A stretch of DNA of 64,000 bases from the NCBI RefSeq assembly GCF_021183825.1, contig NZ_CP089211.1, forward strand, positions 620,001 through 684,000. Direction: 5' to 3'. A model generated the notes under the pieces. It searched no databases. It saw only the letters and a program-made list of their open reading frames with translations, and had not been told where the DNA came from. The stretch is from Sinomicrobium kalidii (GTDB lineage: Bacteria > Bacteroidota > Bacteroidia > Flavobacteriales > Flavobacteriaceae). Shown here piece by piece: positions 1 to 64,000 of this stretch (the first letter of the stretch is position 1; every line of letters starts with the position of its first letter). Made by a program: the position numbers and the translations under genes.

Positions 1-380
1 TCGGTGAGCACGCAAAATATCACGGGACGGCCATATTTTACATTCAGGTCCTTGATACCCTGTGCGGTGGCACTACACACAAAATCGAAGTGTTTGGTCT
101 CTCCCTGTATCACGCTACCGATGGCTATTACAGCGTCCACCTGTTGCGTATCGAGCATTTTTTTACATCCGAAAGTCAGTTCAAAACTGCCGGGTACATC
201 CCAGCGGAGTACGTTTTCCGGGAGCGCACCACAATCCAGCAAAGCTTCCCGGGCCCCGTTAAAAAGCCCTTCGGTGATGTTTTCATTCCATTCGGAAACA
301 ACAATCCCAAACCGAAAGGGTTTCGCGTTTGGGATTGTCGTTTTATCGTAAACGGATAAATTTTTGTTTTCGGTAGCCAT
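1..380 (-). CDS. ribH: 6,7-dimethyl-8-ribityllumazine synthase, 3' end cut by window edge
   Basis: Riboflavin pathway enzyme that condenses 5-amino-6-ribitylaminouracil with 3,4-dihydroxy-2-butanone 4-phosphate in the cytosol. About 126 N-terminal residues are visible. They include FGIVVSEWNENIT (residues 24-36), VPGSFEL (62-68), and the active-site stretch GSVIQGETKHFDF (88-100), whose His97 matches the family's catalytic histidine. The family is usually 150-160 residues, so roughly 30 C-terminal residues lie beyond position 1. The ATG is at 380-378, one base after the stop of the upstream TPR gene, so the two are almost certainly one transcript. Identification is firm. Confidence 0.95.
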   Translation of the reverse strand, partial: MATENKNLSVYDKTTIPNAKPFRFGIVVSEWNENITEGLFNGAREALLDCGALPENVLRWDVPGSFELTFGCKKMLDTQQVDAVIAIGSVIQGETKHFDFVCSATAQGIKDLNVKYGRPVIFCVLT

Positions 381-381
381 A

Positions 382-1149
382 CTATTCAGTGCTGCTTTCC
401 AGCTTACCTATGTAAATATCGATGGTCCTGCCTTCGGAAGAGGACGGGTATTCGTTCTTAATGCGGTTGAAATATTTCAGCGCCTTGTCTTTCTGTTCCA
501 GTTCAAGGGCAGCTATACCCGCCTTAAAAAGGAATTTCGGCGTAGTAAACTCGTTTTTGCTGGCTGCAAACGCTTTTTCATAGTATCCAAGGGCATCTTC
601 GGGCTGGCCCAGTTGCATAAACGCATCTGCTATTCCTCCCTTGGCCAGGGGACCTAAAATGGCATCGTCGGTAGAAAATTTCTGAAGATACGCAATGGCC
701 TCTTCATAGTTTTTCATGTTCAGGTATGCCATCCCCGCGCTGTAGTTAGCCAGGTTTGCTGCGTCTGTTCCCTTGTATTTTTCAATAATGTCCAGGAAAC
801 CGTATTTTCCTTCCGCCCCGTTCAGTGCAAGCGTATAGAGCGAGTCTTTGTTCGTGCTGTTTACCGCTTCGTTAAAAAACTGTTGCGCAAAGAACGCTTC
901 GTTAGATGCTTCTATGTTCTTCGGTTTTGCGACAAATTCCTGATACCCCAAAAAACCGAGCACTATTACAACTACCGCGCCGATGCCCCCGAAGATATAC
1001 TTCTGGTTCTTCGCCACCCAGGCTTCCGTACGGGACGCACTCTCGTCCAACGAGCCGAATACTTCTGCTGTTGTACTCTGCGATTCCTCCGCCTGTTTTT
1101 CTTCTTTCTTGTTTTTTGGTTTATATCCTCGTTTCTTGTACGTTGCCAT
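382..1149 (-). CDS. Single-pass membrane tetratricopeptide repeat protein
   Basis: A 255-residue protein with a Lys/Glu-rich cytoplasmic N-terminus (1-45), one transmembrane helix at about 51-70 (YIFGGIGAVVVIVLGFLGYQ), and a C-terminal TPR-type helical repeat domain (about 130-250, with motifs such as LANYSAGMAYLNMKNYEEAI). The layout resembles the TPR_21/YfgM class of ancillary envelope proteins. It is transcribed with ribH (1-base gap) and lies divergent from recF, an arrangement I associate with Flavobacteriaceae. The partner is unknown; a periplasmic scaffolding role is inferred only from the fold. Confidence 0.85.
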   Translation of the reverse strand: MATYKKRGYKPKNKKEEKQAEESQSTTAEVFGSLDESASRTEAWVAKNQKYIFGGIGAVVVIVLGFLGYQEFVAKPKNIEASNEAFFAQQFFNEAVNSTNKDSLYTLALNGAEGKYGFLDIIEKYKGTDAANLANYSAGMAYLNMKNYEEAIAYLQKFSTDDAILGPLAKGGIADAFMQLGQPEDALGYYEKAFAASKNEFTTPKFLFKAGIAALELEQKDKALKYFNRIKNEYPSSSEGRTIDIYIGKLESSTE

Positions 1150-1171
1150 TTTAAGACTTTAGTTTGTGCCG

Positions 1172-1179
1172 CAAAAATA
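1172..1179 (-). promoter_or_regulatory. -7 promoter element for the TPR-ribH operon
   Basis: On the minus strand the sequence reads TATTTTTG, a perfect match to the Bacteroidota TAnnTTTG -7 consensus, 22 bases upstream of the TPR start codon. Confidence 0.6.
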
Positions 1180-1377
1180 TAATTTTTATTGATATGTGAA
1201 AGACTATTTATTCGATATTTTTCATTAGTTTAGGCAACTTTCAGAGCGATTTATTAATGTGCCGCGATAATTTGCCAATGTGATAATATAGTCGTGTGAT
1301 TATCGTAATGGGGCAATGTGATTTGTTAATTTACTAATTGACGAATTGGTACATTGGCCAATTAAGTAAAAAGAAGA

Positions 1378-2454
1378 ATGTTTTTAAAAAAATTATCCTT
1401 AATAAACTATAAGAATTTCGGTTCGGCCGACTTTGAATTTGACGAAAAGATCAACTGTTTCGTAGGCAATAACGGCATCGGGAAAACCAATGTACTGGAT
1501 GCCATCTACCACCTTTCCTTCGGGAAGAGCTACTTTAACCCCATAGCCCTGCAGAACGTAAAGCACGGGGAAGACTTTTTTGTCATTGACGGTGAGTTTG
1601 AAAAGGCCGGGCATGCGGAACACGTGATCTGCAGCCTGAAAAAGGGACAGAAAAAAGGGATCAAACGCAACGGTAAGCCCTACGACAAATTATCAGACCA
1701 CATCGGGCTCCTGCCACTGGTGATTATCTCCCCGGCAGACCGCGACCTCATCGTAGAAGGGAGCGAAATCCGGAGAAAATTCATGGACAGCGTGATCTCC
1801 CAGTCGGACAAAAACTACCTGAACCACCTTATCCTCTACAACAGGGCGCTGGTACAACGCAATTCCCTGTTAAAATACTTTGCCCTGAACTATACTTACG
1901 ACCACGATACGCTTTCCATATACAATGAGCAGCTACACATTCACGGCACGGAAATCTTCAGGGTACGAAAACAGTTTCTGGACGAATTTATTCCCATCTT
2001 TCGTAAACGTTATCAATCTATTGCCGCAAACGGAGAAAGCGTCAATATTACATATAACAGCCAGCTCCTGGAACAGTCACTCGACGAACTACTGAAAACA
2101 AGTGTCAACAAGGACAAGGCCGTACAATACACCAGTACCGGGACACACAAGGACGACCTCAGCTTCGAGATCGAAGGATTTCCCGTAAAAAAATTCGGAA
2201 GCCAGGGACAGCAAAAGTCATTTCTCATTGCCCTTAAGCTGGCCCAGTTCGATTTTATAAGGGAACAGGCCAAGGTACCTCCCATTCTGCTGCTGGACGA
2301 TATTTTTGACAAACTTGACGAAAGCCGTGTGGCCCAGATCGTAAAGCTCATGGACGAGAACTTCGGCCAGTTGTTTATAAGCGACACCCATGCAGACCGG
2401 ACCGAAGCCGTGGTAAAGGAAACACATCAATCGTATAAAATGTTCAGGCTTTAA
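1378..2454 (+). CDS. recF: DNA replication and repair protein RecF
   Basis: SMC-like ATPase that loads RecA at single-strand gaps with RecO and RecR. The 358-residue length is normal. Walker A is GNNGIGKTN (residues 30-38), the signature-like GSQGQQKS lies near residue 275, and Walker [13 protein letters not shown] is near 303-314. The DTHAD segment close to the C-terminus is typical of RecF. The ATG at 1378 is used because it starts the conserved [14 protein letters not shown] strand. It is divergent from the TPR gene; the promoter should lie in 1180-1377, where I see no perfect TAnnTTTG. Confidence 0.96.
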
Positions 2455-2485
2455 AACAAACAAATATAACTACCTTTGCCACTTC

Positions 2486-2513
2486 AAAAAGTTTCCATAT
2501 AAGTAAACTTTTT
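2486..2513. promoter_or_regulatory. Candidate HigA operator: 9-bp inverted repeat
   Basis: AAAAAGTTT (2486-2494) and AAACTTTTT (2505-2513) are perfect reverse complements separated by 10 bases, centred just upstream of the -7 element at 2516. An antitoxin binding here would block the -33 region. This fits the usual autoregulation of HigBA modules, but binding is inferred. Confidence 0.5.
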
Positions 2514-2515
2514 AG

Positions 2516-2523
2516 TATATTTG
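2516..2523 (+). promoter_or_regulatory. -7 promoter element for higBA
   Basis: TATATTTG matches TAnnTTTG and lies 31 bases before the higB ATG. A second match, TACCTTTG, is present at 2471-2478 and could be an alternative start point. Confidence 0.55.
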
Positions 2524-2554
2524 CAGCACTGATCAAAACTGAAAATTAAGTTGA

Positions 2555-2890
2555 ATGCAACCAAAATTCGAGGTGATTTTCCTTGAACAGGCTATTGATT
2601 TCATGGAAACACTGGATTTAAAAACGAAAAAAAAGATTTATTATAATATTGACAAGGCAAGAATTGAGAATGATCCCAGGCTTTTCAAAAAACTAACCGA
2701 TGATATCTGGGAATTCAGAACCAGATATAAGGGGATTCAATACAGGCTTTTTGCTTTCTGGGACAGGACCAGCCGTAAAGCTACTTTGGTTGTTTCGACA
2801 CATGGGATCATTAAAAAAGTAGATAAAGTACCTAAAGCAGACATTGAAAAAGCCCGGAAAATAAGAGACAATTATTTTAACAGCATATAA
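2555..2890 (+). CDS. higB: HigB-like toxin, RelE/ParE superfamily (phage Gp49-like)
   Basis: A 111-residue basic protein of the Gp49/HigB family, ribosome-dependent mRNA endonucleases of type II toxin-antitoxin modules. Recognisable parts are the N-terminal strand-helix (FEVIFLEQAIDFM), the core IWEFRTRYKGIQYRLFAFW (residues about 51-69), and the C-terminal HGIIKKVDKVPKADIEKA, the usual HG-F/I-x-KK motif of this family. The antitoxin follows 11 bases later. Toxin-first gene order is characteristic of HigBA. Activity is inferred from the family. Confidence 0.88.
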   Translation: MQPKFEVIFLEQAIDFMETLDLKTKKKIYYNIDKARIENDPRLFKKLTDDIWEFRTRYKGIQYRLFAFWDRTSRKATLVVSTHGIIKKVDKVPKADIEKARKIRDNYFNSI

Positions 2891-2901
2891 AACCTCAGGC
2901 C

Positions 2902-3228
2902 ATGGAAAAGAAAAAACAAAAAATAATGACCCTTGACCAGATGAAGGACAAACATATCGGAAAAACAGGAACTCCGGAACGGGATAAATACGAATTTGAT
3001 CTTCAAATGGAAGTATTAGGCAATATGATAAAATCCATACGAAAAGAACGTAAATTAACACAGGAACAACTGGGAAAACTGATAGGTGTACAAAAATCAC
3101 AAATATCAAAATTGGAACGCAATACCAAAAATGTAACTATCGAAACCATACTAAAGGTATTCCGGGCACTAAAGGCTAATGTAAAGGTGAGTATCGAAAT
3201 GAATGAAAGCAAATTTAAAATAGCCTGA
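2902..3228 (+). CDS. higA: HigA-like antitoxin, XRE-family helix-turn-helix protein
   Basis: A 108-residue protein with an XRE helix-turn-helix at about residues 42-95 (IRKERKLTQEQLGKLIG, then VQKSQISKLERN as recognition helix). The N-terminal 40 residues are charged and probably bind the toxin. It should neutralise HigB and repress the operon, perhaps through the inverted repeat at 2486-2513. It directly follows higB. The pair interrupts what is otherwise a recF / lipoprotein / DUF721 / ndk neighbourhood, suggesting acquisition. Confidence 0.88.
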   Translation: MEKKKQKIMTLDQMKDKHIGKTGTPERDKYEFDLQMEVLGNMIKSIRKERKLTQEQLGKLIGVQKSQISKLERNTKNVTIETILKVFRALKANVKVSIEMNESKFKIA

Positions 3229-3239
3229 AAACACTTTAA

Positions 3240-3677
3240 ATGAAAAAACTGAAATTATTCATCGCTGCGGCCTTTTGCCTCTTTTTATGGAACTGCTCCA
3301 CTACTCCCCCGGAAAAACAATTACAGCACATTACGGGATACTGGGAAATTGAAAAAGCGGAACTACCCGACGGACAGGTAAAAGAATACACCGTAAACAC
3401 TACGGTTGACTATATTGAGATTACCGGGGACAGCACCGGATTCCGGAAAAAATTACAACCCAGACCGGATGGCAGTTTCAGCACTTCCGGGGATCGGGAA
3501 GCATTTACCATATCCACAAAGAACAACGGGCTTTTCCTTAATTACCATACCCCGTTGAGCGCGTGGAAAGAAAAGGTGATCAAGGCAACAAAAGACCGCC
3601 TGATCCTTCGGAATACAGATAATTTAAAGTACTTTTACAAAAGATTCCGGCCCATCGATCCGGATAGTCTCAACTGA
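3240..3677 (+). CDS. Lipocalin-like lipoprotein
   Basis: A 145-residue precursor with a short signal peptide and lipobox LWNC (acylated Cys19). The rest is a small beta-rich domain beginning ITGYWEIEKAELPDGQVKEY, the GxW start seen in the small lipocalin-like proteins of Bacteroidota. Predicted to sit in the envelope. It begins 11 bases after higA but probably belonged to the recF side before the toxin module arrived. Ligand unknown. Confidence 0.7.
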   Translation: MKKLKLFIAAAFCLFLWNCSTTPPEKQLQHITGYWEIEKAELPDGQVKEYTVNTTVDYIEITGDSTGFRKKLQPRPDGSFSTSGDREAFTISTKNNGLFLNYHTPLSAWKEKVIKATKDRLILRNTDNLKYFYKRFRPIDPDSLN

Positions 3678-3718
3678 CAAAAAAACACGGACAAAATCTC
3701 AGGAGAAAATAAACCGCA

Positions 3719-4015
3719 ATGGCAAAGCGACACAGCGAACATATATCCTTATCTGAAGCACTAAAAGCCTTTATAGAACAGAACAAGCTGCAATCCGGCA
3801 TGGATAAGATTGATGTCCGTGAAGCCTGGAAACAGCTTATGGGGAATGGCATTAACAACTACACCGCTGATGTTCAACTGAAAGGGGACACCCTGTATGT
3901 AAACCTTACTTCGTCTGTTTTACGTGAAGAACTGAGCTACGGCAGGCAAAAGATCATACAAATGGTCAATGATGAACTGGGGAAAGCACTGGTTAAAAAC
4001 CTGATTCTAAGGTAA
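3719..4015 (+). CDS. DUF721 (DciA-like) protein
   Basis: A 98-residue DUF721 protein. The family includes DciA, a loader or partner of the replicative helicase in bacteria that lack DnaC/DnaI, and its gene is commonly near recF. The conserved core is visible: VREAWKQLMGNGINNYT (residues about 36-52), then LKGDTLYVNLTSSVLREEL and RQKIIQMVNDELGK. It is shorter than Gram-negative DciA and lacks extra domains. Helicase loading here is inferred from family and neighbourhood. Confidence 0.8.
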   Translation: MAKRHSEHISLSEALKAFIEQNKLQSGMDKIDVREAWKQLMGNGINNYTADVQLKGDTLYVNLTSSVLREELSYGRQKIIQMVNDELGKALVKNLILR

Positions 4016-4046
4016 TCTGAATAAATTCCTTACAACAATATGCCAC

Positions 4047-4100
4047 CCCGGGCACAGTTAAAATGGCTTCGAAAGCCAAAACCTTTCAATTGTGCCCGGG
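4047..4100. terminator. Nested hairpin between convergent genes
   Basis: CCCGGGCACA (4047-4056) pairs perfectly with TGTGCCCGGG (4091-4100), and its loop contains a second small hairpin (GGCTT/AAGCC at 4064-4076). It lies between the 3' ends of the DUF721 gene and ndk. Without a U-run it is not a classical terminator, but its position suggests bidirectional transcript-end formation. Confidence 0.4.
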
Positions 4101-4121
4101 CGACAGTAAATTCAGGATATA

Positions 4122-4541
4122 TCAGAATATTTCCCTTCCGGAAAAATGGAATGCGCTTTCTATGGCTGCATTCTCGTCACTGTCCGAACCATGCACGGCA
4201 TTCTCTCCGATGGAAGAGGCATACAATTTACGGATGGTTCCTTCGGCAGCTTCTGCCGGGTTCGTAGCACCGATGAGCGCCCTGAAGTCGTCTACGGCAT
4301 TTTCCTTTTCAAGAACGGCAGCCACTATCGGCCCCCTGGTCATAAAATCCACCAGCTCACCGAAGAAAGGACGTTCCCTGTGAATGGCATAAAATTCCTC
4401 GGCATCCCGTCTGCTCAGTTGCGTGAACTTCATAGCTACGATCCTGAATCCTGCAGCCGTGATCTTTTCTAAAATAGCCCCGATGTGCCCGTTTTCCACA
4501 GCATCGGGTTTAATCATGGTAAATGTTCTGTTTGTTGCCAT
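4122..4541 (-). CDS. ndk: Nucleoside diphosphate kinase
   Basis: Transfers the gamma phosphate between nucleoside tri- and diphosphates via a phospho-histidine. The 139-residue protein has the N-terminal [10 protein letters not shown] (residues 6-15) and the active-site motif ENAVHGSDS with catalytic His117. The start is placed at 4541 ([10 protein letters not shown]) rather than at an ATG at 4592, because a perfect promoter occupies 4563-4593 and that extension would lie inside it. Confidence 0.96.
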
Positions 4542-4562
4542 TTGCTCGTTTAAAATTTTGTG

Positions 4563-4593
4563 CAAATGTAGCTCTTTACGCAGAAAGTACAAA
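4563..4593 (-). promoter_or_regulatory. Complete Bacteroidota-type promoter for ndk
   Basis: On the minus strand TTTG (4593-4590) is followed after exactly 19 bases by TACATTTG (4570-4563), matching the TTTG-N19-TAnnTTTG consensus. Together with codon evidence it fixes the ndk start at 4541. Confidence 0.8.
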
Positions 4594-4825
4594 GCATTGG
4601 CTCAGTTGATACAGGGCAAACGCATCATACGATTATTTTGACAATAGTTTTACCTCCTTTATTCCAAAATTGAACGAGAAATAGCTTTAAATGGTTTACC
4701 CTGTTAGTTGATAAATGCCCGGATCCGGGTTTAAACCTTCAGAATTCCGAAATCCGGAAACCCATTCTACAAAAAACTGCCTTTCCTCCGGAAAAGCAGC
4801 TTATCCTGTGGCATGGCCATACATT

Positions 4826-6724
4826 TTACCGCTGTACTATAATAAAGGCCGACCTCCGGTTCAACTGGTGTTCTTCTTCGGTACAGTCCACACCGTTAGA
4901 ACAGTTGTTGAGCAATTGCTTCTCTCCATAACCAATAGCGCTTTCTATACGGTTCTCCGCAATGCCCCGGGAATACAAATAATCACGCGTAGCCTTTGCC
5001 CTGTTATCGGAAAGTTTTTCATTATAAGCATCGTTGCCCCGGGAATCGGTATGAGATTCGATCTTGATGATCATTTCCGGATGTGCGTTCATAACGCTCA
5101 CAATATGTTCCAGCTCGTACTCGGCATCGGGACGTATATTCCATTTGTCGTAATCGAAGTAAATGGGATTGATCACGATCTCATCTTCTATAATAAGCGG
5201 TGTAAGCGCCAGATTAGCAGTAGCCTCTTCCTTACCCTTGACATTGATCTCTTTCTGACCGGAACGGTAATCTTCCATATCGGCCACCACGGTATAAGCA
5301 CCGTCCAGGCAATCTCCCTTGAGTGTATACATGCCGTCCACGTCGGTCAGGACCTTGGCTACCACACCTCCACCCGGTTCAATAAGGCGAACCGACGCCT
5401 CTATCAAGGGTTCTTCCGTGCGGCTGTCGGTAACTTTACCGCTTATGGCTACTTCACAATCCCTGGCGGTAAAGTGGTAAATGTCGTCATCGCCTTTTCC
5501 GCCCAGCCTGTTGGACGAGAGATAACCTTCGGTATTATCGCCGTTCATCATAAAGGCAAAATCATCAAGCGCACTGTTTATCGGCACTCCCGGATTGGTC
5601 ACCTTACCGAAACGCCCGTTTTGCGGTTCGCTTTTAACAATGTCGAGTCCGCCGAGACCGGGATGTCCGTTAGACGAAAAATACAATACCCCGTCTTTAT
5701 CTACGAACGGGAACATTTCCCTTCCCCTCGTGTTTACAGGACTTCCGAGGTTTTGCGGTGTGCCGTAGCTTCCGTCATCATTGATATCCACCACATAAAT
5801 ATCGGTCACACCGTGTCCTCCGGGCATATCGGAAACAAAATACAGCTTTTCTTCGTCCGGACTCAAAGCAGGGTGCCCTACGGAATAACTAATATTATTA
5901 AAAGGCAATGCCGTAATATCCCCCCATTTTCCTTCTTCGTCGAGGGTGGCTTTGTACAGTTGTAAATGGACTGTTCCTTCTTCATCCTTCTCAGACCTTT
6001 TGCCGTTATCGGCATTATCGCGGGTAAAGTACATGGTCCTTCCGTCCGATGTAATAGCCAGTGTAGCTTCGTGATACTGGGTATTGATCTCACCTTCCAG
6101 CTTGTTTACCTCATCTACCTCATTGCCTATTCTGTGCCCTGCGTATATATTTAAAAAAGGCTGTTTGTTCCAATCGTATATCCTGGTCCTTCCCTTTGAA
6201 GGCCGGGTGGAGGCAAAATAAAACCTGTCGCCGAAGATAAATCCGCCGAAATCAGAGTATTCCGTATTGATGGCCAGGTTGTGAACATTGCCAAAAAGTT
6301 TGGCCCTGGGGTTGGTTAACCGGGTATAATAATCCCCTTCCTCTAACAACCTGAGTACTTCCGGGTCACTACCTCCCCTTTCGGCCGAAGCTTTCATCCA
6401 TTTCATCGCCGCGTCATATTTCCGGTTTCCTTTTAGAGCCTGTGCATAACGAAAGAGGTAATCGGGCTCCACCTCGTTCTCATATTTGGATATCAGGATG
6501 CCATACCAACGTTCGGCTTCCTCCATATTGGTATTGTAGTAATAAGAATCCCCCAGGCGGCTTAGTACATGGACAGAAGAGTCCCCTTTTTTTACCAGGG
6601 CCCTGTACAATTCCGCCGATTTCACGTAAGCCAGCTTGTCAAAATAACGGTCGGCAACCGTTCTTTGCTGCCCGTAAGACCAGCTTATTCCAAAGAAAAG
6701 TAACAGTAGTAATAGTTTCCTCAT
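4826..6724 (-). CDS. PorE-like OmpA-family protein (TPR, beta-propeller, carboxypeptidase-like and OmpA domains)
   Basis: A 632-residue envelope protein with a signal peptide (1-19). Domains in order: TPR-like helices (about 20-125, VSRLGDSYYYNTN type); a PD40/WD40-like beta-propeller (about 150-420, with DGRTMYFTRDN, LSPDEEKLYFVSDMPGG, DGVLYFSSNGHPGLGGLD); a carboxypeptidase regulatory-like domain (about 425-510, ISGKVTDSRTEEPL); and a C-terminal OmpA peptidoglycan-binding domain (about 520-632, YFDYDKWNIRPDA, SHTDSRGNDAYNEKLSDNRA). This order is that of PorE, which anchors the type IX secretion system to peptidoglycan in Porphyromonas. Similar OmpA proteins pair with PorP/SprF, and no such partner is in this window, so the secretion role is an inference. 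Confidence 0.85.
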   Translation of the reverse strand: MRKLLLLLLFFGISWSYGQQRTVADRYFDKLAYVKSAELYRALVKKGDSSVHVLSRLGDSYYYNTNMEEAERWYGILISKYENEVEPDYLFRYAQALKGNRKYDAAMKWMKASAERGGSDPEVLRLLEEGDYYTRLTNPRAKLFGNVHNLAINTEYSDFGGFIFGDRFYFASTRPSKGRTRIYDWNKQPFLNIYAGHRIGNEVDEVNKLEGEINTQYHEATLAITSDGRTMYFTRDNADNGKRSEKDEEGTVHLQLYKATLDEEGKWGDITALPFNNISYSVGHPALSPDEEKLYFVSDMPGGHGVTDIYVVDINDDGSYGTPQNLGSPVNTRGREMFPFVDKDGVLYFSSNGHPGLGGLDIVKSEPQNGRFGKVTNPGVPINSALDDFAFMMNGDNTEGYLSSNRLGGKGDDDIYHFTARDCEVAISGKVTDSRTEEPLIEASVRLIEPGGGVVAKVLTDVDGMYTLKGDCLDGAYTVVADMEDYRSGQKEINVKGKEEATANLALTPLIIEDEIVINPIYFDYDKWNIRPDAEYELEHIVSVMNAHPEMIIKIESHTDSRGNDAYNEKLSDNRAKATRDYLYSRGIAENRIESAIGYGEKQLLNNCSNGVDCTEEEHQLNRRSAFIIVQR

Positions 6725-7034
6725 AACTTCTCATTTTATCCTCAGGATATACCGCAGGGGCACGCATATGTTCTCCCAAAGACATGTTTCATGCACTAAT
6801 ATACTACGAAACTTTCAATACGCGATCGATACTTCGCGTTTTTTGTCATCAAAGGGATGAAAAACAAAAAACCGGAACGAACAAAAAACACAGTATTAAC
6901 ATTTTAACCATTACCTTATCGCTGATTCCGGGAAACAATTATGACCATTTAAGGTAAAATTTGAAAATCAGTCGCAATACGCTTTTAACCGTTCGTATTA
7001 TAATACTATTTTTGCAACCGCAATACAGGAATTT
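6725..7034. other. Intergenic region between divergent PorE-like gene and prfC
   Basis: 310 bases without a gene. The only clear signal is the prfC -7 element TATTTTTG at 7007-7014. Nothing else recognised. Confidence 0.6.
7007..7014 (+). promoter_or_regulatory. -7 promoter element for prfC
   Basis: TATTTTTG matches TAnnTTTG, 20 bases before the prfC ATG. Confidence 0.6.
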
Positions 7035-8621
7035 ATGGATTTAGTTAAAGAGATCAGTAAAAGGAGAACCTTCGGTATCATATCGCACCCCGATGCGGGG
7101 AAGACCACGCTCACGGAAAAACTGCTGCTCTTCGGAGGGGCCATACAGGAGGCCGGTGCCGTAAAGAGCAACAAGATAAAGAAAGGGGCCACCAGCGATT
7201 TTATGGAGATCGAACGCCAACGGGGAATATCCGTAGCCACTTCCGTACTGGCCTTTAACTACAAGGATAAAAAAATAAATATACTGGACACTCCCGGGCA
7301 CAAGGACTTTGCGGAAGATACCTTCCGGACACTCACTGCTGTAGACAGTGTTATTGTGGTTATTGACGTGGCCAAGGGTGTGGAGGAACAGACGGAAAAA
7401 CTGGTAGAGGTATGCCGTATGCGCAATATCCCCATGATCGTGTTTATCAACAAGCTGGACCGGGAAGGAAAAGATGCCTTTGACCTGCTGGACGAGGTGG
7501 AACAAAAACTCGGACTGACGGTTACTCCACTCAGTTTCCCTATCGGCATGGGATATGATTTTAAAGGTATTTACAATATCTGGGAGAAAAACATCAACCT
7601 CTTTAGCGGGGACAGCAAAAAAAACATCGAGGAAACCATTGCCTTTGACGATATTGACAATCCCGAGCTGGATGAGATCGTAGGCAAACAAGCTGCGGAA
7701 GACCTGAGGGAAAACCTGGAACTGGTGCACGGAGTTTATCCCGGATTCGATCGTGAGGCTTACCTCGGCGGTATACAGCAACCGGTTTTCTTCGGATCGG
7801 CCCTGAACAATTTCGGCGTACGCGAGCTGCTGGACTGTTTTGTAGAGATTGCCCCGTTCCCCAGGCCGAAACAGAGTGAAGAAAGGGTGGTAAAACCCGA
7901 TGAAAAAAACTTTACCGGCTTCGTTTTTAAAATTCATGCCAATATGGACCCGAAACACCGTGACCGTCTGGCGTTTATAAAAATAGTTTCCGGCACCTTT
8001 GAGAGAAATACGCCCTACCTGCACGTTCGGCACAACAAAAAGCTGAAATTTTCCAGTCCCAATGCATTTTTTGCGGAAAAAAAGGAGATCGTGGATATTT
8101 CATATGCAGGTGATATCGTTGGACTTCACGATACGGGCAACTTTAAGATCGGCGATACGCTTACGGAAGGAGAAACCCTGAACTTCAAGGGGATTCCGAA
8201 TTTTTCACCGGAACACTTCCGCTATATTAACAATGCCGACCCGATGAAGGCCAAGCAACTGAACAAGGGAATAGACCAGCTTATGGACGAAGGTGTGGCA
8301 CAGTTGTTCACCCTGGAGATGAACGGCAGGAAGGTAATCGGTACGGTAGGTGCCCTGCAATATGAGGTGATCCAGTATCGCCTCGAACATGAATACGGGG
8401 CCAAATGTACTTATGAGAACTTCCCGGTACACAAAGCCTGCTGGGTAGCACCCGAAGACCCGAAAAGCGATGAATTTGCCGAGTTCAAAAGGGTAAAACA
8501 GAAATACCTGGCTACAGACAAACAGGGGCAGTTGGTATTTTTAGCCGATTCCGCCTTTTCCATACAGATGGCACAGCAGAAATACCCTTCGGTGAAACTG
8601 CATTTCTCGTCGGAATATTAG
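7035..8621 (+). CDS. prfC: Peptide chain release factor 3
   Basis: GTPase that removes RF1/RF2 from the ribosome after peptide release. The 528 residues are the normal RF3 length. G1 is SHPDAGKTT (residues 17-25), the switch I region reads FMEIERQRGISVATSV, G3 is DTPGHKDFAED and G4 is NKLDREG. The C-terminal part (FTLEMNGRKVIGTVGALQYE) matches RF3 rather than EF-G. Monocistronic, with its own -7 element. Confidence 0.97.
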   Translation: MDLVKEISKRRTFGIISHPDAGKTTLTEKLLLFGGAIQEAGAVKSNKIKKGATSDFMEIERQRGISVATSVLAFNYKDKKINILDTPGHKDFAEDTFRTLTAVDSVIVVIDVAKGVEEQTEKLVEVCRMRNIPMIVFINKLDREGKDAFDLLDEVEQKLGLTVTPLSFPIGMGYDFKGIYNIWEKNINLFSGDSKKNIEETIAFDDIDNPELDEIVGKQAAEDLRENLELVHGVYPGFDREAYLGGIQQPVFFGSALNNFGVRELLDCFVEIAPFPRPKQSEERVVKPDEKNFTGFVFKIHANMDPKHRDRLAFIKIVSGTFERNTPYLHVRHNKKLKFSSPNAFFAEKKEIVDISYAGDIVGLHDTGNFKIGDTLTEGETLNFKGIPNFSPEHFRYINNADPMKAKQLNKGIDQLMDEGVAQLFTLEMNGRKVIGTVGALQYEVIQYRLEHEYGAKCTYENFPVHKACWVAPEDPKSDEFAEFKRVKQKYLATDKQGQLVFLADSAFSIQMAQQKYPSVKLHFSSEY

Positions 8622-8760
8622 TAAAATCAGAAGTACGAAGTTAGAAGCACGAAGTCGGAAAAACCAGAAATTGTTATTAATTCCCTGTGCCACTTTGTGC
8701 CTGTTTTGTGAATCTTTACGGTAAAACATTGCCCCTAAAAAACCACAAAGGTCACAAACT

Positions 8761-9501
8761 TCACACTTCCGACCTGCCTACCCGAAGCATTATGGGAAAG
8801 GTCACCGTCTTCTCTTTCCGGTTTCCCCAGCTTTCTTTTAATTCATTATAAACAAGACTAACAGGGTTTTTCCCGTTCTCCCGGATATAATGGCGTACGG
8901 CGGACCAGGTTTCCAGGTATCCCGTGAGTTGTTCCAGTGTCCATTGGTATTCGCTTTTAAAATCCGGGGCCCTTTCTTCCCGGAAAGGGAACGGGATGGT
9001 CTGGTACAGTTCATCGATATACCGCCTTTCCCTGTCCCAGTACTTCCCGATAATATCGGAATAAAACTTATCTATAACGCGGTCTGTATCCACGTCCAGT
9101 TTAAGCAATGCATATCCTGTTACGGCAAGGATACCCCCCCTTTTTAATGTACGGTTCACTTCCTTGTAAAAAGCGTCGAAATCAAACCAGTGGATGGCCT
9201 GTGCTACAGTAATTAAATCAAACTGATGATCGGCAAAGCCGGACTTTTCAGCATTTTCCACCTTATAAATGACATTTTCCTTCCGCCAGGCATTTTTGAT
9301 CTGGTTTTCACTGAGGTCGGTAGCATACACCTTTTGAAAATGTCCCGCTAAGGCCACGGCAAGCTGACCGTTTCCTGTTCCGCAGTCCCATGCACAATCC
9401 TGTTGCTTTGTAAGGGAAGCCAGATAAGCAATAAGCTCCGGCGGATAGCCGGGACGGAACCTGGAATAGGAAGCTGATTGTTCGGAAAAGTTGTCTTTCA
9501 T
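8761..9501 (-). CDS. Class I SAM-dependent methyltransferase
   Basis: A 246-residue methyltransferase with a Methyltransf_11-like core: motif I WDCGTGNGQLAVAL (about 38-51), an acidic residue in YATDLSE, and the DLITVAQAIHWFDFDAF stretch that follows motif IV. The N-terminus FSEQSASYSRFRPGYPPEL is typical of the family often annotated as trans-aconitate-like or ubiquinone-type methyltransferases. Substrate unknown. Its upstream side (from 9502) is filled with repeat sequence, so its promoter is not evident. Confidence 0.85.
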   Translation of the reverse strand: MKDNFSEQSASYSRFRPGYPPELIAYLASLTKQQDCAWDCGTGNGQLAVALAGHFQKVYATDLSENQIKNAWRKENVIYKVENAEKSGFADHQFDLITVAQAIHWFDFDAFYKEVNRTLKRGGILAVTGYALLKLDVDTDRVIDKFYSDIIGKYWDRERRYIDELYQTIPFPFREERAPDFKSEYQWTLEQLTGYLETWSAVRHYIRENGKNPVSLVYNELKESWGNRKEKTVTFPIMLRVGRSEV

Positions 9502-10039
9502 GGCAGGTTGTTAAATTGTTTGTTGTAGTTTTTTAGTTTTGGAGTTGGTTAGTTTTGGAGTTGATGAGTTTTGGGGTTGATGAGTTGGGAGTTCTTAGTT
9601 TTTTGCCATTGCTTGTCCCGACCAAAAGTCGGGAGCGCTGAGCCCCTCATCAAGTTCGGGACAGGTTATGTCGATATAGGCGTATCCCGCAAAGCGGGAC
9701 GGGGAGTTTGACTCTTCCCAGGTCCCGGGATAATCCCTTAACTTTCACATTTTTCCTGCGGTTTGGGTTTTCTAACCCTTCGTCACGACTGAAGTTGTGT
9801 CATCTCTACTTCAGCAGGGCTCAGTACGGCGCCTTTGTCATCCCGATAACTATCGGGAGGGGGAGTCTTTTTTCTTATACCACAGGAAAGTTACGTTATA
9901 TTTTAGGGTTATTCATCTATAAATCTTCAATCAATTATAAGGATAACATCCGTCTTCAGTCCCTCATCATCCATCCTTAATAACTTAGTAACCCAATAAC
10001 CTAGTAACTCCCAACTCCAAAACTCATCAACTCCCTCTC
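9502..10039. repeat. Mosaic intergenic repeat region 1
   Basis: Gene-free stretch made of three parts: a GT-rich run of GAGTTTTGGAGTT-like units (9535-9600), a palindromic B element (about 9685-9867), and the A module in reverse orientation (about 9880-10035; as plus-strand text it reads CAACTCCAAAACTCATCAAC near the end). The same A module recurs in direct orientation at 14948 and as the 188-bp tandem array at 17095. Confidence 0.7.
9685..9867 (+). repeat. B element copy 1 (divergent right end)
   Basis: Contains hairpin 2 TCCCGCaaaGCGGGA, the core GGGGAGTTTGAC ... CCCAGGTC ... TCTAACCCTTCG, and the variable hairpin CACGAC/GTTGTG. Its right end carries the alternative module CCCGATaacTATCGGG shared only with copy 2. 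The left end is uncertain. Confidence 0.6.
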
Positions 10040-10996
10040 TTATCCCGCAAAATTATTCCTGTACCATTCCACCTGTTTCCGCAACCCTTCCTCAAAAGAG
10101 GTGGACGGATCGTAATCCAGCAGTTTACGTGCCTTGTCGATAAGGGCTGTAGTACGAAGCTGGTCGCCCGGGCGGGGCGGGGTGGCTTCGATGCGGGCTT
10201 TTTTGCCGATGATCTTTTCGATAAGCGTTATACCTTCCGCAGTGGTGTATTCTTTATCCGAACCTATGTTGATGATCTCGCCATTCACTTTGTCCTCTTT
10301 TCCTATCAGGGCAGAAACACCTTTTACAATATCGCCCACATAGGTAAAACTCCGGGAATGTTTTTCGCTTCCTTTAAAAAGCGGAAAAGAGGTTCCCTCA
10401 AAAATGGACTTTATCAGTTTGGTATAGAGTTTTTCCGGTCTTTCCCTCGGGCCATAGACCGAGTATAACCTCAACGAACAGGCCTGTATCTTTCCCGACC
10501 GCTGCTCTCCGAGCACCAGTTGTTCCGCTGCCAGTTTCGTAGTCCCGTAAAATGAAATGGGTTCCGGAGGTGCTGTTTCCGGCAGTGTGGCTTCCTTACC
10601 ATAAATGGAAGATGTGGCCATATTGACAAACAGGCGGAGCCCTTTATTCTCCTCCCTTACCCAATCCAAAAGATTTTGTGTGGCAAAAATGTTGTTTCGC
10701 ACATATCCCTGCAGGGAAACATCGGGAGATATTCCCGGTTGGGCTGCATAGTGAAAGATATAATCCATATTTCCGGGAAGTCTGCCTTTCAGTTCATCCG
10801 TCAGGTCAGCCTGCACAAAAGTAACGCCTGCCGCTTCAATATCCTTTACATTTCTCTTTTTAAGGGCTATATCATAATAATCCGAAAAATTATCCACGCC
10901 GTAAACCTCATGGCCTGCTTTCGCAAAATATTCTGCGGTATGGGAACCGATAAATCCGGCTGCTCCTGTGATCAATATTTTATAACTATCAGGCAT
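10040..10996 (-). CDS. NAD-dependent sugar-nucleotide epimerase (UDP-glucuronate 4-epimerase-like)
   Basis: A 318-residue extended SDR enzyme. The Rossmann motif GAAGFIGSH is at residues 11-19, catalytic Ser at 129/130 and YGTTK (Tyr150, Lys154). The segment YGVDNFSDYYDIALKKRN near residues 32-49 is characteristic of UDP-glucuronate/galacturonate 4-epimerases. It should supply an activated sugar for surface polysaccharide. Its ATG overlaps the end of the upstream glycosyltransferase gene by 8 bases, so they are co-transcribed. Confidence 0.88.
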   Translation of the reverse strand: MPDSYKILITGAAGFIGSHTAEYFAKAGHEVYGVDNFSDYYDIALKKRNVKDIEAAGVTFVQADLTDELKGRLPGNMDYIFHYAAQPGISPDVSLQGYVRNNIFATQNLLDWVREENKGLRLFVNMATSSIYGKEATLPETAPPEPISFYGTTKLAAEQLVLGEQRSGKIQACSLRLYSVYGPRERPEKLYTKLIKSIFEGTSFPLFKGSEKHSRSFTYVGDIVKGVSALIGKEDKVNGEIINIGSDKEYTTAEGITLIEKIIGKKARIEATPPRPGDQLRTTALIDKARKLLDYDPSTSFEEGLRKQVEWYRNNFAG

Positions 10997-11825
10997 CCTT
11001 TTCTTTTTTTATAATTCCGTAGGGCGTCCAATCAATTTTACTACTTTTGGTATGCTCCCGTATGGCTTTGTTTTTAGCTATCGACTCGGGTGTTTTGTAC
11101 CCACGGGCATGGTCTAAATGCACACAAATAGCACTGTATCGTATCTGTTTTCCTTTTATGCCATAATTAAAAAGTCGTTCGCCCAACTCTCTGTCCGGCC
11201 CACCATATTGCATACGTTCATCGTAACCATTAATAGCAATCAAATCACTCTTCCAAGCCGATGAATTACAATTATTAAAGGTTGCTCCCGTTGGCGTGAC
11301 TACATTTAAAAAATTAGCCATCCCATCCTTCGCAGATAATTTCAACTTATTTTTTGAACTTACAACACCTTTGGTCTTTAGCCAATTTACTTTAAAACAA
11401 TCCTGATTTTTAATATCGTTTGCCGCAATTGCTTCACTTGTATTCATAGGTAATTTGCAATAACCCCCAGAAAGAAAATAGCCTTTTTTGGCCAATTTAG
11501 CATGGGTTTCAACAAAATCTGCTCGTGGTATGCAATCTCCATCGGTAAAAAGGATATACTCATGCTTTGCAGCTACAATAGCTTTATTTAAAATGGTTTG
11601 CCTACGATACCCTTTGTCTTCATGCCACAAATGAGTAATGTCTACGGGATAGTCGTTTTTTTTAAAATCATCAATAAGATTCTTGGTTTCTTCAGTAGAG
11701 CCGTCATCAGCTATAATAACATCAAAATCAATACATGTTTGACACTTATAACCTTCTAAGACTTTTCTTAACCAATCCTGCTTATTGTACGTGGCGATAA
11801 TTACAGAAATAGACGGGATTTTCAT
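10989..11825 (-). CDS. Glycosyltransferase family 2 (with galactosyltransferase-like C-terminal part)
   Basis: A 278-residue GT-A enzyme. SVIIATYN (residues 7-14) and IIADDGS (37-43) bind the nucleotide sugar; FTDGDCIPRADF contains the metal-binding DxD-like motif; the C-terminal NGYDERMQYGGPDRELGERL is the Glyco_transf_7C acceptor-side motif. The start is placed at 11825: an upstream in-frame ATG at 11864 would run through the promoter element at 11844-11851. It heads a two-gene operon with the epimerase. A polysaccharide or lipooligosaccharide role is inferred. Confidence 0.85.
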   Translation of the reverse strand: MKIPSISVIIATYNKQDWLRKVLEGYKCQTCIDFDVIIADDGSTEETKNLIDDFKKNDYPVDITHLWHEDKGYRRQTILNKAIVAAKHEYILFTDGDCIPRADFVETHAKLAKKGYFLSGGYCKLPMNTSEAIAANDIKNQDCFKVNWLKTKGVVSSKNKLKLSAKDGMANFLNVVTPTGATFNNCNSSAWKSDLIAINGYDERMQYGGPDRELGERLFNYGIKGKQIRYSAICVHLDHARGYKTPESIAKNKAIREHTKSSKIDWTPYGIIKKEKDA

Positions 11826-11843
11826 TTTGATACTTTTACTGCG

Positions 11844-11851
11844 CAAAGATA
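11844..11851 (-). promoter_or_regulatory. -7 promoter element for the glycosyltransferase-epimerase operon
   Basis: Minus strand TATCTTTG, a perfect TAnnTTTG, 18 bases before the ATG at 11825. Confidence 0.6.
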
Positions 11852-11857
11852 GTATTT

Positions 11858-11976
11858 TTACCAAAGAACGTCATCGACAATGATCTTTTCAACGTCTTTA
11901 AAATATTGGTCATTATAGCCAGCCAGGATTCGGCATTGTATGTACTGATGATTACAGAAAAGGCGATCTTATTCAT
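11858..11976 (-). pseudogene. 5' remnant of a second family 2 glycosyltransferase
   Basis: An ATG at 11976 opens MNKIAFSVIISTYNAESWL, which aligns with the start of the neighbouring glycosyltransferase (SVIIATYNKQDWL). The frame then shifts, and a different frame continues as LAGYNDQYFKDVEKIIVDD, matching that protein's LEGYKCQTCIDFDVIIADD. A stop follows at 11860-11858, before the GS of DDGS. So about 37 residues of a GT-A domain are present, broken by a frameshift and small deletion, and truncated. A TACTTTTG element lies upstream (minus strand, 12009-12002). Confidence 0.7.
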
Positions 11977-12023
11977 TCTGCTAATTTATCCAAAATATGG
12001 GCAAAAGTATAAATACAGATATA

Positions 12024-12031
12024 TATCTTTG
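12024..12031 (+). promoter_or_regulatory. -7 promoter element for the WaaE-like gene
   Basis: TATCTTTG matches TAnnTTTG, 29 bases before the GTG start at 12061. Confidence 0.6.
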
Positions 12032-12060
12032 CCTTTATTCTGAACTAAATTTTCCCGGAA

Positions 12061-12813
12061 GTGGCAAAACTTACCATTATCATACCCACACTCAACGAAG
12101 AGGAATTTATAGAACAAGCTATAAGATCAGCCTCTTTTGCCGACGAAATCCTGCTTATCGACTCTTACAGCGAAGACCGGACCCTGGACATTGCAAAGGA
12201 ATACCCGGTGACCGTATACCAAAGACCATTCGACGATTTTTCCAACCAGAAGAACTACGCCATAGACAAGGCCCAAAACGACTGGATATTTATCCTCGAC
12301 GCCGATGAAGTGATCTCCCCGGAGCTCCGCGAAGAGATCACCGCCGAACTGAAGAAGGACAATCCTTGCGAAGCTTATGAAGTAGGTATGACCCGTATGT
12401 TCATGGGCCAGCAAATGAAATACGGAACAGCAAGGAACGATTCTAAAACTCTGCTCTTTAACCGGAAACATTGCAGGTTTGGCAAAAAACTGGTCCATGA
12501 AAACCTGGTAGTCAATGGCAGAACAGGAACTTTAAAACACAAGGCTCTTCACTATACCTACAGGGGTTTTGACCATTTTATAGGCAAAAAGAACCACTAT
12601 GCCTGGTTACAGGCCAGGGAAAAGTTTGCCAAAGGTAAAAAAACGAACCTCTTTCATTTCCTGGTAAAACCTCCGTTTCGCTTTTTTAGCGAATACATTA
12701 TAAAAAGAGGTTTTATGGACGGTATGCCGGGATTTTTCAATGCGTATATAAACTCTTACGGAGTGATGACCCGGTATATTAAATTATGGCTGTTACACCG
12801 TAATCAGAAATAA
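12061..12813 (+). CDS. WaaE/KdtX-like glycosyltransferase family 2
   Basis: A 250-residue GT2 enzyme of the class that adds a glucose to the inner lipopolysaccharide core in enterobacteria. Motifs: LTIIIPTLNEEEFIEQAI at residues 4-21, LLIDSYSEDRT, FILDADEVISPEL (about 81-93), and the C-terminal basic RFFSEYIIKRGFMDGMPGF. The start is GTG at 12061, supported by the promoter at 12024-12031 and the absence of a nearby ATG. It is followed after one base by the threonylcarbamoyl-AMP synthase gene. Sugar and acceptor are unknown. Confidence 0.82.
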   Translation: MAKLTIIIPTLNEEEFIEQAIRSASFADEILLIDSYSEDRTLDIAKEYPVTVYQRPFDDFSNQKNYAIDKAQNDWIFILDADEVISPELREEITAELKKDNPCEAYEVGMTRMFMGQQMKYGTARNDSKTLLFNRKHCRFGKKLVHENLVVNGRTGTLKHKALHYTYRGFDHFIGKKNHYAWLQAREKFAKGKKTNLFHFLVKPPFRFFSEYIIKRGFMDGMPGFFNAYINSYGVMTRYIKLWLLHRNQK

Positions 12814-12814
12814 T

Positions 12815-13375
12815 ATGATCGAAGAAATAAACAACGCCATAGCAACACTCAACAAAGGAGGCCTCCTCCTCTATCCCACCGATACGGTATGGGGTATAGG
12901 GTGTGATGCCACCAATGCCGATGCCGTGGCCAAAGTGTATCAATTAAAAAGACGTCCGGATGCCAAAGCGCTGATCTGCCTGGTCTCCGACGAGGCTATG
13001 CTGGAAAGACATATCCCGGAGATCGCGGATGTGGCTTATGATGTTATTGACCTCGCTACCAAACCCACCACCATCATATACGACAATCCCACGGGCGTAG
13101 CCAAAAATCTTGTGGCCGAAGACAATACCCTGGCCATAAGAGTGGCATCGGATGAGTTCTGCCGGAAACTCATCCGCAAATTTGGCAAACCCCTGGTTTC
13201 CACCTCCGCCAATATCAGCGGAATGCCCACACCCCAGTCTTATACGGAAATAAGTGACGAAATTTTAAAAGGTGTCGACTATATAGTAAATTTGCACCGC
13301 GAAAAAAAAGGCGGACAACCGTCTTCGATAATCAGGATCAGTAAGAACGGGGTAGTCAAGGTCATAAGGAAGTAA
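12815..13375 (+). CDS. L-threonylcarbamoyladenylate synthase (YrdC/TsaC type)
   Basis: Makes threonylcarbamoyl-AMP from threonine, bicarbonate and ATP for t6A37 modification of tRNAs. The 186-residue protein is a single YrdC domain without the extra Sua5 C-terminal domain. Motifs: LLLYPTDTVWGIGCDA (residues about 17-32), KVYQLKRRPDAKALICLV (basic substrate-binding KRR), TTIIYDNPTGVAKNL, and GKPLVSTSANISGMPTP. It is translationally close to the glycosyltransferase upstream (1-base gap). Confidence 0.92.
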   Translation: MIEEINNAIATLNKGGLLLYPTDTVWGIGCDATNADAVAKVYQLKRRPDAKALICLVSDEAMLERHIPEIADVAYDVIDLATKPTTIIYDNPTGVAKNLVAEDNTLAIRVASDEFCRKLIRKFGKPLVSTSANISGMPTPQSYTEISDEILKGVDYIVNLHREKKGGQPSSIIRISKNGVVKVIRK

Positions 13376-13384
13376 GTTTTTTTA

Positions 13385-13490
13385 GCCACGGATACACGAA
13401 TATTTTTTTGTTTATCTGCCTGGCGGCAGATTTTAGGGTGATGTTAAACAGGGAATATGGTTATTGAAAAACATTAGTGTATCCGTGGCA
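13385..13490. repeat. C-module inverted repeat pair
   Basis: GCCACGGATACACGAATATT at 13385-13404 is mirrored by ACATTAGTGTATCCGTGGCA at 13471-13490, so the intervening 66 bases are bounded by inverted copies of the C module. The same module recurs near 15376, 18047, 18166, 21781 (inverted), 22084, 23494 and 47701. Confidence 0.75.
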
Positions 13491-13519
13491 GAAAAAATAA
13501 TAACAATTCACACATATCA

Positions 13520-14947
13520 GTGACTGTACAGAATTATAAAGAAGCATTAGAGCAGGAGATATTCAGCATCATTTCAGAAGCTGCCGGAGCGTTGAACGTA
13601 GACAGCTACGTCATAGGCGGATTTGTCCGTGACTACCTCCTGCAACGAAACATGCCGAAAGACATCGACATCGTGGCTGTAGGCAGCGGTATTGCCCTGG
13701 CTAAAAAAGTAGCAGAAAAACTACCCGAAAAACCGAAGGTACAGGTCTTTAAGAACTTCGGCACTGCCATGCTGCAGTGGAATGATCTCGAAGTGGAATT
13801 TGTCGGTGCCCGTAAGGAAAGTTACCGTTCTCACAGCCGGAAACCCATCGTGGAAGACGGTACGCTCGAAGACGACCAGAACCGGCGCGACTTTACCATC
13901 AATGCCCTCGCATTATCACTACACGAGGCAAATTTCGGCGACCTGCTCGATCCTTTCGGCGGAGTGGAAGACCTGAAACAAAAGCTTATCCGCACTCCGC
14001 TCGACCCGGACGTTACCTATTCCGACGACCCGTTGCGTATGCTCCGGGCCATACGATTTGCATCACAACTGAACTTTAAAATTGAACCCGCCTCCCTGGA
14101 AGCCATTTCCCGGAACAAGGAGCGGATAAAGATCATTTCCAAAGAACGGATCGTTGACGAGCTCAATAAAATACTCATGTGCGACAAGCCTTCCATAGGC
14201 TTTAGCCTGATGTACAAAACGGGGCTCTTACAAATTATCCTCCCCGAACTCACCCGGCTCCAGGGCATCGAGGAAAAGGAAGGACAACGCCATAAAGACA
14301 ACTTCTGGCACACCCTCGAAGTGGTAGACAACATCTCGGAAAACACCGACGACCTCTGGTTGCGCTGGGCCGCCCTCCTGCACGACATCGGCAAAGCCCC
14401 CACCAAAAGGTTCGACAAAAAAATAGGCTGGACATTCCACGGACACGAATTCGTGGGAAGCAAAATGGTATTCAGGCTCTTTAAGAGGCTCCGTATGCCC
14501 CTCAACGACAAGATGAAATTCGTGCAAAAGATGGTATTGATGAGCTCCCGCCCCATTGTCCTCGCCCAGGATATCGTCACCGATTCTGCCGTGCGAAGGC
14601 TTATTTTCGATGCGGGCGACCACGTAGAAGACCTGATGACCCTCTGCGAAGCCGACATCACCACCAAAAACCCGAAAAAGTTCAAAAAATACCGGAACAA
14701 CTTCAAGATCGTCAGGGAAAAGATCGTGGAAGTGGAAGAACGCGACCACGTTCGCAATTTCCAGCCCCCCATAAGCGGTGAGGACATTATGAAAACCTTT
14801 AACCTGAAACCCTCCAGGGAAATCGGCATCATCAAAGACGCCATAAAAGAAGCCATCCTCGAAGGAGAGATCCCCAACGAATATGAGGCCGCCCGGGAAT
14901 TTATGTTGAAGAAGGGGAAAGAACTGGGATTGGAATGCAGGAAGTAA
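13520..14947 (+). CDS. CCA tRNA nucleotidyltransferase / poly(A) polymerase family with HD domain
   Basis: Adds or repairs the 3' CCA of tRNA. The 475-residue protein has a class II nucleotidyltransferase head: [10 protein letters not shown] then [11 protein letters not shown] with the two metal-binding aspartates, [13 protein letters not shown], and [15 protein letters not shown]. An HD domain follows ([22 protein letters not shown] near 275-295). The C-terminus ends in KKGKELGL. The start is GTG at 13520. CCA-adding and poly(A) activities cannot be separated by eye; as the only such gene seen, CCA addition is more likely. Confidence 0.9.
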
Positions 14948-15095
14948 GTTACGGAGTTGATGAGTTTTGGAGTTCGGAGTTATTTGGTTATTGGGTTACT
15001 AAGTTATTAAGGACGAATATTATTTTTTGATTGAATGAAGATAGATAACTGAATAATTCAAAATAGAAAATAACGTTCTTATAACATAACAAACC
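14948..15095 (+). repeat. A module, single copy
   Basis: Starts right after the stop of the CCA enzyme with GT-rich GAGTTTTGGAGTT units, then GTTATTGGGTTACTAAGTTA, AATAACTGAATAATTC-like text and AACGTTCTTATAACATAACA. It is a diverged single copy of the unit repeated in tandem at 17095-17828. Confidence 0.7.
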
Positions 15096-15099
15096 TAAA

Positions 15100-15313
15100 A
15101 GGCTCCTCCCTCCCGATAGTTATCGGGATGACGAAGGCGCCGTACTGAGCCTTGCCGAAGTAGAGGTGGCACGACTTTAGTCGTGACGGAGGGTTAGAAA
15201 GCCCAAGCCATGGGAAAAATATAAATGTTCCGGGATATACCCAGGACATGGGCATGGTCAAACTCCCCGTCCCGCTTTGCGGGACACCCCTCTTCGTCTC
15301 AAGAGGGGAGCCT
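15100..15313 (-). repeat. B element copy 2 (reverse orientation)
   Basis: Bounded by GGCTCCTCCC at the left and GGGGAGCC at the right. Internal hairpins are CCCGATagttATCGGG, CACGACTttAGTCGTG (perfect), TCCCGCtttGCGGGA and CCCCTCTTcgtctcAAGAGGGG. Longer than the others (214 bases) because of the extra left module shared with copy 1. Confidence 0.7.
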
Positions 15314-15462
15314 TTGGAGCGGGCTATACAAGAAAAAAGCAATCCAGGCTAAAAGTCCCGCAAGGGACAACAAAAAAAGATTAGTGTATCCGTGGCCAAT
15401 GAAAAACAACTAACACCTCCAAAACTCACCAACTCCAGGACTACAACATAAAAAACATAAAA
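15314..15462. other. Intergenic remnant with C module, upstream of heme A synthase
   Basis: Holds AGTCCCGCAAGGGAC (a small palindrome) and a C-module copy near 15376-15396 (ATTAGTGTATCCGTGGC). No recognisable -7 element precedes the 15463 ATG. Confidence 0.5.
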
Positions 15463-16500
15463 ATGTTCAAGTGGCTTAAAAACAATTTCAGACCCATTAC
15501 CAGGACAACGCTTGTTCTTATATACATGGTAATAATAGCCGGCGCCCTTGTCCGGATGACGGGGAGCGGCATGGGGTGTCCGGACTGGCCCAAGTGTTTC
15601 GGGTATTACATCCCTCCTACCGAGGAAGCACAGCTTTTATGGCATCCCGATAAAGCCTACGAAAAAGGACAGATCGTCATCCGCGAAGAAGCCCTTCTGG
15701 TTGCAAAGGCCGACTTCACCACATCCGACCAATTCTCTACCGATAACTGGGCACCCTATACCAAACACGACTACGCCGTATTCAATCCCTCCCATACCTG
15801 GACAGAATACATCAACCGTCTTTTCGGGGCGCTTGCAGGGTTGGCCACCTTGTTTATGGCTGTGGCCTCATTCGCCTTCCGGAAAAAGAACAAGACCGTT
15901 ACCCTGCTTTCCTGGCTTGCCGTGTTCGGCATGGGCTTCCAGGCATGGCTCGGGGCTACCGTGGTTTATTCCGTGCTGGCACCTGTAAAGATCACCATTC
16001 ACATGGTCATGGCGCTGGCCATTGTTGCACTCGTATTATACATTTTACATATCACAAGGAACAAGAAGACAGCCTACAAGGTCAGCACCCTGTTCACCAA
16101 TCTCGTATGGCTGGCCCTTATCCTTACCGTGATACAGGTGGTCCTCGGCACGCAGGTCAGGCAGTTTGTTGACGACCAGGCCAAACTCCTCGGCGACACC
16201 GCACGAGCCGTATGGCTAAACAATCCGGACCTTACATTCTACATCCACCGCTCGTTTTCCATACTGGTATTGGTTGTCAATATATTTCTGTTGATCCTTA
16301 ACCGTAAAAGGCAGCTGCATTATTCCCGTTTAAACTGGATCATGATCCTGATAGGCATTGAAATACTCAGCGGTATAGCCATGGCTTATTTCGATTTTCC
16401 GTTCGCCTCCCAGCCCATTCACCTTGTTATCGCATCGGTGCTGTTCGGGGTGCAGTTTTATCTGTTGCTCGATACCAGGCATGCCGCGAAATCTTTGTAA
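15463..16500 (+). CDS. Heme A synthase, COX15/CtaA family
   Basis: Oxidises the C8 methyl of heme O to make heme A for cytochrome oxidase. A 345-residue protein with about eight membrane helices. The N-terminal GALVRMTGSGMGCPDWPKCF is the family hallmark, and later histidines occur in TIHMVMALAIV, YIHRSFSILV and QPIHLVIASVLFG. The first EXXXHR-type heme-ligand position reads EYINR, with Asn in place of the His expected from Bacillus CtaA. A large loop (residues about 45-120) after helix 1 is typical of the Bacteroidota form. Confidence 0.9.
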   Translation: MFKWLKNNFRPITRTTLVLIYMVIIAGALVRMTGSGMGCPDWPKCFGYYIPPTEEAQLLWHPDKAYEKGQIVIREEALLVAKADFTTSDQFSTDNWAPYTKHDYAVFNPSHTWTEYINRLFGALAGLATLFMAVASFAFRKKNKTVTLLSWLAVFGMGFQAWLGATVVYSVLAPVKITIHMVMALAIVALVLYILHITRNKKTAYKVSTLFTNLVWLALILTVIQVVLGTQVRQFVDDQAKLLGDTARAVWLNNPDLTFYIHRSFSILVLVVNIFLLILNRKRQLHYSRLNWIMILIGIEILSGIAMAYFDFPFASQPIHLVIASVLFGVQFYLLLDTRHAAKSL

Positions 16501-16572
16501 CTTTACCCGCTGAAAAGGACCTGTCTTACGGCAGGAGTGTATGACAATACCAAATAACACAATAGCTTAACT

Positions 16573-17085
16573 ATGATATACAAGTTCCGGATAATATTAG
16601 ATGCCGAGGAAGATGTATTCAGGGATATAGAAATAGAAGCCGGCGACAGCCTGGAAGAATTCCACAATACCATTACCCAGGCCTTCGGGTTTGAAGGCTC
16701 CGAAATGGCTTCCTTCTACCTCAGCGACGACGAATGGAACCAGGGCGAAGAGATCTCCCTTTTCGATATGGGGGACGGGCAGGATGACGCCGTACGCTCT
16801 ATGAGTGAAACCACACTCGAAGATGCCGTAAATGAAGAAAGCACCAAGCTTATCTACGTGTATGACTTTTTGACCATGTGGACCTTTTTCGTAGAGCTTG
16901 CCGACATCGCCGAAAAAGAGGACGGCCGGGCCTATCCCAACCTCCTGTTTGCCCACGGACAACTCCCCGAGTTCCCTCCCGAAAAGCAATTCGAAGCCGA
17001 AGAAGGCCCTTCCGACGACCTTAACGACCTCGGAATAGACATCGACGACTACGACAATTTCGATTTTGACGAGAACTGGAATTGA
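16573..17085 (+). CDS. pRiA4b ORF-3-like domain protein
   Basis: A 170-residue acidic protein. The N-terminal YKFRIILDAEEDVFRDIEIE and the HNTITQAFGF step (residues about 31-40) are the signature of the plasmid pRiA4b ORF-3-like family. The C-terminal 45 residues are Asp/Glu-rich (DDLNDLGIDIDDYDNFDFDE). The family is common and uncharacterised; no catalytic residues are evident. It stands alone between heme A synthase and the tandem repeat array. Confidence 0.8.
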   Translation: MIYKFRIILDAEEDVFRDIEIEAGDSLEEFHNTITQAFGFEGSEMASFYLSDDEWNQGEEISLFDMGDGQDDAVRSMSETTLEDAVNEESTKLIYVYDFLTMWTFFVELADIAEKEDGRAYPNLLFAHGQLPEFPPEKQFEAEEGPSDDLNDLGIDIDDYDNFDFDENWN

Positions 17086-17094
17086 AAGTAGCCG

Positions 17095-17828
17095 TTCCGG
17101 AGTTTTGGAGTTTGGTATCTGAGGAGTTATTTAGTTATTGGGTTACTCAGTTATTGAGGATAGATGACGGAGACCGGGAATCTATGCTCTTTTTTAATGG
17201 ACTGAAAAAGATGGCTGGATAATTCAAAGTACAGAACAACGTTCTTATAGCATAATGAATCAAAAAAGTAATGCTGATACTGGTAAAAGTTGAGGAGTTT
17301 GGGAGTTGGGAGTTGAGGAGTTAGTGGGTTACTTCGTTATTGAGGACAGATGACGGGAGATCGGGGACAGATGTGGTCTTTTGATTGATTAAAGATGAAT
17401 AACTGAATAATTCCTAATAGGATACAACGTTCTTAAAACATAACAACCCAAAAAAGTAATACTGATATTGGTAAAAGTTGAGGAGTTTGGGAGTTGGGAG
17501 TTGAGGAGTTAGTGGGTTACTTCGTTATTGAGGACAGATGACGGGAGATCGGGGACAGATGTGGTCTTTTGATTGATTAAAGATGAATAACTGAATAATT
17601 CCTAATAGGATACAACGTTCTTAAAACATAACAACCCAAAAAAGTAATACTGATATTGGTAAAAGTTGAGGAGTTTGGGAGTTGGGAGTTGAGGAGTTAG
17701 CGGGTTACTTCGTTATTGAGGACAGATGACGGAGGACCGGGGACCGATGTGGTTTTTTGATTCACTGAAGATAAATACTGAATAATTCCAAATAGGATAT
17801 AACGTTCTTAAAACATAACAACCAAAAA
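17095..17828 (+). repeat. 188-bp tandem repeat array (A module, about 3.9 copies)
   Basis: Period 188 bases: copies begin at about 17095, 17283, 17471 and 17659. The marker GTAAAAGTTGAGGAGTTTGG starts copies 2, 3 and 4. Copies 2 and 3 appear identical, copies 1 and 4 are diverged, and copy 4 is cut off where B element 3 begins. Each unit contains GTTACTTCGTTATTGAGGAC, a TGAATAACTGAATAATTC-like stretch and CAACGTTCTTAAAACATAAC. No ORF runs through it. Confidence 0.85.
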
Positions 17829-18001
17829 AGCTCCTCCCTTCAGACGAAGGGAGGTACCCGAGCGAAGCAACGGGGAGAGGGTTTGAAAGCCGATGCCACA
17901 GGGAAAGCATAAAAGTCAGGGAATAATCCTTAGACCTGGGTCGGGTCAAACTCCCCGTCCCGCATAGCGAGGCATCCCGCTTCAGATAAAGCGGGGAGCC
18001 T
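17829..18001 (-). repeat. B element copy 3 (reverse orientation)
   Basis: Left end AGCTCCTCCCTTCAGACGAAG and right end CTTCAGATAAAGCGGGGAGCC (read with the 20-residue limit in mind, both are the usual termini). The variable hairpin is replaced by CCCG ... CGGG, and hairpin 2 (CCCGCataGCGAGG) is partly broken. It truncates tandem copy 4. Confidence 0.7.
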
Positions 18002-18216
18002 TTTAGGCAGCCCGGATAAGAAAAGGAAATTCCAAAGGAACAACCCAAAAAACATCAGTATATCCGTGGCAAAAAAGAAAAACAACCAAACCCAACCAAC
18101 AACTAAAAAACAAGAACTAACACCAACAAATACTAAAAATAAACAACCACAAATACACCCACTCGAAAAACATCAGTGTATTCGTGGCCAAAAAACAGAA
18201 TAAGATTTAAAACCAT
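18002..18216. other. A/C-rich intergenic stretch with two C modules
   Basis: C-module copies near 18047-18070 (CATCAGTATATCCGTGGC) and 18166-18188 (CATCAGTGTATTCGTGGCC) flank an A/C-rich run. The downstream nucleoid-protein gene starts at 18217; no clear promoter element is seen. Confidence 0.5.
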
Positions 18217-19275
18217 ATGCTAAACCTTTATCCGTCACAAATAGAAAGCCTCTCTGTGCACCGTGTGGGCAACAAGAGCAGGAACGAAAACATTTTTTTA
18301 TCACGCGAGCCTTATCTCCTCAACGACGAGATCACGGCCATCCTTAAAGAATACTTCCTGAAACCCTTCCGCGAAAAGGAAGAAAACTATTTCCGTTTTG
18401 CCAATGAGGTCGATGTGGAATTCCACCCGCTCTACGACATCATCGCAGAAACATTTACCAACCCGGCAAGCGCGCATGAGAACTCCAAAAAGATAGCAAC
18501 CCATCTCTTCGACCAGTCCAGCCATCCGCATATCAAGAGCGGGGAAGTTTACGTGGCCTACTTCAGTGATATGGTCATGGACAACGAAAAGATCGATGCC
18601 ATCGGGATATTCAAAAGCGAGTTAAAGCACGATTTCCTCCAGTTCCGGGAAAGCGAAACCAACCTGGACATCGTTATCCAGCAAGGGGTGAACATCAATA
18701 AACTGGACAAGGGCTGCCTCATCTTCAACATTCACAAAGATGAAGGCTACAAGATCCTCTCGGTAGACAGCAACCGCTACGACGCCAAATACTGGGTGGA
18801 AAACTTCCTCGGGGTGAGTGCCCTCACCGATGAGAACTTCTTCACCAAAAAATACCTGAAGTTCTGCCAGGACTTTGCCAAGGATGTTGTGCTCCCGGCA
18901 GAAGACAAAAAGCAGGAGGTGATGTTTATGAACCGTGCCGTAAACCACTTTGCCAAAAACGACGACTTCGAAGAAACCAACTTCCTCAACGAAGTGATGG
19001 ACAACCCGGAACTCATCCCCGAGTTCAAGCACTACAAGGTGGAGAAAGGGCCCAAATATCATATCGAAGATGTCGCCAATTTTCCTATAGCCAACAAGGC
19101 CGTTTCCGAAGCGCGGAAAAAGATCAAGAATGTCATTAACCTGGACACGAACATCCAGATCAAGATGGATTTTGTAAACCCCGAGTCCGCCGAGAAGTTT
19201 GTGGAAAAAGGCTGGGACGAGGAAAAGCAGATGTATTATTACCTGGTGTATTTTAACAAGGAAGAAAAAAGTTAA
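18217..19275 (+). CDS. Nucleoid-associated protein, NdpA/YejK family
   Basis: A 352-residue protein of the 37-kDa nucleoid-associated family (PF04245). It opens with the typical SLSVHRVGNKSRNE (residues 11-24), followed by LSREPYLLNDEITAILKEYF. The middle contains the conserved KSGEVYVAYFSDMVMDNEKIDAIGIFKSE segment in two parts, and the C-terminal third is helical. The length fits the family. Binding to the nucleoid is known for E. coli YejK; the physiological role remains unclear. Confidence 0.85.
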   Translation: MLNLYPSQIESLSVHRVGNKSRNENIFLSREPYLLNDEITAILKEYFLKPFREKEENYFRFANEVDVEFHPLYDIIAETFTNPASAHENSKKIATHLFDQSSHPHIKSGEVYVAYFSDMVMDNEKIDAIGIFKSELKHDFLQFRESETNLDIVIQQGVNINKLDKGCLIFNIHKDEGYKILSVDSNRYDAKYWVENFLGVSALTDENFFTKKYLKFCQDFAKDVVLPAEDKKQEVMFMNRAVNHFAKNDDFEETNFLNEVMDNPELIPEFKHYKVEKGPKYHIEDVANFPIANKAVSEARKKIKNVINLDTNIQIKMDFVNPESAEKFVEKGWDEEKQMYYYLVYFNKEEKS

Positions 19276-19440
19276 GGCTTTTAAGAGATTAGATTTGAGA
19301 TATTAGGTTTTAGAAAGGAGGATTGTAGTGTGGTGAGTTTTTACAACCCTGTCCTATATCCTGTATTCCAAATTGCTTTGGATATTTTGAAATTTCTCTT
19401 GTTGAAGTAAATCAATTTTTTTTATAGCATAAGGGCTTAA
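19276..19440. other. Intergenic, with G motif
   Basis: Immediately after the nucleoid-protein stop lies TTAGATTTGAGATATTAGG (19289-19307), a motif that also follows genes near 20584 (inverted), 32191 and 35973. Otherwise AT-rich, with nothing recognised. Confidence 0.5.
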
Positions 19441-19613
19441 AGGCACCCCGCTTCAGACGAAGAGGGGTATCTTGCTATGCAAGACGGGGAGTTTGACCCA
19501 GCCCAGGTCTTGGGGTTATTCCCTGACTTTTGTGTTTTTCCTGTGGTCTGGGCCTTCAAACCCTCCGACCAGACTGAAGTCTGGTCACCTCCCTTCGTCT
19601 GAAGGGAGGAGTT
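19441..19613 (+). repeat. B element copy 4
   Basis: Left terminus AGGCACCCCGCTTCAGACGA, right terminus CTTCGTCTGAAGGGAGGAG. Hairpin 2 is TCTTGCtatGCAAGA, which keeps pairing while changing two base pairs relative to TCCCGC/GCGGGA of the other copies. The variable hairpin is CCAGACTgaAGTCTGG. Confidence 0.8.
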
Positions 19614-19730
19614 CTTTTCATCCCTTTATATGAAGAAAGAGTGGTCCTCTTATATTTCTTGTCACTTATGACTACGGAGGAGGGATTTAGTTCTCGGGAT
19701 GGCGCTCTCTTTACTGCTTGTATTCTTTCA

Positions 19731-19902
19731 GGCTCCCCGCTTCAGACGAAGCGGGGTGTCCCGCTTTGCGGGACGGGGAGTTTGACCCGGCCCAAATCTT
19801 GGGATAATCCCTAAACTTTTGTGTTTATCCTATGACTTGGGCTTTCAAACCCTCCGACCGGACTGATGTCCGGCCACCTCCCTTCGTCTGAAGGGAGGAG
19901 CT
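19731..19902 (+). repeat. B element copy 5
   Basis: 172-bp copy with intact parts: GGCTCCCCGCTTCAGACGAAG at the left, hairpin 2 TCCCGCtttGCGGGA, variable hairpin CCGGACTgatGTCCGG, and right terminus CTTCGTCTGAAGGGAGGAGC. It ends 6 bases before the stop codon of the DUF559 gene. Confidence 0.85.
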
Positions 19903-19908
19903 CTTTTT

Positions 19909-20286
19909 CTACTTTTTTGTGCTGCCTTTTAAATGTTCCTTGATCTCTTGCAAAACAGAAGGTAGGTATTCAAATACCATTTTGTTTTCAATACGAAGCA
20001 CAATATATCCGAGTTTGTTTAATTGTTCCGTTCTTTTTTCATCATATTCTTCGGTCTGGGAATTGTCATGTACTTCCCCGTCCAATTCAATGATTAACCG
20101 GACCTCGGCACAATAAAAATCTACGATATAATTTTCAATACTGTGCTGCCGGGTAAAGCGTTTTCCTTCCAGTTTTCTCGCTTTTAAATGTTTCCATAGA
20201 TATGCTTCTGCCGGAGTCATGTTTTTACGCAAATCATCCCGGTATGCTTTGAGAGTTTGTAAATTATGTATTTGCGTTTTTTTCAT
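19909..20286 (-). CDS. DUF559 endonuclease-like protein
   Basis: A 125-residue protein of the DUF559 family, related to Vsr-type PD-(D/E)XK nucleases. Catalytic-type residues are visible: IVDFYC (Asp56) and LIIELDGEVHD (Glu67, Asp69). The N-terminal LRKNMTPAEAYLWKHLKARK and RQHSIENYI are standard for the family. It lies between two direct copies of the B element (19731-19902 and 20317-20488) with only short spacers, so it looks like the passenger of a repeat-bounded unit. Function of the family is unproven; nuclease activity is inferred. Confidence 0.85.
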   Translation of the reverse strand: MKKTQIHNLQTLKAYRDDLRKNMTPAEAYLWKHLKARKLEGKRFTRQHSIENYIVDFYCAEVRLIIELDGEVHDNSQTEEYDEKRTEQLNKLGYIVLRIENKMVFEYLPSVLQEIKEHLKGSTKK

Positions 20287-20316
20287 GCGTATTCTTTTTA
20301 CATGAGACTAACCAAA

Positions 20317-20488
20317 AGCTCCCCGCTTCAGACGAAGCGGGGGGTCCCGCCTTGCGGGACGGGGAGTTTGACATAGCCCAGGTCTTAGGATTATTCCCTG
20401 ACTTTTGTGTTTTCCCCATGGCCGGCCCCCTCAAACCCTCCGACCGGACTGATGTCCGGCCACCTCCCTTCGTCTGAAGGGAGGAGCC
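20317..20488 (+). repeat. B element copy 6
   Basis: 172-bp copy, same orientation as copy 5, on the start side of the DUF559 gene. Termini AGCTCCCCGCTTCAGACGAA and CTTCGTCTGAAGGGAGGAGCC. Hairpin 2 is TCCCGCcttGCGGGA and the variable hairpin CCGGACTgatGTCCGG, as in copy 5. The central GCCCAGG arm faces CCGGCCC, so this inner stem is weakened. Confidence 0.85.
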
Positions 20489-20607
20489 CCTTATCATCCC
20501 TTAAATATTAGGAACGAACATAAGCGCGTTGCATTCATCAATATGCAAAGAATCTTAAAAATAACGAATCACAAGTTATCTCGTATCTCAAATCTAAGTT
20601 CTAACAT
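20489..20607. other. Short intergenic with inverted G motif
   Basis: Contains TATCTCAAATCTAAG (20584-20598), the reverse complement of the G motif, directly downstream of the minus-strand gene that ends at 20608. Confidence 0.4.
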
Positions 20608-21681
20608 CTAAAACCCGTTAAACAACCGCTTGGTACTGATTCCCTCATAGTTCCGCTTCACAAAATCGAGGGCGGCTTCGAGGACCTCACCCATGTTTTG
20701 GGCTTTTTTAAACGCTACGTCCTGTACAAACTGTAAGATCTCCATTTTTAACCGTTCCACGTTTTCCGATACGGAGATCGTATCGTCTTTGGCGCAATCC
20801 AGCAGTTCTTCCATACGTTCGTGATAACTGATCAACCGTTTGGCCACGATGGAACGCTCCTCTACCTTGTACTGGTCTACCGAACTTTTCTGCAATTTAT
20901 CGCGCACCAGGTTAACCATAGTGTTGTTCTCCTTAAAAAACTGCGGACGGTATACCTTGAACTTCCCTTCATAACACTGCTGGTCGAAATCTATGGCACG
21001 TATCTTATAGACTACATGATCAAAATCGTGCGTAGGCACAATAACGTAGTTATACGACCGCATATCGCCCAGCAGCCGTATCATACAACGTTCGTTGAAC
21101 TTGACGAACTCCTTGGCGATCTGTGATTTTTCCATTTCGGAACAGATCGGTAATAATTCCTTGATAAACACATCACCGGGGATACCCGCTATGTGTTCTT
21201 CGATCAAAGTATCTTTATAGACCAGAAAGTTCAGGTTGTAGGGCGAGAGCATGTGCTCCAGTTCCAATCCGTAAATACGGGAGGCATCGGCCGTTTTTAT
21301 ATAAAAATAGGTATAGTTGTCGTTGAGCACGTTACGTATCTTCACGCGGAAGGGTTTGGAATTGCCAAACGTACAATAGTCAATGGCATCCACATTGAGG
21401 AACTGCAAAATATGATCGCTCCCGTCCGAATGCAGTATGGAATAGACCCTTTTAAGGCTCAGGTCGATCTCCTGGCGGTCAAAGTCGTTGTAAAAGACCC
21501 GTATCCAGAGCGTATCCTCGTCATTGCGGTCATACACCACTACAGAGCCCGAAAACCGTAACAGGTCGTCATAAAAAATAGGGAACTTGATCGTCCGGTT
21601 ATACGCTTTCAGGTAATCGTGCAGCTTCTCCGTCACCGGAAAGGCGGGCTTCTTCTTCGACATCAGCTTTTCTTCTTCCAT
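20608..21681 (-). CDS. Conserved hypothetical protein
   Basis: A 357-residue soluble protein; family not recognised with certainty. It starts with a Lys-rich stretch (MSKKKPAFP, residues 7-15), has no signal peptide or membrane segment, and contains SGSVVVYDRNDEDTLWIRVF, a helix-rich C-terminus, and an IRAIDFDQQCYEG step (about residue 230). The latter is loosely reminiscent of the metal-binding DFD/DFG loop of kinase-like proteins, a resemblance too weak for a call. An alternative start is Met7. A TAAGTTTG element lies upstream. Confidence 0.7.
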   Translation of the reverse strand: MEEEKLMSKKKPAFPVTEKLHDYLKAYNRTIKFPIFYDDLLRFSGSVVVYDRNDEDTLWIRVFYNDFDRQEIDLSLKRVYSILHSDGSDHILQFLNVDAIDYCTFGNSKPFRVKIRNVLNDNYTYFYIKTADASRIYGLELEHMLSPYNLNFLVYKDTLIEEHIAGIPGDVFIKELLPICSEMEKSQIAKEFVKFNERCMIRLLGDMRSYNYVIVPTHDFDHVVYKIRAIDFDQQCYEGKFKVYRPQFFKENNTMVNLVRDKLQKSSVDQYKVEERSIVAKRLISYHERMEELLDCAKDDTISVSENVERLKMEILQFVQDVAFKKAQNMGEVLEAALDFVKRNYEGISTKRLFNGF

Positions 21682-21710
21682 CTTCTGTGCAATAAAAACG
21701 GTTTATATTT

Positions 21711-21718
21711 CAAACTTA
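21711..21718 (-). promoter_or_regulatory. -7 promoter element for the 20608-21681 gene
   Basis: Minus strand TAAGTTTG matches TAnnTTTG, 30 bases before the start at 21681. Confidence 0.55.
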
Positions 21719-21780
21719 CGCATTTTTTGGGAGGGGTTTTTAGTTTTGGAGTTGGGGAGTTTTGGAGTTTTTAGTGTTTT

Positions 21781-22107
21781 GCCACGGATACACGGATGTT
21801 TTTGGGGGTTGTTCCTTCAGAACTTCCCTTTGGTGTGTGGGTTGTTTTAAAGGTTCTCCGTTTCAGACGAAGCGGGGTGTCCCGCTTTGCGGGACAGGGA
21901 GTTTGACCCGGCCAGGTCTTGGGACTATTCCCTTACCTTTGTGTTTTTCCCATGGCCTGGGCTTTCAAACCCTCCGACCAGACTAAAGTCTGCCCACCTC
22001 CCTTCGTCTGAAGGGAGGAGCCTTTTGGGAGCTTACTCACATCAGAAAAAAGTACTCCAAATCAAAGTCCCACAAGGGACACTAAAAAACATTCGTGTAT
22101 TCGTGGC
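21781..22107. repeat. Composite element: inverted C modules flanking B element copy 7
   Basis: GCCACGGATACACGGATG (21781-21798) and CATTCGTGTATTCGTGGC (22090-22107) form terminal inverted repeats around B copy 7 (21850-22023). This copy has hairpin 2 TCCCGCtttGCGGGA and a variable hairpin CCAGACTaaAGTCTGC with one broken pair. AGTCCCACAAGGGAC precedes the right C module. Together with the GT-rich run at 21737-21775 this fills the whole gap between the genes at 21681 and 22238. Confidence 0.75.
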
Positions 22108-22237
22108 AAAAAAACTTGCGTTACCCCCCGCTATATCCAAAGAACATCAAAAAAAATAATTCACGAATTTGTCATCATTCCGTAACAAAATCGTATTTTT
22201 TTCGTCAGGTTATGTAGAATAGTCAAAAACAAATACT

Positions 22238-23131
22238 TTGGAAACCATTTTAAGCATCCGGAACCTCACCAAGAAGTTCGGCTACCTCACAGCGGTTAAA
22301 GACCTTTCCTTTTCTATCGAGAAAGGGAACGTATACGGCATCCTGGGGCCCAACGGCAGTGGAAAGTCCACCACGCTGGGCATTGTGCTCAATGTAGTGA
22401 ACAAGACCGCGGGCAGTTTTCAGTGGTTCGACGGGCAGGTATCTACCCACGACGCATTGAAAAAAGTGGGCGCCATTATTGAGCGGCCCAATTTCTACCC
22501 GTATATGTCCGCCGAAAAAAACCTCAACCTCGTCTGCAAGATCAAGGACGTACCCCGCGAAAAGATCCGCGAAAAACTGGAAGTGGTGGGCCTGTACGAC
22601 CGTAAGGACAGCAAGTTCAGCACCTATTCCCTCGGGATGAAACAGCGGCTGGCCATTGCCTCTGCCCTGCTCAACGACCCCGAAATACTGATCCTCGACG
22701 AACCCACCAACGGGCTCGACCCCCAGGGCATCCACCAGATCAGGGAAATCATTAAAAAGATCGCTGCCAGCGGAACCACCATCCTCCTCGCCTCGCACCT
22801 GCTGGACGAAGTGGAGAAAGTATGCACCCACGTAGTGGTGCTCCGCAAAGGTGAAAAGCTCTATTCCGGACGGGTAGACCAGATGATCGCCAGCCACGGT
22901 TTCTTCGAACTCCGCTGCAAGGAGCGCAACAAAGCCCTGTCCCTGCTCCGGGAAAACCGGGCCTTTAAAGACATCAAGGAAGAGAACAGTACCATCACCG
23001 CCTTCCTCAGCGAACCCATGGAAGCGGAAACCTTTAACAAGCTGATGTTCGACAACGGCATTATCCTCTCGCACCTTGTTAAGCGGAAGGAAAGCCTGGA
23101 AGAGCAGTTTTTGGCGCTTACGAAGGATTAA
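22238..23131 (+). CDS. ABC transporter ATP-binding protein
   Basis: A 297-residue ATPase of the CcmA/BcrA type. Walker A GPNGSGKST (residues 37-45), Q-loop region IIERPNFYPYMSAEKNL, signature YSLGMKQRL, Walker B ILILDEPTNGLDP and the switch His in ILLASHLLDEV are all present. The start is TTG at 22238 (no ATG is available before the conserved N-terminal strand). The matching permease follows at 23572 but is separated by a repeat region; the two probably form one exporter. Substrate unknown. Confidence 0.9.
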   Translation: METILSIRNLTKKFGYLTAVKDLSFSIEKGNVYGILGPNGSGKSTTLGIVLNVVNKTAGSFQWFDGQVSTHDALKKVGAIIERPNFYPYMSAEKNLNLVCKIKDVPREKIREKLEVVGLYDRKDSKFSTYSLGMKQRLAIASALLNDPEILILDEPTNGLDPQGIHQIREIIKKIAASGTTILLASHLLDEVEKVCTHVVVLRKGEKLYSGRVDQMIASHGFFELRCKERNKALSLLRENRAFKDIKEENSTITAFLSEPMEAETFNKLMFDNGIILSHLVKRKESLEEQFLALTKD

Positions 23132-23571
23132 TGAAGTTAATGCGTTGGTTAGTTGGGGAGTTTTGGAGTTATTTGGCTATTGAGTTATGAAATTATTGGG
23201 AAAATTATAAACAACAAAAAACTCCCCACTCACAAAGCGGCCCACCCTTCTTCATCTCAAGAGGGGAGTCCGATTAAAGTGTAACTAAAAAACATAAAAA
23301 GAAAAAAACGGAGAGTTTGACCCACCCCAGGTCTTGGGATTATTTCCTGACTTTTGTGTTTTCCCTATGGCCCGGGCTTTCAAACCCTCCGATCCCGATC
23401 AAAGATCGGGACCACCTCCCTTCGTCTGAAGGGAGGAGCCTTTTGGGAATGCCCATATAAAAAAATAAACCAAAGTCCCGTGAGGGACAAAATAAAAAAC
23501 ATTCGTGTATCCGTGGAAAAACACTAACAACTAAAAAACTAAGAACTAAAAGACTAAAAAACTATAAAAAT
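23132..23571. repeat. Mosaic repeat region splitting the ABC gene pair
   Basis: Gene-free 440 bases containing GT-rich A-module text (23140-23200), a rearranged B terminus (CTTCATCTCAAGAGGGGAG, 23252-23270), B element copy 8 (23308-23441) and a C module (23494-23517). Confidence 0.7.
23308..23441 (+). repeat. B element copy 8 (left end rearranged)
   Basis: Core GAGAGTTTGACC ... CCCAGGTCTTGGG ... TTTCAAACCCTCCG, then a variable hairpin TCCCGATCaaaGATCGGGA unlike any other copy, and the usual right terminus CTTCGTCTGAAGGGAGGAGCC. The left hairpins are missing or displaced to 23226-23272. Confidence 0.7.
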
Positions 23572-24402
23572 ATGCTTCGCTTATTACAGATAGAATCCAT
23601 AAAACTGTGGAACAACCGGGCCAGTAAGTTCCTTATCGTGTCCTATTTTGTGCTGTTGACTTCCATAGCACTTATTGCCGCCATAAAATTTGACATCGGT
23701 CCCATAGAATTCCACCTGGCCGATCAGGGAATCTTTAATTTTCCCTATATCTGGCACTTCAACACCTATATGGCAGCCTGGTTAAAACTGTTCCTGGCCA
23801 TTGTTATCGTGTCTATGACCGCCAACGAGTACAGCAACAAGACCATTAAGCAAAACCTGATCGACGGATTGAGCAAATGGGAGTTTATCTATTCCAAATT
23901 CCTCACCGTGCTCAGCTTTGCCGCCATATCTACGGTGTTTGTCTTTGTAGTATCCATGATCCTGGGGCTTATTTATTCCGATTTTAACGAAGTCTCCATC
24001 ATATTTTCCGATCTCGAATACCTCCTGGCCTATTTTATAAAGCTTATGGGCTTTTTTGCCTTCTGCCTCTTCCTGGGTATCCTTGTAAAACGCTCCGCCT
24101 TTGCGCTGGGGTTCCTGATCCTCTGGCAAATCCTCGAAGGACTGTTCTACCTGCTTATCAGCTGGCAGTCCGACAATAGAACCGCCACTGCCATAGCCCA
24201 GTTTTTTCCGCTCGATGCCATGGGCAACCTTATCAAAGAACCCTGGACGCGGCTTTCGGCCGTACGGACAGCCGCCAGCCAGATGGGCGAGGAAATATCC
24301 AAAGATTATGGCGTACACTGGTATACCGTAGGCATTGTACTGGTGTGGACCGCCCTGTTTATCTACTGGTCTTACGCCCTCCTTAAAAAGCGCGACCTGT
24401 AA
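23572..24402 (+). CDS. ABC transporter permease (ABC-2 type)
   Basis: A 276-residue inner-membrane protein with about six helices. It has the ABC-2 pattern: an N-terminal cytoplasmic piece MLRLLQIESIKLWNNRASK, first helix FLIVSYFVLLTSIALIAAI, a TANEYSNKTIKQNLIDG loop before helix 3 (the usual coupling motif), and a C-terminal helix ending YWSYALLKKRDL. It should pair with the ATPase encoded at 22238-23131. Confidence 0.85.
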   Translation: MLRLLQIESIKLWNNRASKFLIVSYFVLLTSIALIAAIKFDIGPIEFHLADQGIFNFPYIWHFNTYMAAWLKLFLAIVIVSMTANEYSNKTIKQNLIDGLSKWEFIYSKFLTVLSFAAISTVFVFVVSMILGLIYSDFNEVSIIFSDLEYLLAYFIKLMGFFAFCLFLGILVKRSAFALGFLILWQILEGLFYLLISWQSDNRTATAIAQFFPLDAMGNLIKEPWTRLSAVRTAASQMGEEISKDYGVHWYTVGIVLVWTALFIYWSYALLKKRDL

Positions 24403-24441
24403 AAAACGAACAGCCCCCGCAATAACACCTACAAAAGACAT

Positions 24442-24475
24442 AATGCAGGGTATCCCCTGCATTGTGCCTTTGTTT
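24442..24475 (+). terminator. Probable terminator after the ABC permease
   Basis: AATGCAGGG (24442-24450) pairs with CCCTGCATT (24455-24463), followed by a T-rich GTGCCTTTGTTTT tail. Confidence 0.5.
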
Positions 24476-24543
24476 TCCATGTCCCCTCCCATAAAAACAG
24501 TGCTTTAGCATGACAGAACAGGTAATTAACAGATAGCAATACC

Positions 24544-24778
24544 CCCATACATTTTGTCAGCAGGCCCATACAAGGCCCTAACAGGCCTGTACACTACAAA
24601 AATAAGCCGGCCCCGGTGCAAAGTAGATACACCCCGCAGCAAAGCGGCCCCACCTTGTTAAATAGTAAGGATATCCCGTATAAAAGCAGGTACACTCCAT
24701 TAAAAGGCTGTTGGCCTCCGGTATAAAGTACTCCTGTCCCGCTATAAAGCAGGGCTGCCCCGTAGTGCGGGAAAGGGG
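24544..24778. repeat. Degenerate 21-nt tandem repeat array
   Basis: Eleven units in a row. Two 21-mers begin CCCATACA at 24544 and 24565, one 25-mer lies at 24586, and eight units of exactly 21 bases run from 24611 to 24778. Most share a C-rich start, a central TATAAAG/AAAG and an AGG or similar near the end (for example CCCGTATAAAAGCAGGTACA, CCCGCTATAAAGCAGGGCTG). The minus strand is open across the array with heptads such as VYLLLYG and AALLYSG but has no ATG. Confidence 0.7.
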
Positions 24779-25210
24779 TGGTTTTTATAAAGTACGGAAA
24801 AACAGGGAAATGGCTGTCTCCGGGCAGGGGTGATTTGTCGGGTTATGAGTTGAAATAGGGTGTGATTGGACATTTTTTTAGGGAAAATGTGGTGGGTTAC
24901 GGGAAGCCGTAAGAAATTTTAATAGGTTTTCTGTAATATTAGCAAATCATACAGTTTATACTAAATTATGAATATACTTGGGACTTTCATAAATCTCAAG
25001 TGTATTAAATAAATAGCAACTGATCAAAAATTGATATATTGTAAAAAGGTATAATTTCATTTTCACCCCAATTATATTGTCTTACTGACTTCTCCCAAGA
25101 ACACGAAAATGTGTGCTTATCTATGTTTAAAATGAACTAGTACTGAAAACCGTAAACCAGAAATTAAATCCAAAAGTATTTTTGGGCGTCAAACCAACCA
25201 TGCTTACCAA
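24779..25210. other. Intergenic transition into the AT-rich island
   Basis: Base composition drops sharply to AT-rich after about 24,900. Only the promoter element at 25177-25184 is recognised. No attachment site, tRNA fragment or integrase was found. Confidence 0.5.
25177..25184 (+). promoter_or_regulatory. -7 promoter element for the DUF4407 operon
   Basis: TATTTTTG matches TAnnTTTG, 26 bases before the first gene of the operon at 25211. Confidence 0.6.
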
Positions 25211-25756
25211 ATGACTAAAAAGTTCAAAATAAACTTTAAGAATAAAATCAGTATGATAATATTGCATGGACAATGTTTTCTTCTGTTTTTCAAAAACTTA
25301 CTATTTATAAAAAAATTAAATCTAAAAAGTGTATCACTTTCCGATAATATTGTAATTCAAAATAACCAAACAGAATTACTCTGGAAAGTAAATGGTTGTT
25401 ATAAAATAAAGGTTCATGATCTCGGTATTTTCCCGGGAAATTCATGCGGCATAAGGTTTATTTTTCTTCCTAACTATAATCCAATCGAAATAACATTTTT
25501 TGGAATAGATAAAAAATTAAAAAAGACCTTAGTAATTGAAAGCACCAGAATAGATTTGATCAACAAATTTGTCACTTCCTCTAAAATCCCAATCACTTCA
25601 ACCATTCCATATTTCAAACAAAGAATCGAGAACTACTTTAGAACTTCTAATCACTATATAAGATCAATAAATATCGAGATCAAATCACAAAATCTACTTG
25701 TGGAATTTGAAACCTTTGAAATGAAAAACTATACAACCAAAAACACAACAACATAA
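25211..25756 (+). CDS. Unknown protein, first gene of the DUF4407 operon
   Basis: A 181-residue Lys/Ile-rich protein, family not recognised. Residues 14-35 are hydrophobic (MIILHGQCFLLFFKNLLFI) but not a clean signal peptide. The middle (about 40-115) looks beta-rich, with an ELLWKVNGCYKIKVHDLGIF step resembling small Ig-like domains, and the C-terminal half is mixed. The stop overlaps the ATG of the next gene by one base (TAATG), so translation is coupled. The low-GC, AT-rich codon use matches the rest of the island and differs from flanking genes. Confidence 0.65.
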   Translation: MTKKFKINFKNKISMIILHGQCFLLFFKNLLFIKKLNLKSVSLSDNIVIQNNQTELLWKVNGCYKIKVHDLGIFPGNSCGIRFIFLPNYNPIEITFFGIDKKLKKTLVIESTRIDLINKFVTSSKIPITSTIPYFKQRIENYFRTSNHYIRSINIEIKSQNLLVEFETFEMKNYTTKNTTT

Positions 25757-26982
25757 TGGAAAGAGATTTTTACAAAACCCCAAAATCTTCTAAGCTGATA
25801 CGTCTTTTTTGGAAAGCTGCGGGTGCAGACAGGTACATATTGGAACGAGCCACTTACTCAGACCAGGTAAAGTACATGTGTTTAGGCGGAATAATAATTG
25901 CTACCGGACTAATGGCAGGTTTAGCAGGAGGCTATGCATTTTACACAATTTTTGAGCCGAGAGGATCAGCTATAGACTCTAATTTTAGTTGGGCAACTTC
26001 AGCTTTATCCATAGTATTTGGATGCTTTTGGGGATTAATGATTTTCAATCTCGACCGATTCATAGTTTCAAGCACAGGTAAAGGAGACGGAACAGAAGTA
26101 ATTACCTGGGACGAGTTTAAAGGTGCTATCCCACGATTGATTTTAGGTGCCATAATAGCATTGACAATTTCAAAACCTGTTGAAATAAGAATGTTTAAAT
26201 CTGAAATTGATGCTGCTCTCCATGAAGAACAATTGAAAACAAGAAAAGAGTATGAAAAAAGAACAAGGATAAACTATGAAGATCGTCTGGCTTTGATTGA
26301 TAATGAATTGGAAAAAATTGAAGTCAAAAGAAATGATCTCGTTCAAAGAATAAAAAAAGCAGAAAAAGAGCATACCGATCAATTACAGGGAAGAGCCGGG
26401 GCTCCTGCGGGTGATGGCAAGTTAGCTCAAGCTCTTGAAAGAATAAAGAATAATTTAATTCTTCAACTTGATGAGTTTGATGAAACCAATAAGGAACGAG
26501 TAACAGAATTGACCAGTAATAAAAGAAAGTTAATTCTAGAGATGGATAAAGAGTTAGCTAAAAACGAACAAGTAGCATCGGGACTTGATGGTTTATTAGA
26601 AAGAATAAAACTAGCACATGAAATAGCAGGATTTTGGATATCTCTATTTATTACCCTGCTTTTTATGGCCATTGAAATGACACCTATATTTTTCAAACTA
26701 ATGCTTATAAAATCTCCTTATGACTTCTTAAAAGAAAATGTAGATGAACTAATGAAGGCCGAACAAGGTATTCTCATTGAATATAATTATCATAAAGACA
26801 AACAGGGGCAGGAACGGGATCTAGTAAGACACATTCACAAAGAAAAATTATTAGTTGAAAAGAAATCACTGCAACAAGTACAAGAAGAATTAACAAAATA
26901 TGCTATTTCAAAATATGAAGAAGAAATGAAGAAGAAAATAGATGCCAACCCTACAGCATTTGTCAAAGTTCAGGAAAACTAA
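25756..26982 (+). CDS. DUF4407 membrane protein with long coiled coil (first paralogue)
   Basis: A 408-residue integral membrane protein of the DUF4407 family. Membrane helices lie at about 41-65, 82-104, 122-142 and 291-316. Between helices 3 and 4 a Glu/Lys-rich coiled coil of about 140 residues (145-285) would project from the membrane. Conserved family steps are FNLDRFIVS (97-105), ISKPVEI (138-144) and MAIEMTPIFFKL in helix 4. The C-terminal 80 residues are again charged and helical. Function of DUF4407 is unknown; it sits second in an operon, 11 bases before a shorter paralogue. Confidence 0.88.
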   Translation: MERDFYKTPKSSKLIRLFWKAAGADRYILERATYSDQVKYMCLGGIIIATGLMAGLAGGYAFYTIFEPRGSAIDSNFSWATSALSIVFGCFWGLMIFNLDRFIVSSTGKGDGTEVITWDEFKGAIPRLILGAIIALTISKPVEIRMFKSEIDAALHEEQLKTRKEYEKRTRINYEDRLALIDNELEKIEVKRNDLVQRIKKAEKEHTDQLQGRAGAPAGDGKLAQALERIKNNLILQLDEFDETNKERVTELTSNKRKLILEMDKELAKNEQVASGLDGLLERIKLAHEIAGFWISLFITLLFMAIEMTPIFFKLMLIKSPYDFLKENVDELMKAEQGILIEYNYHKDKQGQERDLVRHIHKEKLLVEKKSLQQVQEELTKYAISKYEEEMKKKIDANPTAFVKVQEN

Positions 26983-26993
26983 GCTATCGAAAA

Positions 26994-27953
26994 ATGAATC
27001 TTAAAAAATTTCTCTGGAAACTTTCGGGAGATGATTTCAATATTATCCTCCAGTGCAATGAAACGACTAAATATCGTTTTTTGGCAATCGGAGGATTGGT
27101 AGCCGTAATCTTTGCCTTATGCTTTGTTAGTTGCTACTTTTCATTTACAATGTTATTTCAAAATTATTTTATTGGAATTCCCATAGGGATATTTTTTGCC
27201 TGGATGGTCACCAATATTTACCTTTTATTACTTTATACATTATCTAAAAATCCATTTCCTCATAAGACAAATAAATCCGCCAGGTTTATTTCCGTAGCTA
27301 TCCGATTAGCATTCATCAGCTTTATTGCAATAGTAATTTCAAAGCCAATTGAGAACCTGGTGTTTACAAAATATTTAGATGAAGAAATCAAAGCATATAA
27401 ACACGAAAAATTAGACCTGTATAAAAAATCAACAGAAAAATATTTTGATGAGGAAATTAATGTTATCACAGATATCATTAGTAGGCAAAAAACTCTTAAT
27501 AATATAATCGATGAAAAACAATTGAACAAGTATCAAAATTTGATTCAATTAAAAGAGAAACGAAAAAGCGAGTTGATTAAATCAATGGAGAAATTGGTTA
27601 ATAAATCCAATTACTATATCGAAGGAATTAAAATCCTAAATTATAAATATCCCTTCTGTTGGGGCATTACACTAATTATTGTATTAACATTTTTATTTCC
27701 TGCATATCTTAAAATCTTTCTTGACGAAAATACTATTTACTATAAGACCAAACATTATATTGAGAACAGACTGATTAAAGAAGAATACACTTCATTCAAA
27801 ACAAAATACAATCAGTTGTTCCTAACACGTTTCAACCAAGACATTCACTTCACAGAGCTATATATTGACCCTCCTTTTAATACTATCAAGAAAAGAGACA
27901 AAAAAACCATTTTAAAAGAGGATGATTTAATTGAAAGCCTATATAATGCCTGA
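26994..27953 (+). CDS. DUF4407-like membrane protein (second, diverged paralogue)
   Basis: A 319-residue protein with the same plan as its upstream neighbour: helices at about 30-54, 58-82, 98-117 and 220-242, with a shorter coiled coil (about 125-205). ISKPIENLVF (115-124) matches ISKPVEIRMF of the first copy, and the N-terminal FLWKLSGDD parallels FWKAAGADR. The NLDRF motif is replaced by NIYLLLLY, and the helix 4 EMTP step by FLFPAYLK, so it may have a structural partner role. It overlaps the next gene by 8 bases. Confidence 0.75.
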   Translation: MNLKKFLWKLSGDDFNIILQCNETTKYRFLAIGGLVAVIFALCFVSCYFSFTMLFQNYFIGIPIGIFFAWMVTNIYLLLLYTLSKNPFPHKTNKSARFISVAIRLAFISFIAIVISKPIENLVFTKYLDEEIKAYKHEKLDLYKKSTEKYFDEEINVITDIISRQKTLNNIIDEKQLNKYQNLIQLKEKRKSELIKSMEKLVNKSNYYIEGIKILNYKYPFCWGITLIIVLTFLFPAYLKIFLDENTIYYKTKHYIENRLIKEEYTSFKTKYNQLFLTRFNQDIHFTELYIDPPFNTIKKRDKKTILKEDDLIESLYNA

Positions 27954-29574
27954 ATACATAACCATACAAGAACATGTTGAAAGAAGGACCTATATTAAAG
28001 GGGAGTTTCACGGGAAGTTTATTGGCTATTTAGATCCTAAAAAATCAGATCTAATTCACGAAAATTTTTATGACCTCGAAGTTATAAGTGGTAAAATAAA
28101 AACAATTAGAGATGAAAACCACATAAGACACTGGGAAACAGGGGAGTCGGAAGAATTTCAGTCAATAGAAACTTTCCTCACCAACCTTCCGGAGTCCTTA
28201 CCCTTAGAAGTATATCACAAAAATGGAAGTCTAAAAACCTATCAAATAAATTTAAATGAGGCTAAACTAAATCATTTCACCCTTTCTAATCAGGTTTATG
28301 AACATAACAAGATATTCGGAGATATTACAGGTGATATCTCGGGATATATCAAGCATTATGATGTTCAGGACAAACAAGTTGAGGTAAAAGATTCTGCAGC
28401 AGGCAAAGTTCATGTTTCTACTGAAAAGATCAAAACAAAAAAACAAACAGGAAAATCCGAAACAAGAGGTAATTATAAACGTTGGCAATACTACTATTTT
28501 GACGGTACTACCTATTGGGGAAATTGGATAAAACAACATACCGAATCTACTTATTCACTTTGGGAAGTTTTAGCTATTCTTTTACAAGGCACTCTTTTAA
28601 TAGCTTTTATAGCCCCCATCATCATCATAGGTTGGAAACTTATTATTCCAATTATGATCATAGGGGGAATTTTCTATTTACTATCTACTCTACAAACAGT
28701 TATCGTCAAGGTATTTGGGTGGTTATTCAAATTTCTTGGTATTGCTTTTCTATTATTCCTGGGTTTTGGAATATTATCTTTATTCACAAATTCTATTCAA
28801 ACAACTAAAAGGACCAATTATTCCGATAGTTCAGAAAAAGAAGTACAGGAGATAGTCCCAAGTCCCATAATAAGAGATAGCATAGTATCTCATCACAGAA
28901 TTTGGGAAGACTACAACAACAAAGAATATTCAGGAAACATTGAGGTAAGGGTTTCCGATTTCACAAATGCAGCAAACTTCAGGAATACTATTTCAACTCC
29001 TTTGCAAAGCGTGGAGCAATATAATCAGATTGTCTCCCAAATTGTTGAATTTGACAATAACAAATTAGATTTACTGTACTTAATGTTAGACAGTCTAAAG
29101 GTTCAAAACAATTTAGGTGAAATTAAATTTGCCGAAGTTATTGTTTCTTTAATTCAAGACATTCCTTATACCTTAATTTTGGATAATGCTTGTGATGCAA
29201 AAAGGTACAATGACAATTTTATCGAAAACTATTTACAAAATGGAGGGAAATGTGAAGGTTATATTAAGTTTGGAATACTTTCTCCAACCGAATTTATGGC
29301 CAGTTTAACAGGTGACTGTGATACAAGGACCCTTCTGCTGTTTTCGGTTTTAAACCATTATCGTTATGATGTGGTTATGTTAAGCAGCGAACTTTACAAA
29401 CATTCAGTAATAGGAATAAATTTACCTTATAATGGAACTTCAAAAATAATTAACGGGAAACGATATGTAATTTGGGAAACTACTGAAAAAGGACTACCTC
29501 CAGGAGTGATTTCCCGTAAAATTTCCGATATGCGATTTTGGAATGTATCATTGATTTCGAATAATAAGATATAA
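27946..29574 (+). CDS. Membrane protein with transglutaminase-like C-terminal domain
   Basis: A 542-residue protein. The N-terminal 200 residues are probably cytoplasmic and beta-rich, with Gly-Asp patterned steps (FHGKFIGYLD, GDITGDISGYI). A membrane block of three to four helices follows at about 206-282, then a C-terminal domain (about 300-542). That domain has GDCDTRT (Cys458), YKHSVIGIN (His486) and VIWETT (Glu511), spaced and ordered like the Cys-His-Asp/Glu triad of transglutaminase-fold cysteine proteases. I start it at the ATG at 27946 rather than a TTG at 27931. It overlaps the second DUF4407 gene by 8 bases, indicating coupled translation. Confidence 0.7.
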   Translation: MPEYITIQEHVERRTYIKGEFHGKFIGYLDPKKSDLIHENFYDLEVISGKIKTIRDENHIRHWETGESEEFQSIETFLTNLPESLPLEVYHKNGSLKTYQINLNEAKLNHFTLSNQVYEHNKIFGDITGDISGYIKHYDVQDKQVEVKDSAAGKVHVSTEKIKTKKQTGKSETRGNYKRWQYYYFDGTTYWGNWIKQHTESTYSLWEVLAILLQGTLLIAFIAPIIIIGWKLIIPIMIIGGIFYLLSTLQTVIVKVFGWLFKFLGIAFLLFLGFGILSLFTNSIQTTKRTNYSDSSEKEVQEIVPSPIIRDSIVSHHRIWEDYNNKEYSGNIEVRVSDFTNAANFRNTISTPLQSVEQYNQIVSQIVEFDNNKLDLLYLMLDSLKVQNNLGEIKFAEVIVSLIQDIPYTLILDNACDAKRYNDNFIENYLQNGGKCEGYIKFGILSPTEFMASLTGDCDTRTLLLFSVLNHYRYDVVMLSSELYKHSVIGINLPYNGTSKIINGKRYVIWETTEKGLPPGVISRKISDMRFWNVSLISNNKI

Positions 29575-29576
29575 AT

Positions 29577-30077
29577 ATGACAAACATCATCATTTTAATT
29601 TCAATTTTAGTAAGCGGAGGGCTTACTGTATTTATCTTGAATGCCATTGTTAACTACAAGATAAAGAATAAAATTTCAGAAAATGAAAAACCGCTGACCA
29701 TTGTTGTTTTAAAAACCTTCATGTTTTTAATTTCCGGACTTTTATTAAGTGAATTAATTACATCTTTCCAGACCCTTACTAAAATCCTGCCCAACAGTTA
29801 TTCTGGCTATACTCTGCTTCTCAGAGAAGCTTCATTTTTTTGTATTTTTCTCGGAATTTTAATCCTTATTCTTTTTGCTATTCTCTGGTTTGCTGCATTT
29901 ATGTTTAGCTTGCTAAACAAAGGAGATCATATTTTTATGGAAACAGCCAATAACAATCTGAATGCCGTTATTCTTTTTTGTGGGATTTTATTAGCATTAA
30001 CAATTGCTATTAAAACAGGAATAACCCCAATCTTAGACCAGTTTATTCCTTATCCAACTATGCCAATCTATCGTTAA
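29577..30077 (+). CDS. Small four-helix membrane protein
   Basis: A 166-residue hydrophobic protein with helices at about 2-25, 44-66, 92-116 and 128-150. No family recognised. It lies 2 bases after the transglutaminase-like gene and 3 bases before the next, so it is part of the same operon and is a plausible subunit of the same membrane assembly. Confidence 0.65.
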   Translation: MTNIIILISILVSGGLTVFILNAIVNYKIKNKISENEKPLTIVVLKTFMFLISGLLLSELITSFQTLTKILPNSYSGYTLLLREASFFCIFLGILILILFAILWFAAFMFSLLNKGDHIFMETANNNLNAVILFCGILLALTIAIKTGITPILDQFIPYPTMPIYR

Positions 30078-30080
30078 TCT

Positions 30081-30380
30081 ATGAGAAATATTATCAAAAT
30101 CGTACTGGCTATTTTATTCTTTATCTGCCTAGCTGACATGCCTTATGGTTACTATCAACTTGTGAGATTTGTTGCTTTTATAGGCTTTTCAATACTGACC
30201 TATCAAGATTATCAACAAGGAAAACAAACGGAAATGTTTATTTATGGAGTTTTGGCACTACTTTTTCAACCATTTTTAAAAATTGCTTTAGGTAGAGAAC
30301 TTTGGAATATAGTTGACGTAATTGTTGGAATAGGTCTAATAATTTCAATATGGAAACAACCAAAAAAATCTAACACCTAA
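30081..30380 (+). CDS. DUF6804-like small membrane protein
   Basis: A 99-residue protein with three hydrophobic helices; PYGYYQLVRFVAFIGFSILTY (in two parts, residues about 22-42) is the pattern of the DUF6804 family of small Bacteroidota membrane proteins, from memory. Last tightly spaced gene of the operon. Function unknown. Confidence 0.65.
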   Translation: MRNIIKIVLAILFFICLADMPYGYYQLVRFVAFIGFSILTYQDYQQGKQTEMFIYGVLALLFQPFLKIALGRELWNIVDVIVGIGLIISIWKQPKKSNT

Positions 30381-30455
30381 CTGCCTCCAGTAATTATCAA
30401 TTTCCAATTAAACAATTTTCCCAAAACCACGGCAAAAAAGTTCCTCCGCCTCAAT

Positions 30456-30917
30456 ATGAGAAAAATGAAATACATTATAATTTTAGCTATAGTAATAATC
30501 ACTTTTTCTTCTTGTAACGAAAATGAAATATCAGGTTTAAATAATCAGATTTCGAAATTAAAAAATCAAAATGCTGAATTGAGAGATTCGATTTCGAAAC
30601 TTGAACTAAAAAATATTTATGCTTATCATATTCTAGGAATTACTAAACAAAAAAGTTTAAAGGTCAATAAAGAAACAACAATTGATTTTGTTTTCGGATA
30701 CAGAGATTACATAAAGGAATACGATGTATATCTTTTAACAGGTAAAAAAGAGAATGATCGAGAACTGATTTTGAAAGGCCAAAAAATAAGTGAATTTAAA
30801 TACACGTATACTCCTAAAAATAAAAATGATAATAGAATTAAACTTATAGCTGTATTTGATTTAGATAGTATAAATATTGAAATTCCTGCAGATGTAACAA
30901 TTAATGTAACTGATTAA
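30456..30917 (+). CDS. Lipoprotein with coiled coil
   Basis: A 153-residue precursor with a signal peptide and lipobox TFSSC (acylated Cys near residue 20). Directly after it comes a coiled coil (ISGLNNQISKLKNQNAELR) and then a beta-rich domain (about 60-153). The more likely start is Met4 (30465). 75 bases after the operon's last membrane gene, so it may belong to the same transcript. Not assigned to a family. Confidence 0.65.
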   Translation: MRKMKYIIILAIVIITFSSCNENEISGLNNQISKLKNQNAELRDSISKLELKNIYAYHILGITKQKSLKVNKETTIDFVFGYRDYIKEYDVYLLTGKKENDRELILKGQKISEFKYTYTPKNKNDNRIKLIAVFDLDSINIEIPADVTINVTD

Positions 30918-30997
30918 AACACTTAGGGTAACTCCTCGTTGATGCAAGTATCCCGCAGTCCAAAACTCACAGTATTCAATAGCTGATCTGATATCTT

Positions 30998-31432
30998 ATG
31001 GCAACAACAAATAAATATATAAGAATTCGCTTTTTTAATAACTTTAAAGGAGAAGACAGCATACTAATTACTGCCGATATCAAAGGACTACTTGAACTTG
31101 AAAATGCTTTTACCAAACTGGCAAATGGACACAGCAAATATGAATTTACCCAACTCAAGCTTTTAGACCCTCAGTTCAAACTCAATATAACAGCAATAAG
31201 TGATAATAAAGATTTAGGACTTATGGCAATCTCATCAGGCAAATACGAATGGAGGCTAACAAGTAAAAAGTGGAACGAATTCAAAGAAAAGCTGATCAGT
31301 ATGTATAGACTTGGTAACGGAGGACACCATTACTTAGATAATGATAGTACATTCAACAACGACCTGCAAGTAATTTTTTCCTGGAACGAAGATCAATACG
31401 ACCTTGATTTTTGGAACAAACTCAAAAAATGA
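30998..31432 (+). CDS. Unknown cytoplasmic protein at the right end of the island
   Basis: A 144-residue protein with no signal peptide or membrane helix. It has a beta-rich N-terminus (YIRIRFFNNFKGEDSILI), a helix (GLLELENAFTKLANGHSKY), and a GNGGHHYLDND step near residue 108. Size and composition resemble small immunity or accessory proteins, but I cannot support that. Last gene with the island's AT-rich composition. Confidence 0.55.
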   Translation: MATTNKYIRIRFFNNFKGEDSILITADIKGLLELENAFTKLANGHSKYEFTQLKLLDPQFKLNITAISDNKDLGLMAISSGKYEWRLTSKKWNEFKEKLISMYRLGNGGHHYLDNDSTFNNDLQVIFSWNEDQYDLDFWNKLKK

Positions 31433-31859
31433 AATTGTTTTAATTATAACCAGCAGCAAGAACAATATTTATAGTATTGAAATTCTGATTGCCGCCAGTT
31501 TCCAACTGGCCGGCATCCCAAACCAACCCAAAAATACAACACCACTAAACAACACCTAAAACCACAACAAAAAAGCCTAACCAAGCTGGCGCGAGCGTCC
31601 CGCTCGTGCTAACCCAAACCAAAGCAAAAAAACAATACCAACCACAACACCCCAAAAACCCCACAAAAAACACCCCCTCCCCTTCCAAAACCCTCAAAAA
31701 TTCAGTATCTTTACAATTCCTTAAATCCCAAGATTATGAATTCGAAAAACAATTTTGCCCGTATGGCATGGTGGCGGTATTGGAAACAACTGCAACGCTC
31801 TTGGGAGCGTAGGACACCTAAACTATACGGGTTCAATATTTCCTTAAATCCCAAGAATT
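31433..31859. other. Intergenic region with palindromic repeats and duplicated leader
   Basis: Contains D repeat copy 1 (31491-31524, hairpin CCAGTTtccAACTGG), a second palindrome GCGAGCGtccCGCTCG near 31588-31603, an A/C-rich low-complexity run (31530-31690), and two direct copies of TTCCTTAAATCCCAAG (31717-31732 and 31840-31855), the second leading into the gene at 31860. A short Trp/Arg-rich ORF starts after the first copy (31736); it is not called. Confidence 0.55.
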
Positions 31860-32129
31860 ATGAAACCTTTAGATTTCGAAGCGTACAAAGACACGCTCAA
31901 AACCAACCCCAACGGCGAAAACTACGTAGAACTGCTGGTAGACAGCTATGAAACCCTGGCCCTGCTGCGCTATTACATAGCCCATGCCATTCAGCTTATC
32001 GCCGAAGTCCATGAACATCACAAACAGGACGATGAAATGGCCTACTCGCTCTATTACCTGACGCATATTCTAAAAAGCACCACACCATTAGGCGAGTGTT
32101 TCGGGATAGACAGGACGTTGGAGGCGTAA
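31860..32129 (+). CDS. Small hypothetical protein
   Basis: An 89-residue mostly helical protein (LLVDSYETLALLRYYIAHAI, VHEHHKQDDEMAYSLYYLTH). Not recognised. Support for a real gene: sound codon use, an own terminator at 32161-32186, and a preceding TATCTTTA promoter-like element before the duplicated leader. Confidence 0.55.
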   Translation: MKPLDFEAYKDTLKTNPNGENYVELLVDSYETLALLRYYIAHAIQLIAEVHEHHKQDDEMAYSLYYLTHILKSTTPLGECFGIDRTLEA

Positions 32130-32160
32130 GGCTGTAAAGCCATTGTATTAATTTGGTAAA

Positions 32161-32186
32161 AGGCTCCGGAGATTCGGGGCCTTTTT
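32161..32186 (+). terminator. Terminator after the 89-residue gene
   Basis: AGGCTCCG (32161-32168) pairs with CGGGGCCT (32175-32182) followed by TTTTT. A G motif (GTTAGATTTGAGATATGATA) follows at 32191-32210. Confidence 0.6.
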
Positions 32187-32288
32187 AGGTGTTAGATTTG
32201 AGATATGATATTTTAGACATATATAGGATGGACATAAGATGGACAGAAAGACTCGCCATAACTCATCTATTAAACGATGCACCCGGTT

Positions 32289-32319
32289 GCCGCCAGTTTT
32301 CACTGGTGGCCCTCAAACC
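32289..32319. repeat. D repeat copy 2
   Basis: GCCGCCAGTTTTCACTGGTG followed by GCCCTCAAACC; a diverged copy of the element at 31491-31524. Confidence 0.5.
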
Positions 32320-32360
32320 ACCACAAAAACACCTCCTTTCCTGTTAAATGGTTAATTATG

Positions 32361-32368
32361 TATTTTTG
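32361..32368 (+). promoter_or_regulatory. -7 promoter element for the GNAT gene
   Basis: TATTTTTG matches TAnnTTTG, 48 bases before the ATG at 32417. Confidence 0.55.
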
Positions 32369-32416
32369 TGTATAAATTTCAAGTCAAAATAAACACAAAG
32401 AAAACCGGGAACAGGA

Positions 32417-32938
32417 ATGGAAAACATCGAGATCAGGAAAGCAACCCTTACCAATATTGAAGAATTACAAAAAATCGGCAAACAGACATTCGCTGAAACT
32501 TTTGCTTCGGGCAATAGTGAAGAAGACATGAAAGCATACCTGGACCAATCATTCTCTAAAGAAAAACTGCAAACAGAGTTATCCGACAAAAACTCCGAAT
32601 TTTACTTTGCAGTACTGGACGATAATGTCATTGGGTATTTAAAGATCAATGTCGGACAATCACAGACCGAAGTAAAGGACGAAAAGGCCCTTGAAATTGA
32701 ACGCATCTATGTTTTAAAGGAATTTCACGGAAAAAAGGTAGGGCAACTGCTTTATGAAAAAGCTATTGAAATTTCAAAGCAAAAAGACATTGACTATGTC
32801 TGGCTCGGCGTTTGGGAAGAAAACCCGAGAGCCATCCGGTTCTATGAGAAAAACGGTTTTGTGGAATTTGACAAGCATATCTTCAAATTAGGGGATGACG
32901 AACAGACGGACATTATGATGAAACTACAGATGAATTAA
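32417..32938 (+). CDS. GNAT family N-acetyltransferase
   Basis: A 173-residue acetyl-CoA-dependent transferase. The cofactor loop is FHGKKVGQLLYEKAI (about residues 108-122) and the C-terminal strand-helix VWEENPRAIRFYEKNGF (about 135-151) is the classic GNAT motif B. The central LEIERIYVLKEF is motif A's strand. Similar proteins include PaiA-type polyamine acetyltransferases, but the substrate cannot be assigned. Confidence 0.88.
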   Translation: MENIEIRKATLTNIEELQKIGKQTFAETFASGNSEEDMKAYLDQSFSKEKLQTELSDKNSEFYFAVLDDNVIGYLKINVGQSQTEVKDEKALEIERIYVLKEFHGKKVGQLLYEKAIEISKQKDIDYVWLGVWEENPRAIRFYEKNGFVEFDKHIFKLGDDEQTDIMMKLQMN

Positions 32939-32947
32939 GCTCTGTCA

Positions 32948-32980
32948 CTGCCAGTTCCCGAATGGCCGGCATCCCAAACC
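32948..32980. repeat. D repeat copy 3
   Basis: CTGCCAGTTCCCGAATGGCC then GGCATCCCAAACC, 9 bases after the GNAT stop; shares GGCCGGCATCCCAAACC with copy 1. Confidence 0.5.
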
Positions 32981-33069
32981 AAAAACACAACACCGGTAAA
33001 TATTCATTATAAATCCTTATTTTTACAAAAAGCCTCATATCAAAACCCCATAACATTAAACCTCAACCT

Positions 33070-35103
33070 ATGAAGCTACCCACCAAACCTTCCGTGAAAA
33101 TGGCAGTTATACTGCCGCTCTTTCTGTTATTTGTCCTGCCTTCAACGGCCCAGGTAACATGGCCTTCCGGCCAACTCCTCCCCTCCTTTCCCGCATCGGC
33201 ACAAACGCAGGATCTGATTATCCTCCGGGAAACATCGTCGCGCTGGCAGGGTGAAGGATCGGAGCTTAGTCACAATACCGGGCGATTGGAGAGTGACGGC
33301 TGGCTTTGCCAGACAGGGATCGATGACGCCAACCAGCACATGATCTACGGCCCGTACGATACAAGCCTGCCTCCCGGCCCCAACGTAGCCGAGTTCCGCA
33401 TGAAAGTAGATAACAATACCGCCAACGACGACCCGATAGTGGATATCGACGTAAGAAATGCCACCAACGGGCAGATACTGGCTTCACAGACCCTTACCCG
33501 GACAATGTTTCCCGTAGCGGGAAACTACACAAACTTTACACTACCTTTTACCATTCCGGCAGATAACCAATCTATAGAATTGCGGGTCTACTGGCACGGC
33601 ACCTCTTATACCAAGGTAGACTGGGTTGGCGTACAACAAAACAGTTCGTCGGCCGAAATGTACCTCTTTGCTTCGCTGAAAGGCATTGTAAACAAAAATC
33701 AGCCCCGCATCTTTTCTTATGAAGGCGATGCCTTTGCGGAAGGACAATACACCTGGCTGGAGTCCCTGGGCCTGGACTGGAATGAGCCTGCAGACAAATG
33801 GGACCTGATTACCAAATACAGCAATGAAATATCCGGTTTGATCGTTTACGATCCCGCACAAATACACACTGTAAACCTGGCGACCATGCTGGCAAAAGAC
33901 CAGGGAGCACTCATTGCTTCCCCCTTATTGCTGTCGCGATTAACTTCCGCCCCGTATAACTTACCCGTGTTGCTCGATCTCCGGGGACAGTACAGCAGTA
34001 AATTACAGGTATACCAGGCCATGTTCGATACGTATTGGCCAAACCTGGATCAACGCCTGTTAATAGGGCTCAACCCCGACATACATAAAGCAGCATTACG
34101 TGAATACGCAACGGCACTGGGAGCAGCAGTAATATGGCTCGACCCCGAAGTAAGCGGGGAAAGCGAATTACTGAACAGTTTTCTCTCATCCATGCCCGAC
34201 GGGGCCAACTACATGGGCTGGTGGCCGGAAGAAGGACCAGGAGTACAAAGGGCATCCACCTACGGTATCACCACTATTGCCAGTGACTGGGCTACCAATC
34301 TAACGGTACACAGCGGTATGCCCAGAACCATCAATGTAAAGCCTGCCCCGCCAAAACCTGCATTGCAGAACAAGCTCTATGTGGCCTTTATTATAAGCGA
34401 TGGGGATAATTTACAATATGTAGAACACCTGATGCGTAAAATATGGGAAAATCCCGATCGGGGTTCCGTTCCCATAGGATGGACCTTGTCGCCCGCCATG
34501 CTGGATGCCATGCCGGGGGCGCTTAATTATTATTACGAGAGTGCCACCGACAATGACAATCTCATTTCCGGCCCTTCCGGATACGGCTACACCTATCCGA
34601 ACAGCTGGCCCAGCCAGAATCTATTGAACAAGTTTGTTATCAAGACCGAAGACTATAACCAACGTGCCGGTTTCCGGGTGATTACGATCTGGAACACCAT
34701 TACCGGGGGCATCGACCAGGATGTCGGGCAAACCTTTGCCTCCCTGGCCCCTTCCCTGCTCGGTTTAACGGCACAAAACACCGGGGGCGGACTCACCATC
34801 TACGACAACAACCTTCCGGGAATGGCACTGTCCTGTAACTATTGTACCAACGAGCAGGCCATGAAAGACCATATTGCCACTGCTGCTTCCGGCTGGGATG
34901 GTAACGAACCGCGCTTTATTATCATTCAGGCACAACCGTGGAATAATGTAACCCCTACAAGCTTTAAAAATGTAGCCGAATCCCTCAACGAAGACTATGA
35001 AGTAGTACGCCCCGATCATATTTTTCAGCTTATCCGCGAAGCAAACAGCCTCCCTGCAGGTAAAACGGGCAAGACACCCACACACAGGAATAAGCGATTG
35101 TGA
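33070..35103 (+). CDS. Secreted GxGYxYP-domain protein (putative glycoside hydrolase)
   Basis: A 677-residue exported protein with signal peptide (about 1-28, ending STAQV). Residues about 85-190 form an N-terminal beta-sandwich-like part; the rest is the GxGYxYP family domain, whose name-giving motif appears as GPSGYGYTYPNSWP (about 499-512). VAFIISDGDNLQY and the preceding LYV are also conserved in the family. The family is proposed to contain glycoside hydrolases, without a confirmed substrate. No SusC/SusD genes adjoin it. A terminator follows at 35155-35176. Confidence 0.85.
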   Translation: MKLPTKPSVKMAVILPLFLLFVLPSTAQVTWPSGQLLPSFPASAQTQDLIILRETSSRWQGEGSELSHNTGRLESDGWLCQTGIDDANQHMIYGPYDTSLPPGPNVAEFRMKVDNNTANDDPIVDIDVRNATNGQILASQTLTRTMFPVAGNYTNFTLPFTIPADNQSIELRVYWHGTSYTKVDWVGVQQNSSSAEMYLFASLKGIVNKNQPRIFSYEGDAFAEGQYTWLESLGLDWNEPADKWDLITKYSNEISGLIVYDPAQIHTVNLATMLAKDQGALIASPLLLSRLTSAPYNLPVLLDLRGQYSSKLQVYQAMFDTYWPNLDQRLLIGLNPDIHKAALREYATALGAAVIWLDPEVSGESELLNSFLSSMPDGANYMGWWPEEGPGVQRASTYGITTIASDWATNLTVHSGMPRTINVKPAPPKPALQNKLYVAFIISDGDNLQYVEHLMRKIWENPDRGSVPIGWTLSPAMLDAMPGALNYYYESATDNDNLISGPSGYGYTYPNSWPSQNLLNKFVIKTEDYNQRAGFRVITIWNTITGGIDQDVGQTFASLAPSLLGLTAQNTGGGLTIYDNNLPGMALSCNYCTNEQAMKDHIATAASGWDGNEPRFIIIQAQPWNNVTPTSFKNVAESLNEDYEVVRPDHIFQLIREANSLPAGKTGKTPTHRNKRL

Positions 35104-35154
35104 TGCACTGCTTTGATAATGATTTGAAATACCGATACCATAAATATATTTTTA

Positions 35155-35176
35155 AGTCCCTTAACCGGGACTTTTT
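35155..35176 (+). terminator. Terminator after the GxGYxYP gene
   Basis: AGTCCC (35155-35160) pairs with GGGACT (35167-35172) followed by a run of T. Confidence 0.6.
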
Positions 35177-35270
35177 TGCTGCTAAATTATAGATGTTAGT
35201 CCGGATAGTTAATCGTATATTAGATGTACTTTTTAATGTAACACATTGACTACCCGGAAATTCAACCATT

Positions 35271-35621
35271 ATGCAAAACACCAGAATATTTAAAATGCCT
35301 TTTGCAAGTGTCTACCCGCATTATGTCCGAAAAGCGGAGAAAAAGGGACGTACAAAGGAAGAGGTAGATACCATTATTCGCTGGCTAACGGGATACAATC
35401 AGAAATCCCTGCAACAACAGATCGATAACAAAACCGATTTCAGGACCTTTTTTGAACAAGCTCCGGAAATCAATCCCAACGTTTCAAAAATTACCGGGGT
35501 CATATGCGGCTATCGTGTAGAAGAGATTGAAGATGAACTTATGCAAAAGATCCGGTATCTGGATAAACTGATCGACGAACTGGCCAGGGGGAAAACCATG
35601 GAAAAAATTTTAAGAACATAA
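35271..35621 (+). CDS. DUF2200 family protein
   Basis: A 116-residue protein matching DUF2200. The N-terminal [29 protein letters not shown] (in parts, residues 5-33) and [10 protein letters not shown] are highly conserved in the family, as are [11 protein letters not shown] and [14 protein letters not shown]. Cytoplasmic, all-helical, function unknown. Alone in its transcript. Confidence 0.88.
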
Positions 35622-35713
35622 AAATACCATATACAACAACTGAACACAGTAGTGGCCGGGGAGCATTTGCTTATATTAAAGTATATGTATAAACAAAATT
35701 CGTAAAAACCATT

Positions 35714-35815
35714 ATGATACGAAGGATCTTTATAATTCTTCTCATCCTAATAAGTTTACAGACCTGTACACAACGTACTGTGCCTAAATCCCGAAGGGTA
35801 CGACAAACAAAGTAA
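35714..35815 (+). CDS. Possible 33-residue mini-lipoprotein
   Basis: ATG at 35714 opens a hydrophobic signal peptide (MIRRIFIILLILISLQTC) with lipobox LQTC, then a short basic tail (TQRTVPKSRRVRQTK). Very short lipoproteins of this shape are common in Bacteroidota. Coding is not proven: there is no strong promoter element and no homologue could be checked. Confidence 0.4.
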   Translation: MIRRIFIILLILISLQTCTQRTVPKSRRVRQTK

Positions 35816-36371
35816 CAAACTGCCCTTTCCACACCATTGCCCTGACACATTTGTTTAAAAGTACCACACTTCCAGGCCATTTTTTGACGCAGGCCCCGCT
35901 TTTCAGGCATAAAACCGTAAAGTAATGTACCGATCTGCTAAAAAACCGCCTGATGCAGGGCCTTTTTTTGATACCAGATTTGAGATAAGGCCATTATTGA
36001 ATTAAAACCTGCACATTTACAGTAAAAACAAAATCGCAACAAAAAACACTATACTGCAAGGTTTATGCAGTGAATCGTGGTATATTTGATATACTTTTCA
36101 ACATAAAGACTGATTCATTGCCACTTTCACACCTTTTAGAAGGCTCCGTTCCGATAGATGTGACCAAAAGATGAAATCAGGAAAAGCATGTGAACGGAGA
36201 GAAAGTTATACGTTACCACCAAAGAGATTATTTTTTAGATTTTATAAATTTTGCCGTGCATAACGTGACATTTTCCCGAGTCGGAAAATATCCTGTAGCT
36301 GAATCTTAAAACTTTAAAACGATACCGTGTTCCCAAATTTGCATGAATGTTTAACTTAATTATGACGGGTT
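35816..36371. other. Intergenic region before the double-glycine peptide cluster
   Basis: Contains a weak terminator-like hairpin (GCCTGatgCAGGGC then TTTTTTT, about 35947-35968) followed by a G motif (35973-35986). The rest is AT-rich. Near 36334-36341 the text CCAAATTTG is a weak match to a -7 element for the first peptide gene. Confidence 0.5.
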
Positions 36372-36563
36372 ATGAAAAAAACAGAATATTACGGAGTTCA
36401 GGAACTGAACGAAGTAGAACTACAGAACATTAACGGGGGAGTCTCCATTGGAGCGGCCTTAGAACTGATAAACGGAATTCTGGACATTGTCCTGAGTTTT
36501 ATGAATGCAGCAATAGCCGCCGTAGAAGATTATGTGAACGACTTTCTCAATGGCCAGGGATAA
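36372..36563 (+). CDS. Double-glycine leader peptide 1 (bacteriocin-like)
   Basis: A 63-residue precursor. The 23-residue leader MKKTEYYGVQELNEVELQNI + NGG has the pattern of class II bacteriocin leaders (LNEVELQNINGG: conserved Leu/Glu spacing and Gly-Gly before the cut). The 40-residue core is hydrophobic and slightly acidic (LELINGILDIVLSFMNAAIA, then VEDYVNDFLNGQG) with no cysteine. Expected to be trimmed and exported by a peptidase-containing ABC transporter, which is not in this window. First of three paralogous genes. Confidence 0.8.
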   Translation: MKKTEYYGVQELNEVELQNINGGVSIGAALELINGILDIVLSFMNAAIAAVEDYVNDFLNGQG

Positions 36564-36717
36564 ACCGGTCAGCAGAAAGCCCCTGATTGGCGCGTCTTTA
36601 ACAGGAGAAAACCTGATTGCTTTCGGAAAAAACAAAAAAGGTACAACAACCTTAAGCTGTGATATACTAAAGTGCTTAGTATAAATATTTCTTTGTATAA
36701 CTTAAATCTTACTTATT

Positions 36718-36891
36718 ATGAAAAATTTAGAGAATTATGGCGTTCAAAACCTGAATGCAAAAGAATTACGTGAAACCAACGGAGGATTGATAGGTGGCCT
36801 GGACGGGATCATCAATCTGGTAACAGGTATTGTAGGAACCGTAGTCAACCTCGTTACCGGCTTATTGGGAGGACTCCTGGGAGGTATATGA
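36718..36891 (+). CDS. Double-glycine leader peptide 2 (bacteriocin-like)
   Basis: A 57-residue precursor. Leader MKNLENYGVQNLNAKELRET + NGG is again exactly 23 residues. The 34-residue core is almost only Gly, Leu, Ile, Val, Thr and Asn (INLVTGIVGTVVNLVTGLLG), with an internal repeat of NLVTGxxG and GxxxG-like spacing, suited to membrane insertion. The gene is preceded by TAACTTAAATCTTA (36697-36710), also found before peptide 3. Too short for usual gene-length cut-offs, so easily missed. Confidence 0.8.
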   Translation: MKNLENYGVQNLNAKELRETNGGLIGGLDGIINLVTGIVGTVVNLVTGLLGGLLGGI

Positions 36892-36894
36892 GTT

Positions 36895-36945
36895 AAACTA
36901 CTCCGGACTGTAAGTCCAGAGGTTCAGGGAACCCATGAAATTACC
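36895..36945. repeat. E repeat copy 1
   Basis: Starts at the stop of peptide 2. Contains CCGGACTgtaAGTCCAGAGG and CCATGAAATTACC. A close relative follows the TonB receptor gene at 46827-46879. Confidence 0.6.
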
Positions 36946-37181
36946 GGATGATGAAGAAGATTGAATTATTTGATCAACATCTGATATCCCGGTAACTCGG
37001 TCCCCCGGTTAAAACCAGGTATATTGTTTTTTAATACAGTGAAACACTGTAATAAATTCAGGTTTTTAACCCTAAGCTGAGCCCATAGATCCCCCGAGCA
37101 AAAGTTTAATTCAACCATTTGACCATAATATTGCTTTGAATCTATAATTCATTTAATGTGTAACTTAAATCTTATTGTGTC

Positions 37182-37391
37182 ATGAAAAGTTTAGAAAACT
37201 ATGGCGTTCAGGAATTGAATGCCGGTGAATTACAAGCCATTAACGGAGGCGTAGACCTCGGCCAGGTTATTGGATTGGTAACGGGAGTTCTGGGTACAAT
37301 TACCGGAGTAGTTGGCGGAATTGTTTCCGTAATCGGTAGTATAGTAGAACTCACTTTGGGTATTATTGGTGGAATAGGCGATCTGGGATAA
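37182..37391 (+). CDS. Double-glycine leader peptide 3 (bacteriocin-like)
   Basis: A 69-residue precursor. Leader MKSLENYGVQELNAGELQAI + NGG (23 residues) is closest to peptide 2. The 46-residue core (VIGLVTGVLGTITGVVGGIV ... ELTLGIIGGIGDLG) shares the LVTGxxGT pattern with peptide 2. Preceded by TAACTTAAATCTTA (37161-37174) and followed by the terminator at 37535-37577, which would end the cluster. Function as toxin or signal peptide is inferred from leader and composition. Confidence 0.8.
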   Translation: MKSLENYGVQELNAGELQAINGGVDLGQVIGLVTGVLGTITGVVGGIVSVIGSIVELTLGIIGGIGDLG

Positions 37392-37534
37392 AAACCCTGC
37401 CGACAAATTCCAACCTATATGGTACACATCAAAATTCTTCAACCCTTTCACGCATAACGTGCAAAAGATAAAAATATCATGAGCACTGTGAAGGAAGAAT
37501 TATTGTATACGTAAAGTCAGTTAAGTTAAAAAAG

Positions 37535-37577
37535 GCAAAGCCCCGGTAATCATTTTAAAATTGCCGGGGTTTTGTTA
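37535..37577 (+). terminator. Terminator after the peptide cluster
   Basis: AAAGCCCCGG and CCGGGGTTTT arms, with TAATCATTTTAAAATTG in the loop, followed by T-rich sequence. Confidence 0.6.
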
Positions 37578-38206
37578 TGCCTTATATCGAAGAATTACGG
37601 AAATTGACCGCAGGAAAGGCTGAAATTGCCATGGGAACAATCAATTAGCCCGAACCCCTTTGCCGAAACACCTTTATACCTGGCCGGGCAAACGGAAAAC
37701 CCACCCCGGAAACAGAAGAAGATTCTTATATGCCGGGAAGAAATGACAAGGAGTAATAAAACAAAATACACCGTATGGCACTCCGCGGCTAAATTAACTT
37801 TAAGTCAGCTCCCGCAGCAATACCATACAAAAAGTCCCGCGAACCCGCCCGTTAATGGTCAGCCCAACAACTCACGGGTTCCCCAAACAATATATTGCAA
37901 CGGCCTTTTCGTATACGCCTCCCGGCATGGATCGCCGGAAACGATTTATCATATCCAAAGCCGGGAATCCCGCGGATAATTCGTATATTAAACCTTCTGC
38001 CTCAGCGACTGCTTAGTATACTTTCCCTGAAAGATACATGGAAAAAACAGGGCACCGATGACAGGAATAGCGTAGCTTTATACCGTACAGCCCTTTAAAC
38101 GATTAAAACCCCGGTCGGTTTTTTGAAGATCATATATTACGGCCTCTTAAACCGTCTCCAAACGGGCGGATTCCGGTAAAATGCGTGATCCAGGTTACTT
38201 TTGCTT
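37578..38206. other. Intergenic region before the AraC gene
   Basis: About 630 bases without a supported gene. An ORF of 117 codons (37626-37979) has proline/asparagine-rich, low-quality coding text and no homology I recognise. TACTTTTG at 38196-38203 matches TAnnTTTG but lies almost on the start codon of the AraC gene. Confidence 0.4.
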
Positions 38207-38767
38207 ATGAAACTATATATCAAATACATGGTAAGTTTAAGGTGCAAGCTCCTCGTTAAGCAGGAGCTGGAAAAACTCGGATTCTACCATAGCATTATTG
38301 AACTTGGCATGATTGAAATCAAGGAAGATATCACTGATACCCAAAAACAGGAACTGAAATTAAACCTGGCCGCGTCGGGGCTGGAATTGCTGGATGACAA
38401 AAAAAGCATTATTGTCGATAAAATAAAAAGTGTTATCATAGAAATGATACACTATGCCGAAGAAATCCCCATGGGAAACTATTCTGATTACATCAGTGAA
38501 AAGCTCGGCTATAATTACATCTATTTGTCCAATCTGTTTTCAGAGGTCAAAGGCATAACCATACAGCATTTTATCATTAAGCACAAAATAGAAAAAGCAA
38601 AAGAGCTTATACTTTACGACGAATTAAACCTTACCGAAATCTCATATAGGTTACATTACAGCAGTGTTGCCCACCTCTCTAACCAATTCAAGAAAGTAAC
38701 CGGGCATTCCCCTTCGTTTTATAAAAAACTGGGTGAAAAAAGAAAGGATACCCTGGAAAACCTGTGA
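38207..38767 (+). CDS. AraC-family transcriptional regulator with short N-terminal domain
   Basis: A 186-residue regulator. The N-terminal 75 residues (MKLYIKYMVSLRCKLLVKQE start) resemble the small ferredoxin-like domain seen in a Bacteroidota AraC subgroup, and the C-terminal 100 residues carry two helix-turn-helices (LGYNYIYLSNLFSEV; then LTEISYRLHYSSVAHLSNQF, KKVTGHSPSFYKK). The ATG at 38207 starts the conserved domain, while an upstream TTG at 38201 is less likely. The genes just downstream are stress-type, so it may control them. Its position between them and the peptide cluster leaves the target open. Confidence 0.82.
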   Translation: MKLYIKYMVSLRCKLLVKQELEKLGFYHSIIELGMIEIKEDITDTQKQELKLNLAASGLELLDDKKSIIVDKIKSVIIEMIHYAEEIPMGNYSDYISEKLGYNYIYLSNLFSEVKGITIQHFIIKHKIEKAKELILYDELNLTEISYRLHYSSVAHLSNQFKKVTGHSPSFYKKLGEKRKDTLENL

Positions 38768-38864
38768 CATCTGTAAGCTTCCGTTTTAGTTATGTAACAT
38801 ATTGTATTGTATTAATGTCATCTTTGTATTAGTACAATGAAGTACACGTTAAAATTACAGTATC

Positions 38865-39101
38865 ATGGAAAACAGGAATAAACAAGAAGAGAAAAAAACG
38901 AGCGAACTTTTTAAAGTTCAAGGCGATTGGGCAAAACAATCCAATGCTTTAAAAGAAAAATATCCGAAACTTACCAGTGAAGATGTAAAGTTTGAAACCG
39001 GTAAAGAAACGGATTTGTTCAAAAGACTCGAAACCCGGTTAGAAAAAAACCGCAATGAAGTTATTGGCATCTTAAAAACAAACCATCAGGCTTGTTCTTA
39101 A
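38865..39101 (+). CDS. CsbD-like general stress protein
   Basis: A 78-residue hydrophilic, helical protein. WAKQSNALKEKYPKLTSEDV (about residues 22-41) followed by GKETDLFKRLETRLEKNRNEV has the CsbD-family pattern of tryptophan plus paired helices. CsbD is a sigma-B-controlled stress protein in Bacillus, with unknown activity. CATCTTTG upstream (38820-38827) is a near match to a -7 element. The terminator at 39136-39172 follows. Confidence 0.75.
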   Translation: MENRNKQEEKKTSELFKVQGDWAKQSNALKEKYPKLTSEDVKFETGKETDLFKRLETRLEKNRNEVIGILKTNHQACS

Positions 39102-39135
39102 TATTACCGGAGTCAGTTAAAATCTAACTCACCTG

Positions 39136-39172
39136 AAAAGAGCAGTAATTCAACAAACTGTTCTTTTCTTGT
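39136..39172 (+). terminator. Terminator after the CsbD-like gene
   Basis: AAAAGAGCAGT (39136-39146) pairs with ACTGTTCTTTT (39157-39167) with one G-U, followed by T-rich sequence. Confidence 0.55.
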
Positions 39173-39283
39173 TTTACGCAACCTGTGATATATGCAAATT
39201 ATAATGGTAGTTCTGTAACACAGGCTATGTTATTCACCTTAACTTTCCTGAAAAGATAAATTAACAATTTAATACCGAAAATC

Positions 39284-39397
39284 ATGTCAAAAGAGAAAAA
39301 AGACAAACAGAAAAACAGTAAGACTCCTGCCTCAAAAACAGCAAAAGAAAAAAAACAGGCCAAGGCAGAGAAGAAAAAAATTAAAAAGTACGAATAG
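39284..39397 (+). CDS. 37-residue lysine-rich peptide
   Basis: ATG at 39284 to TAG at 39397. About half of the residues are lysine, with Ala, Ser, Thr and Glu as the others (for example KTPASKTAKEKKQAKAEKKK). Such peptides resemble tails of histone-H1-like nucleoid proteins. Sits 28 bases before the cupin gene, inside a group of small stress-type genes. Coding is plausible but not certain. Confidence 0.5.
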   Translation: MSKEKKDKQKNSKTPASKTAKEKKQAKAEKKKIKKYE

Positions 39398-39425
39398 ACC
39401 ATATTCAACAAAAAGGTACGGGGCC

Positions 39426-39776
39426 ATGAAAAATCAGGAATTTAAAAAATTAATCGCTTTCAGAATTAAGGATAAACTGGAATATGTATCAAACACCATA
39501 GTTACAAAGCATATTCTGAATGAAAAGACCGGAAATATCATGGCCCTGGCCATAGACTATGGCAAAGTTTATATCCCCAGGGCAACACCGTTTTCAACGT
39601 TTATCCAGGTTATTGAAGGAGAAGCCGAAGTTGTTATTAATGAACAATCGACCTATTTACAAAACGGCGATTGTATAATAATTCCGGGACACACACCCCA
39701 TACCATAGAAGCCAATCGAAGGTTTAAAATGCTTTCGATTATTCTGAAAAGCGGTTATGACGAATTAGAGGTATAA
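39426..39776 (+). CDS. Small cupin-domain protein
   Basis: A 116-residue single-domain cupin. The second half has the motif FIQVIEGEAEVVINEQ ... LQNGDCIIIPGHTPHTIEA (about residues 60-100), with Glu and His positions for metal binding. Part of the small-gene group downstream of the AraC regulator. No substrate can be assigned. Confidence 0.82.
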   Translation: MKNQEFKKLIAFRIKDKLEYVSNTIVTKHILNEKTGNIMALAIDYGKVYIPRATPFSTFIQVIEGEAEVVINEQSTYLQNGDCIIIPGHTPHTIEANRRFKMLSIILKSGYDELEV

Positions 39777-39792
39777 CCTAAAAATAAAAGTC

Positions 39793-39966
39793 ATGAGCAA
39801 TTTATTTAAAACAGGAGATGTGGTCTGCGCCAAAGCAGACCCGGCACACCCCCTGGTAGTCAGGGTCTTTGCAAGAGGAGTATACTATTGCGATGTAAAG
39901 AATCACCCTGAAGAAAAGGAACAGGTTTACTTCGAAAGGGAAATAACGGTTTTTAACAGGCCATAA
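39793..39966 (+). CDS. 57-residue small protein
   Basis: Runs from ATG at 39793 to TAA at 39966, 16 bases after the cupin gene. The beta-rich sequence (GDVVCAKADPAHPLVVRVFA, RGVYYCDVKNHPEEKE) resembles the short SH3-like proteins sometimes annotated as DUF2158-type (start FKTGDVVxxK). Two cysteines at about residues 12 and 33. Likely co-transcribed with the cupin gene. Confidence 0.6.
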   Translation: MSNLFKTGDVVCAKADPAHPLVVRVFARGVYYCDVKNHPEEKEQVYFEREITVFNRP

Positions 39967-39979
39967 GCACTTTTATATT

Positions 39980-40561
39980 TTATCTTAATGGTCCGGGTTT
40001 GAGCTTTTGCCCCGCACTTTCCACTATTTCCCGGATACGCTTTTGCCTGGTCGCTTCCCGTTTTGCAAGCACAAGCCACTGCAAAATATGTTTTTTTACG
40101 GATTTGCTCAGCCCCAAAAAGAAGTCCTTTGAACCGGGACTGGTCCTGAACGCTTCCTCCAGATCATCGGGAATGATAAGCGCCTCTACCGTATCCAAAA
40201 TGGTCCAGGAACCGTTTTGTTTTGCAACTGCTATGCTTTTCAGGCCCGCTTCGGTCATACGCCCTTCTTCAATAAGTTTTTGAACTTTTTCCTTATTCAC
40301 TTTTGACCAGGTACTAACAGCTTTTCGCCTGCTGAAAAACTGCATGTATTTTTCGTCGTCAATAGGCTTTGCTTTACTATCGATCCAGCCAAAACAAAGG
40401 GCCTCGTCAACGGCATCACTCCAGGAGATCGTAGGTATGCCCGATTTCTTCTTATAACGAATGAGCCAAACCGATTGTTCTTTATCATGGTTTTCCTGTA
40501 ACCATGCTCTCCATTGCTGTCCATTGGCCGGGTAAAATGATTCAGTAGGTAAATTAATCAT
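39980..40561 (-). CDS. YdeI/OmpD-associated family protein
   Basis: A 193-residue protein of the family described as bacteriocin-protection or YdeI/OmpD-associated. Typical parts: FYPANGQQWRAWLQENHDKE at the N-terminus, VWLIRYKKKSG, ISWSDAVDEALCFGWIDSK (about 47-65), and the C-terminal LPDDLEEAF-like helix before a basic end. I start at 40561 (MINLPTES); an ATG at 40588 would add nine residues. The family name derives from antimicrobial peptide resistance in Salmonella/E. coli; the mechanism is not established. Confidence 0.85.
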   Translation of the reverse strand: MINLPTESFYPANGQQWRAWLQENHDKEQSVWLIRYKKKSGIPTISWSDAVDEALCFGWIDSKAKPIDDEKYMQFFSRRKAVSTWSKVNKEKVQKLIEEGRMTEAGLKSIAVAKQNGSWTILDTVEALIIPDDLEEAFRTSPGSKDFFLGLSKSVKKHILQWLVLAKREATRQKRIREIVESAGQKLKPGPLR

Positions 40562-40740
40562 AGATCGTACTATTAATGTTCTTAGCAAAAATAAAGCAGG
40601 CTTGTGACAACACTATGTCAGGAGTATCAAATTAAGTTAATATCGTTTTTAGCTATGCGGAAAAAGCGCTTAAAAGACAAAAAAGTGCATTAACATATAT
40701 AACGTATATTTATGGACAAGTTGTAATCCATAAAAAAATA

Positions 40741-41853
40741 ATGACAACCAGGATATTAACACTGACCCTGTTCTTTGCGATTTCCCTTAAAGGAATTTCC
40801 CAGGACATAAGCTTTGAAAATTACGACGGATTTTTGTCCATAGGCACACAATCCTACCGAACAGCCTCCATAACCCTTTGCGATATGGACAAGGACGGCG
40901 ATCCGGATGCATTGGTCGCCAACGGAAGGCATTGGGCCGAACAAAACTATTTGTATTACAACGACGGAAACGGACATTTTAAAACCGCCCGGCCCGTAGG
41001 CGATCTTATGGACGCTTCATATGCCATGACAGGTGCCGATTTCAATAACGACGGCTTTATGGACATCGCCGTAGTCAATGACAAAACAGAAAACAACTTG
41101 TATTTCGGATCGGCCGGTAATACTTTTACAAAAGGAATTTCTTTTGGAAACCCGACATCGGCATCGCGGGATTTAACGGCTGTTGATATAGACAATGATG
41201 GCGATACAGACCTGGTAATAGCCAACCGAAAAGCCGAAAACGAGATCTGCCTGAACGATGGGAACGGCAACTTCGACCATATTATCGTCTTCGGTAAAAA
41301 TTCCGACCAGACCATTCAGGTTAAAGTAGCCGACATCAATAATGACGGTCTCCCGGACCTGATAACAGCAGAACGGCGGTCAAAAAACAAGATTTACTTC
41401 AACGACGGAACACTAAATTTTACCCGGCACATTGCATTCGGGAACGAAGACGACGAAACACGCTCGGTAGACATTGCCGATTTCAATAACGATGGGCTCC
41501 CGGACATTGTAACCGGAAACCTGGGGACAAAAAACAGTATTCATTTCGGAAACAAGGAATTGACTTTTACCCGAATATCTTCGTTCGGAGGAGAACGTAT
41601 GACAGCTTCCATTAAAGCCGCCGACCTGAACCGGGATGGACACCCGGACATTATAGAAGGCAATTCGGAACAACAGAATTATGTGTATTTAGGCAATGCC
41701 AACGGCACTTTTGAAGCCATCGGATTAAGAAAGGATTTAAAAGAGGATACGTATCACATAGCAATTGACGATTTAAATAACGACGGATTGCCGGACATCG
41801 TCGAGTCCAATTCCGGCGCCTGGAATTTATTTTATCTCACACGTAAAAAGTAG
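40741..41853 (+). CDS. Secreted FG-GAP/VCBS repeat protein
   Basis: A 370-residue exported protein (signal peptide about 1-20, ending ISLKGISQ). The mature part is a run of about seven FG-GAP-type beta-propeller blades with calcium-binding DxDxDG loops: DMDKDGDPDAL, DFNNDGFMDIA, DIDNDGDTDLV, DINNDGLPDLI, DFNNDGLPDIV, DLNRDGHPDII, DLNNDGLPDIV. No C-terminal type IX sorting domain. Extracellular binding role inferred from fold only. Confidence 0.88.
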   Translation: MTTRILTLTLFFAISLKGISQDISFENYDGFLSIGTQSYRTASITLCDMDKDGDPDALVANGRHWAEQNYLYYNDGNGHFKTARPVGDLMDASYAMTGADFNNDGFMDIAVVNDKTENNLYFGSAGNTFTKGISFGNPTSASRDLTAVDIDNDGDTDLVIANRKAENEICLNDGNGNFDHIIVFGKNSDQTIQVKVADINNDGLPDLITAERRSKNKIYFNDGTLNFTRHIAFGNEDDETRSVDIADFNNDGLPDIVTGNLGTKNSIHFGNKELTFTRISSFGGERMTASIKAADLNRDGHPDIIEGNSEQQNYVYLGNANGTFEAIGLRKDLKEDTYHIAIDDLNNDGLPDIVESNSGAWNLFYLTRKK

Positions 41854-42089
41854 TGCTTTTATCCATCCCTGTTTGAACAAAGCGGGGAACAAGTCCCGAA
41901 GTAGCAGAAAATAAAGAGATGAATTAGTAGTCAACAACGTCGGAACAAACCCGCAAGGCATCAATCGGCAAATCCCAAAAAACATTCCGAAGCAAACATC
42001 GGAGCATTTTAAAGCTCACATAGTAAGTAAAAGTTGAAAAATAATTAAATTGACAACAATCTGGGACAAACAAGGTGTAATACGGAATT

Positions 42090-42611
42090 ATGCGGAACCA
42101 TACCCTACAAATTATAAAAGGAGACATCACCAAAATAAAAGCCGATGCCATAGTCAATGCAGCGAATAACTCATTAATGGGTGGCGGGGGTGTTGACGGA
42201 GCCATTCACAGGGCCGGAGGGCCGGAAATACTGGAAGACTGTAAAAAAATAGTAGCCCACCGGGGAGAATGCCGGACCGGCGAAGCCGTAGTCACCACCG
42301 CAGGGAATTTACCGGCTAAATATGTGATCCATACCGTGGGCCCTGTCTGGAACGGAGGTGAAAAAGGAGAACCGGAGTTACTGTATAATTGCTATCGGAA
42401 TTCATTAATGCTGGCAAACGGCCATCAGTGTAAAACCATCGCCTTTCCGAACATCAGCACCGGGGTTTACCGGTTTCCCAAACCGCTGGCCGCTGAAATA
42501 GCACAAAGATCGGTCAGGGACTTTCTCGAAAACTCCGAACACCAGATCAGTGAAGTTATTATCGTTTGTTTTGATGATGAAAATTATAAGATCAACCGGG
42601 AAATGGTGTAA
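42090..42611 (+). CDS. Macrodomain protein (O-acetyl-ADP-ribose deacetylase-like)
   Basis: A 173-residue MacroD-type protein. The ADP-ribose-binding loops are intact: [20 protein letters not shown] (residues about 20-39, with catalytic-type Asn and Asp), and [13 protein letters not shown] (about 118-130). The length and [14 protein letters not shown] are those of YmdB/MacroD enzymes that hydrolyse O-acetyl-ADP-ribose and mono-ADP-ribose. Alone in its transcript. Confidence 0.92.
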
Positions 42612-42689
42612 ATTTACCCGGCAATAGCACAAAATTGAATATGATCAGGAGTAAAAACAGCCTGAAGAAACAAACCCGTTATAGCACAC

Positions 42690-43067
42690 CTACGCAAGCT
42701 CATCAACAAATTCCCCTTTTTCCCGTGCCGTTTGATTACCCCAGGCCGTAACAGCATCCAGGACCGGGACAAAAGTCCTGCCAAAGGGTGTTAGATCATA
42801 AACCACCCTGACCGGAGGCTTTTTCCCGTAAACGCTTCTGGATACCAGTCCGTCTTTTTCCAGTTGCTTTAACTGTAAGCTCAACGTCATTTCCGTAATT
42901 CCCGGCATCTCCCTGTTGAGTTCACTAAAACGCTTCTTTCCATCTTTAAGATGATAAAGGATAACCGTTTTCCACTTTCCGCCAACCAGGTCCATGGCCA
43001 TACTCACGGTACAGGGATAAACCTTTCCGTTCAGCTTTACGTAGTCACTTAAACATTCTGTTTTCAT
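42690..43067 (-). CDS. HxlR-family transcriptional regulator
   Basis: A 125-residue winged-helix regulator. YPCTVSMAMDLVGGKWKTVI (Cys near residue 19) is the HxlR signature; in relatives the cysteine senses quinones or oxidants. LNREMPGITEMTLSLQLKQL is the recognition region. I place the start at 43067 because TACATTTG at 43109-43116 (minus strand) is a good -7 element and the longer form from 43094 would leave almost no leader. Divergent from an oxidoreductase gene it probably controls. Confidence 0.85.
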   Translation of the reverse strand: MKTECLSDYVKLNGKVYPCTVSMAMDLVGGKWKTVILYHLKDGKKRFSELNREMPGITEMTLSLQLKQLEKDGLVSRSVYGKKPPVRVVYDLTPFGRTFVPVLDAVTAWGNQTAREKGEFVDELA

Positions 43068-43098
43068 CGGCCGCATCTTTTTCAACCTATCCAATCGG

Positions 43099-43171
43099 AT
43101 AGTTATTGCAAATGTAATCAGCTAAAGATAGTTTTGCAACTATAATTTTTATAGTAATAAAAAATATAGTT
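43099..43171. promoter_or_regulatory. Divergent promoter region with ATAGTT half-sites (HxlR operator candidate)
   Basis: ATAGTT occurs at 43099-43104, in the inverted repeat ATAGTTttgcAACTAT (43128-43143), and at 43166-43171 just before the oxidoreductase ATG. The HxlR -7 element TACATTTG (minus, 43109-43116) lies between them. Binding is inferred. Confidence 0.5.
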
Positions 43172-43717
43172 ATGGCACTTATCATCTTAGGACATCCCGA
43201 TTTCGACAAATCGATCGCGAACAAGACCATTGTGGAGGAATTACAACACAGTCACCTGAACATTGAAGTCAGGCACCTTCAAAAACATTACCCCGATTAT
43301 AAAATAGACGCCGAAGCAGAGCAGAAAACACTGTTAAGGCACAAAACCATTGTTTTTCAATATCCCTTATATTGGTATAATATGCCTGCCATACTCAAAC
43401 ACTGGTTTGACATTGTATTTGAATATCAATTTGCCTTCGGGTCAAAAGGCGACAAGTTAAAAGGCAAGAATTTTATACCGAGTTTTACGATCGGCGGCCC
43501 CGAAAGCGATTATAAAACACTCGGCGAACACCATTTCCGTGTGCATGAGTTTTGTAAAAACCTGGAGCAAACCGCCTATTTCTCACAAATGAACTATATA
43601 GACCCTTTTTATTTTCACGAAACGTCGCTCACTGCCGGATATACAAAAGAAGAAGTATCGCAAAAAGCCAGGAATGAAGCCAAAAGGTTGATAACCCTTC
43701 TGGACCGGTTAAAATAA
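43172..43717 (+). CDS. NAD(P)H-dependent flavin oxidoreductase (quinone reductase-like)
   Basis: A 181-residue flavodoxin-fold enzyme of the KefF/YwrO/MdaB group. MALIILGHPDFDKSIANKTI holds the FMN/FAD phosphate loop, FQYPLYWYNMPAILKHWFD (about residues 66-84) is the diagnostic family motif, and TIGGPES is the second cofactor loop. Such enzymes reduce quinones by two electrons. The HxlR gene upstream is divergent, the arrangement seen for quinone-responsive regulons. Confidence 0.9.
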   Translation: MALIILGHPDFDKSIANKTIVEELQHSHLNIEVRHLQKHYPDYKIDAEAEQKTLLRHKTIVFQYPLYWYNMPAILKHWFDIVFEYQFAFGSKGDKLKGKNFIPSFTIGGPESDYKTLGEHHFRVHEFCKNLEQTAYFSQMNYIDPFYFHETSLTAGYTKEEVSQKARNEAKRLITLLDRLK

Positions 43718-43890
43718 ACACACCGGAAAATAACAACTATTACGGTATTGACCGGGGGCCCCGAAAAAAAGGGCCTTTCCGGTTTAAAATACCTTCGTAC
43801 AAAATATACGTATTCAATATTAAGCTACGTACACACTTCATAAGATTTCAATTTAACTTTTAAAACATATTTTATTACAATTATTTAACA

Positions 43891-43898
43891 TATTTTTG
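43891..43898 (+). promoter_or_regulatory. -7 promoter element for the TonB receptor
   Basis: TATTTTTG matches TAnnTTTG, 28 bases before the ATG at 43927. Confidence 0.6.
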
Positions 43899-43926
43899 AC
43901 ATCACTAACACTAAAAATGCTTATCC

Positions 43927-46830
43927 ATGAAAAGAATCTTATCAATGCTTAGCCTATGCTTATTTTATTTACATGGCTTTTCCCAGGAACTTACGGTTTC
44001 CGGGAAAGTAACGGACGATTCCGGCGAGCCCCTTATCGGGGTTTCCATCGCCGTTAAAGGGACTACCCAGGGAACTACTACAGATTTTGACGGGAACTAC
44101 GCCATTGACGCCAGCGTCGGTGACGTGCTCATTTTTTCCTACATCGGTTTTGACAGTAAACAGGTAACCGTCAGTTCTGCCGACCTGGACGTACAACTCG
44201 AATCGGGAGTCGCGCTCGAAAACGTGGTTGTAGTAGGCTCCAGGAACCCGGCAAGGACAGCCACCGAAACCGCGGTGCCTGTGGACGTGATCGATGTAAA
44301 GGAACTGATGTCACAGGGCCCGCAGGTCAACCTGAACCAGATACTCAACTATGTGGCCCCTTCGTTTTCCTCCAACACACAAACCATATCTGACGGAACA
44401 GACCACGTAGACCCGGCATCACTCCGCGGACTGGGGCCGGACCAGGTACTGGTACTTATTAACGGAAAACGAAGGCACACCTCTTCCCTTATCAACGTCA
44501 ATGGGACCTTCGGACGGGGAAATGTAGGTACCGACCTCAACGCCATACCTGCTGCCGCCATACAGCGTATAGAAGTACTCCGCGACGGGGCAGCCGCACA
44601 ATACGGCTCCGATGCCATTGCCGGGGTTATTAACATTGTGCTCAACAGGAATGTCAACGAACTCACCGTAACTGCCACTACCGGGGCTAATTTCTCCAAA
44701 AATGCCGAAGAGCAGACCGGAGGTGTGGACGGTGCCTCCACAAATATCAGCGCCAACTACGGATTGCCCCTGGGGGACAATGGCGGCTTTATCAATTTTA
44801 CCGGGGATTTCGATTACCGCGACGACTACAACCGGATGAAAGAATGGGAAGGCAGTATTTTCAACGCCTATAATTCCATTGAAAACGTTGCCAATGCTAA
44901 CGGATACGACATCAGCAACCTTTTTACCGACGTAGATGCCATAAAACAGTACGGCGCTCAGGTTTCTCATTTCTCCCCGGAGTTGCAAAACCAGATTGCC
45001 GGCGCCAATAACATTGAACAGTTGCAGGACATATTGGGAACCGATGTAACCGAGGCAGAACTGGCCGCCCGTGGCATGCAACGCACGGACTTTAACATGA
45101 GAGTGGGACAGTCTGCCCTGCGCGGCGGAAGGTTTATGGCCAATTTCTCCCTACCGCTGGACGACAATGGTACCGAGCTCTATTCCTTTGCCGGGATCAG
45201 CTCAAGGGCAGGGAACTCGGCCGGGTTCTACCGGTTACCCAACCAGTCCAGGACTTATACTCCGGCTTACATCAACGGTTTTCTCCCGGAGATCAATTCC
45301 AAGATCAAGGACCGCTCTTTATCCGTAGGGATCAAGGGAAAAATAAACAACTGGAACGTAGACTTCAGCAATACGTACGGAAAAAATTCATTTGATTATG
45401 AAATCTCCAACACTTCCAATGCTTCCATGCTGAATTCCTCCCCTACCCGTTTTGATGCCGGGGGATTTGCCTTTGCACAAAACACTACCAACCTGGATAT
45501 TAACCGCTTTTTTGACGATGTCTTTGCCGGGCTGAACATCGCTTTCGGGGCGGAACACCGTTTTGAAAAATATGAGATCCTGGCAGGGGAGCTGGCATCT
45601 TATGCTCAGTATGATGTTAACGGAATGCCCATTACCACAGATGCACAGCAACCCCGGACGGACTTCTTCGGTGCCCCGAGGCCGGGAGGGTCACAGGTAT
45701 TCCCGGGCTTCAGCGAAACCAATGCCCTTGCCCGTGACCGGACCAGTATAGGCGGCTATTTCGATATCGAAGCCGACTTTACGGAAAGGTTCCTGGCCAG
45801 CTTTGCCACCAGGTTCGAAAACTATTCCGATTTCGGGTCCACCATCAACTTTAAGGTGGCCACCAGGGTAAAAGCCACGGAAAACCTCAACCTCAGGGCG
45901 GCACTAAACACCGGTTTCCGCGCACCTTCCCTGCACCAGTTGTATTTTAATTCCACTTCCACGGTATTTGATAACCAGGGAAACCCACAGGAAGTCGGGA
46001 CCTTCTCCAATGACAGTCGTGTTGCCAAATTACTCGGTATTCCCGACCTGAAGGAAGAAACCTCCAAAAGCGTAAGTGTAGGTTTTACGGCAAAACTCCC
46101 CGAAGCCAATATCTCCATCACCGTAGACGGTTATTTTGTGGCCATCGACGACCGCATTGTATATACCGGACAGTTCCAACCGGGAGACAATGAGGAATTG
46201 CAGGTACTCTTCAACCAGGCCAACGCCTCCAGGGCAGCGTTCTTTGCCAACGCCATAGATACCGAATCCAAAGGACTGGACATGGTGATCACCCATAAGG
46301 CCTACCTGAGTGATAAAGTACAACTGAAAAATGACCTTTCTGCCACATTATCACAAACCCGAAGGGTAGGCAACATCAAGGCCTCTCCCGTGCTGGAAGA
46401 AGCAGGACTGGTAGAGACCTACTTCCCCGAAGAAAGCCGCATCTATCTTGAAGAAGCCGTACCGAGGACAAAGGTCAACCTGACCAACAGCCTGACTACG
46501 GACAAATTCAATGTATTTCTGAGAAACGTATTCTTCGGAGAGGTCACCGAGGCTACCAATGTTATAGAAAACCAGCAAGTATTCGGCACCAAAATAGTAA
46601 CCGACCTTTCGTTCGGCTACCAATTTACGGATGCACTGACCCTAACCGTAGGCGCGAACAACCTGTTTGACATCTATCCCGACAGGGCCTTTACGGGAGA
46701 TTCACAACCCGATGTGGACGGAATCCAGAACAACAGGAGCGACGGCCGGTTCGACTGGTCAAGAAGGGCACAGCAATTCGGAATAGGAGGACGCTTCCTT
46801 TTCGCAAGATTGAGTTTCGTGCTAAAATAA
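43927..46830 (+). CDS. TonB-dependent receptor with carboxypeptidase-like N-terminal domain
   Basis: A 967-residue outer-membrane receptor. Signal peptide 1-20 (ends HGFSQ); carboxypeptidase D regulatory-like domain about 22-95 (LTVSGKVTDDSGEPLIGVSI); plug about 105-235 (GLGPDQVLVLINGKRRH, IEVLRDGAAAQYGSDAIAGV); then a 22-strand barrel ending FARLSFVLK with the usual terminal aromatic/hydrophobic strand. It is not a SusC: no SusD gene follows and it is shorter. Substrate unknown; vitamin, siderophore or peptide uptake are all possible. Confidence 0.92.
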   Translation: MKRILSMLSLCLFYLHGFSQELTVSGKVTDDSGEPLIGVSIAVKGTTQGTTTDFDGNYAIDASVGDVLIFSYIGFDSKQVTVSSADLDVQLESGVALENVVVVGSRNPARTATETAVPVDVIDVKELMSQGPQVNLNQILNYVAPSFSSNTQTISDGTDHVDPASLRGLGPDQVLVLINGKRRHTSSLINVNGTFGRGNVGTDLNAIPAAAIQRIEVLRDGAAAQYGSDAIAGVINIVLNRNVNELTVTATTGANFSKNAEEQTGGVDGASTNISANYGLPLGDNGGFINFTGDFDYRDDYNRMKEWEGSIFNAYNSIENVANANGYDISNLFTDVDAIKQYGAQVSHFSPELQNQIAGANNIEQLQDILGTDVTEAELAARGMQRTDFNMRVGQSALRGGRFMANFSLPLDDNGTELYSFAGISSRAGNSAGFYRLPNQSRTYTPAYINGFLPEINSKIKDRSLSVGIKGKINNWNVDFSNTYGKNSFDYEISNTSNASMLNSSPTRFDAGGFAFAQNTTNLDINRFFDDVFAGLNIAFGAEHRFEKYEILAGELASYAQYDVNGMPITTDAQQPRTDFFGAPRPGGSQVFPGFSETNALARDRTSIGGYFDIEADFTERFLASFATRFENYSDFGSTINFKVATRVKATENLNLRAALNTGFRAPSLHQLYFNSTSTVFDNQGNPQEVGTFSNDSRVAKLLGIPDLKEETSKSVSVGFTAKLPEANISITVDGYFVAIDDRIVYTGQFQPGDNEELQVLFNQANASRAAFFANAIDTESKGLDMVITHKAYLSDKVQLKNDLSATLSQTRRVGNIKASPVLEEAGLVETYFPEESRIYLEEAVPRTKVNLTNSLTTDKFNVFLRNVFFGEVTEATNVIENQQVFGTKIVTDLSFGYQFTDALTLTVGANNLFDIYPDRAFTGDSQPDVDGIQNNRSDGRFDWSRRAQQFGIGGRFLFARLSFVLK

Positions 46831-46879
46831 ACCACGCTGGACTGCAAGTCCAGAGGTTTAGGAAAGCAATGAAATTGCC
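46827..46879. repeat. E repeat copy 2
   Basis: Begins at the receptor's stop codon. CTGGACTgcaAGTCCAGAGG and CAATGAAATTGCC match the element after peptide 2 (36895-36945) almost base for base. Confidence 0.65.
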
Positions 46880-46968
46880 ATAGTTATTGGTTATTGAGTT
46901 ATTTAGTCAATACGCAGCAACTCAATAACCTAATAACTCAATAACCAAAGGATATACAAAAATTTATA

Positions 46969-47019
46969 GAAACTAAAGTAACTACAATAATCCCGATAAC
47001 CATCGGGAGCAGGGTTTTA
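46969..47019 (-). repeat. F repeat, left arm (minus orientation)
   Basis: On the minus strand it reads AAAACCCTGCTCCCGAT, then TTATCGGGATTATTG and TAGTT. The same 17-base start occurs in plus orientation at 47435. Confidence 0.55.
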
Positions 47020-47050
47020 ACCTTTAACTTGATAATAAAACAAGATAACA

Positions 47051-47084
47051 GGCAACCGGATCGTATAACCGGTTGCCCGTTTTT
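47051..47084 (+). terminator. Strong terminator downstream of the TonB receptor
   Basis: GGCAACCGG (47051-47059) and CCGGTTGCC (47069-47077) form a perfect 9-bp stem followed by TTTTT. Confidence 0.75.
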
Positions 47085-47258
47085 ATAACATCCGAATGTT
47101 AAAATTTATTTTTTTTGTGTATCACAACAATACATGGTAATTTTTCACGTTACCATTACATGATGCGTATATAAGCAAGACTTAATCATCAATATGCGCA
47201 TTTCATAGTTTTTAACAAGTTCTCATTTTTCAGAGATTGTGTTTGATTTAGCCCCAAA

Positions 47259-47287
47259 CTTCCACCTACTCCGGTGGGAGTTTTTTT
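47259..47287 (+). terminator. Second terminator-like hairpin
   Basis: CTTCCACC (47259-47266) pairs with GGTGGGAG (47273-47280; one wobble) followed by seven T. Confidence 0.6.
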
Positions 47288-47431
47288 ATGGCCTGATTTT
47301 ACCCGAAATCCCCGGTTATGGATCATCCCTAAAAGTTGTAGACATTGTTGGAATTCAGACGTATGACAGCAGGACATAATACGAAATAGTTCCTTTTTGT
47401 TACAGTGTTTGTATTCGTTTCAATTGAAGGG

Positions 47432-47485
47432 CCAAAACCCTGCTCCCGATCCCGATAGATTCGGGATAATGGAGATTATTGCAGT
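47432..47485 (+). repeat. F repeat, right arm
   Basis: Plus strand AAAACCCTGCTCCCGAT then CCCGATAGATTCGGGA and GATTATTGCAGTT; inverted relative to 46969-47019, with a short insertion in the middle. Confidence 0.55.
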
Positions 47486-47919
47486 TCTTGAGTAGTGTAA
47501 AAAAATTATAGTCTTGTTATTATTGAGTTCATGCGTGCTGCCTAAATAACTGAATAACTAAAGCGTAATTTCATAGCCTGCCCAAACCGCTGTACCTTTC
47601 AGTACAGCATGCTTTGTTTTTTTGTAAATGAAGGAAGGCAGGAAGCCGGAAACGATCCCGGATTTACAATGTATCAACCTCACATACAACATTCAACCCC
47701 AAAAAACATTCGTGTATCCGTGGCAAAACCAAAACCAAAAACTTACAACAAGTAAAAATCCAATAACCTTTGATCCTTATCCGGCTACCTCCCATTACTA
47801 AAGTCAAACTATCCCCAGGACTTTTCAGATTGATCCCGGATGATCCCCACTGAAAAAATCCCGCTTTTACTTCTGATTTCGAAGGCCGGATTTCCGACTT
47901 TGTTCGTTATCTTTACAAC

Positions 47920-49932
47920 ATGAAATTCCATGTAAAATCAGATTTTAAACCCACGGGAGACCAGCCTGAGGCCATACGCCAACTGGTTTCCGGAATTACT
48001 AAAGACGAAAGGTACCAGACGCTCCTCGGGGTAACCGGGTCGGGAAAGACCTTTTCCATTGCCAATGTCATTGAAGAAGTGCAACGCCCCACCCTGGTCT
48101 TGGCCCATAACAAGACACTGGCCGCACAGCTCTATTCGGAATTCAAACAGTTCTTCCCCGATAACGCCATAGAGTATTTCGTATCCTATTACGATTATTA
48201 CCAGCCCGAAGCCTATATCCCCGTAACGGGAACCTATATAGAAAAAGACCTTTCCATCAATGATGAAATAGAAAAGCTCAGGCTCAGCACCACTTCCTCT
48301 CTGCTCTCCGGAAGAAGGGATGTTCTGGTTGTAGCCTCGGTATCCTGCCTCTACGGCATAGGAAACCCTACGGAATTCAGGAAGAACGTCATTCCCATTG
48401 AACGCGACCAGGTGATCTCCCGGACCAGGTTCCTGCATCAACTGGTACAAAGCCTCTATTCCAGGACAACAGGAGATTTCCTTCACGGCACCTTCCGGAT
48501 CAAGGGAGATACGGTGGACGTATTTCCCGGTTATGCCGACAATGCCTTTCGCATCCACTTCTTCGGGGATGAAATAGAAGACATCGAAGCCTTCGACCCG
48601 CAGACCAATCAGATCCAGGAAAAATACGAGAAACTGAACATTTACCCGGCCAATATATTCGTGACCTCCCCGGACGTATTGCAAAATGCCATCAAACAGA
48701 TCCAGGACGACCTGGTAAAACAGGTCGACTATTTCAGGGAAACCGGGAAGCAGCTCGAAGCGAAACGCCTTGAAGAACGCACGAATTTTGACCTGGAAAT
48801 GATCCGCGAACTGGGATACTGTTCGGGAATAGAAAATTACTCCCGTTACCTCGACGGCCGCGAAGCCGGGACAAGGCCCTTCTGCCTGCTCGACTATTTC
48901 CCGGACGATTACCTCATGGTGGTGGACGAAAGCCACGTGACCATCCCCCAGGTACATGCCATGTACGGTGGTGACCGTTCCCGGAAGGAAAACCTGGTGG
49001 AATACGGTTTTCGTCTCCCCGCTGCAATGGACAACCGCCCGCTGAAATTCGAAGAGTTCGAAGCCCTCCAGAACCAGGTAATCTATGTAAGTGCCACCCC
49101 GGCCGACTACGAACTGCAAAAAAGTGACGGGATCTATGTGGAACAGGTCATCCGTCCCACAGGCCTGCTCGACCCGGAAATTGAAGTGCGCCCCAGCCAG
49201 AACCAGATCGATGACCTCGTGGAGGAAATACAACTCCGGACAGATAAAGACGAACGCGTACTGGTAACTACCCTCACCAAACGCATGGCCGAGGAACTGA
49301 CAAAATACCTGAGCAGGATACAGGTACGGTGCCGTTACATTCACAGCGATGTGGACACCCTGGAACGGGTAGAGATCATGCAGGACCTGAGAAAAGGGCT
49401 GTTCGACGTACTTATCGGGGTCAACCTGCTCCGGGAAGGACTGGACCTGCCCGAAGTATCCCTCGTCGCCATTCTCGACGCCGACAAGGAAGGGTTTTTA
49501 CGCAGTGCCCGCTCCCTGACACAGACCGTGGGAAGGGCCGCAAGGAACCTCAACGGAAAAGCCATCATGTATGCCGACAGGATCACGGACAGCATGCAAA
49601 AAACCATTGATGAGACCAATTACCGCAGGGAAAAACAAATAAGCTACAATGAAGCCAACAACATCACCCCTACGGCATTGAACAAAAAAATAGACAGTGG
49701 CAGCAGCCTGAGCAGAAGTCCGGTTTCGGAATATCATAACAACAACAGGAACAATCATTTACAGGCCGCCGAACCGGAAATGGAATACCGTTCCAAAGAC
49801 CAGGTGGAAAAAACCATCCGCGAAAAACGCAAAGCCATGGAAAAAGCGGCCAAAGACCTCGATTTTATGCAGGCAGCCGCGCTACGGGATGAAATAAAAG
49901 CACTCCAGGAAAAAGTCAAATCCATGCAGTAA
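47920..49932 (+). CDS. uvrB: Excinuclease ABC subunit B
   Basis: Damage-verifying helicase of nucleotide excision repair. The 670 residues are standard. Walker A GVTGSGKTFS (about 39-48), the beta-hairpin region YYDYYQPEAYIP (about 90-101), Walker B DESHVTIPQ (about 339-347), helicase motif VI TVGRAARN, and the C-terminal UVR motif (AMEKAAKDLDFMQAAALRDE, about 640-659) for UvrC binding are all present. Monocistronic, with a clear terminator. Confidence 0.97.
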   Translation: MKFHVKSDFKPTGDQPEAIRQLVSGITKDERYQTLLGVTGSGKTFSIANVIEEVQRPTLVLAHNKTLAAQLYSEFKQFFPDNAIEYFVSYYDYYQPEAYIPVTGTYIEKDLSINDEIEKLRLSTTSSLLSGRRDVLVVASVSCLYGIGNPTEFRKNVIPIERDQVISRTRFLHQLVQSLYSRTTGDFLHGTFRIKGDTVDVFPGYADNAFRIHFFGDEIEDIEAFDPQTNQIQEKYEKLNIYPANIFVTSPDVLQNAIKQIQDDLVKQVDYFRETGKQLEAKRLEERTNFDLEMIRELGYCSGIENYSRYLDGREAGTRPFCLLDYFPDDYLMVVDESHVTIPQVHAMYGGDRSRKENLVEYGFRLPAAMDNRPLKFEEFEALQNQVIYVSATPADYELQKSDGIYVEQVIRPTGLLDPEIEVRPSQNQIDDLVEEIQLRTDKDERVLVTTLTKRMAEELTKYLSRIQVRCRYIHSDVDTLERVEIMQDLRKGLFDVLIGVNLLREGLDLPEVSLVAILDADKEGFLRSARSLTQTVGRAARNLNGKAIMYADRITDSMQKTIDETNYRREKQISYNEANNITPTALNKKIDSGSSLSRSPVSEYHNNNRNNHLQAAEPEMEYRSKDQVEKTIREKRKAMEKAAKDLDFMQAAALRDEIKALQEKVKSMQ

Positions 49933-49958
49933 ATCAAACATTTCGGTATTTTCAGACA

Positions 49959-49998
49959 AAGATCCGGGTTTGTTATACGACAAACCGGATCTTTTTTT
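49959..49998 (+). terminator. uvrB terminator
   Basis: AAGATCCGGGTTTG (49959-49972) pairs with CAAACCGGATCTT (49981-49993; one bulged G) followed by a T run. Confidence 0.75.
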
Positions 49999-50085
49999 GT
50001 TAAATAATGTTAATTCCTGAAAAAAGTGATAATTATTATATAATATTCGAAGATTTTCAGCACAACCCTAACCAACTAAAGCAAA

Positions 50086-51093
50086 ATGTTTCGGAAACGC
50101 ATATATGCCCTTCTGACCTTTGCCGGGTGTTCTGTCGCATTCCTGACAATAACGGCATGGGCCTCCCGGTTGCAAAAAGACACTTTTGAACCTTATACAC
50201 AAAAGATCCGGGGCACTTCGGCCGCTTTTGACATGATTCCCATACCGGAAGGAACCTACCGGATGGGAAGTACGGAAGACAACCCTCACCACAAGAAAGA
50301 CGAAATCCCGCAACACAAGGTAAAAATAGCCCCTTTCTGGATGGGAGCCCATGAGGTCACATGGGACATCTATGAAATGTTCCTGAACAAAGGTTATGAA
50401 CAATCCGTAAGTGATACGCCGCTCACTGATGAAGTAGATGCGGTTTCCCGTCCCACTACCCCATATCTCGATATGACCTTTGGCATGGGAAAAGAAAACA
50501 TGCCCGCTATTGGGATGACACAGTACAATGCCATACAATTCTGCAAATGGCTGTATACAAAGACCGGGGTATTCTATCGCCTGCCCACCGAGGCGGAATG
50601 GGAGTACGCATGCCGTGCCGGGAGCACGTCTTCCTATTTCTTCGGAAACTCCCCGGAAAAACTTGCCGATTACGCCTGGTATGCAAACAACAGTGACGAC
50701 AAAACCCATCCCATAGGCCAAAAAAAGCCCAATCCCTGGGGACTGTATGACATTCTCGGGAACGTTATGGAATGGACCGTCGACCAGTATGCCCCCGAAA
50801 GCTACACGAAGTATGCCGGAAAAACCGTAAACAATCCCGTTGCAGAAGCCACCGAACTATACCCGCGGGTCATCCGGGGCGGAAGCTACAAAAGTTCTGC
50901 AGAAGACCTGCGGTCTGCCAAACGCTTCGCCTCCACCCCGGACTGGAAAAAGATCGACCCGCAAATGCCGAAAAGCAATTGGTGGTTTCCCGAAGCCCCG
51001 TTTTTGGGAATACGGGTCGTACGCCCGTTGAACCCGCCTTCGGAAGAAGAAATCATGAACTATTACAACCAGCCCCCCATTGAAGATTATTGA
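50086..51093 (+). CDS. SUMF1/FGE-fold protein without catalytic cysteines
   Basis: A 335-residue exported protein with an N-terminal hydrophobic signal (about 5-27). The FGE-sulfatase domain fills the rest: PEGTYRMGS, VTWDIYEMF, YRLPTEAEWEYACRAGS (about 164-180), NPWGLYDILGNVMEW (about 214-228), RVIRGGSYKSS. The two cysteines that follow RGGS in true formylglycine-generating enzymes are absent here (RGGSYKSSAEDLRSAKR), so it is probably non-enzymatic or does something else. The next gene, a Tat-exported oxidoreductase, begins 86 bases later. Confidence 0.88.
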   Translation: MFRKRIYALLTFAGCSVAFLTITAWASRLQKDTFEPYTQKIRGTSAAFDMIPIPEGTYRMGSTEDNPHHKKDEIPQHKVKIAPFWMGAHEVTWDIYEMFLNKGYEQSVSDTPLTDEVDAVSRPTTPYLDMTFGMGKENMPAIGMTQYNAIQFCKWLYTKTGVFYRLPTEAEWEYACRAGSTSSYFFGNSPEKLADYAWYANNSDDKTHPIGQKKPNPWGLYDILGNVMEWTVDQYAPESYTKYAGKTVNNPVAEATELYPRVIRGGSYKSSAEDLRSAKRFASTPDWKKIDPQMPKSNWWFPEAPFLGIRVVRPLNPPSEEEIMNYYNQPPIEDY

Positions 51094-51179
51094 TCATAAC
51101 TAACAACCGGATTTATACAGCATCAACCTGATCTTTTAAACGTTAACGTAAACACTTTACATAAAACAGCACAACACTT

Positions 51180-52502
51180 ATGAAACCATCCCGAAACAAT
51201 TCACGAAGAGATTTCATGAAAACAGCTACCCTGGCCACGGCCGGGGCTACCGTATTAAGTCCTTTTTCCATTCCCGGAGCATATGCCGCCGGGAGTGATG
51301 TTATAAAAATCGCCCTTATAGGCTGCGGCGGCCGGGGAACCGGGGCCACATTCCAGGCCTTTGAAACCGGGCACAACATCAAACTCGTAGCCATGGCCGA
51401 TGCTTTTAAAGATCGCCTGGAAGACAGTTATTCCAAATTCCTCAGGAAATTCGGAAAAGAAAAAGTGGATGTTCCCGAAGAGCGAAAGTTCATCGGGTTT
51501 GACGCGTACAAACATGCCATAAAAGAAGCTGATGTCGTGATCATTGCCACGCCTCCCGGATTCCGTCCCTATCATTTTGAAGAAGCTGTCAGACAGAACA
51601 AACAGGTTTTTATGGAAAAGCCTGTGGCCACCGACGCCATCGGTATTCGCAAAGTACTTGCGGTAGCCGAAGAGGCCAGGTCCAAAAAGCTGAATGTAGT
51701 AGTCGGTCTGCAAAGAAGATATCAGGACAGCTACGTGGAAACCATAAAAAAAATACACGACGGTGCCATCGGGGATATCGTAGGCGGACAGGTTTTCTGG
51801 AACGGCGGCGGTGTCTGGGTAAGAGAGCGCCAGCCCGGGCAAACAGAAATGGAGTACCAGATGCGAAACTGGTATTACTTCAACTGGCTTTGCGGCGATC
51901 ATATCGTGGAACAGCACGTTCACAACATCGATGTGGCCAACTGGGTTAAAGGAAGCTATCCGGTTAAGGCCGAAGGTACGGGAGGTCGTCTGGTGAGAAA
52001 AGGCAAAGACAACGGGGAGATCTTTGACCATCACGTTGTCCTCTTCACCTATGACGACGGTACGGTGATTCACAGTGAATGCCGGCATTTTCCGGGGGTC
52101 CACAACCGTGTTGACGAAACTTTCCAGGGAACAAAAGGACGGTGCTTTATGCATGCGGGAAACCACGGAACGTTATGGGATGCCGGCGGCAATGAAATCT
52201 ATAAGCACAATGGCGAAAACAATCCCAATCCCTACCAGACGGAACACAACGAACTCTTTGCCGCCATTGCAAAAGGGGAATACAAGTTCGCCGATGCTGA
52301 AAATGCCGCTAAAAGTACCATGACAGCCATAATGGGCCGGTATGCCACCTATTCCGGGAAGGTCATTAGCTGGGAAGAAGCACTGAATTCGGAAGTAAGC
52401 CTTATGCCGGAACAGCTCAACTGGGATGCCAAACCGAGGGTATTACCAAATGAAGACGGGTATTATCCCTATGCCATTCCGGGGAAAACCAAGGTTATTT
52501 AA
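51180..52502 (+). CDS. Tat-exported Gfo/Idh/MocA family oxidoreductase
   Basis: A 440-residue protein. Tat signal SRRDFMKTATLATAGATVLS at about 8-27. The Rossmann domain starts KIALIGCGGRGTGATFQAFE; EKPVATDAIG (about 140-149) is the family's EKP motif for the nicotinamide side. The C-terminal substrate domain includes NWYYFNWLCGDHIVEQHVHNID in two parts, typical of periplasmic members acting on sugars or related polyols. NAD(P) must be bound before export, hence Tat. Paired with the SUMF1-fold gene upstream, suggesting a shared envelope pathway; substrate unknown. Confidence 0.9.
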   Translation: MKPSRNNSRRDFMKTATLATAGATVLSPFSIPGAYAAGSDVIKIALIGCGGRGTGATFQAFETGHNIKLVAMADAFKDRLEDSYSKFLRKFGKEKVDVPEERKFIGFDAYKHAIKEADVVIIATPPGFRPYHFEEAVRQNKQVFMEKPVATDAIGIRKVLAVAEEARSKKLNVVVGLQRRYQDSYVETIKKIHDGAIGDIVGGQVFWNGGGVWVRERQPGQTEMEYQMRNWYYFNWLCGDHIVEQHVHNIDVANWVKGSYPVKAEGTGGRLVRKGKDNGEIFDHHVVLFTYDDGTVIHSECRHFPGVHNRVDETFQGTKGRCFMHAGNHGTLWDAGGNEIYKHNGENNPNPYQTEHNELFAAIAKGEYKFADAENAAKSTMTAIMGRYATYSGKVISWEEALNSEVSLMPEQLNWDAKPRVLPNEDGYYPYAIPGKTKVI

Positions 52503-52519
52503 AACAAGCTCCAAACAAT

Positions 52520-53680
52520 TTACTGTTTGACAGCAAGTTCATTCTGATAAATCTGTCTGCCCAACTCGGCCAGAAAGGGCAGGCCGGTTTCTTCATAATC
52601 GTATACACCATCGTTAAAAATACCGTTCTCATTGACAAGCACTGTGGCCGTAAGTATAAATTCCACCTTGTTTTTCTTGTCTTTGATATAAGCGCAGTCA
52701 GTTAGGGTTCCGTAGGCATACCCTACTTTATTGTATATTTCTATGTTTTCCGGGATTGTGGTAATGGTATCACCATACATAAAAAAGCGGTCGAAACTAT
52801 CGGGGTACTCCTCCCGGTCATAGCCTGCCTGGCCTGGAGTAGCTTTCATGGCATAAAGAAGGAACTTCCGGTCCCCGTCCTTCAGGTCAAATCTATGTTC
52901 TTCCGGGTACTGTTCGGGGAAAATAAGCCTTTTCATGGTATTGTGCAGCGTTTTTACCGGGTAGTAGTTCTTCAGGGAAAAATCCATCGGGCCTTCGGCG
53001 AGAGTGCTGTCTTTCATATACCCCTTTCCTTTCATCGTGGCTTTCAGATCAAGCGGTTGCGGTTCTTCGTTATAACTGGAAAATAATTGCACCAGTGTGG
53101 TGTCGTTCTTATAAGCCACGATAGGCTTGGTAGCAATATTGGCCGCATCGCTTGTAGAAAGCCGGTGTGACAGTCTGAAAGGAACGAGCCCCTTCTCTTC
53201 CATTTTATGGTTGATGTAATCGGTTCCCAAAAACTCAAAAAGGCGGTTAAACGCTACATTATCACTCACCGCAAATATCTTTTTCACTTCCTCTGCTACC
53301 GTTGTTTCCACCGTATCTTCCTCCAGGTAAAAACGCGTATTCCGGTCCATCCACTTTTTCTCCTTCAACCTTTCCATGGCCAATATGGCTACCGGAAACT
53401 TGACCGTGCTGGCCGGATAAAAATAAACACTGTCATTGGCATGATACGAAAAATCCTCGAAAACCGGCTTACCGGCATCATCATAAGTGATCCGGGAAAA
53501 GACGACCTGTACCCCGTGTTTGTCCGGGTGGTCCATCACCTTTCGTATTTTGGTGAGATCGGAAGAAAGTGCAGTCTCCAGGGGAGCTTCCCTCATTTCG
53601 GCTGTCCCGGTTTCAGAAGCTTCCTGCTTGCAGGCCGCGAGCAGAACAGCAATAAAAACATAGTGTATATTCCTTAGCAT
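52520..53680 (-). CDS. Lipoprotein serine hydrolase, class A beta-lactamase-like
   Basis: A 386-residue lipoprotein (lipobox LLAAC, Cys17). The beta-lactamase2-type fold has the three active-site elements: STVK (SxxK, near residue 93), SDN (in VSDNVAFNRLFEFLG) and KVGYAYG (KxG-type). It is longer than true class A enzymes, with an insertion between the SDN and KxG elements, so it may be a peptidoglycan or ester hydrolase rather than an antibiotic-resistance enzyme. Convergent with the oxidoreductase gene. Confidence 0.85.
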   Translation of the reverse strand: MLRNIHYVFIAVLLAACKQEASETGTAEMREAPLETALSSDLTKIRKVMDHPDKHGVQVVFSRITYDDAGKPVFEDFSYHANDSVYFYPASTVKFPVAILAMERLKEKKWMDRNTRFYLEEDTVETTVAEEVKKIFAVSDNVAFNRLFEFLGTDYINHKMEEKGLVPFRLSHRLSTSDAANIATKPIVAYKNDTTLVQLFSSYNEEPQPLDLKATMKGKGYMKDSTLAEGPMDFSLKNYYPVKTLHNTMKRLIFPEQYPEEHRFDLKDGDRKFLLYAMKATPGQAGYDREEYPDSFDRFFMYGDTITTIPENIEIYNKVGYAYGTLTDCAYIKDKKNKVEFILTATVLVNENGIFNDGVYDYEETGLPFLAELGRQIYQNELAVKQ

Positions 53681-53821
53681 TTCGATAAAAAACCTGTCTT
53701 TTTAAGTAAAAATATAAAAATATTTTAACAAAACAGCACCTGTCGAATTAAGAATAAGGAAATCTGCTTCCTGTAAAATAAAAAAAACATTTTATTTTCC
53801 AGGACTAAAAACGAACCGTCT

Positions 53822-54358
53822 TTATCTCGACCCGTCCGAGTACTCTTCCCAGGAAGTGGTCTCATAAATATTATCGCCAAAATACCTGGCAACTTTCAGG
53901 AACTTATCAGGCCCCTGGTACCCGGGAACGGGAGACAACAGTTGTTGTTTTTCATTGAGAAAAACCCCCGTAGGATAGCTGAACCTGTTTTGAAGCAATG
54001 CCGCCGCCAGTTCGTGGTATCCCCTTTTACCCGACGGAACATATTTGAAGGTTCGCCCGTTGTACTCAATCGCTTCCTTGCCCTCCCCGTCCAGTTTTAC
54101 CATATAGAATTTATTGCGCATATAAGCGGCCACTTCCGGGTTGGCAAAGGTATTTTTATCCATTTTCTTACACCATCCGCACCAATCTGTATAGACATCC
54201 ACAAATATTTTTTTGGGAGTATCTTCATTTTCCACCTTTTCGATGGCTTCTTCCCAGTCCAGCCATTTCACGGCCAGTCCTTCTTCCTGGGCAAAGGCCG
54301 TAAACATGCCCATGAGCATTAACAAAATAAAGGTCAGTATATATTTTACCCATCCCAT
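53822..54358 (-). CDS. Periplasmic thioredoxin-fold protein
   Basis: A 178-residue exported protein (signal peptide about 1-23, ending TAFAQ). The active site is CGWCKK (about residues 60-65) in VDVYTDWCGWCKKMDKNTF, the Thioredoxin_7/DUF255-like form. It probably reduces or isomerises disulphides in the periplasm. It starts 35 bases after the PLP decarboxylase gene and in the same direction, so it may share its transcript. Confidence 0.87.
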   Translation of the reverse strand: MGWVKYILTFILLMLMGMFTAFAQEEGLAVKWLDWEEAIEKVENEDTPKKIFVDVYTDWCGWCKKMDKNTFANPEVAAYMRNKFYMVKLDGEGKEAIEYNGRTFKYVPSGKRGYHELAAALLQNRFSYPTGVFLNEKQQLLSPVPGYQGPDKFLKVARYFGDNIYETTSWEEYSDGSR

Positions 54359-54393
54359 TTTTCACTGTTTTAGTGCATAAAGATAAGAAAAAG

Positions 54394-55860
54394 TTAGTTT
54401 TCGCCTGCAATCCGTACAGATGATCTGCCTCCTTCGGAAAGGACTTTGTCCCGGTTCTCTTTTATCATTTCAAGAGCCAGGTCAATTTCCTGCAGATGCG
54501 TCCGGAAACTGACCACCGCACAACGTATCCACAATTTTTCGCGTATGGTGGTGGATGAAAGGAACACCCTGCCGTCTTCGTGCAGGGCCCTTATAAATTT
54601 TTTATTCCTGCTGTTGTCCGGATCATCCGGTATCCGGAATACGGCCACAGACAGATCGGGTGCCTTGCCGGTTTCAAAGCCCGAATCTCTGGCTTTTTCA
54701 TAAAAATAACGGCATAACATCAGTTTTTCTTCAAGAGCTGCTTTGAAAGGGGCCAGTCCGTGCAGGTGTAACGGAAGCCACATCCTCAGTCCGCGGAAAT
54801 GCCTGGACAACTCGGGACCACAATCCGCAGGATCAATCTCGTCCAGTCCGTAGGCATCTTTCATATAGGCCGCCTTATGGGAATTTGATGCCAGCAGTGT
54901 ATTCCGGTCACGCACCAGTACAACTCCCGATCCGTAGGGTATAAACAGGGTCTTGTGCGGGTCCATCACTACGGAATCGGAGCGTTCCATTCCCTTAAAC
55001 CTGTTTTCAGCTCCTTCTGCAAGTACAAAGAAACCGCCATAAGCAGCATCGATGTGAAACCACATTTGGTATTTTTCACAGATATCGGCGATCTTGTCCA
55101 GCGGGTCTATGGCTCCCGTATCCGTAGTCCCGGCTGTGGCCACCACCAGCAGGGGATTTAATCCCATGTGCCTGTCTTCTTCAATTTGCTTCCGGAGTAT
55201 TTTTACATCCATCCGGTAATTTTCATCGACAGGAACAGACCTCAACACTGCTTCATACAATCCTGTCATATGCAATGCCTTGTGTATACAATGGTGTACC
55301 TGTTCCGTAAAATAGATAACCGATCTCTCCACATTGGATGCATTTATCCCGTAATGATCCCGTACAGCTTTTATGGCGATAAGATTGGCAACAGAGCCTC
55401 CTGAAGTTAAATTACCATGCGCCGCTTCCGGATAGCCGACAACGGAAGCCAGCCACCGGATCATCTGGTTCCCGATTTCCACCGCTCCCGGACTGGAATA
55501 GGCGATCCCGGCATAACGGTTTACAGCAGCGGCCAGCATATCGGCCACCGCACTTGTCCAGAGTCCGCCACCGGGAATATACCCCATGTGCCTCCCGGAG
55601 GCCGAATTGATCCCTACGGCATCCACCTCATTGCCAAGAATGTCCAGAAGCTGTTCAAAAGGTTTTCCTTCCTCTCCTACTTTCATGGATTTAAGCCGGT
55701 TTATATTCCCGGTCGTATATCCGGGGGAAACGGGAAGGCTGTCCACAAAATTGTTTATATAAGTATTGGTATCCCGGGAAATATGGTGCCTGGTTTCCAT
55801 ATCCGGTTCGAGCTGCCTGGCAATCTTTTCCAGTTCCTGTATTTTTTTCATGGCCGACAT
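54394..55860 (-). CDS. Pyridoxal-dependent decarboxylase (aromatic-L-amino-acid decarboxylase-like)
   Basis: A 488-residue group II decarboxylase. SGGSVANLIAIKAVRDH, VVATAGTTDTGAIDPLDKI, WFHIDAAYGGFFVLA, and the PLP-lysine site DPHKTLFIPYGSG are present in the usual order. The substrate cannot be read off: tryptophan, tyrosine, DOPA and glutamate enzymes share these motifs. An alternative start is Met4. Cytoplasmic, monocistronic or with the thioredoxin-like gene. Confidence 0.9.
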   Translation of the reverse strand: MSAMKKIQELEKIARQLEPDMETRHHISRDTNTYINNFVDSLPVSPGYTTGNINRLKSMKVGEEGKPFEQLLDILGNEVDAVGINSASGRHMGYIPGGGLWTSAVADMLAAAVNRYAGIAYSSPGAVEIGNQMIRWLASVVGYPEAAHGNLTSGGSVANLIAIKAVRDHYGINASNVERSVIYFTEQVHHCIHKALHMTGLYEAVLRSVPVDENYRMDVKILRKQIEEDRHMGLNPLLVVATAGTTDTGAIDPLDKIADICEKYQMWFHIDAAYGGFFVLAEGAENRFKGMERSDSVVMDPHKTLFIPYGSGVVLVRDRNTLLASNSHKAAYMKDAYGLDEIDPADCGPELSRHFRGLRMWLPLHLHGLAPFKAALEEKLMLCRYFYEKARDSGFETGKAPDLSVAVFRIPDDPDNSRNKKFIRALHEDGRVFLSSTTIREKLWIRCAVVSFRTHLQEIDLALEMIKENRDKVLSEGGRSSVRIAGEN

Positions 55861-55902
55861 TTTTTAGCGTACATAATTGAATTGAGTTTCTAAATTACAA
55901 TA

Positions 55903-56355
55903 CTATTTCCTATTCAAATACTCATCTGCACTCCACCTGCCGGACGATGCCACATTAGCAAGCAGGAAAGCCGCCGCACTGTCCACAAAAACACTGTAGT
56001 CCAGCGGGTCTTTTATTCCGAATGAATACCCCATTGCCAAAGCAAAAAACAGGGTAAGTACAGCCGCCCCGTAAGCTACGTATCTTACTTTATAACCGAT
56101 AAGCAGCAGAATACCAAAAGTAGTTTCCAATACGGTGGCCGACACGGCCAGAAAAGGAATCATCCCTGCCGGGGCAAAGGAGTTGACCTGTGCGGTATAT
56201 TCCAGGAAACCTTCCCACCCGGAAGATTTGCTCCCCCAAAGCCCCAGCCTTGAAAATACGGCGGAAAGAAATGTGGCGGCAAGAGCCAGTCGCAACAGAA
56301 AAATCGCCAGGAATAATGGTCTGTTCGTAGTTCTGATGTTTTTTAAAGTTTTCAT
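55903..56355 (-). CDS. DoxX-family membrane protein
   Basis: A 150-residue protein with four membrane helices (about 10-32, 52-74, 78-98, 105-125). LLRLALAATFLSAVFSRLGL and the FGILLLIGYKVRY step fit the DoxX/DoxD-like family. The start is set at 56355 (MKTLKNI) because TACTTTTG (minus, 56381-56374) is a -7 element that would lie inside the longer form starting at 56376. Divergent from a MocR regulator with a shared operator, so its expression is probably controlled by it, possibly in vitamin B6-linked metabolism. Confidence 0.85.
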   Translation of the reverse strand: MKTLKNIRTTNRPLFLAIFLLRLALAATFLSAVFSRLGLWGSKSSGWEGFLEYTAQVNSFAPAGMIPFLAVSATVLETTFGILLLIGYKVRYVAYGAAVLTLFFALAMGYSFGIKDPLDYSVFVDSAAAFLLANVASSGRWSADEYLNRK

Positions 56356-56373
56356 GACTTGTATCTTTTTACC

Positions 56374-56381
56374 CAAAAGTA
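56374..56381 (-). promoter_or_regulatory. -7 promoter element for doxX
   Basis: Minus strand TACTTTTG matches TAnnTTTG, 18 bases before the start at 56355. Confidence 0.6.
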
Positions 56382-56389
56382 TACCTTTA

Positions 56390-56434
56390 CTGGATTATAT
56401 ATTTAATCCAGAATTAATAATTTAACTAATCCAG
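56390..56434. promoter_or_regulatory. MocR operator candidate: three TAATCCAG sites
   Basis: CTGGATTA (56390-56397) and TAATCCAG (56404-56411) form a perfect inverted repeat with 6 bases between; a third TAATCCAG lies at 56427-56434, a direct repeat 23 bases from the second and ending 2 bases before the MocR ATG. MocR/PdxR regulators are known to bind combinations of direct and inverted repeats. Confidence 0.65.
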
Positions 56435-56436
56435 TT

Positions 56437-57909
56437 ATGGATTTTATCCAGGAACTTATCACCATTGCTCCCGGGGCGGACACCCCCATCTATCTCCAGA
56501 TCACCAATGCCTTTATCCGTAACATAAGGTCCGGGCATCTGAGAAAAGGACTCAAACTTCCTGGTTCCCGAAAGGTAGCCGGTTTATTAAAAGTAAACCG
56601 GATGACCGTGGTAGCCGCCTATGAGGAATTGCAGGTACAGGGATGGATAGAAAAGATCCCAAAAAAGGGTACTTTTGTAAAAAAGGAGCTACCCTTACTC
56701 TCTCCGGAACGCATTGCGGAAAACGAGGAAATATACAGCATACCAAAGCGCACACATTTCCGGTTTGACGAAGCCCGTATTTTCCCGATACCATCTTCCG
56801 GATTTCCCCCGGAAGGAAAGCTGGTGTTCAACGACGGTTTTCCCGATCTCCGGCTCACCCCAATGGAAGCACTGTTGAGGAATATGAGAAGCCTGTCCCG
56901 GAGAACTGTTCATAAAAAATATTTTATGTATGGCGGCTCGCAGGGCACCCGGTTTCTTCGGGAAACCCTCTCGGAATACCTGAGTGATACCCGCGGATTG
57001 CCCGTAACCCAGGAAAACATACAGATCACCAAAGGGGCGCAGATGGGGATTTACCTTGCCGCATCCATACTCCTCAAACCCGGTGATGATATTATTGTCG
57101 GGGAACCTGGTTTCACCGGGGCAGAATTTGCATTCCGCCGTTTAAATGCGAACATAAACAGGGTTCCGGTTGATCACGAGGGCATAGATGTAGATGCTGT
57201 TGAACACCTGTGCAAAACCAAAAAAATACGGTTTGTTTATGTTATTCCGCACCACCATCATCCCACCACCGTTACGCTTACCCCCGAAAGGCGTATGAAG
57301 CTGCTGGAGCTGGCCCTGACCCACAAATTTGCCATCCTGGAAGACGATTACGACTATGATTTTCACTACGCCAGCAAGCCCATGATGCCCATAGCCAGCC
57401 TGGACCGCAACGGTAGTGTAATTTATATCGGAACGCTCACCAAAACGCTCGCCCCTGCCATTCGTATCGGTTTTATGATCGCTCCCGAAAACTTTATCAG
57501 GGCCGCTACACATTTGAGGAAATCCATAGATGTACAGGGGGACAGCCTCGTTGAAAATGCCATTGCCGAACTTTACCGGGAAGGCACCGTTACCAGGCAT
57601 ATTAAAAAATCCGTTAAACTTTACCGGGAACGCAGGGAGCATCTCTGTCAACTTCTCAATGAAGAACTGGGCAACTCCGTATCCTTTAAAGTCCCTGATG
57701 GCGGAATGGCGGTCTGGACCACATTCCGCAATACGGACCTCGCGGTCATTTCCCAAAAAGCATATAAAGAGGGTCTCGTTATTCCCGACGGCAGGGAATA
57801 TGATACTCCTGCCAAAAAATACAATGCCGTACGACTGGGATTTGCTTCTCTCGATTTCAGGGAACAAGAGCAGGCTGTAGCAATACTAAAAGAATTAATC
57901 AGTAATTAA
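56437..57909 (+). CDS. MocR/PdxR-type GntR-aminotransferase regulator
   Basis: A 490-residue fusion. Residues about 15-85 are a GntR winged helix (LPGSRKVAGLLKVNRMTVVAAYEEL). A fold-type I aminotransferase domain follows, with the PLP-lysine in YIGTLTKTLAPAIRIGF (about 341-357) and ILEDDYDYDFHY (about 307-318) as the cofactor-pyridine region. Such proteins sense PLP or an amino-acid adduct. The three TAATCCAG sites immediately upstream suggest autoregulation and control of the divergent DoxX gene. Confidence 0.93.
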   Translation: MDFIQELITIAPGADTPIYLQITNAFIRNIRSGHLRKGLKLPGSRKVAGLLKVNRMTVVAAYEELQVQGWIEKIPKKGTFVKKELPLLSPERIAENEEIYSIPKRTHFRFDEARIFPIPSSGFPPEGKLVFNDGFPDLRLTPMEALLRNMRSLSRRTVHKKYFMYGGSQGTRFLRETLSEYLSDTRGLPVTQENIQITKGAQMGIYLAASILLKPGDDIIVGEPGFTGAEFAFRRLNANINRVPVDHEGIDVDAVEHLCKTKKIRFVYVIPHHHHPTTVTLTPERRMKLLELALTHKFAILEDDYDYDFHYASKPMMPIASLDRNGSVIYIGTLTKTLAPAIRIGFMIAPENFIRAATHLRKSIDVQGDSLVENAIAELYREGTVTRHIKKSVKLYRERREHLCQLLNEELGNSVSFKVPDGGMAVWTTFRNTDLAVISQKAYKEGLVIPDGREYDTPAKKYNAVRLGFASLDFREQEQAVAILKELISN

Positions 57910-57916
57910 TTCCCTA

Positions 57917-58318
57917 CTATTTTTTACGAGACAAGCTTCCGTAAAAATTCACCCAGAGCGAGCACCCCAGGGCCAGCACGGTAAACACCGGGGTCAATGT
58001 ATTTACCAACCCTTCATCCGGGCGCCAACCGGAAATATGTGCTATCAGGAAGGTAATGTAACTTTCCGGCAAATTGCTATAGCCCAACCCGGTTAAGACC
58101 CGGTAATGCCAGTCCGTCAGGAAACAATAACCGAAGCCCTTCCAGATCCCCAGAACAATCCAGGAAAACAATGTGACCAGTAAACTGAAAAGATGCCACT
58201 TCCGCCATCGGGCAACCAGCCATCCGAAAAGATTGAACAGGATGAGTGCGGTATGAAAAACCAGAAAGAAATAATGGGCCGAATGTAACATGGATACAAG
58301 ATAAAAGGTTTTGTTCAT
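57917..58318 (-). CDS. DUF2784 membrane protein
   Basis: A 133-residue protein with four membrane helices. HYFFLVFHTALILFNLFGWL and the later GFGYCFLTDWHYRVL (the loop with conserved Cys, Asp and His/Arg) follow the DUF2784 pattern. I start at Met 58318 (MNKTFYLVSML). It lies convergent with the MocR gene, 7 bases from its stop, and is divergent from the AI-2E-type gene. Function unknown. Confidence 0.78.
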   Translation of the reverse strand: MNKTFYLVSMLHSAHYFFLVFHTALILFNLFGWLVARWRKWHLFSLLVTLFSWIVLGIWKGFGYCFLTDWHYRVLTGLGYSNLPESYITFLIAHISGWRPDEGLVNTLTPVFTVLALGCSLWVNFYGSLSRKK

Positions 58319-58399
58319 GCTAACCAGAAAATCATTACATTTACTTTTTGAGATGAAAAAAGGGAATACCCAGACCCCGGAAAACAACAAACGACCGTT

Positions 58400-59488
58400 A
58401 TGAACTCAAAGACTATTGCAAATGGTATTCTAAGAGCTGTCGCAATTTTGACAGGGATTACCGTACTGCTGCTCTTCCTGTATAAAATCCGATCGGTAGT
58501 GGTATATATCGCCTTCGCCGTGGTCATATCGCTTATCGGCCGGCCAATCGTCCGTTTTTTGAAATACCGGTTAAAATTCAGGAACACTCTCGCTGTTGTA
58601 ATAACCATGACGCTTCTTGTCGGCATCCTGGCAGGATTGATCGCCATGTTCATTCCACTCCTTGTTCAGCAGGGACAAAACCTCTCCCTCCTGAACATGA
58701 ATGAACTCCAGAAAAACCTGCAAAACCTTTATCAGGAAGTGAGTGATTATTTTGCGCTCCGCCAAATCGACATTTCACAGACCATACAAGAATCGGATAT
58801 CCTGTCCAAATTCAGTATTTCGGCCATTCCCGACTTTCTCAACTCACTGGTGGGTACATTGGGAAATTTCAGTATCGGGCTGTTTTCCGTGATCTTCATC
58901 TCTTTCTTTTTCCTGAAAGACAGCAGACTCTTTGACGCCTCGGTAATTACCCTGGTGCCCGACGGTAAGGAAGACAAGGCCGAAAGGTCTATGGAAAAGA
59001 TAAAGAACCTCCTGTCAAGGTATTTTATCGGTCTTGTTTTTCAAATACTTATTCTCTTCATTATTTACACCACGATTTTATTCATTTTCGGCATTCCAAA
59101 CGCCATTGTCATAGCCTTTCTTTGTGCCCTGCTCAACCTTATCCCATACATAGGTCCGCTTATCGGCGGATTCCTTATGATAGTGCTGACCATGACCAGT
59201 AACCTCGGCGCGGATTTCAGCAATGTGATCCTCCCTAAAACCATTTATGTCCTCATAGGTTTTGTTATCGGTCAGCTCATTGATAATTTCTTCAGCCAGC
59301 CCTTTATTTTTTCCAGCAGTGTCAAATCGCACCCCCTGGAGATCTTCCTCGTTATCATTATAGGCGGACTGCTTTTCGGGGTAACCGGAATGATCGTAGC
59401 CGTACCTGCATACACCGCCATAAAAGTGGTTTTAAAGGAATTTCTGGCGGAAAACAAGATTGTAAAATCGCTTACCAAAAATTTATAG
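58400..59488 (+). CDS. AI-2E family transporter
   Basis: A 362-residue membrane protein with about eight helices. The large loop after helix 3 (about 95-155) is a family trait, as are NLIPYIGPLIGGF (about 247-259) and QPFIFSSSVKSHPLEIFLVI with its ELFGVTGMIVAVPAY-like ending. Despite the family name (TqsA exports AI-2), most members have other roles, including Na+/Li+ export. 7 bases upstream of the methyltransferase gene, so probably co-transcribed. Confidence 0.88.
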   Translation: MNSKTIANGILRAVAILTGITVLLLFLYKIRSVVVYIAFAVVISLIGRPIVRFLKYRLKFRNTLAVVITMTLLVGILAGLIAMFIPLLVQQGQNLSLLNMNELQKNLQNLYQEVSDYFALRQIDISQTIQESDILSKFSISAIPDFLNSLVGTLGNFSIGLFSVIFISFFFLKDSRLFDASVITLVPDGKEDKAERSMEKIKNLLSRYFIGLVFQILILFIIYTTILFIFGIPNAIVIAFLCALLNLIPYIGPLIGGFLMIVLTMTSNLGADFSNVILPKTIYVLIGFVIGQLIDNFFSQPFIFSSSVKSHPLEIFLVIIIGGLLFGVTGMIVAVPAYTAIKVVLKEFLAENKIVKSLTKNL

Positions 59489-59495
59489 TATCACT

Positions 59496-60683
59496 TTGAA
59501 TAAAAACATATTAAATACTGGTGTACAAGAATTTATATTTAAAAATAAAGATACTGACATTGTGTCACTTTTATTGAAAAAGAGCACTTTTGAGGGCGTT
59601 AGCATGAAAGAGATAGCAAGCCAGATCGAAGCCCGGAAAAAAGCCCGGAAAAAATTACCTTCCTGGTATAATACACCGAATATTTACTATCCGCCCCTGC
59701 TGTCCGTAGAGCAAACTTCCTCGGAGATCACTGCCGGGTACAAATCCCGGCTGGTAAGCGGAAAAACACTTATCGACCTTACCGGTGGCTTTGGTGTGGA
59801 TGCCCGTTTTTTTGCAGAAAGAACAGATCGTGTTTTTCATTGTGAAACCCATCCGGAACTATCGGACATTGCATCCTACAATTACGACATACTCGGTGTA
59901 AAAAACATCACTACGATATCCGGTGACGGTATTGCCTACCTGAAAACATCCGACCGGAAGTTTGACTGGATCTATGCCGATCCCGCCCGCCGGGATGCCC
60001 GCGAGAAAAAAGTGTTTATGCTCCGCGATTGCCTCCCTGATATTCCGGCGCACCTGGAAACGCTTTTCGAACGCTCCGACAACATCTTGATCAAAACATC
60101 GCCCCTGCTCGATATCACCAATGGCATTACCGAACTCCACCATATAAAAGAAATCCATATTGTTTCCGTAAACAATGAAGTAAAGGAGTTGCTCTGGATA
60201 CTGAAAAAAGATTATGCAGCCCCTCCCCTTCTCAAGGCCGTGAACCTGGAAAAGGACAAAGAAAAAACCTTCGAATTTTACAGGCACGGGGAAAATGATG
60301 CCAATCCGATATTTTCCCTGCCGCAACAATTCCTTTACGAGCCCAATGCCGCAATTTTAAAAGCCGGGGGATTTAAATCCCTTTCCGAAAAAACCGGATC
60401 GGGAAAATTACACCTGCATTCCCATCTTTATACCTCAGAAGAATTGATGGAAGATTTTCCCGGACGTAGATTTCGTATTCTTCATATTTATCCCTATACT
60501 AAAAAGACACTTAAACCGCTTTTAAACAAAAGCAAGGCCAACATCACCACACGGAATTTCCCGGAACGCGTAGCCGGGATAAGAAAAAAATTCGGGGTGA
60601 AAGAAGGAGGAGACCGCTATCTGTTTTTCACGACCAATATGAACAATGAAAAAATTATGATCGAATGCCGTAAAATTGTTTAA
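59496..60683 (+). CDS. Class I methyltransferase with THUMP-like C-terminal domain
   Basis: A 395-residue protein. Motif I is LIDLTGGFGVDARFFAER (about 96-113); the catalytic motif IV reads IYADPARRD (about 162-170). The C-terminal part (ITTRNFPERVAGIRKKFGVKEGGDRYLFF, in two parts, about 346-380) matches the THUMP-like domain found in this family. RNA base methylation is inferred. The start is TTG at 59496; no ATG precedes the conserved N-terminus. Confidence 0.87.
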   Translation: MNKNILNTGVQEFIFKNKDTDIVSLLLKKSTFEGVSMKEIASQIEARKKARKKLPSWYNTPNIYYPPLLSVEQTSSEITAGYKSRLVSGKTLIDLTGGFGVDARFFAERTDRVFHCETHPELSDIASYNYDILGVKNITTISGDGIAYLKTSDRKFDWIYADPARRDAREKKVFMLRDCLPDIPAHLETLFERSDNILIKTSPLLDITNGITELHHIKEIHIVSVNNEVKELLWILKKDYAAPPLLKAVNLEKDKEKTFEFYRHGENDANPIFSLPQQFLYEPNAAILKAGGFKSLSEKTGSGKLHLHSHLYTSEELMEDFPGRRFRILHIYPYTKKTLKPLLNKSKANITTRNFPERVAGIRKKFGVKEGGDRYLFFTTNMNNEKIMIECRKIV

Positions 60684-60721
60684 GAAAAACGTTAATGTAA
60701 AAGTTCTGAAATCAATAACAC

Positions 60722-61384
60722 ATGTTCAGTTTCTTCAAAAAAAAGCCTCAGACCGACTATCCCGACTTCTGGACGGAATACGAACAAAGCTTCCGGAAAA
60801 AAACGGAAACGGGTATTACAGAAAACCGCTTTGTGGTTTTTGATACCGAAACAACGGGTTTCAATTATAAAACGGACAGAATACTGAGCATCGGAGCCGT
60901 ACCCGTGACGCAAAACAATATATCGGTCTCCGATATTTTTGAAGTCTACATCCGGCAGGATACATTTAATCCTGAAACCGTAAAGATACACGGGTTATTA
61001 AAGGAAGACGGGCGTGTGACGGCCATTGCGGAAGAAGAGGCCCTCCGCCGGTTCCTGGTTTATATAAAAAACGCCATCCTCGTGGCACACCACGCCCATT
61101 TTGACACCACAATGATCAATGCCGGGCTCAAACGGATGGGGCTGCCCAAATTGAAAAACAGGGTCCTCGATACTTCTGTCCTGTACAACCGCACCCGGAT
61201 CACCTCCAACCTCATAGACCGCAATAAGAACCATTCCCTGGACGAACTGGCGGATGCACTCAACATACCCAAAAACGACCGCCACACAGCTACGGGAGAT
61301 GCATATATTACGGCCATTGCCTTCCTGAAGATACTGACCCGGCTGGAGAAAAAGGGAATTTACAGGACCAAAGAATTATTCTGA
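60722..61384 (+). CDS. DEDDh 3'-5' exonuclease (DNA polymerase III epsilon-like)
   Basis: A 220-residue exonuclease. ExoI VVFDTETTGF (about 39-48), ExoII HHAHFDTTMINAGL (about 122-135), and ExoIII HTATGDAYITA (about 188-198; His plus Asp) complete a DEDDh active site. Without a clamp-binding or GIY-YIG partner, it may proofread or act in RNA turnover. In the same direction as the methyltransferase gene (38-base gap). Confidence 0.9.
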   Translation: MFSFFKKKPQTDYPDFWTEYEQSFRKKTETGITENRFVVFDTETTGFNYKTDRILSIGAVPVTQNNISVSDIFEVYIRQDTFNPETVKIHGLLKEDGRVTAIAEEEALRRFLVYIKNAILVAHHAHFDTTMINAGLKRMGLPKLKNRVLDTSVLYNRTRITSNLIDRNKNHSLDELADALNIPKNDRHTATGDAYITAIAFLKILTRLEKKGIYRTKELF

Positions 61385-61453
61385 AAAACCGAAGCATAAA
61401 ATCATCCGGTTAAATTCTCCCCTCAACGCCCGAACACCTGAAAAGATAGCATC

Positions 61454-61867
61454 ATGAAAAACGACAAGGAACTGATCCTCAAAAAACTTGACGAACTCAC
61501 GGGAACCTGGAGGTCCTCAGGTGAAATGTATACGGAAGATAATTCCCGGATCTCTATCAACGGTACGGACAGCTACGAATGGTTGCCGGGGAATCAATTC
61601 CTGATTCCCCGGGCCGATGTTCATGTGGGCCATGATAAAATTGATGTTATTGAAATCATCGGGGAATACGACGAAAACAGAAAAGCCTGTGCCATGCATG
61701 CCTTTCAGAACGATGGCAGTCACGGGCTCATGTGGGCAACTGTAGAAAGTAACGGTTCCCTTTTATTTTCGGGAGATGCCATACGGAGTTTTTTCAATAT
61801 AGCTAAAGACGGAAAATCCATGCACGCAAAATGGGAACACCCGGATCACTCAAAATGGATACACTGA
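61454..61867 (+). CDS. DUF1579-like small protein
   Basis: A 137-residue protein, probably cytoplasmic, with a lipocalin-like pattern: ELTGTWRSSGEMYTED (about 14-29), SYEWLPGNQFLIPRADVHVG, and VIEIIGEYDENRKACAMHAF. It resembles DUF1579/heme-binding-like domain proteins, which have no firm function. Follows the exonuclease gene by 69 bases. Confidence 0.65.
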   Translation: MKNDKELILKKLDELTGTWRSSGEMYTEDNSRISINGTDSYEWLPGNQFLIPRADVHVGHDKIDVIEIIGEYDENRKACAMHAFQNDGSHGLMWATVESNGSLLFSGDAIRSFFNIAKDGKSMHAKWEHPDHSKWIH

Positions 61868-61995
61868 ATGGATATGCATTTTTTAAAGGAGAATTAAAAG
61901 CCACCGAACGAAAACTGCCAGGTACAAACTATTAATGTTATAATCAGAAACGAACTAATTATAACCGCAAGACCGTATGGCAAACCGTTTATTTA

Positions 61996-63432
61996 TTATC
62001 CATATACCCAGTGTACCAGGGTCAGTGTCACAACGACAAGAAAGATCACGGTGATTAGGTTCAGGAAAAAACCGGCCCTGACCATATCGGACATTTTAAT
62101 GTATCCGCTGGAAAACACAATGGCATTGGGCGGGGTGGATATGGGCATCATAAAGGCACAGCTGGAAGCCAGCGCCACAGGTACCGCGAGATACATCGGG
62201 TTAATTTCAAGCGTCCTGGCAATCCCCAGTACGATGGGCATAAAAATAACCACCAGGGCCACATTGCTCATCAATTCGGTAACGTAAAGTGTAAATGCTG
62301 TTAAAAGGAAAATCAGCAGCCACAGGGGCATGGTCCCGTCACCTGCAATAACATTCCCCACAAATTCCACTATCCCCGTACTTTCAAGTCCCTTGGCCAG
62401 GCAGATCCCTCCCCCGAAAAGTAAAAGTATGCCCCAGGGAAGTTTTTCGGTATGGCTCCAGTTCAGCACATATTCCTGTCTTTTCAACTTTACCGGAAGC
62501 ACAAACATTAAAAGTCCGCCGCCCATTGCAATGATCGTATCATTGAGATAACTTCCTCCCAGCAAACCGTTAATCTGTGTTTTGAACACCCAACAACAGG
62601 CCGTGATAAAAAACACAACCGCCACCACCTTTTCAGCCAGGTTCATCCTGCCCAGTTCTTTTAGTTTTGCCTGGACCAGTTCACCGGAACCGGCCAGTTT
62701 ACCCAGTTTATGCGGGAAGAGTATCCTGGTTATCAAAAAATAAGTAACGAACAGTAAAACAAAACAAACCGGAATCCCTATGAGCAACCAACGCCCGAAC
62801 TCCACTTCCTGCTGATAGAATTCTTTCATAAACCCTACAAAAACCACATTCGGCGGCGTACCTATAATCGTGGTCACCCCTCCGATATTGGCTGCGTATG
62901 CTATACTGAGCATCAGTCCCAGTTTAAACCTGTGGTATCCTTTTTCCTGCCCTTCCTGCTTTTCTTCTTCCAGCAGGTTCACAATAGATAAGGCGATGGG
63001 TAGCATCATTACGGCAGTGGCCGTATTGGATATCCACATGCTCAGAAAGGCCGTGGACAACATAAACCCGAGGATAATTCCATTGGCATTGGTCCCGGTT
63101 ATTTTGAGTATGTTCAGGGCGATCCGGCGGTGGAGGTTCTGTTTCTCCATCGCCAGGGCTATGAGGAAACCACCCATAAAAAGGAAAACAATGGGGCTGG
63201 CATAAGGCGCTGCGGCCTCTGTCATGGTAAAAACCCCGAATACCGGGTATAAAACCAGGGGCAACAGGGCGGTTACAGGCAGCGGTACCGCATCTGTAAT
63301 CCACCACACCACCATCCATACCGCAAGTGCAACTACCTGGACAGCTCCCGGTTCCAGCGTATCAAAACTCAGGGTAGACAACAGGATCATAAACAATACC
63401 GGCCCGCTCATGAGCCCTATCACTTTTGCCAT
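61996..63432 (-). CDS. SLC13/DASS-family sodium-coupled anion transporter
   Basis: A 478-residue membrane protein with about 11-12 helices. The SNT motif appears as WISNTATAVMMLPIA (about 131-145), and YVTELMSNVALVVIFMPI holds the second binding-loop region. Family members import dicarboxylates, citrate or sulfate with Na+; VTTIIGTPPNVVFVGF (about 186-201) is typical of the DASS subgroup. Encoded beside acetyl-CoA synthetase, which would fit carboxylate use, but the substrate is not proven. Confidence 0.87.
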   Translation of the reverse strand: MAKVIGLMSGPVLFMILLSTLSFDTLEPGAVQVVALAVWMVVWWITDAVPLPVTALLPLVLYPVFGVFTMTEAAAPYASPIVFLFMGGFLIALAMEKQNLHRRIALNILKITGTNANGIILGFMLSTAFLSMWISNTATAVMMLPIALSIVNLLEEEKQEGQEKGYHRFKLGLMLSIAYAANIGGVTTIIGTPPNVVFVGFMKEFYQQEVEFGRWLLIGIPVCFVLLFVTYFLITRILFPHKLGKLAGSGELVQAKLKELGRMNLAEKVVAVVFFITACCWVFKTQINGLLGGSYLNDTIIAMGGGLLMFVLPVKLKRQEYVLNWSHTEKLPWGILLLFGGGICLAKGLESTGIVEFVGNVIAGDGTMPLWLLIFLLTAFTLYVTELMSNVALVVIFMPIVLGIARTLEINPMYLAVPVALASSCAFMMPISTPPNAIVFSSGYIKMSDMVRAGFFLNLITVIFLVVVTLTLVHWVYG

Positions 63433-63507
63433 ATATCAGGAATTTATTGCGGGAATAGTGTATATGTGTGTACGATCCAGGAGACCCGGATCGTACACCT
63501 ATAAAAT

Positions 63508-64000
63508 TCAGACTACATTTTCAATGATCTCAGACACTACTTCCGGATTGAGGAGTGTGGAAGTATCCCCAAGATTACTGGTGTCTTTTGAAGCTATCTT
63601 CCGGAGTATCCTTCGCATGATCTTACCACTCCGGGTCTTGGGCAAACCACTTACGAACTGTATCTTGTCCAGCTTGGCTATAGGCCCTATGTGTTCGGAT
63701 ATATGCTGATTGATCTCCTTACTAAGGTTTTCGCGGTTTCTTGTTTCACCGGTTTCCTTGAGGATAATAAACCCGTAAAGCGCATTTCCCTTTACCTCAT
63801 GCGGAAAACCGACTATAGCCGATTCTGCCACGGCGGGGTGCTCGTTTATGGCGTCTTCTATCGGGGCCGTACCGAGATTATGGCCCGAAACAATAACCAC
63901 ATCATCTACCCGTCCGGTGATGCGGTAATATCCTACCTCATCCCTCAGGGCGCCGTCTCCGGTAAAATATTTCCCCGGAAAGGCGGAAAAATACGTTTCC
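63508..64000 (-). CDS. acs: Acetyl-coenzyme A synthetase, C-terminal part, 5' end cut by window edge
   Basis: Activates acetate to acetyl-CoA via acetyl-adenylate. The visible 163 residues hold the A8 hinge [19 protein letters not shown] and the C-terminal domain ending in [19 protein letters not shown], whose Lys (in SGK) is the acetylation-controlled catalytic lysine. The stop is at 63508-63510. The N-terminal three quarters lie beyond position 64000. Confidence 0.95.

Follow-up and report, generated by a model that had tools for sequence, protein, structure and literature searches.

A recurrent DUF4407 gene set of Bacteroidota with a predicted transglutaminase-fold membrane enzyme

Introduction

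Six genes are tightly packed in an AT-rich part of the genome of Sinomicrobium kalidii (5.36 Mb, single contig), and the question they raise is whether they belong together and what their products do. The genes lie in a stretch of 64,000 nucleotides (contig NZ_CP089211.1, positions 620,001 to 684,000, forward strand), here termed the window. A preliminary description, made from the letters of the sequence, had taken the six as a single unit with two DUF4407 proteins and proposed a multi-subunit membrane complex, such as an envelope sensor-protease or a defence system. In the accessible parts of the open-licence literature DUF4407 is represented by table entries with no function given, and no description of the operon was found among the matches listed. 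Here we report a computational analysis of the recurrence of these genes, the predicted structure of their products and the settings in which their relatives occur.

Results

The six open reading frames were found where they had been described, in one direction and closely spaced, with the following features (window coordinates).

25211..30380, + strand: six tightly packed ORFs
25211..25756, + strand: g1, 181 aa
25756..26982, + strand: g2, 408 aa, DUF4407 membrane protein
26197..26580, + strand: coiled-coil hairpin of g2, residues 148-275 (secondary structure of the model)
26994..27953, + strand: g3, 319 aa, second, diverged DUF4407 protein with a shorter central region
27946..29574, + strand: g4, 542 aa from ATG, predicted membrane-anchored transglutaminase-fold enzyme
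27946..28545, + strand: N-terminal beta-rich domain of g4, about residues 1-200, probably cytosolic
28558..28788, + strand: three predicted membrane helices of g4, residues 205-281
28846..29571, + strand: transglutaminase-fold domain of g4, residues 301-542, probably periplasmic
29317..29319, + strand: predicted catalytic Cys458, N-terminus of helix 458-471
29401..29403, + strand: predicted catalytic His486, start of strand 486-491
29476..29478, + strand: predicted catalytic Glu511, just past strand 505-510
29577..30077, + strand: g5, 166 aa, four predicted membrane segments
30081..30380, + strand: g6, 99 aa, DUF6804 small membrane protein, optional

An alternative TTG start of g4 at 27931 would give 547 aa. 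Adjacent genes overlap by 1 base (g1/g2) or 8 bases (g3/g4; 23 from the TTG) or are separated by 11 (g2/g3), 2 (g4/g5) and 3 bases (g5/g6). The GC content per kb was 0.29-0.34 over 25-31 kb compared to 0.36-0.53 elsewhere in the window, which bears out the AT-rich island of the preliminary description. The TAnnTTTG element that had been placed ahead of the operon, TATTTTTG at 25177-25184, carries no weight, because 53 copies of the motif were counted in the window versus 61.6 expected by shuffling. Dispersed intergenic repeats do lie near both borders (22000-23521 and 31489-32982) as had been claimed, but since similar copies stand together in a genome of the same genus that is devoid of the operon (G005; L109 2384-2583), they look like a genus-wide repeat and not like island ends. 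The island is missing at this site in two relatives of the genus: G005 has kept both the upstream ABC permease gene and the downstream GNAT gene, with other genes in between, and in G001 the distance between sequences that stand 8.6 kb apart in the window is about 1.9 kb. No g4 was detected in the five other genomes of the genus. Two further AT-rich genes lie 3' of the operon, encoding a likely lipoprotein (30456-30917) and an unknown protein (30998-31432); among the 84 loci described below, the lipoprotein gene was detected in no locus but that of the window, and the other gene in no locus at all.

Homologues of g4 numbered 510 at E values up to 0.01 among 7996 scored candidates. Gene order was determined by profile searches of all ORFs and a count of neighbours in 84 loci, comprising 80 kept of 92 confirmed (one genome per species with alignment) and four from relatives, the window's own included. 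A long g4 (400 residues or more) was present in 44 of these loci and a short one in 40. In both forms g5 directly followed g4, without exception (84/84). The genes g1, g2 and g3 preceded the long g4, in this order, in 31 of the 34 loci with at least 3.3 kb of upstream sequence, the exceptions being L025 and L027, in which frames are split, and L028, in which no g1 was recognisable. Ten long loci have less upstream sequence: all three genes are present in L037 and L038, the part that fits is present in five, an unrecognised ORF stands in L003, and the remaining two are cut off. The order g1-g2-g3-g4-g5 recurs in five named orders of Bacteroidota. Thus, g1-g5 is a recurrent unit, beyond chance, and the adjacency in other genomes that the preliminary description had proposed as a check on its unit is found. 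The unit has five members and not six, as g6 stands right after g5 in only 7 of the 44 long-g4 loci. That the six genes are a chance cluster is refuted for g1-g5 by the gene order kept over five named orders and has next to no probability; nothing speaks for it with respect to g1-g5, and it can draw only on the frequent absence of g6.

The association was also evident in a sample selected independently of gene order. DUF4407 was present in 52 of 295 genomes of the class, namely in 9 of the 12 that carry g4 compared to 43 of the 283 others. These 12 include the window's own genome, one copy with internal stops (G332) and one without the enzyme domain (G212); among relatives, g4 was detected in 4 of 99 genomes, again counting its own. 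Distances of g1-g5 in 33 loci correlated for all ten pairs (rho 0.41-0.76, with 0 of 500 permutations as high), which fits joint inheritance and is no proof of contact. On a quick tree, the 71 rows to which a named order is assigned require 10 changes among the five orders; this suggests transfer, within the limits set by long branches and metagenome bins. The five-gene form is rare and patchily spread.

We next consider the DUF4407 proteins. Both g2 (227.6 bits, E 2.7e-67) and g3 (78.5 bits, over the first half of the profile only) exceeded the Pfam cut-off of 31.3 for DUF4407 (PF14362), in agreement with the preliminary assignment. The g2 model (pLDDT 81.2) has long membrane helices with the coiled-coil hairpin between the third and fourth, and the charge at both ends of the hairpin together with the helix count suggests that it lies on the periplasmic side. 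The family is common: in a second genome set DUF4407 was present in 118 of 392 genomes, and of 30 loci inspected from the class genomes 23 had no recognised partner within about 1.5 kb of the DUF4407 gene. Because of these partnerless loci, DUF4407 seems often to stand alone and to have a role of its own, and, given its frequency as well, DUF4407 itself is not a defence marker. Some loci carry parts of the set. One (L170) has g2-g3 without g4, and in another (L171) the gene after g2 encodes a membrane protein of 333 residues that gave no match, and the next gene a membrane protein with an OmpA-like end (E 3.3e-18) that may stand in for the enzyme. The Rhodococcus plasmid pLW2 (L148) has a long DUF4407 gene that is overlapped by an NYN-domain gene; PP2C, FHA and FtsW genes come next. 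All 15 phage records matching g2 were Prevotella Lak megaphages (MK250015-MK250029), with DUF4407 proteins 32-34% identical to g2, and three IMG/VR contigs also carry a DUF4407 gene (26-32%; phage-borne loci L144-L146). Speculatively, such phage-borne proteins could be decoys or superinfection factors.

No Pfam family scored above cut-off for g1, g4 or g5, and no NCBIfam match was above cut-off for the six genes. For g5, DUF350 (PF03994) reached 18 bits over part of the profile, below its cut-off of 26, and g6 matched DUF6804 (PF20619) with 122.7 bits (cut-off 27). A DUF6804 gene also opens the DUF4407 group of L167 and, in L172, is found 188 bp past DUF4407, so g6 is loosely associated with this wider set of DUF4407 genes. 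The g1 protein has a hydrophobic N-terminal segment (about residues 15-33) followed by a beta-rich domain that appears Ig-like by eye. An iterative search with the g1 core among 7458 ORFs returned 51 matches, of which 50 have a same-strand DUF4407 start no more than 200 bp downstream; the remaining one is a fragment in L036 with a DUF4407 start 335 bp downstream. It is the position and not the number of these matches that constitutes the finding, because the ORF pool was drawn from the surroundings of DUF4407 or g4 loci, some of which it includes twice. Judged by these matches, g1 is assigned to a recurrent, predicted beta-rich partner family of DUF4407.

Relatives of g1 were also found apart from the enzyme. 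A g1-type protein directly upstream of DUF4407, with no g4 seen, was present in nine of 20 hand-picked wider regions (L167, L168, L169, L172, L173, L174, L177, L181 and L185). Three of these (L167, L172 and L181) carry the g1-type module as a fusion with a protein kinase (E 2.1e-6, which is under Pfam's cut-off, 2.5e-8 and 1.6e-13, respectively). Two genes precede the fusion: a vWA gene, which scored above cut-off in L167 and below it in L172 and was recognised by eye in L181, and a PP2C gene, which passed the cut-off in L167 and was recognised by eye in the other two. L167 and L172 additionally have, ahead of the fusion, a gene for a PLD plus J-domain protein, above both cut-offs. A PLD-like N-terminus was weak and below cut-off in L168 (scanned as L135), had no Pfam support in L169 (scanned as L137) and was seen by eye in L185. 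The genes that directly precede DUF4407 in L167, L172 and L181 thus resemble the TerY-P triad of vWA, PP2C and kinase, several of the parts being recognised by eye. The operon of the window is itself not a TerY-P system: no vWA, PP2C or kinase match was detected in eight window proteins, and its predicted output is, unlike that of TerY-P, a transglutaminase-fold enzyme.

The predicted model of g4 has the arrangement of a transglutaminase-like fold, with a Cys at a helix start, a His strand and an acidic strand (C458/H486/E511). The Cys-His-Glu triad of the preliminary description is thereby located, and it is invariant in all 84 loci, so that the conservation which that description had named as a second check is found too; in an alignment of 120 listed g4 homologues the acidic residue is Glu in 116, with a gap in the other four. 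When the model was compared to known folds, LapG was the nearest in a list that holds transglutaminase-fold chains. Transglutaminases 2 and 3 came within about 1 Z unit of LapG, and LapG and PNGase rank at least as high; the fold alone does not decide the chemistry. Most likely, the domain would cleave or deamidate a protein or wall peptide. Cross-linking or modification of proteins, as by a true transglutaminase, appears improbable: it can appeal to the closeness of transglutaminases 2 and 3, but not to the ranking of LapG and PNGase, and HvyA-type envelope members are described, in the part of the source available, as transglutaminase-like cysteine proteases (PMC4241560).

The topology of g4 was approached from its relatives. 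Seven (L019, L021, L030, L033, L034, L035 and L039) start with a J-domain-like stretch with HPD, supported in L019 by a Pfam E value of 2.2e-21; PF00226 matched 5 of 70 aligned g4 members, an alignment that holds five of these seven. J-domains work with cytosolic Hsp70. For this reason the g4 N-terminus should be cytosolic, and since three helices follow it, the enzyme would be outside. In short-form g4 proteins as many as three membrane segments were seen, and the loop that joins the second to the third is rich in K/R. Against an N-inside topology, seven other long g4 proteins (L012, L013, L014, L017, L022, L026 and L037) carry a hydrophobic segment at the N-terminus, and hydropathy counts differ among the g4 loci; in L012 this segment is followed by RRKK, which would hold the next domain in the cytosol. 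Several lines support, as the most likely arrangement, a periplasmic enzyme domain and a cytosolic N-terminal domain.

The short form consists of LuxE-g4-g5 without DUF4407, and it has a recurring setting in Aquimarina and allies. LuxE stood immediately upstream of the short g4 in 34 of 35 loci with at least 1 kb upstream, the single exception (L036) being a split long g4, and the gap between the two genes had a median of 1 bp over 36 pairs. The LuxE identity is based on one member scanned (E 2.2e-14; the short-form loci are among L044-L084, for example L062:8690-10696). Besides the split gene, the 40 short g4 include two at contig ends (L074, L080); the other 37 form one group of the tree (SH-aLRT 100). 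Two recurring families lie upstream of LuxE-g4-g5 (L077:8547-8897, 23 loci; L047:3255-4988, 7 loci). By eye, their members look secreted, with a T9SS sorting end, and they are possible surface substrates of the enzyme. The short form may serve the envelope, a role that it fits at least as well as a conflict role.

In the flanks of the five-gene loci, 150 of 226 eligible genes were scanned. Among the families listed (25 of 99 and 25 of 182), HSDR_N was matched 12 times and SNase 11 times, and DRT, methyltransferase, Cas6 and cyclase families once each. The g1-g2-g3 genes of L186 start 13 bp after the end of a TIR gene (E 1.3e-14, scanned as L141), and a caspase-like gene (metacaspase-1, E 4e-4) lies 222 bp before the TIR gene; the g4 of this locus lacks the enzyme part, which is replaced. 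A recurring trio encoding a TPR/HATPase lipoprotein, a response regulator and an unknown protein flanks many five-gene loci in whole or in part (L018, L019, L029-L035, L039-L042 and L052), together with HSDR_N-only and SNase genes, a setting that looks like a shared hot spot. In L018, L023, L031 and L040 a gene matching the ligand-binding domain of pentameric ligand-gated ion channels (one member scanned) follows soon after the operon.

Discussion

Building on the conserved gene set, the predicted fold and the invariant triad, each established by computation, we favour, at a probability of about 0.6, the reading that g1-g5 encode an accessory inner-membrane complex that works from the inside out, with a periplasmic transglutaminase-fold Cys-His-Glu enzyme as its output. 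The cytosolic face, formed by g1 and the N-terminal domain of g4 (to which some relatives add a J-domain), would detect a cytosolic state; g2, g3 and g5 would hold g4 in check and transmit the change across the inner membrane; and the periplasmic domain of g4 would then act on a protein or wall peptide. Of the multi-subunit membrane complex proposed in the preliminary description, the Cys-His-Glu enzyme is thus borne out as a prediction, and the formation of a complex is what we infer as the best reading.

The nearest known counterpart is LapD-LapG, a c-di-GMP controlled periplasmic transglutaminase-like protease system, which illustrates, according to the part of the source available, that the cytosol can govern a periplasmic enzyme with this fold (PMC3032545). 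The two share the enzyme fold, the probable periplasmic side and, as proposed here, cytosolic control via inner-membrane proteins. Unlike LapG, g4 carries its own membrane anchor and has an N-terminal domain across the membrane from the enzyme, and Glu replaces Asp; in place of LapD there are DUF4407 proteins, and no GGDEF, EAL or HAMP match was found in the operon. The triad of LapG/BTLCP enzymes is Cys-His-Asp (or Asn), as given in the accessible text of PMC4241560. Membership of g4 in that family was rejected, as the triad (Glu), the anchoring (three helices after a 200-residue domain, where LapG/BTLCP would be a soluble periplasmic enzyme with a signal sequence) and the profile all differ, with no LapG/BTLCP match at E up to 1, a range in which the HMMER filters drop most matches above about 0.1. 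The operon is, by analogy, LapD-LapG-like in logic and not a member. A further likeness is to HvyA, the Caulobacter BTLCP, which the same partly available source presents as a transglutaminase-like envelope enzyme and distant LapG relative, differing in its signal sequence plus BTLCP domain, its C-H-D triad and its control of the capsule (PMC4241560).

What the output serves is less certain. An anti-phage system, in which infection would be sensed in the cytosol and the periplasmic enzyme would damage the envelope or block entry or release, is a sharper version of the favoured explanation and not exclusive of it; we hold it possible, if on balance doubtful. The patchy, AT-rich occurrence, the tree suggesting transfer, the defence-type matches in the flanks and the TIR and caspase-like genes of L186 point in this direction, as do the g1-type modules that are elsewhere kinase-fused beside vWA and PP2C-type genes, given that TerY-P or TerY-P-like modules are reported as antiphage in the accessible parts of PMC7699616 and PMC11090510. 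The antiphage role of TerY-P is not automatically transferable, because no g4 was seen in the TerY-P-like stretches, a search of eight window proteins against PADLOC-DB 2.0.0 gave no convincing match (one weak, g3, E 0.015) and random regions match PADLOC too (60 families for 92 proteins versus 182 for 150 in the flanks, a crude control that counts families and not proteins). The wide and often partnerless occurrence of DUF4407 likewise speaks against it. The defence idea of the preliminary description is therefore retained as a plausible use only. A device for envelope maintenance or surface-protein processing like LapG or HvyA, unrelated to phage, is rather unlikely for the five-gene form, even though the fold of g4 is nearest to LapG, a distant LapG relative controls the Caulobacter capsule (PMC4241560, as far as its text is available) and the short form combines LuxE with upstream families that look secreted (23 and 7 loci); the five-gene form is rare, its tree suggests transfer, and no adhesin or capsule gene was recognised in its flanks among the annotated recurring matches listed. 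The neighbours and relatives (TerY-P-like groups, caspase/TIR, HSDR_N, SNase) lean to a conflict or stress role, which is favoured over housekeeping for the five-gene form.

A broader conjecture, which we advance tentatively and consider unlikely to hold in full, is that DUF4407 and its g1-type partner form a general membrane platform of bacterial conflict systems with swappable cytosolic sensors (kinase triads, J-domain, TIR/caspase) and periplasmic outputs (the transglutaminase-fold enzyme, perhaps an OmpA-like wall anchor), and that the window operon would, during phage infection, fire its enzyme across the inner membrane into the periplasm. The available part of PMC7159879 describes NTP-dependent conflict systems whose domains are swappable, among them caspases, kinases and, in rare cases, transglutaminase-like peptidases, with one membrane-associated two-gene type; unlike these systems, the window operon has no NTPase match, and the terms DUF4407 and TerY have zero occurrences in the main text of that paper.

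With the favoured inside-out complex, DUF4407, so far without function, gains a concrete set of partners, a likely topology and an enzyme whose residues can be tested. Should the inside-out reading be true, the operon would represent a second way of controlling a periplasmic transglutaminase-fold enzyme from the cytosol, and if phage defence is also true, it would be a defence output that acts in the periplasm.
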